A DNA stretch of 42,371 bases from Bacteroidales bacterium (GTDB lineage Bacteria; Bacteroidota; Bacteroidia; Bacteroidales; UBA932), in the NCBI GenBank assembly GCA_017477245.1, contig JAFUWY010000010.1, forward strand, positions 1-42,371. The letters run 5' to 3'. A program made the translations under genes and the position numbers. Position 1 is the first letter of the stretch; the number at the start of each line of letters is the position of its first letter. Below the pieces are notes generated by a model. The model worked only from the letters and a program-made list of their open reading frames with translations. It searched no databases and was not told where the DNA came from. This document shows positions 1 to 42,371 of the stretch, piece by piece.

Positions 1-2
1 CG

Positions 3-1244
3 CCGGCCGGCGAGGAGCCGGTGCGGCTGGTCGAGGCGCCCGCCGCGGAGGTCCGCGGTGCCGGCGCCGCCCAAGACCTTGCCGTCGCGCAGTCCCTTAC
101 CGCCGTGGCCCAAACCCCTGACGTCACGCAGGCCCGAATCTGGAACACTGATACGAATCCATCCACAAAACAGACTGGAAATAAGGATGGTGCAGAGGAA
201 AAAGCTCGCCCGTCCACGAATCAGGCCAGGAACATGGATGGCACTGGGCAAACAGGCAACCCATCCACGAAGGGGACAGGAAGCGGGGAGGAGATTCCGG
301 ATCAAGTCCGGAATGACGGTGGTGCAGCCTGGAATGACGGTGAGGTTGTCCGGAATCACGGTGATGCTGGCCGGAGTGGCGGTGATGCTGGCCGGAGTGG
401 CGGTGATGCCGCCTTGAATAACGGTAAAAATTCCCGGAGTGGCGGAGACGCTGCCCGGAAAGGCGGAGATGCTGCCTGGAAAGACGGCGACGCTGGCCGG
501 AGTGACATTGCCCAGGCTGGTCAACCGGTCCGGCAGCAGAGCCTGGAGGAGTTGACGCAGGGCGACTTCGCGACGGCCGGGGAGCCGGGGGCGGCGGACG
601 TCGCGCACCGGCGCCGCCCTGTCAGCCTGCGGCTGCAGGCGGCCACGCCCGGCGCATCGATTGCCGCGGGCGGGATGTTCGCCGCCGGTCCGGTGGACTC
701 TTCGAATCCGCCGAGTTATTCGGATCCGGGATATGGCCATTCTGCGAAACCAGACGGGAACGTCTCCCAAGCCCCCTCTGCCGATCGCGCGCCGGTCTTT
801 CCGGTCAGCGTGGGCATCTCGGCGGCCGTGCCGCTGTCGCGCCGCTGGACCCTGGCGGCCGGCCTGGAGTACACCCAGCGCGCCGGTGCCGTGGTCCAGT
901 CTGCGGCCGGCAGCTCCTCCGCGCAGTCGGTCACCCTTCATTACCTGGGCGTCCCCCTGGACCTGCACTGCTACCTCAATCCGGACGACCGCCTGCGGGT
1001 CTGGCTCGGCGGCGGCCTGAAGGCCGAGAAGGCCATCCATGTCACCGGCGCGGCGCCGCTCCGCGATCCGGTCCTGTGCAGCTGGAACCTCCAGGCCGGT
1101 GCGGACCTGCGGGTCCTGCCCGGCGTGCGGATCTACCTGTCCCCGGCCTTGACCCGATATCTCAACCATAGCGCCTACGCCGTCAGCTGGGACGAGCGTT
1201 CCAACTTCTCCCTGCGCGCCGGCTTATCCTTTGATCTCAAATGA
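3..1244 (+). CDS. Outer-membrane beta-barrel protein, 5' end outside window
   Basis: The frame is open from the left edge, so the N-terminus is missing; a GTG at 21 is unlikely to be the true start. The C-terminal ~160 residues (from about nt 790) alternate hydrophobic and polar residues as in a porin-like beta barrel (for example SRRWTLAAGLEYTQRAG and LRVWLGGGLKAEKA) and end in FDLK. The middle (nt 156-518) is low-complexity tandem repeat rich in Gly, Asp, Arg and Asn. In Bacteroidales such barrel domains often end long proteins whose N-terminus is cytoplasmic and encoded next to an ECF sigma factor; that is inference, since the neighbour is not visible. The stop overlaps the next ATG (ATGA), so the two genes are probably co-translated. 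No enzymatic function is suggested. Confidence 0.6.
   Translation, partial: PAGEEPVRLVEAPAAEVRGAGAAQDLAVAQSLTAVAQTPDVTQARIWNTDTNPSTKQTGNKDGAEEKARPSTNQARNMDGTGQTGNPSTKGTGSGEEIPDQVRNDGGAAWNDGEVVRNHGDAGRSGGDAGRSGGDAALNNGKNSRSGGDAARKGGDAAWKDGDAGRSDIAQAGQPVRQQSLEELTQGDFATAGEPGAADVAHRRRPVSLRLQAATPGASIAAGGMFAAGPVDSSNPPSYSDPGYGHSAKPDGNVSQAPSADRAPVFPVSVGISAAVPLSRRWTLAAGLEYTQRAGAVVQSAAGSSSAQSVTLHYLGVPLDLHCYLNPDDRLRVWLGGGLKAEKAIHVTGAAPLRDPVLCSWNLQAGADLRVLPGVRIYLSPALTRYLNHSAYAVSWDERSNFSLRAGLSFDLK
156..300 (+). repeat. 51-nt tandem repeat inside first gene
   Basis: About 2.5 diverged copies of a 51-nt (17-codon) unit. The copies begin at 156, 207 and 258 and read NPSTKQTGNKDGAEEKA, RPSTNQARNMDGTGQTG and NPSTKGTGSG. 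Each copy contains a ccatccac/cgtccac motif, and the first two also contain a ggatgg, so each of those can fold into a short hairpin. Confidence 0.7.
291..319 (-). repeat. In-frame palindromic element (family 2, reverse orientation)
   Basis: The core attccgga-tcaag-tccggaat is an inverted repeat. Read on the minus strand it begins ccgtcattccgg and ends ggaatctc, the same ends as the elements at 13449 and 14904. It is inserted on a codon boundary and encodes EIPDQVRNDG. Confidence 0.6.
309..518 (+). repeat. 21-nt tandem array, about 10 units (heptapeptide repeats)
   Basis: Ten consecutive 21-nt units encode heptads such as RNDGGAA, WNDGEVV, RNHGDAG, RSGGDAG, RSGGDAA and WKDGDAG. The unit starts ccggaatgacggtg, which is the right half of the adjoining palindrome, so the array looks as if it grew from that element. 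Two central units are identical over at least 20 bases. Confidence 0.85.
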
Positions 1245-1858
1245 ATATGAAAGCTTTTCATCTTGCCATCCTGGGGATTCTGCTTCCCGTCATCGCCCTG
1301 GCACAGACGCCGGGGCGGCCGACCCACCAGATCCAGCTCGGCGCAGGGACTTTCAGCTACGGCACACCGTTGTCCGGATATACCGAGGTCGGCCTGTTGT
1401 CCATGCGCCTGTCCTACGGCCTGGATATCCCCGTATCCGCCGCCTGGTCCGTCATGCCCGAGGTCGGCACCAAATTCTGCATGGAAGGGCTCTTCGCCCT
1501 GGGGGCTGTGGGTGCCGATTTCGACCTGTTCTCCTATTGGGATTTCTCGGCGAATGCCCGCTATCACCTGCCGGGAGGAGCCGTCCTCGGTCTCGGTCCG
1601 ATGCTGTCCTACACCTTCCACCAGGACAAGTACTACGTAGATGCGGACCCGTCCGATCCGCTGAACGGCATGCCCAAGAACACCCGGGTGAACCTGTCCC
1701 TTCACCCCTCCGTCATTTTCCATACCGGGAAACGCTGGCACCTGGGTGCCGAGGCGGAGATCGGCCTGAACAACATAATGATCCAGTATCCGCAGTACCG
1801 CCGCACCGGCTGCCGGCATCTGCACGCACTCCGCTTCGTGGCCGGAATCCACTTTTAA
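1241..1858 (+). CDS. Secreted outer-membrane beta-barrel protein, hypothetical
   Basis: 205 residues. It starts with a Sec signal peptide (MNMKAFHLAILGILLPVIALAQ, cleavage likely after ALA). The remainder alternates aromatic/hydrophobic and polar residues in short strands (for example LSMRLSYGLDIPV, HLGAEAEIGLN) and ends LRFVAGIHF, with a C-terminal Phe as expected for an outer-membrane barrel. The ATG overlaps the stop of the preceding barrel gene in an ATGA, and the serpin gene follows 18 bases later, so the three probably form one transcript. I do not recognise a specific family. A role in envelope structure or in binding a partner at the outer membrane is inference. Confidence 0.65.
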   Translation: MNMKAFHLAILGILLPVIALAQTPGRPTHQIQLGAGTFSYGTPLSGYTEVGLLSMRLSYGLDIPVSAAWSVMPEVGTKFCMEGLFALGAVGADFDLFSYWDFSANARYHLPGGAVLGLGPMLSYTFHQDKYYVDADPSDPLNGMPKNTRVNLSLHPSVIFHTGKRWHLGAEAEIGLNNIMIQYPQYRRTGCRHLHALRFVAGIHF

Positions 1859-1876
1859 CAAACTCTCTTTGTAACC

Positions 1877-3115
1877 ATGAAACGAATTACCCTGATCCTT
1901 GCCATAGCATTGCTGGCGCTCCCGGCGTGCGGCAAACTCGACCGCGAGGAGAATCTCCGCGCCGACCAGGTCGCCCCGCTTGTCCGGATCGAGCTGACGA
2001 AGGGCGAACAAGCCCTCCGGAATGCATCCAATGACTTTGGCATCAATACTTTCCGGAGCCTTTACGACGCTAGCAAGGACGGCACCGTCGCCTTCTCCCC
2101 GCTGAGCCTCTCGCTGGCGCTCGCGATGGTCGCGGAGGGCGCGGAAGGGGACACCTGGCAGCAATTCCGCGAGGTGCTCGGCTGGGACGCCGCCACCAAA
2201 GAGGAGCTGGGTGCGTACTACCGGAAGATGACGGAAGGCCTGGTGAAAGCCGACGCCAACGTCCGGTTCACCAGCGCCAACTCCTTCTGGGCGGCCAAGA
2301 ACTTCCCGCTCAAGACGGAATACGCCAAACTGCTGGAGCGCTACTTTGCCGCCGAGAGCTACACGGTGGACTTCACCCAACCCGCCACCCTGAAACAGAT
2401 CAACCAATGGTGTTCCGACAAGACCGACGGCAAGATCCCGCAGATGCTCACGGACCTGGATCCCAAGACGGCGCTGATGCTGATCAACGCCCTGCTCTTC
2501 AAGGCCCCCTGGAAGCTGACCTGGGACATCCTGCGGAACCGGGACTTCACCGCCGCCTCAGGCGCCCGGCACAAGAAGGACTACCTCCATGTCAAGGATC
2601 AGCGCCTGACCTACGGCGACTTCGGCGACTTCGAGCTGGTCCGGGCCCCGTACGGCAACGGAGCCTACCAAATGGACATCATCCTTCCGAAGGAGGGCAA
2701 GACCCTCTCCGATATCCTCCCGCAGGTGGGCTCGGACGTGGTCAACTACGGCCTGCAGACGACGGACGTGACCCTCTACCTGCCGAAATGGTCCACGGAC
2801 TACTCCACGGAAGATGCGCTGATCCCGGCCCTGAAGGCCCAGGGGCTCACCCTGCCGTTCAACTCCATGCAGGCGGACTTCTCCGGCATCAGCGAGAGAC
2901 AGACCTATATCAATAAGGTCCTGCAGAAAGTGCGGATCGATGTCACGGAGAAGGGGACGGAATTTGCGGCCGTCACGGTGATCGGCATGAAAGTCACTTC
3001 TGCGGCCCCCGTCACCTACCCCAAGGTCACGGTCGATGTCAACCGCCCCTTCGCCTACACCATCCGCGAGACGACCTCCGGCACCATCCTGCTGCTCGGC
3101 ACCCTGTCGGAATAG
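1877..3115 (+). CDS. Lipoprotein serpin (serine protease inhibitor)
   Basis: 412 residues. The lipobox LPAC (Cys18) predicts a membrane-anchored lipoprotein. The serpin fold is recognisable from the N-terminal block GTVAFSPLSLSLALAMVAEGA, the middle block DPKTALMLINALLFKAPW and the C-terminal block VDVNRPFAYTIRETTSGTIL. The reactive-centre hinge begins EKGTEFAAV near residue 356. Counting 17 residues from the hinge Glu puts the scissile P1-P1' at Thr-Ser. P12 is Phe instead of the usual small residue, and the stretch after P1' is several residues longer than in alpha-1-antitrypsin, so inhibitory activity is uncertain. Gut bacterial serpins are thought to protect cells from host or competitor serine proteases. 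It lies just downstream of two barrel genes. Confidence 0.9.
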   Translation: MKRITLILAIALLALPACGKLDREENLRADQVAPLVRIELTKGEQALRNASNDFGINTFRSLYDASKDGTVAFSPLSLSLALAMVAEGAEGDTWQQFREVLGWDAATKEELGAYYRKMTEGLVKADANVRFTSANSFWAAKNFPLKTEYAKLLERYFAAESYTVDFTQPATLKQINQWCSDKTDGKIPQMLTDLDPKTALMLINALLFKAPWKLTWDILRNRDFTAASGARHKKDYLHVKDQRLTYGDFGDFELVRAPYGNGAYQMDIILPKEGKTLSDILPQVGSDVVNYGLQTTDVTLYLPKWSTDYSTEDALIPALKAQGLTLPFNSMQADFSGISERQTYINKVLQKVRIDVTEKGTEFAAVTVIGMKVTSAAPVTYPKVTVDVNRPFAYTIRETTSGTILLLGTLSE

Positions 3116-3159
3116 ATTGTCTGCGGGCTCGTTCCGGGCCCATGTCAGGGACAAATCCG

Positions 3160-3200
3160 ATCAATCTGATATCAAATTTTGGATTTGATATCAGATTGAT
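3160..3200. promoter_or_regulatory. 18-bp inverted repeat, probable toxin-antitoxin operator
   Basis: Perfect inverted repeat: arms 3160-3177 and 3183-3200 around the 5-base centre tttgg; the arm core is ctgatatcaaa. It overlaps the promoter of the antitoxin gene, with the TTTG -33 box at its centre and the right arm forming the spacer. Autorepression by the ribbon-helix-helix antitoxin is the natural reading. Confidence 0.8.
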
Positions 3201-3208
3201 TATATTTG
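3178..3208 (+). promoter_or_regulatory. Bacteroidota-type promoter of toxin-antitoxin pair
   Basis: TTTG at 3178-3181, exactly 19 bases, then TATATTTG at 3201-3208, matching TTTG-N19-TAnnTTTG. The ATG at 3213 begins only 4 bases after the -7 box, so the transcript is predicted to be leaderless or nearly so. Confidence 0.85.
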
Positions 3209-3212
3209 CGCC

Positions 3213-3485
3213 ATGGAAACAACGCGCATACAGACCGTCCTCCGGTTGCCGCCGGAGTTGATGAACCGGGTCAGGCGGAATGCCCGAAAGCAACACCGGT
3301 CGTTCAACAGCTATGTGGAGCAGTTGCTGGAGAGGGAGACGCGGGCCGGAATCCCGGTTCTCCCGAAGGATTTTGCCGTGTCCGAAGATGTTCGGTCCCT
3401 GGGAGGAATGGATTGGAAACAGCCTTCCCCGGAGGAGTTGGCCGCCGACCCGAAACTGGCATATCTGGTGGAGAGATATGGATAG
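3213..3485 (+). CDS. Ribbon-helix-helix antitoxin
   Basis: 90 residues. The N-terminal 40 residues have the Arc/MetJ-like ribbon-helix-helix pattern: a short strand (IQTVLRLP), a helix (ELMNRVRRNARKQ) and a second helix after the turn residues SFNSYVEQLLERE. The acidic, Pro-rich C-terminus (PSPEELAADPKLAYLVERYG) would wrap the toxin. The start at 3213 is needed to keep the DNA-binding strand, although the promoter -7 box ends 4 bases upstream. It overlaps the PIN toxin by 8 bases, the usual antitoxin-first order. The perfect 18-bp palindrome upstream is its likely operator. It could be called VapB-like; the exact subfamily is not certain. Confidence 0.85.
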   Translation: METTRIQTVLRLPPELMNRVRRNARKQHRSFNSYVEQLLERETRAGIPVLPKDFAVSEDVRSLGGMDWKQPSPEELAADPKLAYLVERYG

Positions 3486-3945
3486 ACTTCCTTTCAAGGT
3501 GTTTCTGGACACCAACGTCCTGCTGGATGTGCTCTGTGCTCCGCGCAGGCCGGCATCAGAAGCCTCCCTGACGATTTTTCAGGCCATCCGGTCCGGACTG
3601 TTCGAAGGGATGCTGACGGTGCAGAGCATCGTGGACGCATCCTATATCCTGTCACGGGAGGAGCCATCCGGTCCGGAGGCATTCAAGCGGCGGATTCTCT
3701 CCATGCTCAATTACATCAATGTCGAATCCGTCTCGGCGTTCGATGTCCGGGATGCCATCCGCTACGGGGGTCCGGATTTCGAAGACGCCGTACAATTCGC
3801 CTGCGCCGATGCTGCCGGCTGCGATGCCATCATCACCTCCGACCGCAAGTTCCGGCACCAGCGGGAGGGGAGCGAGTCCGGCATCCTGTTCTTCTCGCCC
3901 GAGGCATTCGTGGCGCGGATGACGGCAGACCCCTCGCCCGAATAG
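3478..3945 (+). CDS. PIN-domain toxin (VapC-like ribonuclease)
   Basis: 155 residues from the ATG at 3478, which overlaps the antitoxin stop by 8 bases; a longer upstream reading frame exists but would overlap the antitoxin almost entirely. PIN motifs: the first acidic residue in FLDTNVLLD (Asp11), and the C-terminal acidic cluster in GPDFEDAVQFACADAAGCD followed by IITSDRKF. PIN toxins are Mg-dependent endoribonucleases, usually cutting tRNA or rRNA; the target here is unknown. Partner and order support a type II toxin-antitoxin module. No sign of truncation. Confidence 0.88.
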   Translation: MDRLPFKVFLDTNVLLDVLCAPRRPASEASLTIFQAIRSGLFEGMLTVQSIVDASYILSREEPSGPEAFKRRILSMLNYINVESVSAFDVRDAIRYGGPDFEDAVQFACADAAGCDAIITSDRKFRHQREGSESGILFFSPEAFVARMTADPSPE

Positions 3946-3969
3946 GCGGTATTTTATGCTGAAAATTCG

Positions 3970-3977
3970 TATCTTTG
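3970..3977 (+). promoter_or_regulatory. mutS promoter -7 box
   Basis: TATCTTTG, 22 bases before the mutS ATG. No clear TTTG at 19-base spacing; the region just upstream is AT-rich (ggtattttatgctgaaaatt). Confidence 0.55.
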
Positions 3978-3999
3978 TCTTTCCGGCAAGTTTTTAGCG

Positions 4000-6591
<2,592 letters not shown>

Positions 6592-6594
6592 ACC

Positions 6595-9500
6595 CTATTT
6601 CTGAACCGGCGAGCCGGAAGAGCGGCCACCGTACTGGACCTCGATGTAGCGGATGGGCTCCACGCCGTCCGGGACGGTGATGTCGATGCCGCTGAAGTCC
6701 TTCTGGTCCACGTTGGCGAGGCTCAGGCCGCGCTCGGCCTCGAGCTTGCAGCCCTCGAAGCGGAAGGTACCCTCGGGGATGGGGGCCGCCGGGTCGCCGT
6801 AGATGTTGCCCACGGACCGGACCTTGCCGCTGACGTTGATGACCTTGAGGTCACGCAGCCGCGTGCGCGGGTTGTAGGGTTCGTAGTTCTCCACCATGCG
6901 CCAGATCATGTTGGCGTCGATGAAGGTGCCGCAGCCGTTCAGCGTCATGTTGCTGAAGGTGATGTCCTCCACGATGCCGCCGCGCGAGGGCTGGCTCTTG
7001 AAACGGACCGGGGCGTTGTTCTTCTCGCCGCAGACGCAGTTGTCGATGACCACATTCCGGATGCAGCCGGAGATCTCGCTGCCCATCGCCACACCGTGGC
7101 CGCCGTCGAAGTTGCAGCGCTCCACGAGGATGTTCATGCTCGGACGCGCCACGCGGCGGCCGTCTTCGTTCTTGCCGCTCTTGATGGAGAGGCAGTCGTC
7201 GGTGACGTTGGTGTAGACGTCGTGCATCCAGATGTTGGACGAGGAGTCGATGTCCACGCCGTCGGAGCTCGGGACGTAGGAGGAGACGCTGATGTTGAGG
7301 TCGTTGATCTCGAATCCGTCGGTATAGAGGACGTGCAGGCACCAGGAGGCGTGGTCCTTCAGGGTCAGGTTCTCGATGTGCCCGCCGGGGCAGTCGGTGA
7401 AGCAGATCATGCGCGGGCGGCCCCAGAGGCCGTCGGCGTTCTTGTGCTTGCTCCACTCCTGGCCGCGGCCTTCGATCCTGCCGCCGCCGTAGACATGCAC
7501 GCCGCGGGAATGGTCGAAGTTGAGCAGGGCGCAGCGCCAGTTGTGCTCGATGCCCTCGAAACGCGTGGGGATCTGCGGGAAATACTCGGAGCCGATCATC
7601 GAGACGAGCGTCGCCTCGGGCTGGATCTCCAGGTCCACGCCGCCCTTGAAGAAGAGGGCGCCGGTGAGATAGGTGCCCGCGGGGATCACGACGGTGCCGC
7701 CGCCGGCCGCGTAGGCGGCGTCCGCGGCGGCCTGGATGGCCGGCGTGTCGGGCGTCTGGCCGTCGCCCTTGGCCCCGAACTGCCGGACGTTGTAGGTGCC
7801 GCGGGCCTTGGAGATGGTGTAGACGGCGCTGTCATAGCCGCCGAGCGTGACTTCCAGCACGGTCTTGCCGTCCTCGGTGCGGGCCGGGACCTGCGTGACC
7901 TTGCCGGTGAAGCCGTCCCACTGGCGGACCTGGCCCACGGCGTCGAATTCCACGGTGAAGGTCTGCTCGCGCGGGCCTTCGTTGAAGAGGAAGTAGAGCT
8001 CGCCGTCATCCAGCGTGCGGTGCGTGTAGCGGATGCTGTCGGTCGGGATGATGACCTCGGTCAGGCCCATCTGGCGCTTGAAGGATTCGATGGTGACCCA
8101 GGCCTGGGAGTCGGTCGGACGGTTCTGCTGGGCCGGCCGCTGCTGGGCCTGCTGCTGCGCGGGGCGCAGCTGGCCGGGGCGCGGCTGCACGCGCCAGGCC
8201 GAGGTGGGGCCGGTCAGGTAGCTGCCCGTCGGGCGTTCCGCCCGGATGCACAGCTCCGGCTCCGGCAGGGCCGCGGTGACCTGCTCCGTCCAGCGCATAT
8301 ACGGCTCGTAGATGGCCTCGGGACAGTCGGGGAAGGGCTTCATCTGCGTGAAGGTCCGGCCCACCAGCCAGGACGGGCGGCCGCCCCAGAAGAGCAGCTT
8401 GCCGCCCAGGGAGACGAACTCCTCGATCACGGCCCAGGCCTTCTCGGAGATCACGTCCGCGGGCGGGACGACCAGCGTGTAGTACTTCTGGCCGCTCTTG
8501 TTCTCCAGGTAGCCGGGGCCGACGGTCAGCGCCTCGAAGAAGGCGTCGTCGTCCACGTAGTCGAAGTCCACCTGGTGGATCATCAGCAGCTGGGAGAGTT
8601 CGGAGAGGTCCCAGTAGACCTGGTTGTTGCCCAGCCACATGCTCTGGATGGGGTAGTACATCGCCACGCGCGCGCCCGGCACGCCCATCGAGAAGAGGTA
8701 GGAGGTGCGGTTGATGTAGTCGGTCAGCTCCGCCATGTGCGGGCGCTTCGACAGGGACTCCGCCGTCTGGGACTTGCTGCTCCAGAAGTTGTATTCGAAG
8801 TAGTTGATGCCGCGCACGAACTGGTAGTTGAGCACCTGCTTGCTGCTCTTGAGGTCCGCGCGGACGGCGCCCATGGTCTCGCTGAAGGCGCGGGGCTTGC
8901 CGTAGACGTGGCTGACGGACGAGGCGAGCTTCGGGAAATCATTGTCCACGCCGATGCCGACGTGGTTGCTGATCACGTCCACGCCCGGGATCTGCACGCG
9001 GTTCAGCACGCGGAAGAAGTCGCCGTTGGCCTCGATGTTGACGGGCATCTGGTGCTCGTTGTTGAGGTGGGTGATGTGCGCCATGCCGCGCTCTCCGAGC
9101 CAGTCGGCCTGGCGCTTGAAGAAGTTGTCCGCGAACAGCTCGGACCACACGTCGAAGTAGTCGGCCTTGACCCGCTTCTCCATCTCGGTGCGGGTCGGGG
9201 CGAAGAAGGAGGCGTAGTAGGGGGTGGGGTCGTAGCCCTTCTTCTCCATGAAGTACTCCTTGATCTTCGGGGTCCACGGGGTGTACATGAACTCCGGCTC
9301 GTCGCCGCGGAAGCCCATCACGGTCTGGCCCATCTCCTTGCCGAGGGCCTTCGCGGCCGCGGCGTGGGTCCACTCGATGAACTGGTCCACGGCCGCCGGG
9401 TTGAGGTGGTCGTGCAGGAAGTTGGTGGTGTCCTTGCCGCGCGTGGGATGGTTGACGGCGCGGGTGTCGCCGCTCTTGTGGGCGAAGCCCGCGAAATGGA

Positions 9501-10104
9501 TGGTCCAGGGGTGCACGCCGGCATTGAAGGTCAGCTTGCCGTCCTTGATCCCGAGCTGGCGGTTCTGCTGTCCCGGGCTCACGGCCACGGCGCTCACGGC
9601 GCCCTGCGGCACCTCGCGGTCCGCGAACTCGCCGCCCGCCGGGACCTCCCAGGCCTCGTCCAGCTGGATCAGGGCCCACATCTTGAGGTCGGGCCGCTCG
9701 CGGGAGAACTTGCCGCCGGCGAAGCCGCTCGGGTACTTGGCGTCGTCGATCAGCCAGACCTTCATGTCGCGCTTCTTCGCCTCGTTCACGGCCATCTTGA
9801 TCATCTTCCACCAGCCGTCGGAGAGGTATTCATACGGGAAATTGTAGCCCGGCTCGATGTTGATCACGCGCGTGTTCACGCTCTGCATCAGGTCCAGGTC
9901 CTGCTTCATGATCTTGGCGTCCATCGCGCCCTCCCAGCCCCAGAGGATGTGGCTGGCATACTCGGCGGGCGGCAGCCGGTAGCCCTGCTCGAGGGTGGAC
10001 ACGTCGCCCTTCTGGATGCCCTCCCAGCTCTTGATCAGCGGCTGGGCCGCCGCGGCGGTGCACAACGCCGCCATGCAGCAAACGGTAAGGAAAGCTTTTC
10101 GCAT
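6595..10104 (-). CDS. Secreted GH106-like / GH28 glycosidase fusion
   Basis: 1169 residues from the ATG at 10104, chosen because it gives a clean Sec signal (MRKAFLTVCCMAALCTAAAAQ); the open frame runs on to 10332 but that extension has no signal. Residues ~25-640 resemble the Glyco_hydro_106 (alpha-L-rhamnosidase) group: PPAEYASHILWGWEG, PSGFAGGKFS, FRGDEPEF and GKPRAFSETMG, whose acidic residues are candidate catalysts. A Gln/Pro-rich linker follows (PGQLRPAQQQAQQRPAQQ). Residues ~768-1160 are a GH28 polygalacturonase-type beta helix: NVRQFGAKGDG, SSDGVDID, TDDCLSIKSG, GGHGVAMGSE and VRFKSQ, so all four GH28 motifs are present. Predicted role: cutting alternating rhamnose-galacturonate pectin (rhamnogalacturonan) outside the cytoplasm; substrate is inference. 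It stands alone, without a SusCD pair beside it. Confidence 0.85.
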   Translation of the reverse strand: MRKAFLTVCCMAALCTAAAAQPLIKSWEGIQKGDVSTLEQGYRLPPAEYASHILWGWEGAMDAKIMKQDLDLMQSVNTRVINIEPGYNFPYEYLSDGWWKMIKMAVNEAKKRDMKVWLIDDAKYPSGFAGGKFSRERPDLKMWALIQLDEAWEVPAGGEFADREVPQGAVSAVAVSPGQQNRQLGIKDGKLTFNAGVHPWTIHFAGFAHKSGDTRAVNHPTRGKDTTNFLHDHLNPAAVDQFIEWTHAAAAKALGKEMGQTVMGFRGDEPEFMYTPWTPKIKEYFMEKKGYDPTPYYASFFAPTRTEMEKRVKADYFDVWSELFADNFFKRQADWLGERGMAHITHLNNEHQMPVNIEANGDFFRVLNRVQIPGVDVISNHVGIGVDNDFPKLASSVSHVYGKPRAFSETMGAVRADLKSSKQVLNYQFVRGINYFEYNFWSSKSQTAESLSKRPHMAELTDYINRTSYLFSMGVPGARVAMYYPIQSMWLGNNQVYWDLSELSQLLMIHQVDFDYVDDDAFFEALTVGPGYLENKSGQKYYTLVVPPADVISEKAWAVIEEFVSLGGKLLFWGGRPSWLVGRTFTQMKPFPDCPEAIYEPYMRWTEQVTAALPEPELCIRAERPTGSYLTGPTSAWRVQPRPGQLRPAQQQAQQRPAQQNRPTDSQAWVTIESFKRQMGLTEVIIPTDSIRYTHRTLDDGELYFLFNEGPREQTFTVEFDAVGQVRQWDGFTGKVTQVPARTEDGKTVLEVTLGGYDSAVYTISKARGTYNVRQFGAKGDGQTPDTPAIQAAADAAYAAGGGTVVIPAGTYLTGALFFKGGVDLEIQPEATLVSMIGSEYFPQIPTRFEGIEHNWRCALLNFDHSRGVHVYGGGRIEGRGQEWSKHKNADGLWGRPRMICFTDCPGGHIENLTLKDHASWCLHVLYTDGFEINDLNISVSSYVPSSDGVDIDSSSNIWMHDVYTNVTDDCLSIKSGKNEDGRRVARPSMNILVERCNFDGGHGVAMGSEISGCIRNVVIDNCVCGEKNNAPVRFKSQPSRGGIVEDITFSNMTLNGCGTFIDANMIWRMVENYEPYNPRTRLRDLKVINVSGKVRSVGNIYGDPAAPIPEGTFRFEGCKLEAERGLSLANVDQKDFSGIDITVPDGVEPIRYIEVQYGGRSSGSPVQK

Positions 10105-10130
10105 ATCGGAGGTTGATTGGTTATCTTCAA

Positions 10131-10160
10131 CAAAATTAACAATAAAAATGGCTACCTTTG
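10131..10160. promoter_or_regulatory. Divergent promoter region, glycosidase and phosphatase
   Basis: Plus strand: TACCTTTG at 10153-10160 for the phosphatase gene, 38 bases before its ATG. Minus strand: TAATTTTG (10138 to 10131), 26 bases before the glycosidase ATG. Both fit the -7 consensus TAnnTTTG; no convincing -33 boxes. Confidence 0.5.
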
Positions 10161-10198
10161 TAAAATAGCTTTCAATTTGACTGATTATTATACCGAAT

Positions 10199-11473
10199 AT
10201 GATAAATCGAAATCTCATCCTCACCGCCCTGCTGGCGCTCTGCGCCGTGGCAGGTTTTGCGCAGCCGCACCGCTCTGAGGCGGCGGTGCGCGCCCTGCTC
10301 GCCGAGCCCTCGCGCGCCGGCAACAATACCAACTCCTATGAGTTCCATCCCATCCAGGATACCCGTCCGCCGAGAGGATACAAGCCCTTCTACATCAGCC
10401 ACTACGGCCGCCATGGGTCGCGCTCCAACTGGGGCGGGACGGCCTATGAGAACGTCATCCGCACCCTGGAGGCCGCGCAGGCCGACGGGCAGCTGACGCC
10501 GGGCGGCGACTCGCTGCTCGTCGCAGCGCGCCGCGTGCTGGCCGGCTGGGACGGCATGGACGGCCGCCTGTCGCAGCGCGGCGTGCGCGAGCACGGCATC
10601 ATCGCGGAGCGCATGTACCGGCGCTACCCGCAGGTGTTCCGGGGCGAGAAGCGCATCCGGTCCGTGTCCAGCACGGTGCAGCGCTGCATCATCAGCATGA
10701 ATGCTTTCACGAATTCCCTGGTCCGGATGAATCCCAAGCTCCGCTTCCACCTGGACACCGGCGAGAAATTCATGTCCTATCTCGACAACACCAGCGGCTG
10801 GCAGCGGATCACCGCGGCGGCCGGTCCCAAGACGCGCGCGTACATCGGCGCGATGCCGGACGACACACTCGGCATCCTGCCCCGCGTGTTCCGGGATCCA
10901 CAGGCGGCGCGCAAGTATGTGCAGAGCCCCCGCCGTTTCACGGATGATGTGTGGAATACGGCCATCATCGCCGAGGACTTCGACATCGAGGACGACCTCT
11001 TCCGTTTCCTGCCGTTCGATGCGCTCTACCGTCGCTGGGCGCAGAGCAACATCGGCCTCTATACCGGCCACTGCAACTCCGTCGAGGCCGGCGCCGAGCG
11101 GGTCCCGATGGCCCGTACGGCCGTGGAGGACATCGTGGCCAAGGCCGACGAGGCCATCGCCACGGGTGAATACGCCGCCGACCTGCGTTTCGGCCACGAC
11201 TTCCCGCTGATGGCCCTCGCCAGCTACCTCGGTATCGAGGGGGTTGGCGAGCGCTACAGCGTCGAAGAGGTCTGCGACAACTGGCTGGGATTCTGGAACA
11301 TCCCGATGGCCAGCAACCTCCAGCTCATCTTCTACCGCAATGGCGCGGGCCATGTCCTCGTGAAGTTCCTCTACCAGGAGCAGGAGCGCAAGTTGCGCGG
11401 GCTCGAGCCCGTCGAGGGCCCCTACTACGACTGGGAGACGGTCAAGGCCAACCTGGAGGGCTACAAGCGGTGA
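10199..11473 (+). CDS. Secreted histidine acid phosphatase (Minpp/phytase-like)
   Basis: 424 residues with a signal peptide (MINRNLILTALLALCAVAGFAQ). The histidine phosphatase catalytic motif is HYGRHGSRSNW (residues ~67-77), where the His of RHG forms the phosphohistidine; the partner His-Asp pair is FGHDF near residue 332. The family includes multiple inositol polyphosphate phosphatases secreted by gut Bacteroides to take phosphate from phytate. Assignment to that subgroup is inference from the RHGSR form and the secreted location. The stop overlaps the GTG of the glycosyltransferase (GTGA), so the two are translationally coupled, although the functions are not obviously related. Confidence 0.85.
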   Translation: MINRNLILTALLALCAVAGFAQPHRSEAAVRALLAEPSRAGNNTNSYEFHPIQDTRPPRGYKPFYISHYGRHGSRSNWGGTAYENVIRTLEAAQADGQLTPGGDSLLVAARRVLAGWDGMDGRLSQRGVREHGIIAERMYRRYPQVFRGEKRIRSVSSTVQRCIISMNAFTNSLVRMNPKLRFHLDTGEKFMSYLDNTSGWQRITAAAGPKTRAYIGAMPDDTLGILPRVFRDPQAARKYVQSPRRFTDDVWNTAIIAEDFDIEDDLFRFLPFDALYRRWAQSNIGLYTGHCNSVEAGAERVPMARTAVEDIVAKADEAIATGEYAADLRFGHDFPLMALASYLGIEGVGERYSVEEVCDNWLGFWNIPMASNLQLIFYRNGAGHVLVKFLYQEQERKLRGLEPVEGPYYDWETVKANLEGYKR

Positions 11474-12792
11474 AGCGCCTGCTGATCATTACGTATTATT
11501 GGCCCCCGACCGGCGGTTCGGGGGTCCAGCGCTGGGTGAAATTCAGCAAATACCTGCCGGAGCACGGCTGGCAGCCGGTCATCTATACCCCGGAGAATCC
11601 GGAGCAGCTGGCGCGGGACGAGAGCCTGCTCTCGGACGTCCCCGCCTGCGCCGAGGTGATCAAGACCCGCATCCTGGAGCCGTACGCCGTCTACCGGAGG
11701 CTGACCGGGGGCAAGCAGGGGGAGGAAGTCAATCCCGTCAACGCGCAGAAGAAGAACTGGAAGCAGCGCCTCTCCCTCTGGATCCGGGGCAACTGCTTCA
11801 TCCCCGATCCCCGGATCGGCTGGGTGCGCCCCTCGGTCCGTTTCCTGAAGAAATACCTGCACGAGCACCCCGTGGACGCCGTCGTGACCACAGGCCCGCC
11901 CCATTCGGTCCACCTCATCGGGCGCGGCCTCAAGCGCGCGCTGGGCGTGCATTGGATCGCGGATTTCCGCGATCCGTGGACGGAGATGTTCTACTACAAG
12001 CACCTCGGGCTGACCGCCGCGTCGGACCGCCGGCAGCACCGTCTGGAGCAGACCGTGCTCGACGAGGCGGATACCGTGATCAGCGTCACCCCGCTGGTGC
12101 AGAAGGATTTCCAGGCCAGGACCAAGACTCCGGTCGTTCTGATTACCAATGGCTTTGACGAGGATGATTTCGTCGGGAGCGGCAGTGCCCCCGCGGAGCC
12201 GTTCACCCGGACAGGGTCGGGCGCCAGCGAAGCGCAGTCCGATAGCGGAGCGGGGGCAGCTGCCGTCCCGACGTACCGGCTCGTGCATACCGGGCTGTTC
12301 GCCGCTGATGGGAATCCCTTGAATCTCTGGGACGCCCTCGCGCGGCGCTGCGGGGAAGACCCTTCCTTCCGCGCGCGGCTGGAGATCCGGCTCGCCGGCA
12401 AGGTGGACCGCGCCATCACGGACGCCATCCGTGCCCGCGGCCTCGGCGGCAACCTCGTCGAGCTGGGCTACCTGCCCCATGACGAGACGGTCCGCGAGCA
12501 GCGCGCCGCGGACATCCTCCTGCTGCCCCTGCGCCAGGAGCCGGAGTACGCCAAGGTGCTGCCCGGCAAGATCTTCGAGTATCTCGCCGCCCGCCGGCCC
12601 GTCCTGGGCATCGGCCAGGAGGACGGGGCCGCCGCCGCGGTCCTGCGCGACGCCGGGGCGGGGGAGATGTTCGACTGGGACAAGACCGATGAACTGCTGG
12701 CCTTCCTGGATGCCCCGCATCCGGAGACGACCGGCATCGAAAAATACACCCGCCGCGCCCTGACGGCGCAGCTGACACAGATTCTGCCATGA
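11470..12792 (+). CDS. Glycosyltransferase family 4-like, with palindromic insert
   Basis: 440 residues, GTG start overlapping the phosphatase stop (GTGA). The N-terminal Rossmann domain opens LLIITYYWPPTGGSGVQRW, typical of GT4 enzymes of capsule, O-antigen or exopolysaccharide synthesis. The C-terminal donor-binding domain has RLVHTGLF, ADILLLPLRQEPEY, PGKIFEYLAARRPVLGIG and the acidic EX7E-like end of the loop. Between the domains, residues ~236-268 (GSGSAPAEPFTRTGSG and on) are a 97-nt palindromic insert in frame; family members usually pass directly from NGFDEDDF to the YRLVHTG strand. The insert lies in a linker and probably does not abolish activity. The next gene overlaps by ATGA. Acceptor and donor sugars cannot be told from sequence. 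Confidence 0.88.
   Translation: MKRLLIITYYWPPTGGSGVQRWVKFSKYLPEHGWQPVIYTPENPEQLARDESLLSDVPACAEVIKTRILEPYAVYRRLTGGKQGEEVNPVNAQKKNWKQRLSLWIRGNCFIPDPRIGWVRPSVRFLKKYLHEHPVDAVVTTGPPHSVHLIGRGLKRALGVHWIADFRDPWTEMFYYKHLGLTAASDRRQHRLEQTVLDEADTVISVTPLVQKDFQARTKTPVVLITNGFDEDDFVGSGSAPAEPFTRTGSGASEAQSDSGAGAAAVPTYRLVHTGLFAADGNPLNLWDALARRCGEDPSFRARLEIRLAGKVDRAITDAIRARGLGGNLVELGYLPHDETVREQRAADILLLPLRQEPEYAKVLPGKIFEYLAARRPVLGIGQEDGAAAAVLRDAGAGEMFDWDKTDELLAFLDAPHPETTGIEKYTRRALTAQLTQILP
12174..12270 (+). repeat. In-frame palindromic insert in glycosyltransferase (family 3 relative)
   Basis: Outer arms cggga...ggcag-tgcccccgc (12174-) and gcgggggcagctgcc-tcccg (-12270) are imperfect inverted repeats. The inner part agcgaagcgcagtccg-atagcgga (12226-12249) matches the elements in dapF (agcgaagcgaagtccg-catcagcgga). 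Confidence 0.7.
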
Positions 12793-15308
12793 AAAAGAAG
12801 ATCCTCCTATACGCCGGCATCGTGGTCGGCCTGCTCGTACTCTCCTATGCCTACGTCCCCCAGGTCCTGGGCGGCAAGATCGTCAACCAGAGCGACATCT
12901 CCGGCTGGCAGGGCATGGCCCATGAAATGATGGAATGGAACGCCGCCCACCCCGACGACCAGACCGCCTGGACGGGTTCGATGTTCGGCGGCATGCCCAC
13001 GGCCACGATCCACGCCTCCACGCAGGGCGACTGGACGCAGTCGGTCTACGACTTCCTGCTCACGGGACGCCGCCCGGCCACGTACCTGTTCATCTCGCTG
13101 CTGGGCGCCTGGCTGCTGATGCTCGCCCTCGGAATCCACCCGCTGATCGCCGTGGGCGGCGCCATCGCCGTCACGTTCTGCTCCTACAACCTGCAGATCA
13201 TCCAGGTCGGCCACAACACGAAGATGCAGGCCCTGGCCTTCCTCCCTTGGGTCCTTGCCGCGCTGATCTTCACCTACAACCAGATCAAGAAGAAGAACTG
13301 GCTCCCGGCGACCGTCCTCGGGGCGGCGCTGTTCGGCCTGGCGCTGAGCTTCCAGGTCAAGGCCAACCATCCGCAGATCACCTACTACCTCGCGCTGCTG
13401 ATCCTGATCTACGTCATCGTGCTGGTGGTATCCATGCTGACCGGCAAGCCGTCATCCGCCGGCTCGACCGGCGGATCTCACCTCTGGGGCCGCTTCTTCG
13501 CGGCCTCTGCCCTGCTGCTGGTCCTCGGCGTCGCGGGCCTCGCCACCAACGCCACCAAGCTCCTGCCGACGATGGAATACACGCCGTACTCCATGCGCGG
13601 CGGCAGCACCCAGGCCGCCGAAGGCGGCGCGGGTGCCAAGGGCCTCGACCTCGACTACGCCACGGCCTGGTCCTACGGCTGGGAGGAACTTCCCAACCTG
13701 CTGATCCCCAATTTCAACGGCGGCTCGTCCGCCGGGGCGGTCAATCCGAAACACTCCGAGACCTACGACCTGCTCAAGCGGGCGGGACAGCCCAACCTCA
13801 AGGAGCTCTCGAAGAACCTTCCGCTCTACTGGGGCCCGCAACCCTTCACGGCCGGGCCGATGTACATGGGCGCCATCACCATCTTCCTGTTCGTGCTGGG
13901 CCTGTTCGCCTTCCGGGGCAAGGAGAAATGGTGGGTCGTGGCGGGCACGGTGCTCGCCGTGCTGCTTGCACTGGGCAGCCACTTCATGGCGTTCACGAAG
14001 TTCTTCTATGACTTCGCCCCGATGTACAACAAATTCCGGACGGTGTCCATGGCCCTGACCGTGCTGCAGTTCACCCTGCCGGTGCTGGGCTTCCTGGCGC
14101 TGGACCGCATCGTGCGACAGCCCGATGCGGCGCAGCTCTTCCGGCAGAAAGGCTGGATCGCCGCCGCGATCACGGGCGGCTTCTGTCTGCTCTGCGTGCT
14201 GCTGCCCGGCATCGCCGGCTCCTTCAGCGGGAGCGTGGACGCCGGCCAGCCCGACGTGCTCGTGGACGCGCTCGTCGCCGACCGCCGGCACCTGCTGGTG
14301 ATGGACGCGCTGCGCTCGCTGCTGCTGATCGCCGGCGCCTTCGCCTTGCTGTGGTGGGGCACGTCCGTCCCGAAAGACGCACAGAAAACCTTCGCGACCC
14401 AGCCCGAAATGGGCCGGGGGCGCCGCCTGACAGCCTCCCTGCTCATCGCGGTCCTGGTCCTGCTGGACCTCGGCATCGTGGGCAAGCGCTACCTCAGCGC
14501 CGACGACTTCGTCTCCCCGCGCGCTTTCCAGAACCAGTTCAACAAACGTCCGGTGGACGAGATGATCCTCTCGGACACGGATCCTTCCTTCCGGGTCCTG
14601 GACCTGACGGTCAACGTATTCAACGACTCGCACCCGTCCTACTGGCACAAGAACATCGGCGGCTACTCTCCCGCCAAGCTCCAGCGCTACCAGGAGTTCA
14701 TCGAGAGCACCCTCACGGGCGAGATCAACCAGGTCTACCAGGCCGTGAGCGGCGCCAAGACGCTCCAGGAAGCCGAGGCGGCGCTGCCGTATCTCCCCGG
14801 TCTCGCGCAGATGAACTGCCGCTACATCATCCTTGCGGATGATGTAGCACCACTGCGTTACCCCTATGCAAGGGGCAACGCGTGGTTCGCCACCACTCCC
14901 TCCCCGTCATTCGCCGGCTTGACCGGCGAATCTCCCGCCGTCACCCTGACCTCCTACGCCCCCAACGAGCTCCGCTACCGATACAGTAGCCCCGAAGCCG
15001 CCCGGATGGTCTTCAGCGAAGTCTACTACCCGGTCGGCTGGACCCTGACCGTCGAAGACACCGGCGAGGTCCTACCGATCGAACTGGAAGGCACCCTGCT
15101 GCGCGCCGCGCAGGTGCCCGCCGGTGAACACACGCTGGTGATGCGCTTCGACCCGCCGTCCTACCGGCGGGGCGCCGCCATCTCCCGCGCCACCTCCATC
15201 CTGCTGCTCCTCTCCGCGCTCGGCGCCATCCTCGGCGCCGCCCTCCCGGCTCTTCGCCGGAGAACTGTCGCTGAGGGTACAGACGATGGACCCTCGACGG
15301 CAAAATAG
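12789..15308 (+). CDS. YfhO-family multi-pass membrane protein
   Basis: 839 residues. The N-terminus (ILLYAGIVVGLLVLSYAY, then QTAWTGSMFGGMPTATI) matches Bacteroidota YfhO-family proteins, GT-C-like membrane proteins with about a dozen transmembrane helices and a long soluble C-terminal part; some relatives glycosylate lipoteichoic acids in Firmicutes. The role here is unknown, but coupling to a GT4 gene (ATGA overlap) points to surface glycan work. Oddities: two in-frame copies of a 31-nt palindrome encode PSSAGSTGGS (residues 221-230) and PSFAGLTGES (706-715); two hairpins sit at 14821-14881; and the last ~15 codons with the stop (RRRTVAEGTDDGPSTAK) are made of an intergenic REP-like element, so the C-terminus was rewritten by insertion. 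Confidence 0.9.
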   Translation: MKKKILLYAGIVVGLLVLSYAYVPQVLGGKIVNQSDISGWQGMAHEMMEWNAAHPDDQTAWTGSMFGGMPTATIHASTQGDWTQSVYDFLLTGRRPATYLFISLLGAWLLMLALGIHPLIAVGGAIAVTFCSYNLQIIQVGHNTKMQALAFLPWVLAALIFTYNQIKKKNWLPATVLGAALFGLALSFQVKANHPQITYYLALLILIYVIVLVVSMLTGKPSSAGSTGGSHLWGRFFAASALLLVLGVAGLATNATKLLPTMEYTPYSMRGGSTQAAEGGAGAKGLDLDYATAWSYGWEELPNLLIPNFNGGSSAGAVNPKHSETYDLLKRAGQPNLKELSKNLPLYWGPQPFTAGPMYMGAITIFLFVLGLFAFRGKEKWWVVAGTVLAVLLALGSHFMAFTKFFYDFAPMYNKFRTVSMALTVLQFTLPVLGFLALDRIVRQPDAAQLFRQKGWIAAAITGGFCLLCVLLPGIAGSFSGSVDAGQPDVLVDALVADRRHLLVMDALRSLLLIAGAFALLWWGTSVPKDAQKTFATQPEMGRGRRLTASLLIAVLVLLDLGIVGKRYLSADDFVSPRAFQNQFNKRPVDEMILSDTDPSFRVLDLTVNVFNDSHPSYWHKNIGGYSPAKLQRYQEFIESTLTGEINQVYQAVSGAKTLQEAEAALPYLPGLAQMNCRYIILADDVAPLRYPYARGNAWFATTPSPSFAGLTGESPAVTLTSYAPNELRYRYSSPEAARMVFSEVYYPVGWTLTVEDTGEVLPIELEGTLLRAAQVPAGEHTLVMRFDPPSYRRGAAISRATSILLLLSALGAILGAALPALRRRTVAEGTDDGPSTAK
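13449..13479 (+). repeat. In-frame palindromic element, family 2, copy b
   Basis: 31 nt, atccgccgg-ctcga-ccggcggat with flanks ccgtc and ctc. It differs at 3 of 31 positions from the copy at 14904 and is in the same reading frame (PSSAGSTGGS). Confidence 0.85.
14821..14881 (+). repeat. Two adjacent hairpins made of inverted duplications in yfhO
   Basis: Perfect 12-bp arms gctacatcatcc (14821-14832) and ggatgatgtagc (14837-14848) with loop ttgc; then gcgttacccct (14855-14865) and aggggcaacgc (14871-14881) with one mismatch. They encode the odd stretch YIILADDVAPLRYPYARGNA. Confidence 0.75.
14904..14934 (+). repeat. In-frame palindromic element, family 2, copy c
   Basis: 31 nt, attcgccgg-cttga-ccggcgaat with the same ccgtc and ctc flanks as copy b; encodes PSFAGLTGES in the same frame. 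Confidence 0.85.
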
Positions 15309-15351
15309 CCCCGAAATGCTGTCGAAGGTCCCGCATTTGGACCCTCGACAA
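15265..15351 (-). repeat. Bipartite REP-like element, copy A
   Basis: Two palindromes around a 20-nt spacer. On the minus strand the spacer is gcatttcggggctattttgc, closely matching the copy at 26139. The palindrome arms carry the tgtcgagggtcc / ggaccctcgaca theme with a few mismatches. The element holds the yfhO stop codon (15306-15308). Confidence 0.8.
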
Positions 15352-15401
15352 CAGAAGCAGGCAGTTTTCCGCCTGCCGCCCGTTATTACAAAAAACAGAC
15401 G

Positions 15402-15872
15402 ATGCGCCGACATGCTTACCTCTATCTGACCGTCCTCCCGCTGTTTCTCCTGGCAGCAGGCTGCACCAAACTCCAGACCGAACCTACCATCCAGGAGGGA
15501 ATCTATGGTTCAGTCATCGAGCGTTACGGAGACTGGATGCCCATGCTCGGGCAATACCCGAAAGGCGGGGAACGTCCGATCAAAAGGGAAGTATACGTAT
15601 ATGAGTATACGAAAATGTCGGATGTGAAATCCTTCGACTATGTCCATTTCGACATGGACACGATGCCGACGGCCCTGGTCGCCCGGACGCAGTCCGGCGA
15701 GAATGGATTCTTTGAGATATCGCTTCCTGCCGGCACGTATTCCGTTTTTATCCAGGATGAAGGGAAGCTCTATTGTAGTAATGGCGATGGGCTTGGGGGA
15801 CTCAATCCCATAACGGTGAAGTCGGGAGAAGCCCGCGAAGTCACACTGGTCCTCGACCACGCGGTTTACTGA
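15402..15872 (+). CDS. Lipoprotein with carboxypeptidase-regulatory-like domain
   Basis: 156 residues. Lipobox LAAGC (Cys21) after a hydrophobic signal. The mature part begins with GIYGSVIERYGDWMPM and ends in GFFEISLPAGTYSVFI-type strands, then REVTLVLDHAVY: the pattern of a carboxypeptidase-regulatory-like or prealbumin-type beta-sandwich, common as a domain of Bacteroidota surface proteins but here nearly the whole protein. No catalytic residues seen. It follows yfhO by 93 bases that are largely REP element, and is followed by a strong hairpin terminator. Function unknown; surface or periplasmic location is inferred from the lipobox. Confidence 0.75.
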   Translation: MRRHAYLYLTVLPLFLLAAGCTKLQTEPTIQEGIYGSVIERYGDWMPMLGQYPKGGERPIKREVYVYEYTKMSDVKSFDYVHFDMDTMPTALVARTQSGENGFFEISLPAGTYSVFIQDEGKLYCSNGDGLGGLNPITVKSGEAREVTLVLDHAVY

Positions 15873-15910
15873 TTCAGGCTGTTTTTTGTAGAAGGTTGGC
15901 CTATAGAGAG

Positions 15911-15954
15911 TTACAATTTAGCCCCGGGACATCTCTCCCGGGGCTAAATTGTAA
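15911..15954. terminator. Perfect 19-bp bidirectional terminator hairpin
   Basis: Arms 15911-15929 (ttacaatttagccccggga) and 15936-15954, loop catctc, no mismatch. The A/T-rich outer stem gives a U-run in both directions. It lies between the convergent lipoprotein and carboxylesterase genes. Confidence 0.92.
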
Positions 15955-16013
15955 AGCGTTGACAGCAAGAGCTTTGCGGAAAACGCCGATCGTCGGCGCG
16001 GAGCGCTGCAGGC

Positions 16014-17657
16014 TTACTGCATCAGGGCGCGGGCCTGGCGGTCGGGATCGTTCTCGACGCGGGAGACGTTGTTCAGGATCAGCGTCGCACCTTCCTCCTC
16101 GGTGTAGCGGGGCCAGTGGGGCAGGCCGCCCTTCTTGCCGGTGTTGGGATCGCCGGTGCGCATGAAGGCCTCCAGCGCATCACCCATCTTGTCGGAGAGC
16201 ACGCGCGGCTCCTTGCCGCCGCCCGTATGGGAATACATCAGGTCCGTGTTGTTGAACCAGAAGCTGATGTCCAGGCAGTGGAAGGCGCGGGGCAGGCCGT
16301 CGAAGATGTGCGGATACCAGTTGAACCAGGCCAGGTAGACCGGCTGTCCCTGCGCGAGCTTGTTGTTCGCGATCCGGATGACGTTCTGGCGGGAGGAGCT
16401 CACGATGGAGTAGACGCCGAAGGGGCTGTTGCCGGGGAAGATCCGGTCGAATTCGTCGTAGATGGCCCCGGCGTTCTCGCCGTAATTGCGCGCCATCATC
16501 TTCACGATGTCTTCCCGGGTGAGGTTCTCCTGCTCGGGCGTGTCGCGGTCGGAGACGAATTCGTTGGTGGTCGTGGAGAGGATCATCGGCACGCAGGGGA
16601 CGTCGTCGCGTCCGGAGGTGAAGAAGTCTCCGATGGGGATGTCCACGTCGTCCGCCACGGGGCTGAAGCCCCGGTAGCGCTGTCCGGCGGGCAGGGAGGC
16701 GTTGTACTCGGCGGCCGCCTTGTTGGCCAGGGCGAAGTACTCGGGCCAGGGCATCTGCTGCAGCTTGTCGATCTGCGAAGGCTTGAGCCCGGCGGTCTTG
16801 AGGATCTGTGCGCCAAGTCCTTCGGCATAGGCCTTGTCGGAGGCTGCCGTGGATCCGCCGCTCATGGCGAAAGCCTTGTGGACCAGACCTTTGGCTGCGG
16901 GCATGGCCGCGGCGATGGTCACCTTGGACCCGCCGCCGCTCTGGCCCATGATGGTTACGTTGCCCGGATCGCCGCCGAAAGCCGCGATGTTATCGTGTAC
17001 CCACTGGAGGGCGAAGATGATGTCGAGCATGCCGACGTTGCCGGAGTGCTTGTACTTCTCCCCGCCGACGGCAGCGAAATCGCTGAAGCCGAAACTGTTG
17101 AGGCGGTGGTTGAGGGACACGAACACGACGTCGTGCCGGCGGGCGAAGTTGGCGCCCATGTAGCCGTCCTGCTCCACGCCGTTGCCGGCCGAGAAGCCGC
17201 CGCCGTGCAGCCACACGAGGACGGGCCGCTTGGCGGCATCAAGTCCCGGGGACCAGACATTGAGTTTGAGGCAGTCTTCGCCGAACCCGTCGTAGTTCCA
17301 GCGGTCGCGGAACTGGGCGTAGGGCGTCGCGCCTTCGGTGTAGGGGCGCTGCGGAGCCGAGGTCGGATACCAGACCGTCGGCAGGACGCCGTCCCAGGGC
17401 TTCGGGGGTTTCGGCGGCATGAAGCGGTTCTCGCCGCTGGTGTCGTCACCGTAGGGGATTCCCAGGAACGTGTTGACGTTCTGGTAGATGAAACCCTTGA
17501 CGGTGCCGTAGGTCGTCCGGACTACCGCGATGTCCTTGCCGATCTGGAGCTGCTGTGCATCCGGGTCGTAACCCAGGTCCGCGGTGTCGGAGCCGTTCTT
17601 GCAGGCGCTGATGACGGCCGCAGCTGCCATCAGGAGGAGAAGATAGGACTTTTTCAT
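16014..17657 (-). CDS. Type-B carboxylesterase lipoprotein
   Basis: 547 residues with lipobox ISAC (Cys19), so probably anchored in the periplasm or on the surface. Alpha/beta-hydrolase of the carboxylesterase-lipase (COesterase) family: start GTVKGF and FLGIPYG, FGEDCLKLNVW, oxyanion PVLVWLHGGGFSAG, nucleophile elbow GQSGGG, acid in TTNEFVSD, and catalytic His in AFHCLD. The substrate is unknown; in gut Bacteroidota such enzymes may remove acetyl or feruloyl esters from plant glycans, which is inference. It is last in a minus-strand run after rsmA (14-base gap) and ends at the hairpin at 15911. Confidence 0.9.
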   Translation of the reverse strand: MKKSYLLLLMAAAAVISACKNGSDTADLGYDPDAQQLQIGKDIAVVRTTYGTVKGFIYQNVNTFLGIPYGDDTSGENRFMPPKPPKPWDGVLPTVWYPTSAPQRPYTEGATPYAQFRDRWNYDGFGEDCLKLNVWSPGLDAAKRPVLVWLHGGGFSAGNGVEQDGYMGANFARRHDVVFVSLNHRLNSFGFSDFAAVGGEKYKHSGNVGMLDIIFALQWVHDNIAAFGGDPGNVTIMGQSGGGSKVTIAAAMPAAKGLVHKAFAMSGGSTAASDKAYAEGLGAQILKTAGLKPSQIDKLQQMPWPEYFALANKAAAEYNASLPAGQRYRGFSPVADDVDIPIGDFFTSGRDDVPCVPMILSTTTNEFVSDRDTPEQENLTREDIVKMMARNYGENAGAIYDEFDRIFPGNSPFGVYSIVSSSRQNVIRIANNKLAQGQPVYLAWFNWYPHIFDGLPRAFHCLDISFWFNNTDLMYSHTGGGKEPRVLSDKMGDALEAFMRTGDPNTGKKGGLPHWPRYTEEEGATLILNNVSRVENDPDRQARALMQ

Positions 17658-17671
17658 GGCTAATAATTGTG

Positions 17672-18469
17672 TTATGGTGCGATCAGTCGGGTGAGCGCGA
17701 CGAAGTCTTCGACCCCGAGGCGCTCGGCGCGCAGGTCGAAGACCGGGTCGGAGGCGTCGAAGCCCTCCGGCAGCAGGGGCTTGAGGGCGTTGCGCAGGGT
17801 CTTGCGCCGCTGGTTGAAGGCCGTTTTCACGACGGTCTTGAAGAGTTTCCCGTCGCAGCCGAGGTCGGTGCGGGCGTTGCGGCGCAGCCGGATCACGGCG
17901 GACTGGACCTTGGGCGGCGGGGCGAAGGCGCCGGAGCCCACGGTGAACAGGTATTCGATGTCGTACCAGGCCTGGAGCAGCACCGACAGGATGCCGTAGG
18001 TCTTGCTGCCGGGCTGTTCGGCGATGCGTTCCGCCACTTCCTTCTGGATCATGCAGACGACCTCCGGGATACGGTCCTTGTCGTCCAGGATCTTGAAGAA
18101 GATCTGCGAGGAGATGTTGTAGGGGAAGTTGCCGATCACGCGGTAGGGGCCGGGGAAGAGCTTGTGGATGTCGAGGCGCAGGTAGTCGGCCTGGTAGAGG
18201 CGGCCTTGCATCCCCGGAAAGTGGGTCAGCAGGTAGTCCACGGACTCCCCGTCCAGCTCCACCAGCTTCAGGTCGATATCCTCCCGCTGCAAGAGGTACT
18301 GCGTGAGCACCCCCATTCCGGGACCGATTTCCAAGACCGCGGTCTTGGAAATCGGTCCAGAGTCCGGAGAGGCAATACCCCCGGGTGACAGGGAGTCGAC
18401 GATTCTCTGCGCGATCGAGAGATCGGTCAGGAAATGCTGGCCTAATGCCTTTTTTGCGCGGACTTCCAT
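17672..18469 (-). CDS. rsmA: 16S rRNA dimethyladenosine transferase RsmA (KsgA)
   Basis: 265 residues. It dimethylates the two adjacent adenines in the helix 45 loop of 16S rRNA, a late step of 30S maturation. Motifs: KKALGQHFL at the N-terminus, SAM-binding VLEIGPGMGVLTQYLL, ELDGES, and the catalytic IGNFPYNISSQI (NxPY/F). An extra stretch SPGGIASPDSGPISK precedes VLEIGP; it is encoded by the left half of a perfect 38-bp palindrome whose right half is the native motif-I codons. The ATG abuts the stop of mrp with no gap. Otherwise full length and likely active. Confidence 0.96.
   Translation of the reverse strand: MEVRAKKALGQHFLTDLSIAQRIVDSLSPGGIASPDSGPISKTAVLEIGPGMGVLTQYLLQREDIDLKLVELDGESVDYLLTHFPGMQGRLYQADYLRLDIHKLFPGPYRVIGNFPYNISSQIFFKILDDKDRIPEVVCMIQKEVAERIAEQPGSKTYGILSVLLQAWYDIEYLFTVGSGAFAPPPKVQSAVIRLRRNARTDLGCDGKLFKTVVKTAFNQRRKTLRNALKPLLPEGFDASDPVFDLRAERLGVEDFVALTRLIAP
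18321..18358. repeat. Perfect 38-bp loopless palindrome within rsmA
   Basis: 19-bp arms, arm core gaccgatttccaagacc, centre ccgcgg, no mismatch and no loop. On the coding strand it reads GPISKTAVLEIGP: the half encoding VLEIGP is conserved in the family and the other half is its inverted copy. Confidence 0.95.
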
Positions 18470-19537
18470 CTAGCCGAGTTTTTCGGCCAGGCGGCCGGCG
18501 AGTTCAAGGAAGGCGAGGCCGTCCGGGCGGCTGCCCAGGGCCACGGGCTCGCCGGCATCGCCGCTTTCGCGGATGCCCTGCACGAGCGGGATGCGGCCCA
18601 GCAGGTCGATGCCCAGCTCGCGCGCCATCTGCGCGCCGCCGTCCTGCCCGAAGATGTAGTACTTCTCGTCCGGATGCGCCTCCGGGGTGAACCAGGCCAT
18701 GTTCTCGACCAGGCCGAAGATGGGACGGTTCACGTTCTCGTTGCGGAACATGTTCACGCCCTTCTCCACGTCGGCGAGGGCCACGGTCTGCGGCGTCGTG
18801 ACGATCACGGCGCCCTCCATCGGGATGTCCTGCACGAGGCTGATGTGGATGTCGCCCGTGCCCGGGGGCATGTCGATGAGCAGGTAGTCCAGCGGGCCCC
18901 ACTTGACCTGCAGGATCATCTGCTTGAGGGCGTTGCAGGCCATCGGTCCGCGCCAGATCAGGGCCTGGCCCCGGTTGGCGAAATAGCCGATGGACATCCA
19001 CTTGACGCCGTATTTCTCCAGCGGGAGGATGAGCTCCTGGCCCTCTTCGGCGCCGGGCTCCGCGGCGGGCACGGCCCCTTCCGTCCCGGTCATCACGGGG
19101 ACGGAAGGTCCGTACACGTCCGCGTCGGCGAGGCCGACCCGGTAACCCATGCGCGCAAGTGCGCAGGCCAGGTTGACGGCCACGGTGGACTTGCCCACGC
19201 CGCCCTTGCCGGAGGCGATGCCGACGATGTGCCGGACCTCGGCGAGCTGCTCCAGGCCGAGCGCGAGCCCTTTCTTCTTCGGCTTGTCGTCCTCGACCAC
19301 GATGGCCTTGACCTCCGAAGCGACGGAGGAGGGCAGGTGGCGGATGAGGGCGGCCCGGGCGCTGCCCACGAGATACTCAGTAAGTGGGTCGCGGCGCTTG
19401 GGGAAACCGAGGGTGACGGTCACCTTGCCGGCGGCGATTTCGATATCGTGTACCATCCCGAGGTCTACGATGTCACGGTCCTGACGGGCGGGATGGCGGA
19501 CTTCCCGCAGGGCCTGAAGAATGTCTTCTCTGGTCAT
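18470..19537 (-). CDS. mrp: Mrp/NBP35-type P-loop ATPase (Fe-S carrier)
   Basis: 355 residues. An N-terminal DUF59/MIP18-like domain (DILQALREVRHPARQDRDIV) is followed by a ParA-like ATPase: Walker A with the deviant GKGGVGKST near residue 112, ADVYGPSVP, and DYLLIDMPPGTGD. Family members bind and transfer iron-sulfur clusters. The C-terminal CxxC of the E. coli type is absent: the region reads ENMAWFTPEAHPDEKYYIFG, which I believe is the common form in Bacteroidota. It lies 2 bases after the S46 peptidase and directly abuts rsmA, so it is part of one operon. Confidence 0.93.
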   Translation of the reverse strand: MTREDILQALREVRHPARQDRDIVDLGMVHDIEIAAGKVTVTLGFPKRRDPLTEYLVGSARAALIRHLPSSVASEVKAIVVEDDKPKKKGLALGLEQLAEVRHIVGIASGKGGVGKSTVAVNLACALARMGYRVGLADADVYGPSVPVMTGTEGAVPAAEPGAEEGQELILPLEKYGVKWMSIGYFANRGQALIWRGPMACNALKQMILQVKWGPLDYLLIDMPPGTGDIHISLVQDIPMEGAVIVTTPQTVALADVEKGVNMFRNENVNRPIFGLVENMAWFTPEAHPDEKYYIFGQDGGAQMARELGIDLLGRIPLVQGIRESGDAGEPVALGSRPDGLAFLELAGRLAEKLG

Positions 19538-19539
19538 TA

Positions 19540-21648
19540 TTATTTTACGAGGTTCATCTCATTGAGGAGGTAGCCCGCACCGGCGAACTTGTCCACCATC
19601 AGCAGGACATAGCGGATATCCACGCTGATGACGCGCTGCAGGTTCGGCTCGAACATCACGTCGGAGCTCATCGCCTCCCAGTTGCCGTCGAACGCCAGGC
19701 CGATGAGGTTGCCGTCGGCGTCCATCACCGGGCTGCCGGAGTTGCCGCCCGTGATGTCGAGGTTCGACAGGAAGCACACGACGAGTTCGCCGTTCTTGTC
19801 GGCATACTGGCCGTAATCCTTGTTCTCATAGATCTGCTTGAGCTTGGCGGGGACGCGGAATTCGTAGTTGTCCGGGTCTTCCTTCTCCATCACGCCCTTG
19901 AGGGTCGTGTAGTATTTGTAGAGCACGCCGTCCTTGGGCTCGTAGCTCTTGACGGTGCCGTAGGTGAGGCGGCAGGTGCTGTTGGCGTCGGGGTAGGAGG
20001 GCTGGCCTTCCTGCCACTTGAGCAGGGCGGCGCCGTAGGCCTTGCTGGCCGCGGCGAGGTCCTGGCGTCCGGCAGAGGCGGCCTGGGAGAGGGGCTGGCT
20101 GGCCGCGCTGACGGCCTCGGCGAACTGCACGGCCGGGTCGGCGGCCAGCAGCTTGGCGGTGAGGGGTTTGGACATCAGCTTTTCCTCCGAGGTGAAGATG
20201 CTCTTCTTGAAGATGTTGTCCACCAGTTTGCGGGTGTCCATGGAGAGGATGCTCTTGCCCTTCAGCTGGACGGCCTCGGCCGGATTGACGTTGGCCTTGT
20301 AATGGTCGATCAGGGCTACGGCCACGTCGTGGTCGACGTCGGCGTTGTAGTCCTTGTACTGCCTGCGGAGGGTGCCCAGGATCTCGTCATAGGCTTCCTG
20401 CTCGTTGATATCGGCGCCGGGGTTCTGCTCGCGCATCTGGGCGAGCAGGCGCGGCACGCTGCCGAGCAGGTTGGCGAAGCTGAGGATCTCGATGCGGCCG
20501 AGGGTCTCGCTCAGCAGCGTGGCGGCCTGCTTGGGGGCGGCCGCAGCCTGCACGTTGGCGGCGATGTCCGCGATGGCGCTGCCGTAAGCGGCCTTGCGGG
20601 ACGGGTCGGCGTTGATCCAGGCCGTCAGGTCGCGCTCCTTCTGCTCCTCGCGGCCGATGATGTCGAGGGCCTCGAAGGCTTCCTTCTCGCCGATCCACTT
20701 CTTCCAGCCGTTGGAGGATCCGGAGTACTTGCTGGCATACTGCAGGCCCACCTTCTCGTCGGCGCGCATGGCCTTCCAGAGGACGTCCTGGCGCACGCCG
20801 CGGGCGGCGATGCGGACGTCGTTGGTCTCCAGCATGTCCGCGAGTTGCGCGGCGGTCTGGAAGCGCTGGGTGCTGCCCGGGTAGCCCATGATCATGGCGA
20901 AGTCGCCCTCCTGCACGCCCTTGAGCGAGATGTTGAGGAACTGGCGCGGGCGCATCGGCACGTTGCCGGGGCTGTAGTCGGCCGGCTCGTTGTCCGGACC
21001 GGCATAGACGCGGAACATGGAGAAGTCGCAGGTGTGGCGGGGCCACATCCAGTTGTCGGTGTCGCCGCCGAACTTGCCGGAGGCTGCCGGCGGAGCGCCC
21101 ACGAACCGGACGTCACGGTAGATCTTGGAGACGATCAGGTAGTAGACGTTGTTGTTGTAGAAGCTGACGATGCGGACCTGGCAGTTGGGGTTGGCCTTCT
21201 CGGCCGCCGCGATCAGGTCCTGGCGGCTCTGGCCGGCGGCGATCTGGTCCGTCACGTCGGTCATGCTCTGCAGGAATCGGACCGTGAGGCCCGGGCAGGG
21301 CAGCTCCTCGTCGCGGGACATGGCGAAGTAGCCGTCCTCGAGGTAGTTGTGCTCGGTGGAGGAGAGCGCCTGGATGTTGCCGTAGCCGCAGTGGTGGTTG
21401 GTCACGAGCAGGCCGCTGCCGGAGATGATCTCGCCGGTGCAGCCGCCGCCGAACTGGACGATGGCGTCCTTGATGGAAGAGTTGTTGACGCTGTAGATCT
21501 GCTCCGGGGTGAGCCGGGAGCCGAGGTTGCGCAGGGCGTCGCTGTTCATCTTCTCGAGCAGCGGCAGCAGCCACAAGCCCTCGTCGGCGCGCAGGGCGGC
21601 CGGCATCAGCAGCAGGGCTGCCAGAACGGTTAATAAAGTCTTTTTCAT
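19540..21648 (-). CDS. S46 dipeptidyl peptidase (DPP7/DPP11 family)
   Basis: 702 residues from the ATG at 21648, which starts a signal peptide (MKKTLLTVLAALLLMPAALRA); the longer open frame overlaps rnhB and has no signal. It removes dipeptides from the N-terminus of peptides in the periplasm. Presumed triad: His in VTNHHCGYG, Asp in HTCDFSMFRVY, Ser in GGNSGSPVMDADG. In the family, the residue 18 positions after the catalytic Ser sets P1 specificity (Arg in Asp/Glu-specific DPP11, Gly in DPP7). Here it is Gly (AFDGNWE), so hydrophobic P1 specificity, DPP7-like, is predicted. Full length, second gene of the rnhB operon. Confidence 0.93.
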   Translation of the reverse strand: MKKTLLTVLAALLLMPAALRADEGLWLLPLLEKMNSDALRNLGSRLTPEQIYSVNNSSIKDAIVQFGGGCTGEIISGSGLLVTNHHCGYGNIQALSSTEHNYLEDGYFAMSRDEELPCPGLTVRFLQSMTDVTDQIAAGQSRQDLIAAAEKANPNCQVRIVSFYNNNVYYLIVSKIYRDVRFVGAPPAASGKFGGDTDNWMWPRHTCDFSMFRVYAGPDNEPADYSPGNVPMRPRQFLNISLKGVQEGDFAMIMGYPGSTQRFQTAAQLADMLETNDVRIAARGVRQDVLWKAMRADEKVGLQYASKYSGSSNGWKKWIGEKEAFEALDIIGREEQKERDLTAWINADPSRKAAYGSAIADIAANVQAAAAPKQAATLLSETLGRIEILSFANLLGSVPRLLAQMREQNPGADINEQEAYDEILGTLRRQYKDYNADVDHDVAVALIDHYKANVNPAEAVQLKGKSILSMDTRKLVDNIFKKSIFTSEEKLMSKPLTAKLLAADPAVQFAEAVSAASQPLSQAASAGRQDLAAASKAYGAALLKWQEGQPSYPDANSTCRLTYGTVKSYEPKDGVLYKYYTTLKGVMEKEDPDNYEFRVPAKLKQIYENKDYGQYADKNGELVVCFLSNLDITGGNSGSPVMDADGNLIGLAFDGNWEAMSSDVMFEPNLQRVISVDIRYVLLMVDKFAGAGYLLNEMNLVK

Positions 21649-21649
21649 C

Positions 21650-22261
21650 TTATTCAAATAAACTTGGTTCCAATTCCTTGGGGTGGAAGGACTTGCGGTG
21701 CTCCGGGCAGTAGCCGTGCGCCTTGATGGCGGCGATGTGCTCCGGCGTCGGATAGCCGAAATTGTGGTCCCACCCGTATTCCGGGTATTGCTGCGCGAGC
21801 GCGCGCATGCGCTCGTCGCGCCAGGTCTTGGCGAGCACGGATGCCGCCGCGATGCTGGCATACGTGGCATCCCCATGCACGACGGTCCGGTAGGGGTAGC
21901 CGTCGAACGGGCGCCAGCGATTGCCGTCGACCAGCAGGAAATCCGGCCGCACGGCGAGCCGCCGGACCGCCCGGCGCATGCCTTCCAGCGAGGCGCCGAG
22001 GATGTTGAGGCGGTCGATCTCCTCCGCGCTCACGGCCTCCACCGCCCAGGCGACCGCTTCGCGCTCGATGACCGGACGGAGCAGGTCGCGCGCCCGCTCG
22101 CTCATCCGCTTGGAGTCGTCCAGCAGCGGATGGCTGAAATCCGCGGGCAGGATGACGGCGGCGGCGAAGACCGGCCCGGCCAGGGGCCCGCGTCCTGCCT
22201 CGTCGCATCCGGCCTCCAGCCGGCCCGGCTCGAGGTACGGGAGAAGGTGGGGCGTATGCAT
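21650..22261 (-). CDS. rnhB: Ribonuclease HII
   Basis: 203 residues. It removes single ribonucleotides and RNA from RNA-DNA hybrids. Motifs: EAGCDEAGRGPLAGPV (first Asp-Glu pair), LDDSKRMSE, DFLLVDGNRW, and TYASIAAASVLAKTWRDE. The ATG at 22261 is preferred; a TTG at 22270 would add three residues but lies within the -7 box TATCTTTG (22275 to 22268). The ATG is 6 bases after the box, so the mRNA should be leaderless or nearly so. The stop lies one base before the S46 ATG. Confidence 0.95.
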   Translation of the reverse strand: MHTPHLLPYLEPGRLEAGCDEAGRGPLAGPVFAAAVILPADFSHPLLDDSKRMSERARDLLRPVIEREAVAWAVEAVSAEEIDRLNILGASLEGMRRAVRRLAVRPDFLLVDGNRWRPFDGYPYRTVVHGDATYASIAAASVLAKTWRDERMRALAQQYPEYGWDHNFGYPTPEHIAAIKAHGYCPEHRKSFHPKELEPSLFE

Positions 22262-22262
22262 A

Positions 22263-22300
22263 GAATGCAAAGATACACAAAAATATGCATCTTTGCATTC
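22263..22300. promoter_or_regulatory. rnhB promoter within an inverted repeat
   Basis: Minus-strand -7 box TATCTTTG at 22275-22268. It is part of a perfect 12-bp inverted repeat, gaatgcaaagat (22263-22274) and atctttgcattc (22289-22300), with a 14-base spacer. The repeat may be an operator or two opposed -7-like boxes. Confidence 0.6.
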
Positions 22301-22325
22301 TCAGGGAAAGTATTGGAAGGAAGGC

Positions 22326-22958
22326 CTATTTTTCGACCTGCAGCAGCACGGCGGGGCCGATCAGGCCCGAGGGGAGCAGGGGGGTGTCCTTCCGGATGAC
22401 CTTGTAGGAGACGACGGCTTTCCGGCCCTGTGAAGGGCGGGCGCTGCCGCTGCGGAGCCATTCGGGCACTTCCAGCATGAAGCTGCCGCCGCCCATCCGC
22501 GTGGGTTCGGCCCAGCGGATGTCGTCCGGTTCGCGTTCGTCCCCGGCCAGGCGGTTGAGCCACAGGTTGGTGACGTCGATCTCGAGGACGTTCTCCCCAT
22601 TGCGGAGCAGGCCGGTGACATCCACGCGGAACGGCGTGCGCCAGAGCGTCGGCAGGGCGGTCCCGTTGACGCGGACGACCGCCAGGTTCTTCACGTCGCC
22701 CAGGTCGAGCACATAGCGGCTGCCGGCATCGCCGCCCACCAGGAACTGCTGCACGCCGCCGATGCCGGCCGCCTTGTAGGCTTCGAGGTCGGCGGTGATC
22801 CCCTCGCGGGTCACCATGCCGTCCATCCATTGCCAGATCATCAGGGGTTTGGCCTCTTCGGGCGGTGTCCGGAACGTCTCTTCGAGAGACTGTGCGGAAG
22901 CTTTCGGAAAAAGGAGGGCGGCCATGACGGCCGCCGCTCCGAGATAACGTTTGATCAT
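22326..22958 (-). pseudogene. GH106 rhamnosidase remnant with large internal deletion
   Basis: 210 residues, ATG at 22958 with a signal peptide (MIKRYLGAAAVMAALLFP, then KASAQS). Residues 25-76 are the extreme N-terminus of a Glyco_hydro_106 enzyme (TPPEEAKPLMIWQWMDGMVT, GIGGVQQFLVGG). From about residue 77 the sequence jumps to the family's C-terminal sugar-binding-like domain (YVLDLGDVKNLAVVRVNG, VDVTGLLRNGENVLEIDVTN, LPSGLIGPAVLL). Full-length members are about 1000 residues, so roughly 800 are missing, in frame, including the whole catalytic barrel. The junction is near 22730, beside a short inverted repeat (22723-22731 and 22760-22768). Enzymatic activity is not expected; the product might still be exported. 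Confidence 0.8.
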
Positions 22959-22962
22959 ATGA

Positions 22963-23058
22963 CTAATTGGTATAGCCGGGATTCTGCTCGATGACACCGG
23001 CGCCTTCCTCCCGGCCCGCCTTCAACTGGCGGATGATCAGAGCTTCGATTGGGTCCAT
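22963..23058 (-). pseudogene. SusD/RagB-like C-terminal tail remnant
   Basis: A 31-residue reading frame ends in GAGVIEQNPGYTN and a stop just 4 bases before the GH106 remnant's ATG. QNPGY at the very C-terminus is characteristic of SusD-family lipoproteins. No SusD body is found upstream; the frame meets a stop at about 23090 next to the XRE gene. Read as the last fragment of a susD gene that preceded the glycosidase. Confidence 0.55.
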
Positions 23059-23091
23059 GTCGATTTGCGATGGCCTTGGGCCAAAGCAAAT

Positions 23092-23499
23092 TTAATCATT
23101 TTTGCGGAGTTGCTCCAAAAGATACTGGTTGGACTGGGTGAGGGTCTGGATGTTGGCGTCCTGGTAGGAGATGATCTTGTTGGCTGCGTCAAGCTTGTCC
23201 TGGAGGATGGCGATGCGCTGCTCGTAGTCGTTGACGAGGTTGCGTTTCCAGTCGTCGATGGACGCCTGGTCGCGGAGCAGGGCTTCGTCGGGACGCTGGC
23301 CGTAGAGGAGCTCTTCCGGTGCGAAGCCGAGCCGGTCGGCCATCTTGGTGACAAGTTTGTTGTAGAGTTTGGTGCGTCCGGTTTCGAACGAAATATAGGT
23401 CGTCCTGCCGACGCCGAGTTCCTCTGCCATTTCGATCTGGGAGAATCCGGCCTGCTCTCGAGCCTGGCGGATCCGGATATGTTCACTGTCTAGATTCAC
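23092..23499 (-). CDS. XRE-family HTH regulator with coiled-coil tail
   Basis: 135 residues. Helix-turn-helix of the Cro/CI type at residues ~8-62: IRQAREQAGFSQIEMAEELG, VGRTTYISFETGRTKL and ADRLGFAPEELLYG. The rest (ASIDDWKRNLVNDYEQRIAI to LLEQLRKND) is a probable coiled coil for dimerisation. The start is GTG at 23499, only 4 bases after a TAACTTTG -7 box, so a leaderless mRNA is predicted; no later Met keeps the first helix. Divergent from a small ORF at 23682. Target unknown; it may control the divergent gene or may once have controlled the lost glycan locus. Confidence 0.88.
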   Translation of the reverse strand: MNLDSEHIRIRQAREQAGFSQIEMAEELGVGRTTYISFETGRTKLYNKLVTKMADRLGFAPEELLYGQRPDEALLRDQASIDDWKRNLVNDYEQRIAILQDKLDAANKIISYQDANIQTLTQSNQYLLEQLRKND

Positions 23500-23503
23500 A
23501 TCG

Positions 23504-23511
23504 CAAAGTTA
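23504..23511 (-). promoter_or_regulatory. XRE gene -7 box
   Basis: TAACTTTG on the minus strand, 4 bases before the GTG start. The 180-base intergenic stretch to 23681 is AT-rich and contains no gene I can support. Confidence 0.6.
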
Positions 23512-23631
23512 TAGCCGTTGCTCCTATTTATTGTGTCGGAAAAACGGGACAATATCTTTAAAAATCGTATATCTGTGCAAAAAATCGTATTTATTTTTCA
23601 AGTTACCCCCGCCCGTACCCCCACAAATATG

Positions 23632-23662
23632 TTGTGAATTCCAAAACCGTCCCCCATCTTTG
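23632..23662 (+). promoter_or_regulatory. Promoter of small ORF
   Basis: TTG at 23632-23634, 20 bases, then CATCTTTG at 23655-23662, near the consensus. The ATG follows at 23682 (19 bases). Confidence 0.5.
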
Positions 23663-23681
23663 CACAAACATCCGAACCGCC

Positions 23682-23888
23682 ATGATGAACAAGACAGAGA
23701 CTGCCTACCGCGAACTGTTCCGGCTCCTGGAGTCGGGCCGGATCCCTGCGGATTTCCCCGATGCCTGCCGCCTCCTGCGCGTGCTCCCCGGCGCACTGAA
23801 CGAGCTGATCCTCCGCGAGCTCGGACTCTCCGGGGAGGAACTGCTGATGCGGTGGGCCAAAATGATTTGCGTTTGGCCGCAAAAATGA
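23682..23888 (+). CDS. Small hypothetical protein, 68 residues
   Basis: Starts ATGATG at 23682 or 23685: MMNKTETAYRELFRLLESGR and on. Predicted all-helical, with LLRVLPGALNELILRELGLS in the middle. The pattern promoter - short gap - ATG and codon-like GC bias in the body support a real gene. I recognise no family. The last ~10 codons (WAKMICVWPQK) overlap the promoter of the EF-G2 gene. It is divergent from the XRE regulator, so the two may form a regulatory pair. An extended start at 23634 is unlikely because it would lie inside the promoter. Confidence 0.5.
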   Translation: MMNKTETAYRELFRLLESGRIPADFPDACRLLRVLPGALNELILRELGLSGEELLMRWAKMICVWPQK

Positions 23889-23897
23889 TTAGATTTG
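23866..23897 (+). promoter_or_regulatory. Promoter of EF-G2 gene
   Basis: TTTG at 23866-23869, 20 bases, TAGATTTG at 23890-23897; the ATG is at 23936 after a 38-base AT-rich leader. The -33 box lies inside the 3' end of the small ORF. Confidence 0.65.
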
Positions 23898-23935
23898 CGG
23901 ACTTTCACGAAAATTAATAATACATAATACCACAC

Positions 23936-26047
23936 ATGAAAGATTATTCTACCAAAGACATCCGCAACGTGGCCCTGCTCGGCGCTTCCAAGTCCGGCAA
24001 GACCACGCTCGCTGAAGCCATGCTCTTCGAGGGCAAGGTGATCGACCGGAGGGGTACTGTCGAAGACAAGAACACCCTCTCCGACAATGATGAACTCGAG
24101 AAGATCAACCAGCGCTCCATCTATGCGACGCCGCTGTATGCCGAGTTCCTGAATGCCAAGATCAACTTCATCGACACCCCGGGTTCCGACGACTTCATCG
24201 GCGGCGCCTATGCCGCCTTCAAGGTCTGCGAGAGCGGTGTGCTCGTGATCAATGCCCAGCAGGGTGTCGAGGTGGGTACGGAGAACTTCCTCCGCCTGGC
24301 CGACAGCAAGAAGCTCCCCCTGGTGATCGCCGTCAACCAGCTGGACAGCGAGAAGGCCGACTGGGACAACATCCAGAATTCCATCAAGGAGTCCATCGGC
24401 GGCAAGGCCGTCTACGTCCAGTTCCCGGTCAACCCCGGCACCGCCTTCGACGGTTTCGTGGATGTCCTTACGATGAAATATTACCACTTCAAGGATGCCA
24501 ACGGCACCCGTGAGGACCTCGAGATCCCGGCCCAGTTCCAGGATCAGGCCGAGGAGGCCCGCGCCGCCCTCATCGAGAAGGCTGCCGAGTTCGACGACGC
24601 CCTGATGGAGAAGTATTTCGAGGAGGGCGAGCTCACGGAGGAGGAGATCCACCGCGGCCTCAACCTCGGCATCGCCGCCGGCGAGGCCTACCCGGTCTTC
24701 TGCGTCTGCGCCAAGAAGGATATCGGTGTCAAGCGCCTGATGGAGTTCGTCAAGGACGTCGCTCCGGAGCCGGCCGTGAAGGCCGACGGCGCCCCGTCCC
24801 TGTTCATCTACAAGAACGACGTGGAGCAGCACCTCGGCGAGGTGTCCTACTTCAAGGTCATGAGCGGCACCATCACCGCCGGCCTCGACCTCGAGGATCC
24901 CGTGAGCGGCAACAAGGAGCGCCTCTCCGCCATCTATGCCGTCGCCGGCACCAAGAAGGAGCCCGTCAACTCCCTGCATGCGGGTGACTTCGGCTGCGCC
25001 GTCAAGCTCAAGAACGGCAAGTCCAACACGACCCTTTCCCTGCCGGGTTCCGGCATCAAGTACGACAAGATCGAGTATCCCGCCCCGAAGTACCGCTGCG
25101 CCATCAAGGCCAAGGTCCAGCAGGACGAGCAGAAGCTCGGCGACGCCCTCAAGAAGATCGCCAACGTCGACCCGACCGTGGTCGTGGAGTACTCCAAGGA
25201 GCTCCGCCAGACCATCCTCAGCGGCAACGGCGAGCAGCACATCAACATCGTCAAGTGGATGCTCAACAACGAGTACAAGCTCGACGTCGAGCTCTTCGCC
25301 CCGAAGGTGCCGTATCGCGAGACCATCACCAAGGTCGCGAGCGCCCAGTACCGTCACAAGAAGCAGTCCGGCGGCGCCGGCCAGTTCGGTGAGGTCCACC
25401 TGCTGGTCTGCCCGGCCGAGGGCGAGCTCAATACCAAGTTCATGATCGGCGGCAAGGAGACCCAGCTCAACATCAAGACCCAGGACATCACCGAACTCGA
25501 ATGGGGCGGCAAGCTGGAGTTCTACAACTGCGTCGTCGGTGGTGCCATCGACCTCAGCTTCATGCCTGCCATCCTCAAGGGTATCAAGGAGCGCATGGTC
25601 GAGGGCCCGCTCACCGGTTCCTACGCCCGTGACATCCGCGTGTTCGTCTACGACGGCAAGATGCACCCGGTCGACTCCAAGGAAATCGCCTTCATCATCG
25701 CCGGCCGCAACGCCTTCCGTGAGGCCTTCCGCAACGCCGGTCCGAAGATCCTCGAGCCGATCTACAACGTCGAGGTCATGACCCCGTCCGAGTACCAGGG
25801 TGCCGTGATGTCCGACCTGCAGAACCGCCGCGGTATCCTCGGTGAGATGGGTGCCGACAAGGGCTTCGCGATCCTCAAGGCCCGCGTGCCGCTCGCAGAG
25901 CTCTACCGCTACTCCACCTCCCTGAGTTCCCTGACCGCCGGTTCCGCGACCTTCACCATGGAGTTCGCTGACTACCAGCCGGTCCCGGGCGACGTCCAGA
26001 CCAAGCTCCTCGCGGAGTACGCCGCAGCCGAGAAGGACGAAGACTAA
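23936..26047 (+). CDS. fusA2: EF-G2, elongation factor G paralogue lacking GTPase residues
   Basis: 703 residues with all EF-G domains. The G domain is altered: G1 GASKSGKTTL (residues 16-25) in place of the usual GHxDxGKTTL; switch I RSIYATPLY in place of RGITI, losing the Thr; G3 DTPGSDDF (near residue 80), where the catalytic His of DTPGHVDF is Ser; and G4 NQLD in place of NKxD. Domain IV keeps the normal core (SGGAGQFGEVHL). A Bacteroides EF-G paralogue without GTPase activity (EF-G2) supports slow, energy-saving translation under carbon limitation and is needed for gut colonisation; this protein matches that description. Codon use is strongly biased to C/G-ending codons, suggesting high expression. 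The housekeeping fusA is elsewhere. Confidence 0.92.
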   Translation: MKDYSTKDIRNVALLGASKSGKTTLAEAMLFEGKVIDRRGTVEDKNTLSDNDELEKINQRSIYATPLYAEFLNAKINFIDTPGSDDFIGGAYAAFKVCESGVLVINAQQGVEVGTENFLRLADSKKLPLVIAVNQLDSEKADWDNIQNSIKESIGGKAVYVQFPVNPGTAFDGFVDVLTMKYYHFKDANGTREDLEIPAQFQDQAEEARAALIEKAAEFDDALMEKYFEEGELTEEEIHRGLNLGIAAGEAYPVFCVCAKKDIGVKRLMEFVKDVAPEPAVKADGAPSLFIYKNDVEQHLGEVSYFKVMSGTITAGLDLEDPVSGNKERLSAIYAVAGTKKEPVNSLHAGDFGCAVKLKNGKSNTTLSLPGSGIKYDKIEYPAPKYRCAIKAKVQQDEQKLGDALKKIANVDPTVVVEYSKELRQTILSGNGEQHINIVKWMLNNEYKLDVELFAPKVPYRETITKVASAQYRHKKQSGGAGQFGEVHLLVCPAEGELNTKFMIGGKETQLNIKTQDITELEWGGKLEFYNCVVGGAIDLSFMPAILKGIKERMVEGPLTGSYARDIRVFVYDGKMHPVDSKEIAFIIAGRNAFREAFRNAGPKILEPIYNVEVMTPSEYQGAVMSDLQNRRGILGEMGADKGFAILKARVPLAELYRYSTSLSSLTAGSATFTMEFADYQPVPGDVQTKLLAEYAAAEKDED

Positions 26048-26067
26048 GCTCCAGACGGAGCTTAGTC
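26042..26067 (+). terminator. Hairpin spanning the EF-G2 stop codon
   Basis: Perfect 11-bp arms gactaagctcc (26042-26052) and ggagcttagtc (26057-26067), loop agac. The left arm contains the TAA stop, the right arm is its inverted copy. A second palindrome, tgaggggcgcccctca, follows at 26078-26093. Confidence 0.7.
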
Positions 26068-26138
26068 CGGCCGATGATTGAGGGGCGCCCCTCAAACTCC
26101 TCCGGCCGCGTCGCTCCGAGTAAATCACCCTATAACAA

Positions 26139-26225
26139 TGCAGTCGGGGGTCCAGCATTTGGACCCCCGACTGCATTTTGGGGATTTTTTGCTGTTAGGG
26201 GTCCAGCACGTGGACCCCTAACAGC
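26139..26225 (+). repeat. Bipartite REP-like element, copy B
   Basis: Palindrome 1: perfect 16-bp arms 26139-26154 (tgcagtcgggggtcca) and 26160-26175. The spacer between the palindromes is gcattttggggattttttgc, sharing GC/GCA ends with the arms. Palindrome 2: perfect 15-bp arms 26191-26205 (gctgttaggggtcca) and 26211-26225. It lies between the convergent EF-G2 and S51/ATP-grasp genes and probably also works as a terminator. Confidence 0.93.
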
Positions 26226-26250
26226 AGTAATTATGAAAAACGGACAGTTT

Positions 26251-28161
26251 TTATGCGCGTTCGCAGACGAAGCGGAAGAAGGCGTCCACTTCTTTCTTCT
26301 CCTTGAAGCGGGCGATGAAAGCCAGGTCGCAGAGGTCGTCGGAGAGGGCGGCGGGGACGCGCTCGACCATGCGGAGCGCGGAGCCGTAGCGGGACAGGAC
26401 CTCGTCCAGGCTGTGCTTGTAGGCGAAGCAGTCGCGGCGGCCGGCATAGGCGCAGTAGTATTGCTCGCCCTGACCCTTGCGGGCTTCGTCGAAGACGACC
26501 ATGTCCGCCCAGATCTGATAGACATCCGTACTGTGGGCGAAGTCCATCATGTCGGGGGTGTAGCCTCCCGGCGGGCGCATGTTGACTTCCAGGCCCACGT
26601 AGTCCCCCTTCTTGCCGAGGCCCTCGCGGTCGCGGTCCAGCTGGAAGAACTCCAGGTGCACGAAGCGGCTCCGGATATCGAAGGCCTTGACGGTCCGGCG
26701 GCCGATGGCGGCGAGCTTCGCCGGGACGGTCTTGTTGGTCCAGTAGCAGGTCTCCAGGTTGTCGTGGACGATCTCCATGATCGGGGTCGGGAAGATCGTG
26801 TTGTTCTCGAAGATGGGCTCGCCCTTCGAGTCATAGATGGCGTCGTAACTCACCAGCAGGCCGGTGATGAATTCCTCGATCACGTACAGGCCGTAGTTGT
26901 CGGGGTGGGCGGCGAACCAGGCATTCAACTCCTTGTCGTCCAAGATCTTGGTGGTGCCGCTGGCGCCCATGCCGCTGTCCGGCTTGGCGATGACCGGGTA
27001 GCCGGTCTTCTTCACGAAGGCCTTGACCTTCGCCGGACCCTCCGAGCCCTTGACCTGCCGGGCCGTGGGGATGCCGCCGAGGGCATAGTATTTCTTCATC
27101 TCGGACTTGTTGCGGATGGAGGCGATCCGGTCGGTCTTCAGGCCGGTCGTCACGTTGAAGTCCGTGCGCAGGCGGGCGTCCTGCGCGAGCCAGTATTCGT
27201 TGTTGGATTCGATCCAGTCGATCTTGCCGTATTTGTGGGCGAACCACGCCACGGCGCGGTACACTTCGCCGTAGTCCTCCAGGTTGTTCACCTTGTAGTA
27301 GTCGGTCAGGGCGCCGCGCAGCTCGTCGCTGAGCTGCTCGTAGGGGGCATCGGCGATGCCCAGCACGTTCGCGCCGTTCGCGCGCAGGCCAGCGCAGAAG
27401 TGGCTGTAGGTCTGCGGGAAATGCGGGGAAATGAAAATAACGTTCATAAAGGTATACACTTCATTTTCGGCAGAGACCTGCCGCATTTGTCCATTGGAAA
27501 TCTCCCAGGCCAGGCCGTGCAGCTCTTCGCGGCCGTCCCGGCTGATGATATAGCCCCCGTCCGGGAAAGTATAGAAGGCGTGCCGCCAGCTCTCTGGGAA
27601 GATGATGTCCTCGAAAAGGCGCCGCCCGTCCACGAGCGCGTGGCGCACCTGGTCGTAGTGCGGCACCAGCTGGCGGGTGGTCAGCCCGAGGCCGGTCAGC
27701 CAGCGCCGGTACGAAGGATCCACGGCTTCGCCGGGCAGTTCCGGATGGGAGTAGACCAGGTCCGCACAGTTCATCGAGCCGGCGCTGCAGCCCATCACCA
27801 GGCCGTCGAAGCCCTTCAGGAGGGCCCGGAGGCCGATCTCATGCAGGAAACGGTTCTGCGTGGGGACATGCCCGCCGCAGAGCACGATCCAGTCGGCCCG
27901 CTGCACAAGGTGCGCGGCGATGCCGGCGTTGCGCCGGTCCAGCATGACGACGGCGGCGGGGGTGATCCCGGAATTGCGGATGCATTCCGACATCGAGTCC
28001 AGCACATAATCCGTGAACTTGCGGTCGTCCGGGGCCGCGCTGACCAGCAGCACGCGCGGCTGCGGGGGCAGAGCCTCCTGCACCGCGGCAAGCAATCCGT
28101 TGTCGGTGGTGATGTGGTCCTCCCCGTAACGGGTCGGACTTCCCGTGAGAATCAGCGTCAT
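26251..28161 (-). CDS. Peptidase S51-like / ATP-grasp ligase fusion
   Basis: 636 residues from the ATG at 28161. Residues 1-238: a peptidase E/cyanophycinase-like (S51) domain with LILTGSPTRYGED, WIVLCGGHVPTQN and the nucleophile elbow GLVMGCSAGSMNC. From residue 239 (MNVIFISPHFPQTYSHF) a complete ATP-grasp carboxylate-amine ligase: PVIAKPDSGMGASGTTKI, YVIEEFITG, RFVHLEFFQLDRD and GLEVNMRPPGGY. The ligase part resembles stand-alone Bacteroidota ATP-grasp proteins, and its first Met is intact, so this looks like a recent read-through fusion. It could join and later cleave an isopeptide or amino-acid conjugate; the substrate is unknown. -7 box TATCTTTG ends 8 bases before the ATG. Confidence 0.85.
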   Translation of the reverse strand: MTLILTGSPTRYGEDHITTDNGLLAAVQEALPPQPRVLLVSAAPDDRKFTDYVLDSMSECIRNSGITPAAVVMLDRRNAGIAAHLVQRADWIVLCGGHVPTQNRFLHEIGLRALLKGFDGLVMGCSAGSMNCADLVYSHPELPGEAVDPSYRRWLTGLGLTTRQLVPHYDQVRHALVDGRRLFEDIIFPESWRHAFYTFPDGGYIISRDGREELHGLAWEISNGQMRQVSAENEVYTFMNVIFISPHFPQTYSHFCAGLRANGANVLGIADAPYEQLSDELRGALTDYYKVNNLEDYGEVYRAVAWFAHKYGKIDWIESNNEYWLAQDARLRTDFNVTTGLKTDRIASIRNKSEMKKYYALGGIPTARQVKGSEGPAKVKAFVKKTGYPVIAKPDSGMGASGTTKILDDKELNAWFAAHPDNYGLYVIEEFITGLLVSYDAIYDSKGEPIFENNTIFPTPIMEIVHDNLETCYWTNKTVPAKLAAIGRRTVKAFDIRSRFVHLEFFQLDRDREGLGKKGDYVGLEVNMRPPGGYTPDMMDFAHSTDVYQIWADMVVFDEARKGQGEQYYCAYAGRRDCFAYKHSLDEVLSRYGSALRMVERVPAALSDDLCDLAFIARFKEKKEVDAFFRFVCERA

Positions 28162-28169
28162 CGCGGGTG

Positions 28170-28177
28170 CAAAGATA
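28170..28177 (-). promoter_or_regulatory. -7 box of S51/ATP-grasp gene
   Basis: TATCTTTG on the minus strand, 8 bases before the ATG at 28161; predicted leader only a few bases long. Confidence 0.6.
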
Positions 28178-28285
28178 CGAAATAAACCGTCACGGGGAAT
28201 GAAATAATCAGGAAAAGACCGGACCGGAACTTGCAAAAACCCCCGACTCTTCCTATTTTGTGGTCAATTTATAAACCGACTGATT

Positions 28286-29146
28286 ATGAAACACTTTTTT
28301 CTGCTTTCTACAGACCACCTGGTGGACCGCCTCTGGTTCCGGGATGACGAAGACTTCAGAGTCGCTATGAATTACGTCGCAATCGCTGCTTTTCTTTCCG
28401 GGATCTTGGTTCTTTCCTTTATCTTGATGTCCAATCACGTACACTTCGTGGTCAGCGGGAACCGGGAGAAGGTCCTGCTCTTTATCAACAAGTTCAAACA
28501 ACTCTATGCTGCACACTACCGGCGGAAATATGGCGTATGTGAACTCCTCCGCCGCAACGGTGTCGATTTCCGGGAGGTTCGGGATGATGATGAGTCCCTC
28601 GAGCGGGCTATCGCTTATGTGATGATGAACAGCGTGGCGGCGAATATCTGCCTGGAGCCTTCCGGCTATCCCTGGGGTAGCGGCAGCACCCTCTTCACCA
28701 ACCAAGCTGTTCCTGGCCAATCATTGGGGGAGCTCTCCCGAAGGGCCCAGATCCGTTTGTTGAAAAGTAACGTGGAACTCCCCGGCACATACAGGATTAC
28801 CCCGGAAGGGTACGTTTCCCCGTCTTCCTATATCCCTGTGCGGGGCGTCGAAGCCCTTTTCCGAACCCCGAAGCGTCTGGGTTTCTTCCTGCGGACTTCC
28901 TCCAAGGCGCGGCTTCGTTTGGAGGGGAAGGCTGTGCCGTCATTCCGTGACCAGATAATATCAGCGGCATGTACAGACCTTTGCAAATCATTTTTCAGGG
29001 CAGAAGGGATCCAGGACTTGTCGCAGGAGCAGAAAGCCGAGCTTCTCCGTCAGCTCGGCCACCGTTTCAGTGCGGATCTCAAACAGCTCTGCCGGGTGAC
29101 GGGTCTTCCCTATGAGGAGGCCGCAAAACTCTTGGATTCGTTTTGA
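28286..29146 (+). CDS. REP-associated tyrosine transposase (Y1, RAYT)
   Basis: 286 residues. IS200/Y1 transposase fold: opening HFFLLSTDHLVDRLWFRD, the metal-binding HUH motif SNHVHFVV (His51, His53), and the candidate catalytic tyrosine in RAIAYVMMNS (Tyr111). RAYTs are domesticated single-strand transposases that nick at REP hairpins; they are normally single copies without their own inverted repeats. Here a 16-bp-stem REP-like element begins 5 bases after the stop, and an arm-like half site (acccccgact, near 28240) lies upstream. The C-terminal ~120 residues are predicted helical, perhaps for DNA binding. The frame is intact, so it may be active. Confidence 0.85.
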   Translation: MKHFFLLSTDHLVDRLWFRDDEDFRVAMNYVAIAAFLSGILVLSFILMSNHVHFVVSGNREKVLLFINKFKQLYAAHYRRKYGVCELLRRNGVDFREVRDDDESLERAIAYVMMNSVAANICLEPSGYPWGSGSTLFTNQAVPGQSLGELSRRAQIRLLKSNVELPGTYRITPEGYVSPSSYIPVRGVEALFRTPKRLGFFLRTSSKARLRLEGKAVPSFRDQIISAACTDLCKSFFRAEGIQDLSQEQKAELLRQLGHRFSADLKQLCRVTGLPYEEAAKLLDSF

Positions 29147-29151
29147 TAAGT

Positions 29152-29238
29152 GCTGTTAGGGGTACTTGAATCGGACCCCGAACGGCATTATGATGCTTTT
29201 TTGCTGTCGGGGGTCCAAGCCCTGGACCCCCGACAGCA
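29152..29238 (+). repeat. Bipartite REP-like element, copy C, beside the RAYT gene
   Basis: Palindrome 1 (29152-) is degenerate (gctgttaggggt ... accccgaacggc). The 20-nt spacer is gcattatgatgcttttttgc. Palindrome 2 has perfect 16-bp arms, 29202-29217 (tgctgtcgggggtcca) and 29223-29238, loop agccc. Same length and order as copy B. From 29239 to 29380 I see no gene. Confidence 0.92.
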
Positions 29239-29380
29239 GGTCCCTCTCTCCGATGTTCGTTTCCGGGAATGTTGCGTCTTACCCGGACCGGAGGGATGGG
29301 CGCTTGCTCTCGCCGGAGCTCCTCGGCAGGATAGGTGCGTGAGACGCGGCGGAATATCCCGCAATCTCCCGATTTTTTGT

Positions 29381-29388
29381 TAACTTTG
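29381..29388 (+). promoter_or_regulatory. aspS promoter -7 box
   Basis: TAACTTTG, 27 bases before the aspS ATG, preceded by a T-run. Probably the main promoter of the following aspS-murB-murA-thrA-M20-dapB run. Confidence 0.6.
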
Positions 29389-29415
29389 TAGATTGGAACA
29401 AAAGATCCTCAAGAT

Positions 29416-31187
<1,772 letters not shown>

Positions 31188-31191
<4 letters not shown>

Positions 31192-32195
31192 GGATCCAAC
31201 TGAACTACGACCTGTCCGCGCAGAATACCTTCCGCATGAAGGTGTCCTGCGCGTGCTATGTCGAGTACGAGAATGTCAAGGAGCTCGAGGGGCTCAACTT
31301 CGACCGTCTCCCCAAGCCCCTGCTGCACATCGGGGAGGGGAGCAACCTCCTGTTCACGCAGGATTTCCCGGGCACGGTCCTGCACTCCAACATCGAATAC
31401 ATCAAGTACGTGGACGTGGGGCTGGACGAGGTGCCGGTGATGGTCGGCGCGGGCGTAGTCTGGGACCATTTCGTGGCGGAGACCTGCCGCCACGGCCTCT
31501 GGGGCGCCGAGAACCTCTCGCTCATCCCGGGCGAGGTCGGCGCCGCGGCCGTGCAGAACATCGGCGCCTACGGCGTGGAGGCGGGGGACCTCATCTCCGG
31601 CGTCGTGGCCTTCGACCTGCAGGAGCGCCGCAAGGTCAAGTTCACCCGGGAGGAGTGCCGCTACGGCTACCGCGACTCCCTCTTCAAGCAGCCGGAGAAC
31701 AAGGGCCGCTACGTGGTCACGAGCGTGCTCCTGCGCCTGAGCCGCAAGCCCAACCCCCGCGTGGAATACAAGGGCATCCGGGAGGCGCTGGGCGGCCGGG
31801 ACCCGCAGACGCCCCAGGAGGTGCGCGAAGCCGTGGTCCATATCCGGCGGCAGAAGTTGCCCGACCCCGAGGAGGTCGGCAGCGCCGGCAGTTTCTTCAA
31901 GAATCCGGTCGTGAGCCGCGCGGCGTTCGAGCGGATCTCCCCGGACGGCAGCGCCCCGCACTACGACCTGCCCGACGGCACGGTCAAGGTCCCGGCGGCC
32001 TGGCTGATCGACCAGTGCGGATTCAAGGGCGCGACGCAGGGCGGCGCCGCCGTCTGGGAGCGCCAGCCGCTCGTGCTCGTCAACGCCACCGGCGAGGCCA
32101 CGCCGCAGGACGTCCTCGCCCTCGAACAACGTATCACCAACGGGGTGCAGGAGCGCTTCGGCGTCACGCTGCACCCGGAAGTAGACCATATATGA
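31188..32195 (+). CDS. murB: UDP-N-acetylenolpyruvoylglucosamine reductase MurB
   Basis: 335 residues. The GTG at 31188 overlaps the aspS stop and gives the expected N-terminus ([14 protein letters not shown]); a later ATG at 31236 would cut the FAD-domain start. Reduces UDP-GlcNAc-enolpyruvate to UDP-MurNAc using NADPH and FAD. Motifs: [15 protein letters not shown] and [21 protein letters not shown] (FAD binding), YGYRDSLFK (Tyr-Arg), the catalytic Ser in [10 protein letters not shown], and the C-terminal Glu in HPEVDHI. Type I MurB as in E. coli. The stop overlaps the murA ATG. Confidence 0.96.
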
Positions 32196-33499
32196 GCAGT
32201 TTTGTCATCGAAGGCGGCCACCGCCTCAGCGGCGAGATCAAGCCCCAGGGCGCCAAGAACGAAGCCCTGGAGGTGATCAGCGCCGTCCTCCTCACCGCAG
32301 AGCCGGTCACGATCACCAACGTCCCGGAGATCCTGGACGTGCAGAACCTCATCGAGCTGCTGCGCGGCATGGGCGTCAGCGTGGAGCGCCGCGCCAAGGG
32401 CGAATACACCTTCACCGCCAACCATGTCAACGAGTTCTACATCCGCAGCGCCGACTTCGTGGCCCGCTGCGCGCGGCTCCGCGGCTCGGTGATGGTCGTG
32501 GGCCCGCTGCTGACCCGTTTCGGCAGCGCCTTCTTCCCCAAGCCGGGCGGCGACAAGATCGGCCGCCGGCGCGTGGACACCCACATCGAGGGCTTCATGC
32601 GCCTGGGCGCGAAATGCGCCTACGACACCGCCAAGCGGGCCTACAACCTCTCCTCCGGCCGCTCCATGAAGGGCTGCTACATGCTGCTGGACGAGGCCTC
32701 CGTCACGGGCACGGCCAACATCATCATGGCCGCGACCCTCGCCGAAGGCACCACCACCATCTACAACGCCGCCTGCGAGCCCTACATCCAGCAGCTCTGC
32801 AAGCTGCTCAAGGCCATGGGCGCGCAGATCGAGGGGGTCGGCTCCAACCTGCTCACCATCCACGGCGTGAAGGAACTCCACGGCGCGGAGCACCGGATCC
32901 TGCCCGACATGATCGAGGTCGGCTCCTTCATCGGCATGGCCGCGATCACGCAGAGCGAACTCACCATCAAGGACGTGTGCTGGGAGCAGCTGGGCATCAT
33001 CCCCGAGTGCTTCCGCCGCCTGGGCGTCAAGCTCGAGCAGCGCGGCGACGACATCTACATCCCCGCCCAGGCGAGCTACGAGATCGAGTCCTTCATCGAC
33101 GGCTCCATCATGACCCTCGCCGACGCTCCCTGGCCGGGCCTGACCCCGGACCTGCTGAGCGTGCTGCTCGTCGTGGCCACGCAGTGCAAGGGCAGCGTGC
33201 TGATCCACCAGAAGATGTTCGAGAGCCGCCTGTTCTTCGTGGACAAGCTGATCGACATGGGCGCGCAGATCATCCTCTGCGACCCGCACCGTGCCGTGGT
33301 GATCGGCCACGACCACAAGATCAGCCTCAAGGCGAACCGGATGACCTCGCCGGACATCCGCGCCGGCATCGCGATGCTCCTCGCGGCGATGTCCGCCAAG
33401 GGCACCTCCACCATTGACAACATCGAGCAGATCGACCGCGGCTACGAAGACATCGAGAGCCGCCTGACCGCGCTCGGAGCCCATATCGAAAGAATCTAG
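32192..33499 (+). CDS. murA: UDP-N-acetylglucosamine 1-carboxyvinyltransferase MurA
   Basis: 435 residues from the ATG that overlaps the murB stop (ATGA). First committed step of peptidoglycan synthesis: transfers enolpyruvate from PEP to UDP-GlcNAc. N-terminus FVIEGGHRLSGEIKPQGAKN is typical. The active-site position that is Cys115 in E. coli (GGCAIG) is Asp121 here (PGGDKIGRRRVD), the form I know from Bacteroides; Cys-to-Asp enzymes are active but insensitive to fosfomycin. Followed after 6 bases by thrA. Confidence 0.96.
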   Translation: MSSFVIEGGHRLSGEIKPQGAKNEALEVISAVLLTAEPVTITNVPEILDVQNLIELLRGMGVSVERRAKGEYTFTANHVNEFYIRSADFVARCARLRGSVMVVGPLLTRFGSAFFPKPGGDKIGRRRVDTHIEGFMRLGAKCAYDTAKRAYNLSSGRSMKGCYMLLDEASVTGTANIIMAATLAEGTTTIYNAACEPYIQQLCKLLKAMGAQIEGVGSNLLTIHGVKELHGAEHRILPDMIEVGSFIGMAAITQSELTIKDVCWEQLGIIPECFRRLGVKLEQRGDDIYIPAQASYEIESFIDGSIMTLADAPWPGLTPDLLSVLLVVATQCKGSVLIHQKMFESRLFFVDKLIDMGAQIILCDPHRAVVIGHDHKISLKANRMTSPDIRAGIAMLLAAMSAKGTSTIDNIEQIDRGYEDIESRLTALGAHIERI

Positions 33500-33505
33500 A
33501 AGCCC

Positions 33506-35674
33506 ATGCAGGTACTCAAGTTCGGAGGCAGTTCGGTGGCCGATGCCACCCGGATGTCGGGCGTGCTCGACATCGTGCTCGCCGCGGCGGCGAAGGACCG
33601 GGTCATCCTGGTCAGCTCCGCCATCAGCGGTTGTACGGATGCGCTGATCGCCATCGGCGCCGAGACCGACCCCGAGCGCAAGGCGCAGCAGGTCGAAGCG
33701 CTGCGCCGGCGTCACCACGCCATCGCGCAGCGGCTCTTCACCGGCGCCGAGCGCGCGGACATGCTCGCGGAGCTCGACGCGCTCTTCGCGGAACTCGCCG
33801 CGGCGGAGCCGGACGCCTGCGTGACCTTCGGCGAGCTCTTCTCCACCCGGATCCTGGCGCGCAAGGCCGCCTGCGAGGGCGTCGCCACGCAGTGGCTCGA
33901 CTCGCGGGAGCTGGTGCGCACCCTCGGCGGGATCGTCGCCGAAGGGCTGACCTACGCCAACATCCGCGCCGCGGTGCAGGCCGCGCCTGACGTGCGGCTG
34001 TTCGTGGCGCCGGGCTTCATCGCCTCCGACGGCGAGGGCCGCGCCACTACGCTCGGCCGCGGCGGCTCCGACTACAGCGCCGCGCTCTATGCGGCGGGCG
34101 CCGGCGCCGGATCGCTCGAGATCTGGACCGACGTGCCCGGCATGATGACGGCCAACCCCAAGGTCGTGCCTGCGGCCGTCACGATCCCCGACATCTCCTA
34201 CAAGGCGGCGCTGGCCCTGGCCGAGAACGGCGCCAAGGTCCTCTACGCCCCGACGGTGGGGCCGGCCATGGAGGCCGGCATCGCCTTCTCCATCCGCAAC
34301 ACCTTCGACCCCCGGCATCCCGGCACGCTCGTAAGCGGCCGTCCGGCCGTCAAGGCGGGCGACTGGATGGGCGTGACGAGCCGGACCCTGCCCGAACGGG
34401 GCGAGTCCGTGGTGTGCCTCGTCGGCGAGGCCGTCCCGTCGCGCGCCGGTGCGGCGAGCCGCATCCGCGCGGCCCTGTCCGAGGCCGGCATCCAGCCGTT
34501 GGGCGAGGTCACGGGCGAGGGCGACTGCTTCTTCATCCGGGTCCGCCCGACCGTGGAGCAGGCCGCTGTCGGCGCCATCCACCACGAGTTCTTCGAGCAC
34601 CGGGCCGTGACCGTGATCCCCGTCTTCATCGCCGGCTACGGCGCCGTGGGCCACGAGCTCGTGCGCCTCATCGGGCTGAGCGCCGACCGCATCGCCCGCC
34701 GGCGCGGCCGCAGCATCCGGATCGTCGGCTTGTCCGACAGCCGGCGGTTCGTCGTGGACCTGCGCGGCATCCGGCCGGAAGAGGCCGGGGAGCGTCTCTC
34801 GGGCGGCGAGAGCGCCGCGGACGGCGCCTTCATCGACGCCGTGCTGGCGACGGCCCCGCGCGGCGCCGTGTTCGTGGACTGCACCAACGACCATCACCTG
34901 CACGGCCGCTACACGGACCTGTTCCGGGGCGGACTCAGCATCGTCACCTCCAACCGCCGCTCGATCGCCCTGCCTTACGTGCAGTATGCCGCCCTCAAGG
35001 CCGAGGCCCGGCAGAACGGCGCATTCTTCCGCTACGACACCACGGTGGGCAACGCCCTCCCGATCCTCGAATCCATCGCCAGCGACGCCAACTGCTCCGA
35101 CGGGATCGAATCCATCGAGGCCGTGGTCTCCTGCACCCTCAACTACATCATCACCGGCTACGACGGCGCCCTGCGCGACTCGCTCGCGACGCTCCTTCGC
35201 CGCGCCCAGGACGAGGGCCTGACCGAGTCCGACCCGCGTACGGACCTGGGCGGCAAGGACGTGCTGCGCAAGCTGCTCATCCTGGCGCGCGAGGCCGGCG
35301 TGGCGCTCGAAGCCGACGACGTGGAGATCACGCCGATGCTCGGCCCCGAGTTCTTCGACTGCCCGCTGGACGAGTTCTACCGGCTCCTGGCCGGCTACGA
35401 GCCGCAGTTCGTGGCCCGCGAGGCGGAGCTGGACGCGGCCGGGCAGCGCCAGCGCTTCGTGGCGTCGCTGCGCCGCGACCCGGCGGCGCGCCACGGCTAC
35501 CGCGCCGAGATCAAGATGCAGCGCGTGGGGCCCGAGAGCCCCTTCTACTGGATCAGCGGCACGGAGAACGTGACCGTGGTCCGCAGCGAATACTCCGCCC
35601 CGCTCGTGATCAAGGGCGCAGGCGAAGGCGTGCGCCTGGCCGCGACCGGCATCATCAAAGACATCCTCATGTAG
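33506..35674 (+). CDS. thrA: Bifunctional aspartokinase / homoserine dehydrogenase
   Basis: 722 residues, about 90 shorter than usual (~810). Residues 1-~305 are aspartokinase (VLKFGGSSVAD, TLGRGGSDYSAALYA, WTDVPGMMTANPKV). Residues ~318-400 hold a single recognisable ACT domain (SVVCLVGEAV ... FFIRVRPTVEQAAVGAIHHEFF), whereas E. coli-type ThrA has two; the first is missing. Residues ~405-722 are homoserine dehydrogenase (VFIAGYGAVGHELVRLI, VDCTNDHH, ESDPRTDLGGKDVLRKLLIL). It supplies aspartyl phosphate for both lysine/DAP and threonine/methionine. One base separates it from the M20 peptidase. Loss of one ACT domain may weaken feedback by threonine; that is inference. Confidence 0.93.
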   Translation: MQVLKFGGSSVADATRMSGVLDIVLAAAAKDRVILVSSAISGCTDALIAIGAETDPERKAQQVEALRRRHHAIAQRLFTGAERADMLAELDALFAELAAAEPDACVTFGELFSTRILARKAACEGVATQWLDSRELVRTLGGIVAEGLTYANIRAAVQAAPDVRLFVAPGFIASDGEGRATTLGRGGSDYSAALYAAGAGAGSLEIWTDVPGMMTANPKVVPAAVTIPDISYKAALALAENGAKVLYAPTVGPAMEAGIAFSIRNTFDPRHPGTLVSGRPAVKAGDWMGVTSRTLPERGESVVCLVGEAVPSRAGAASRIRAALSEAGIQPLGEVTGEGDCFFIRVRPTVEQAAVGAIHHEFFEHRAVTVIPVFIAGYGAVGHELVRLIGLSADRIARRRGRSIRIVGLSDSRRFVVDLRGIRPEEAGERLSGGESAADGAFIDAVLATAPRGAVFVDCTNDHHLHGRYTDLFRGGLSIVTSNRRSIALPYVQYAALKAEARQNGAFFRYDTTVGNALPILESIASDANCSDGIESIEAVVSCTLNYIITGYDGALRDSLATLLRRAQDEGLTESDPRTDLGGKDVLRKLLILAREAGVALEADDVEITPMLGPEFFDCPLDEFYRLLAGYEPQFVAREAELDAAGQRQRFVASLRRDPAARHGYRAEIKMQRVGPESPFYWISGTENVTVVRSEYSAPLVIKGAGEGVRLAATGIIKDILM

Positions 35675-35675
35675 C

Positions 35676-36656
35676 ATGGAACTGTTCCGGGATATCCTTT
35701 CTTTCGACTCCACCTCCGGCCGCGAACGGCCGCTGGGGGAGTGGCTCGCTGCACACCTGGAGGCCCCGTCCGTGGAGACCTTCGAGGTCGGCGACGGGAC
35801 GCTCGACGTCCTGCTCAGGTGGGGCGACGAGCCCCGCGTGGTGTTCTGCTCGCACATGGACACCGTCCCGCCCTATATCCCCCCGACCTTCCTCGAAGAC
35901 CGGGTGACCGGGCGCGGGACGTGCGATGCCAAGGGGCAGTTCTACGCCATGTACCGCGCCTGCCAGCGCCTGGCCGCCGCGGGCCGCACGGGATTCGCGC
36001 TGCTCATCGTGAGCGGCGAGGAGACGGGCTCCTGGGGCGCCAAGGCCTTTGCGAAACTGCCTTTCCGCGCGCCGCTGCTGGTCGTGGGCGAGCCCACGGA
36101 CAACTGCATGGTGAGCGCCTCCAAGGGCACCAAACGGTTCGACCTGACCTTCACCGGCCGGCCCTTCCACTCCGGCTACCCGGAGCACGGGCTGAGCGCC
36201 GTGGAGCTGTTCGTCGACTTCATGGAGCGCCTGCGCGCCGCCGGTTTCCCGGACGACCCGGACCTGGGCCCCACGACCTGGAACGTCGGGCAGCTGCACA
36301 GCGACAACCCCCAGAACATCCTCAGCCCGTCTCTGACCTGCCGCCTCTACTTCCGCACCACCTTCGCCTCCGACGCGGCGGTGGTGGACTGGATGCGCGC
36401 GCAGGCCGGCGCCACCCTGTCCGTCCGCGAATTCGGCGGCGACGCCCCGGCGCGCTACCACACCCTGCCGGGATTCCCGGCGAAGCCGGTCTCCTTCGGC
36501 AGTGACGCCCCGCACCTGACGAACTTCGGGCAGAAGGTCATCTGCGGCCCGGGTTCCATCACGGTCGCCCACCGCGACGACGAGTTCCTCGCGTACGCCG
36601 ACCTCGAACAAGCCATTACCAATTACGTTAGTATTTTTGAGCATATTGCCTTATGA
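35676..36656 (+). CDS. M20 metallopeptidase, probable succinyl-DAP desuccinylase
   Basis: 326 residues. Metal-binding and catalytic M20 motifs: SHMDTVPPYIPP, GRGTCDAKGQ (bridging Asp), the general base SGEETGS, VGEPTD, and the C-terminal His in GSITVAHRDDEF. The M20A family includes DapE, ArgE and LysK, which remove succinyl or acetyl groups from amino acids. Position between thrA and dapB, with the succinylating DapD nearby, favours the DapE role; sequence alone does not exclude an ArgE-type enzyme. The lid domain is short (total length below the usual ~375). The stop overlaps the dapB ATG. Confidence 0.8.
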   Translation: MELFRDILSFDSTSGRERPLGEWLAAHLEAPSVETFEVGDGTLDVLLRWGDEPRVVFCSHMDTVPPYIPPTFLEDRVTGRGTCDAKGQFYAMYRACQRLAAAGRTGFALLIVSGEETGSWGAKAFAKLPFRAPLLVVGEPTDNCMVSASKGTKRFDLTFTGRPFHSGYPEHGLSAVELFVDFMERLRAAGFPDDPDLGPTTWNVGQLHSDNPQNILSPSLTCRLYFRTTFASDAAVVDWMRAQAGATLSVREFGGDAPARYHTLPGFPAKPVSFGSDAPHLTNFGQKVICGPGSITVAHRDDEFLAYADLEQAITNYVSIFEHIAL

Positions 36657-37315
36657 AAGTGATTATCAGCGGTTACGGCAAGATGGGCCACATGATCGAA
36701 GGGGTCCTGCAGCGCCGTGGCATCGAACTCGTCTGCGCCTCCGAGGACATCTGCGCCATCCCGCGCGAGATCGCGAAGGAGTGCGTCTGCATCGACTTCA
36801 CGACCCCGGAAGCCTTCCGGGCCAACTACAAGACCCTGGCCGCCAACTTCAAGGCGGTGGTGGTGGGCACTACCGGCTGGTATGACATCAAGGAGGAGGT
36901 CTACGCCGCCTTCGAGGCGGCCGGCACCCCGATGATCTGGGGCTCCAACTACTCCGTCGGCGTGCTCGCCCTGTTCGCCGGCATCGAGCGGGCCTGCGAG
37001 GTCCTCAAAGGCCATGGCTACACCCCGCACGTCGAGGAGATCCACCACATCCACAAGCTCGACGCCCCCAGCGGCACCGCCAAGAGCATCGGCCTGCTGA
37101 TCGAGGGCGCCCTGGGCGCGAAGCCGGAGATCGGCTCCCAGCGCATCGGTGAGGTCCCCGGCACGCACATTGCCGAGTTCAAGTCCGGGGTGGACAAGCT
37201 CACCTTCACCCACGAAGCCTTCTCCCGCCAGGGCTTCGCCGAGGGCGCCGTCGACGCCGCCCTGATGACGGAAACCCTCACGGGCGTCCACGAGTTCAAG
37301 GACTTGATTCTCTAA
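36653..37315 (+). CDS. dapB: 4-hydroxy-tetrahydrodipicolinate reductase DapB
   Basis: 220 residues, a little shorter than the E. coli enzyme (273). Nucleotide-binding IISGYGKMGHMI; VCIDFTTPEA; GTTGW; the catalytic HHIHKLDAPSGTAKS (His and Lys for substrate); and FTHEAFSRQGFAEGA. Reduces the DapA product with NAD(P)H. ATG overlaps the stop of the M20 gene. Separated from dapA by 45 bases that contain a promoter. Confidence 0.96.
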   Translation: MKVIISGYGKMGHMIEGVLQRRGIELVCASEDICAIPREIAKECVCIDFTTPEAFRANYKTLAANFKAVVVGTTGWYDIKEEVYAAFEAAGTPMIWGSNYSVGVLALFAGIERACEVLKGHGYTPHVEEIHHIHKLDAPSGTAKSIGLLIEGALGAKPEIGSQRIGEVPGTHIAEFKSGVDKLTFTHEAFSRQGFAEGAVDAALMTETLTGVHEFKDLIL

Positions 37316-37333
37316 AAAAGATTCGTATCTTTA
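37304..37333 (+). promoter_or_regulatory. dapA promoter
   Basis: TTG at 37304-37306 (CTTG), 19 bases, TATCTTTA at 37326-37333; 27-base leader to the ATG at 37361. Suggests that dapA-dapD-dapF can be transcribed separately from the upstream genes. The -33 box lies inside the dapB 3' end. Confidence 0.6.
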
Positions 37334-37360
37334 TCCGCTGTTAGTTAAAAGAGTTGTGTT

Positions 37361-38245
37361 ATGGAATCTCTTGTTTTGCGCGGATGCGGTACGGCGCTGG
37401 TGACGCCGTTCCTGCCCGACGGATCCGTTGATTATGAAGCCTACGCCTCGCTGGTGGACCGGCAGGTCGCCGCGGGGGTGCATTTCCTCGTGCCGCTCGG
37501 CACGACGGGGGAGACCCCGACCCTCTCCGACGGAGAGAAGACCGCCGTCTTCCAGCTGGTCAAGGAGCACGCCAAAGGCCTGCCCCTGATGCCCGGCGTG
37601 GGGACCAACAGCCTGTCCGGGACGCTTGCGAACATCCGCCTGATGGAGCCGCTCGGCCCCGCCGCGCTGCTGGTGGTGGTGCCTTATTACAACAAGCCCA
37701 CCCAGCAGGGATTGTACGAGTACTACAAGGCCGTGGCGTCGGAGACGGACCTGCCGGTGATCATCTATAACGTGCCCGGCCGGACCGGCGCCAACATCCT
37801 GCCGGATACGGTCCTGCGCCTGGCGGCCGACGTCCCCAACATCCGGGGCATCAAGGAGGCCTCCGGCAATTTCTCGCAGGTCAGCGACCTGGTGCGGCGC
37901 ATCCCGGAGGGCTTCGCCGTGCTGGGCGGCGACGACGACATGACGCTCGCGTACATGGCGGCCGGCGCCCACGGCGTAATCTCCGTGGCGTCCAACGTGG
38001 CCCCGGCCGAAGTGACGCAGATGGTCGAGGCGCTGCAGCGCGACGACCTCGCGGCGGCCCGCCGGCTGCACCAGCGGCTGTTCCCGCTGTTCAAGGCCTG
38101 CTTCGCCGAGTCCAACCCGGGCCCGGCCAAGGCCGCGCTCGCGCAGCTGGGCCTGTGCGGCAACGTCCTGCGCCTGCCGCTCGTGCCGGTGACGGAGTCA
38201 ACGGAAGCATTGATGCAGAAAGTTTTAAGCGAATTATGGAAGTAA
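37361..38245 (+). CDS. dapA: 4-hydroxy-tetrahydrodipicolinate synthase DapA
   Basis: 294 residues, the normal length. Condenses pyruvate with aspartate semialdehyde. (beta/alpha)8 barrel with GTTGETPTLS, the proton-relay Tyr in IIYNVPGRTG, and the Schiff-base Lys165 in GIKEASGN. First gene after its own promoter; dapD overlaps the end by 10 bases. Confidence 0.97.
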   Translation: MESLVLRGCGTALVTPFLPDGSVDYEAYASLVDRQVAAGVHFLVPLGTTGETPTLSDGEKTAVFQLVKEHAKGLPLMPGVGTNSLSGTLANIRLMEPLGPAALLVVVPYYNKPTQQGLYEYYKAVASETDLPVIIYNVPGRTGANILPDTVLRLAADVPNIRGIKEASGNFSQVSDLVRRIPEGFAVLGGDDDMTLAYMAAGAHGVISVASNVAPAEVTQMVEALQRDDLAAARRLHQRLFPLFKACFAESNPGPAKAALAQLGLCGNVLRLPLVPVTESTEALMQKVLSELWK

Positions 38246-39009
38246 CGATAGAGAAATTCAACGAAGTGATGGCGGCCCTGGAGGCCGGCACCCTGCGCGT
38301 CGCCGAGAAGGTGGACGGCATGTGGCAGGTCAACAAATGGGTCAAGGAAGTGATCCTCGCGGGCTTCAAGCTCGGCGCGGTCACGGACATGTCCCAGGGG
38401 CAGTTCTCCTTCTTCGACAAGGCCACGTTCCCCGTGCGGAAGTTCTCCGCCGAGGACGGCGTGCGCATCGTGCCGGGCGGGTCGAGCATCCGCCGCGGCG
38501 CCTATGTCGCACCCGGCGCCATCGTGATGCCGCCGGCTTATATCAATGTCGGCGCCTACGTGGGCGAGGGCACGATGGTGGACAGCCACGTGACCATCGG
38601 CTCCTGCGCACAGGTGGGCCGGCACATCCACATTTCCGCGTCGACCCAGATCGGCGGCGTGCTGGAGCCTGCGGGCGCCCTGCCGACCATCATCGAGGAC
38701 GGTGCCTTCGTGGGCGGCAACTGCGGCATCTACGAGGGGACCATCGTGCAGGAGGGCGCCGTGATCGCCTCCGGCGTGGTCATCACCTCGTCCACGGCCC
38801 TGTTCGACGCCACGACGGGCGAGTTCCTGCCGCGCAACGAGGCCGGCCGCGTGGTCGTGCCGAAGGGCGCCGTGGTCGTGAGCGGCAGCAAGCCGCTGCG
38901 GCGCGGCCCTGCCGCCGGCAGCGGCGTCGCGCTCTACTGCCCGGTCATCGTCAAGTACCGCGACGAGAAGACGGCCGGGTCCGTGACCCTCGAAGACCTG
39001 CTGCGCTGA
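38236..39009 (+). CDS. dapD: Tetrahydrodipicolinate N-succinyltransferase DapD
   Basis: 257 residues from the ATG at 38236, which overlaps the dapA stop by 10 bases; the frame is open further upstream but inside dapA. Left-handed beta-helix of hexapeptide repeats (for example GVRIVPGGSSIRRGAYVAPG, INVGAYVGEGTMVDSHVTIG, GGVLEPAGALPTIIEDGAFV, GGNCGIYEGTIVQEGAVI). Transfers succinyl from succinyl-CoA to tetrahydrodipicolinate, committing the pathway to the succinylase branch. The N-terminal helical domain is ~15-20 residues shorter than usual. The stop shares one base with the dapF start. Confidence 0.94.
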   Translation: MEVTIEKFNEVMAALEAGTLRVAEKVDGMWQVNKWVKEVILAGFKLGAVTDMSQGQFSFFDKATFPVRKFSAEDGVRIVPGGSSIRRGAYVAPGAIVMPPAYINVGAYVGEGTMVDSHVTIGSCAQVGRHIHISASTQIGGVLEPAGALPTIIEDGAFVGGNCGIYEGTIVQEGAVIASGVVITSSTALFDATTGEFLPRNEAGRVVVPKGAVVVSGSKPLRRGPAAGSGVALYCPVIVKYRDEKTAGSVTLEDLLR

Positions 39010-40037
39010 TGCCGAAGCTCTATAAATATTCCGGCGCCGGCAACGATTTCGTGGTCTTGGACGGCCGTACGGAGGACGTCTCCGCTTTCCGCTCCCCGGA
39101 GCGGATCGCCGCGCTTTGCGACCGCCGTACCGGCTTCGTCGCCGGAGACTGCCTGGAGCGAAACGAAGTCCGCATCAGCGGACCGGCCGGCCCCGGGACT
39201 TTGGCCCCCTTGAGAAGAGGCGCCGACGGCCTGATGATCCTGACGGACGACCCGGAGTACGATTTCCGGATGGAATACTACAATTCCGACGGCTCCGGCG
39301 GGATGATGTGCGGCAACGGCGGACGCTGCATCACGGCGTTTGCGGACGCCCTGGGGATCACCCCGGCGGACGGCCGCGTGTTCCGCTTCACGGCTGCCGA
39401 CGGCGTCCACACCGGCGAGATCCTCGCGCGGGCGGACGGCGTCAAGACGGTGCGCCTGCGGATGATCGACGTGCGCGAATTCCACCCGGCCCTGGACGGC
39501 TGGTTCGTGGACACGGGCACGCGCCACTTCGTGCGTTTCGTGCCTGACGCGGAGACCGTCGACGTGGATGGAGAGGGCCGTCGGGCCCGCTGGGACCCGG
39601 CTTTCGCGCCCGTCGGCGCCAACGCCAACTTCGTGTCGGTCGACCCTGACGGGACGCTCCGCGTGCGCACCTTCGAGAAGGGCGTCGAGGCGGAGACCCT
39701 GGCCTGCGGCACGGGGATTACCGCGAGTGCGATTGCTGCCTATCTGGCCGGTATCGTTCCGGAGGGCTTGCCGGGGATTGGTTGCGCGCAGGCCTTTGAG
39801 CGAAGCGAAGTCCGCATCAGCGGACCGGCCGGCCCCGGGACTTTGGCGGAGACAAAGTCGGAAAGGGGCTTGAGGCCGCAGGGGGTCACAGGGGGCGGAA
39901 CCCCCTTCATCTATAAGATCCAGGCGCGGATCGCACGGCTGTCGGTGGAGTTCCGGGCTTTGCCGGACGGCAGCGGCTTCACGGAGGTCTATCTGACCGG
40001 CCCGGCGGAGGAATGCGTGTTTGGTAAGGCGCTGTGA
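39009..40037 (+). CDS. dapF: Diaminopimelate epimerase DapF with two in-frame palindromic inserts
   Basis: 342 residues against ~275 in the family. It converts LL- to meso-diaminopimelate without a cofactor. Active-site cysteines are present: Cys101 in NSDGSGGMMCGNGGR and Cys233 in LACGTGITAS. The excess length is two inserts. The first splits the conserved CDRR-GIGADGL region (residues ~46-70, with ERNEVRISGPAGPGTLA at 50-66). The second follows the second cysteine's helix (residues ~255-305, with ERSEVRISGPAGPGTLA at 264-280). Both copies are the same 50-nt element in the same frame. The first lies near the substrate pocket, so reduced activity is possible; meso-DAP is essential, so the enzyme presumably still works. 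Confidence 0.95.
   Translation: MPKLYKYSGAGNDFVVLDGRTEDVSAFRSPERIAALCDRRTGFVAGDCLERNEVRISGPAGPGTLAPLRRGADGLMILTDDPEYDFRMEYYNSDGSGGMMCGNGGRCITAFADALGITPADGRVFRFTAADGVHTGEILARADGVKTVRLRMIDVREFHPALDGWFVDTGTRHFVRFVPDAETVDVDGEGRRARWDPAFAPVGANANFVSVDPDGTLRVRTFEKGVEAETLACGTGITASAIAAYLAGIVPEGLPGIGCAQAFERSEVRISGPAGPGTLAETKSERGLRPQGVTGGGTPFIYKIQARIARLSVEFRALPDGSGFTEVYLTGPAEECVFGKAL
39156..39205 (+). repeat. In-frame palindromic element, family 3, dapF copy 1
   Basis: 50 nt. Inner hairpin gtccgc-atca-gcggac, then ccggccggcc, and outer arms aagtcc / gggactt. Starts on a codon boundary. 49 of 50 bases match the copy at 39798. Confidence 0.93.
39798..39847 (+). repeat. In-frame palindromic element, family 3, dapF copy 2
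   Basis: 50 nt, one base different from copy 1, same orientation and reading frame, 642 bases (214 codons) downstream. Followed by another small hairpin, gggggcggaaccccc, at about 39892-39906. Confidence 0.93.
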
Positions 40038-40047
40038 ATGAGTTGGA

Positions 40048-40090
40048 TACGAAAAAAGGGGTATCGTTTTTGGGCACCCCGTTTTTCGTA
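40048..40090 (+). terminator. Terminator hairpin after dapF
   Basis: Arms 40048-40062 (tacgaaaaaaggggt) and 40076-40090 (accccgtttttcgta), 14 of 15 pairs. Ends the dapA-dapD-dapF transcript, so the aminotransferase likely has its own promoter in 40091-40135, where I find no clear TAnnTTTG. Confidence 0.75.
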
Positions 40091-40135
40091 AGTTATTGCT
40101 GTTAAAAAGTTTACGTATCACGCTATCCCCTTTTC

Positions 40136-41407
40136 ATGGATTATAGCAAATTCTTTTCGGAGGACGTCGGGTCGTTCATGCGCTCGCCGGTGCGCGAGAT
40201 CTTCAAGAAGGTGGACCTCGCGTCCATCTATTCCTTCGCCGGCGGCTATCCTGACGCGGCGACCTTCCCGCTGGACGACATCCGCCGCATCAGCGCGCAG
40301 GTGCTCGACCGCTACGGGGCCAAGGCGCTCCAGTACGGCGCCACGCAGGGCGTGCCGGAGCTGCGGGAGGTGATCGCCCGGCGCTACGGCGTGGCGGTGG
40401 AGAACGTCCAGGTCACGACCTCCTCGCAGCAGGGGATCGACGTCTGCACGCGCGTGTTCGCCAATCCCGGCGACGTGATTCTGACCACGAGCCCGACCTA
40501 CCTCGGCGCCCTGCAGTCCTTCAAGTCCTATCGCGCCGATGTCCGGACGCTGGAAGAATTCGGTTTTTCCCTCGGCAGCCGGAGCCGCTTGCCCCGGGAC
40601 AACTTCGCGCTTCGCGCTCATCCCTCCCAAGCTGACGCTTGGGCCCCTCCCGTTTACGAGGCCACGGGTGGCCACGGTTGCCCGGAGCAAGCGGCTCCGG
40701 CTGCCGACATCCCGGTGAAGTTCTGCTACGTGATTCCGGATTTCCAGAATCCGAGCGGGGAGACGATGACGCTTCCGGAGCGGGAGGCGCTGGTCGCGCT
40801 GGCGCGCGAACACGACTTCCTCATCGTCGAGGACAGCCCGTACCGCGAGCTGCGCTACAGCGGCGAGCCTGTGCCGACGATTTACTCGCTGGCGCCGGAG
40901 CGGACCCTGCACCTGGGGAGCTTCTCCAAGATCTTCGCCCCGGGATTCCGGCTGGGCTGGATTCTCGGCCCGACCGAACTGCTGGACCAGATCTATGTCT
41001 GCAAGCAGTCGCTCGACCTCTGCCCGCCCATCTTCGACCAGTACATCGCCGCGGAGTTCATGGGCAGCGGCGCGCTCGACGCCAACCTGGCGAAGAGCAT
41101 CGCCCTGTACCGCGCCAAGCGGGACAAGATGCTCTCCCTGCTGGAGAAATACATGCCCTCGGGCGTGACCTGGACGCATCCGGAGGGCGGACTGTTCCTC
41201 TTCCTGACCCTGCCGGAAGGCTTCGACACCGTGGCCCTCTACGACCGGGCGCTCAGCGCCGGGGTCGCCTATGTGGCGGGTTCCTTCTTCTATGTGGACG
41301 GCAGCCACCGCAACACGATGCGGCTCAACTTCTCCTTCCTGGACGCCTCCCGGATGGAGGCCGGGATCCGGCTGCTGGCGGAGGTGATCCGCGAGGCAGC
41401 GAAGTAG
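40136..41407 (+). CDS. PLP-dependent aminotransferase (class I/II, LysN-like) with 44-residue insert
   Basis: 423 residues. Fold-type I aminotransferase: SFAGGYPDAATFP, TTSSQQGIDVC, SPTYLGALQSF, VIPDFQNPSGETMT, the PLP lysine Lys265 in LHLGSFSKIFAPGFRLGW, and the C-terminal Arg in NTMRLNFSF. The family includes 2-aminoadipate and aromatic aminotransferases. At the end of a dap cluster lacking an identified DapC, it is a candidate N-succinyl-LL-DAP aminotransferase, by context only. Residues 147-190 (GSRSRLPRDNFALRAHPSQA and on) are encoded by a 132-nt inverted-repeat element in frame, between SFKSYRADVRTLEEFGFSL and the DIPVKFCYVIP strand, away from the lysine. Confidence 0.88.
   Translation: MDYSKFFSEDVGSFMRSPVREIFKKVDLASIYSFAGGYPDAATFPLDDIRRISAQVLDRYGAKALQYGATQGVPELREVIARRYGVAVENVQVTTSSQQGIDVCTRVFANPGDVILTTSPTYLGALQSFKSYRADVRTLEEFGFSLGSRSRLPRDNFALRAHPSQADAWAPPVYEATGGHGCPEQAAPAADIPVKFCYVIPDFQNPSGETMTLPEREALVALAREHDFLIVEDSPYRELRYSGEPVPTIYSLAPERTLHLGSFSKIFAPGFRLGWILGPTELLDQIYVCKQSLDLCPPIFDQYIAAEFMGSGALDANLAKSIALYRAKRDKMLSLLEKYMPSGVTWTHPEGGLFLFLTLPEGFDTVALYDRALSAGVAYVAGSFFYVDGSHRNTMRLNFSFLDASRMEAGIRLLAEVIREAAK
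40574..40705 (+). repeat. 132-nt in-frame inverted-repeat element in aminotransferase
   Basis: Outer arms 40574-40598 and 40681-40705 pair at 24 of 25 positions (left arm begins ggcagccggagccgcttg). Inside are two smaller hairpins, ccaagc-tgac-gcttgg and ggccac-gg-gtggcc. Exactly 44 codons, starting on a codon boundary. Its gagcgcgaagcgcgaagt motif (minus strand) resembles family 3. Confidence 0.93.
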
Positions 41408-41490
41408 TGTGGCGGCCGATGGCGGAGGAGATCCGCCGGACCGCGTCACAGCAAAGCGGAGGGTGTTTTTCTTAAACGGCTGATATAAAA

Positions 41491-41546
41491 TACTTTACAC
41501 AAACATACCGGCTCGATTTGGAACCGGTGTGTTTGTGTAAAATACT
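41491..41546. terminator. Bidirectional terminator hairpin
   Basis: Stem ttacacaaacataccgg (41495-41511) with ccggtgtgtttgtgtaa (41524-41540), one G-T pair, A/T-rich outer stem. Lies between the convergent aminotransferase and HMA genes. Confidence 0.75.
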
Positions 41547-41578
41547 GATTGATAGCTAATTGCTAAAAACAGGACACC

Positions 41579-41956
41579 TTATTCAGCGTGGTGCTGGTGG
41601 CCCTCGCCGTGCTCGTGGTCGTTGACGCCCTCGATCTCACGGTAGCGGCAGCAGGCCTCCAGGCGGTCGTAGGCCTCCTGCGGGGCGGTGAACTTGCCGG
41701 CGTCGTAGCCGATGGCGGCGATGGCCTTCAGGACCTTGTTCGGCTTGACCTGCCTGGTCTCGTAGGTGAGCTTGAGGCTCTGGGCCTTGAGGTCATAGGC
41801 GGCTGCCTGCACGCCTTCGAAACCCTTGGCGACGGTCTCGATGCGGTTCTTGCACATGCCGCAGTGTCCGCGGACGGTGTAGGTCTTCTCGACGACCTTG
41901 GCGTTCGCCATGCCGGCGATGAGCAGCGTAGCTGCGAGGAGGAGGAATTTCTTCAT
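41579..41956 (-). CDS. Secreted heavy-metal-associated (HMA) domain protein
   Basis: 125 residues from the ATG at 41956; signal peptide MKKFLLLAATLLIAGMANA. The mature protein opens with an HMA fold, whose metal site is GHCGMC (Cys32, Cys35), followed by the expected helix (RIETVAKGFEGV) and strands. A second Cys pair (EACCRY) and a His-rich tail, DHEHGEGHQHH, add further metal ligands. Probably a periplasmic copper or other soft-metal carrier or scavenger; no efflux ATPase is beside it. Promoter box TATCTTTG (41997 to 41990) 33 bases upstream. Confidence 0.85.
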   Translation of the reverse strand: MKKFLLLAATLLIAGMANAKVVEKTYTVRGHCGMCKNRIETVAKGFEGVQAAAYDLKAQSLKLTYETRQVKPNKVLKAIAAIGYDAGKFTAPQEAYDRLEACCRYREIEGVNDHEHGEGHQHHAE

Positions 41957-41989
41957 ATCCGTAGCGTTTTTGTGAATAATCAAACCGTG

Positions 41990-41997
41990 CAAAGATA
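41990..41997 (-). promoter_or_regulatory. HMA gene -7 box
   Basis: TATCTTTG on the minus strand, with TTTC 19 bases upstream as a weak -33 box. The remaining intergenic sequence to 42091 shows nothing else I can support. Confidence 0.55.
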
Positions 41998-42091
41998 GGG
42001 ATTTTGCACAAAAGACGAAATCCCCACATATGGGGATGACTGAGCCGGTCGCTGCCCGGTCTGCAAGCCCATAAGCGCCCGATATTATTAC

Positions 42092-42371
42092 CTAAGCTTC
42101 TTCTTGTAATGCCCGGACTTGTTCTTCCGTCAGTTCCGTGCCCAACGCAATGATATTGGCAGGGATTCCCATTTCCTTCAATCGCCGGACGGTTTCTTTC
42201 TTCTCCTCCATTTTCCCTTCTTCTATCCCCTCTGCCCTTGCATTCTTCTTCGCAAAGGCGATCTGGTTGCGTATGTCACGTTCCGTGGTCATCTCGAATT
42301 CGTATTTGACTTTGTCTTCCGGTGTAAAGGTAGCAATTTCCGCGGCTTCGAACAAGAGGTCGAAGATTTCC
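42092..42371 (-). CDS. C-terminal part of Rpn/PD-(D/E)XK transposase-like nuclease, truncated by window edge
   Basis: The frame is open to the right edge (reading EIFDLLFEAAEIATFTPEDK from the edge) and ends at 42092. The visible ~92 residues match the C-terminus of Bacteroidota Rpn family recombination-promoting nucleases: FEAAEIATFTPEDK, a helix with RDIRNQIAFAKKNARAEGIE, a Lys/Glu-rich coil, and a closing LKEMGIPANIIALGTELTEE helix pair. The catalytic PD-(D/E)XK domain is outside the window. These genes are common, often multicopy, in gut Bacteroidota. Confidence 0.8.
   Translation of the reverse strand, partial: EIFDLLFEAAEIATFTPEDKVKYEFEMTTERDIRNQIAFAKKNARAEGIEEGKMEEKKETVRRLKEMGIPANIIALGTELTEEQVRALQEEA

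Follow-up and report, generated by a model that had tools for sequence, protein, structure and literature searches.

The best-known cases of selfish DNA lying in frame within essential genes come from Rickettsia, and its movement is, as far as we know, unsolved. The Rickettsia palindromic elements (RPE), reported also from Wolbachia, are described as dispersed repeats of 100 to 150 bp that sit in frame in unrelated housekeeping genes and leave the frame intact, and different families may be found close together at one gene site (excerpts of PMC10969869 and PMC3767692); an RPE open reading frame (ORF) with a conserved peptide is also described (PMC10969869, excerpt). Insertions of REP sequences in genes are known as well, as are atypical structures near the TnpA_REP genes of Bacteroidetes, subclass 2.6 (excerpts of PMC6006769 and PMC3733652). 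Open-access literature searched for Bacteroidales palindromic coding-sequence repeats and for Cryptobacteroides repeats or mobile elements yielded nothing on the element described here, and the excerpted text of PMC5771137 does not describe it.

Two copies of a structured element in dapF

The window, that is, the whole 42,371-nt stretch of contig JAFUWY010000010.1 analysed here (Bacteroidales bacterium, GCA_017477245.1), contains a diaminopimelate epimerase gene, dapF, in which a preliminary description had seen the same 50-nt palindrome twice. The repeat pair is borne out: the stretches 39156-39205 and 39798-39847 lie on one strand and agree at 49 of their 50 bases, and both copies start at a codon boundary of the dapF ORF, in the same frame, reading ERNEVRISGPAGPGTLA and ERSEVRISGPAGPGTLA. 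Copy 1 plus 20 nt of surrounding sequence, searched against the genome to which the window belongs (2.38 Mb, 48 contigs), returned copy 2 at E 1.2e-18 and three more places, which excludes a chance origin of the repeat. The picture needs two refinements: the unit is longer than 50 nt, with copy 2 extending to 39908, and it is a chain of hairpins rather than one simple palindrome. Comparison of loci from the window's genome and its relatives identifies the 50-mer as the 5' half of a conserved element of about 110 nt. Eleven copies were aligned and their structure was written by hand, and the model used throughout, R1, was built from them. The features of the locus are as follows.

39009..40037, + strand: dapF, encoding a diaminopimelate epimerase of 342 aa, in which both copies lie (translation; Pfam PF01678, E 2.1e-28; PDB DapF chains, best E 1.7e-22)
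39154..39213, + strand: insert 1, an element copy of about 60 nt (20 codons) by DNA and protein alignments, internally deleted according to the R1 alignment, with ends uncertain by a few nt
39798..39908, + strand: insert 2, a full-length element copy (R1 match of 122.7 bits, E 6.7e-33; one of the 11 copies from which R1 was built)
39798..39809, + strand: optional 5' prefix, GAGCGAAGCGAA, found in part of the copies only
39810..39825, + strand: helix P1, GTCCGC-ATCA-GCGGAC, supported by covariation
39826..39878, + strand: nested helices P2 (39826-39830 with 39874-39878), P3 (39833-39836 with 39865-39868) and P4 (39839-39845 with 39853-39859), supported by covariation
39890..39906, + strand: terminal hairpin P5, AGGGGG-cggaa-CCCCCT, supported by stem variants among copies and not part of the model; in other copies it marks the end turned towards stable RNA genes

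Both cysteine motifs of the DapF product (MMCGN and LACGTG) are intact. A dapF match is present in 61 of the 81 genus genomes searched, and orthologues were compared at both insertion sites, a check that the preliminary description had proposed. Insert 1 (R1 match at 39156-39228, 37.6 bits) is seen only in the window's DapF among 29 aligned DapF proteins, and a DNA alignment with six close orthologues (G008, G137, G105, G058, G025, and G107) shows its approximately 60 nt in none of them. In the C-terminal loop of the same 29 proteins, the element occurs in sense orientation only in the window's genome (G000) and in antisense orientation in G008 and G137, with a different sequence in its place in G105 and G058. 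An AlphaFold model of DapF has a mean pLDDT of 84.3 and a core mostly above 90; segments 51-60 and 258-295, which lie within or overlap the inserts, fall below 50. Low values are in part what one expects of inserts to which no homologues can be aligned.

Other palindromes are present in the window. The preliminary description had placed a related core at 12226, which proves not to be a copy, as R1 run over the whole window with filters off gives no hit above noise apart from the two dapF copies, and the next-best hit (E 0.052) is located elsewhere. The supposed core is one of the inner hairpins of a differently shaped palindrome at 12171-12273, with 24-nt arms (75% complementary), which stands in frame between the two domains of a glycosyltransferase ORF (11470-12792). 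A cloverleaf palindrome with 27-nt arms (96% complementary) lies at 40572-40707, in frame in the aminotransferase ORF that follows dapF (40136-41407). It represents a second repeat family with 17 matches in the window's genome, itself included, and relatives of this family occupy a loop of RsmF in several genomes. Three strong hairpins (26137-26177, 26190-26226, and 29202-29238) have GGGGTCCA...TGGACCCC stems and 5-nt loops and are perhaps a REP-like family or terminators. Several structured repeat families appear to inhabit protein loops in this genus.

Fold, distribution, and surroundings of the element

The element folds into five helices, namely, the P1 hairpin, whose loop is mostly ATCA, the nested helices P2, P3, and P4, and, after a G-rich stretch, the hairpin P5. 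It contains no gene of its own. Full-length R1 matches measure 98 to 127 nt, with one of 143 nt. Among the 11 founding sequences, both sides change at 9 pairs; shuffles give 2.6 and slid controls no more than 2. In 111 aligned R1 matches, which include fragments and several of the founding copies and were fitted to the modelled structure in a way that favours it, 95.6% of cells are paired and both-side changes occur at 20 of the 21 modelled pairs; both-side-changed cells number 427 (115 in shuffles), and the covariation score is 0.493 (0.105 in shuffles, at most 0.050 in slid controls). The P5 stem also varies complementarily between copies, though it was left out of the model. The helices are preserved by compensatory change while their letters change.

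Pairs in 81 representatives of less than 85% identity comprise 1,583 Watson-Crick, 16 G-T, 4 A-C, and 73 other combinations. G-U/G-T pairs thus make up about 1% of the pairs in the element's helices, a rarity which suggests that the fold may be required as DNA rather than RNA. Neither a search of 8 loci up to E 1 nor one of 40 loci at gathering score gave an Rfam family at the element. Four loci (L102, L105, L027, and L044) have a second P5-like hairpin upstream of P1, resembling truncated tandem copies.

That the dapF repeat belongs to a dispersed family, as had been proposed, is confirmed by further copies in the window's genome (10 R1 matches) and in many genomes of the genus. With no more than 25 candidates scored per genome, at least 63 of 151 genus genomes carry the element, with at least 21 matches in the single richest genome, and at the sensitivity of the R1 search none was found in the other 88. 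When the order was searched with 9 candidates per genome scored, only 2 of 393 genomes matched at E 1e-5, both of this genus (1 of 206 genera). A strict pattern run over 84,980 species genomes returned 32 stretches, all labelled Bacteroidales, Bacteroidia, or Cryptobacteroides and many from named rumen animals, and we infer the host genus to be Candidatus Cryptobacteroides. Two loci of G148 have 116 nt in common at 97.4% identity and little else; in both G148 and G188 the copies have the element unit in common and little beyond. Copies in G131, G012, and partly G057 have much longer flanks in common and may therefore spread there within larger repeats. Contig C5 carries three tandem matches with a period of 104, the third of them weak.

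For copies inside protein genes, ORFs passing through the element were scanned with Pfam and sites were counted. The count gives 24 intragenic sites, in agreement with the claim of in-frame copies in unrelated housekeeping genes. For the first 22, recognised protein sequence lies on both sides of the element or an alignment spans it: DapF (twice in the window's genome, and in antisense in G008/G137), RsmF, a carbon-nitrogen hydrolase, a Tricorn-like protease, a HemW-like protein, an MFS transporter, KsgA, MiaA (twice, by spanning alignments), an Fe-S protein, a 2-oxoacid dehydrogenase E2 (a single count for three orthologues), a SPASM radical-SAM protein, the ATP synthase gamma subunit (AtpG) of G159, an ABC-F-like protein, an APH/RapZ protein, MiaB-like proteins (twice), UvrA, an M20 peptidase, and a penicillin-binding protein. 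AtpG of G008 completes the count with two decayed copies, of which one is in sense and the other in antisense orientation. Overall, 21 sites are in sense and 3 in antisense orientation (20 versus 2, p 0.0001, for the first 22 alone). In G159, the element and another insert occupy an AtpG loop whose length varies widely across the genus. One other insert, RAAG(N/Y)YFSD(K/R)FAEKPISAP, occurs in loops of two unrelated proteins, DapF (L067 and L068) and AtpG (L101), in G105, G058, and G159.

Two further suggestions of the preliminary description find no support. Intragenic sites are not the rule, with 24 sites from about 125 copies inspected, most of which are intergenic or have no recognised coding frame running through them. 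Nor does the element appear to be peptide-encoding: intragenic copies use at least two sense frames as well as antisense, both strands are about equally open (on average 1.59 of 3 frames in sense and 1.52 in antisense), and what is conserved is the fold. Shuffled letters average 1.17 open frames, and the greater openness of both element strands could point to selection for coding.

The copies show a marked orientation relative to stable RNA genes. We located tRNA and tmRNA genes in the loci, with a repeat by script, and RNase P and SRP genes by Rfam in 40 of the 118 loci. The 3' end of the model lies at most 15 nt (2 to 10 nt) from one of these genes in 25 of 124 copies, compared to 1 of 124 for the 5' (P1) end. 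The RNA gene is faced at its 3' end in 14 of the 25 cases and at its 5' end in 11. The same genes recur across genomes (tmRNA, 4; tRNA-Ala, 4; tRNA-Met, 5), so that some cases represent one RNA gene in several genomes and may have been inherited. In 14 of 108 copies a hairpin scoring at least 8 begins no more than about 18 nt beyond P5, against 25 of 1,296 random positions. The 5' side is also enriched in such hairpins (7 of 104 copies), and the polarity therefore rests mainly on the stable-RNA cases. In folding energy, 60-nt 3' flanks deviate only slightly (mean z, -0.49; p 0.002), and the 5' flank has p 0.72.

Mobility and the weighing of alternatives

Empty sites in relatives were found for dapF, the tRNA-Pro leader, and RsmF, confirming that orthologues lack the element at the same sites. 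In G008 and G159 the element stands between the promoter and the tRNA-Pro gene, whereas in seven genomes read (G000, G137, G120, G058, G105, G148, and G006) the tRNA directly follows promoter-like sequence, the empty site of G006 having other upstream sequence. The RsmF site of G008 is without the element in all nine relatives read. By eye, no target duplication is evident at the three empty sites, whose boundaries are inexact. A 17-bp perfect hairpin directly follows the element in RsmF of G008 (L007, 1616-1653); its 3' arm is the native coding sequence for VLDLC, and its 5' arm is not seen in the nine relatives, a single case that looks as if an inverted copy of the neighbouring target had been made.

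Judging from the empty sites, from the two G148 loci that have 116 nt and little else in common, and from the tandem matches, the element looks mobile. Some copies keep the frame of essential genes intact and others lie beside tRNA-like genes, and for this reason the element looks like a mobile parasite. We consider it probable, with some reserve, that the element, about 100 to 125 nt long and specific to the genus, is non-autonomous selfish DNA and spreads in the form of a folded single strand. Its mobilising enzyme would act in trans and would recognise the fold, perhaps as single-stranded DNA. Insertion would prefer sites adjoining self-folding sequence (tRNA, tmRNA, RNase P RNA, SRP RNA, and coding hairpins), with the P5 end facing the adjoining fold. 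Copies that enter genes would survive only if they comprise whole codons, carry no stop, and fall in a tolerant loop, and the survivors would then be translated as disordered loops. A more far-reaching proposal, possible though in our estimate doubtful, is that a new class of structured mobile elements in this one genus inserts P5 first beside folded nucleic acid (stable RNA genes and coding hairpins), sometimes copies the adjacent target in inverted form, and, along with one or more further structured repeat families, keeps extending the surface loops of essential proteins.

The element could alternatively be an atypical REP-like sequence mobilised by one of the genus's own Y1 (RAYT/TnpA_REP) transposases, as for the Bacteroidetes enzymes of subclass 2.6, which have atypical flanking structures. 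Y1 genes are common, occurring in 110 of 151 genus genomes with four matches in the window's own, and excerpts of PMC6006769 and PMC3733652 describe both intragenic REPs and atypical structures near Bacteroidetes TnpA_REP genes. We nevertheless regard this explanation as unlikely. Y1 genes are present in 49 of 63 genomes with the element and in 61 of 88 without it, which is no significant association (p 0.27), and G012 combines 21 element matches with no Y1 gene. The element was not found at 26 of 29 Y1 loci; at the other three, which had been chosen for nearness, it lies 1.7 to 4.3 kb away. Neither co-occurrence by genome nor proximity thus supports a Y1 transposase as the partner. The single Y1 gene whose flanks were read, a 287-aa Y1-type transposase-like gene (L187, 1597-2460; G000:C22), has GC-rich hairpins of its own nearby, unlike the element. 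The REP foot tag, GT[AG]G (GTAG/GTGG) or CGTC, is present near no single hairpin foot in more than 2 of 99 copies, and a 12-nt end match of at least 10, as expected of terminal inverted repeats, in 1 of 99. IS200/IS605-derived elements have fixed cleavage motifs such as TTAC on the left and TCAA on the right; near the element ends, TTAC is found in 0, TTAA in 12, and TCAA in 18 of 99 copies.

Strong structural conservation and the recurrence of the same RNA genes among the 25 adjoining cases are also what one would see of a structured RNA with a function in the host, or of a host processing signal, inherited in part vertically beside stable RNA genes, with the intragenic copies as rare escapes. 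Such a function appears improbable given that the search, at its sensitivity, detected no element in 88 of 151 genus genomes, that the tRNA-Pro leader lacks it in relatives, and that tandem matches, in-frame copies in many genes, and rare G-U pairs would have to be accommodated. A conserved multi-helix fold inside essential genes might alternatively mean that the element is removed from the mRNA by splicing or skipped by ribosomes, leaving host proteins without the insert. The frame stays open through the intragenic copies, which makes this very improbable, although that evidence is biased because intragenic candidates were found as open frames. A search for gene breaks by open frames gave 10 flank pairs at 9 loci, and in the five pairs taken to Pfam no gene is split by the element: the two sides belong to different families at L030 (minus), L100, and L157, one side only has a family at L134, and neither side has one at L030 (plus). 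An assembly artefact of metagenome bins comes to mind, since repeats break contigs and the named records from the 32-stretch pattern search are all metagenome bins or uncultured. We find this scarcely credible, as the same insert occurs in separately assembled genomes (dapF in G008 and G137; the E2 gene in G049, G042, and G112), with intact frames and covariation.

A selfish element of this kind in a large gut and rumen genus with many sequenced species, a measurable fold, empty sites, and a sharp RNA-gene rule would make mobility, targeting, and protein tolerance testable. The loops of DapF, AtpG, MiaA, MiaB, and UvrA, which accept approximately 20 to 40 extra residues per copy, represent natural repeated insertion experiments.

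Comparison with described systems

Group IIC introns and integron attC sites use folded DNA as target or substrate. The likeness to the element is in targeting only, as the element has neither a gene nor a recognisable core of either system. Like miniature inverted-repeat elements (MITEs), it is short, non-coding, multi-copy, and presumably mobilised in trans; it differs from them in having no terminal inverted repeats, and no target duplication was recognised at the empty sites read. With REP/REPIN sequences and their TnpA_REP (RAYT) enzymes it has in common hairpin repeats that are sometimes intragenic (excerpts of PMC3733652 and PMC6006769), but it is longer, has no GT[AG]G/CGTC foot tag, and was not found around most of the Y1 genes.

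The closest likeness, and the one proposed in the preliminary description, is to RPE, with which the element was compared by description rather than by sequence. The differences are that its host, of the Bacteroidales, belongs to another phylum, that it has a five-helix fold with measured covariation, that it has no conserved peptide, and that its 3' end lies beside stable RNA genes. No peptide is conserved among the copies, and neither a REP tag nor terminal inverted repeats nor a partner transposase was found. The element is not shown to be an RPE, but it works like one, and like intragenic REPs: it agrees with RPE in the nearness of different families at one site of a gene, in size, as a repeat of about 100 to 150 bp, in its dispersal, and in its in-frame positions in unrelated genes.
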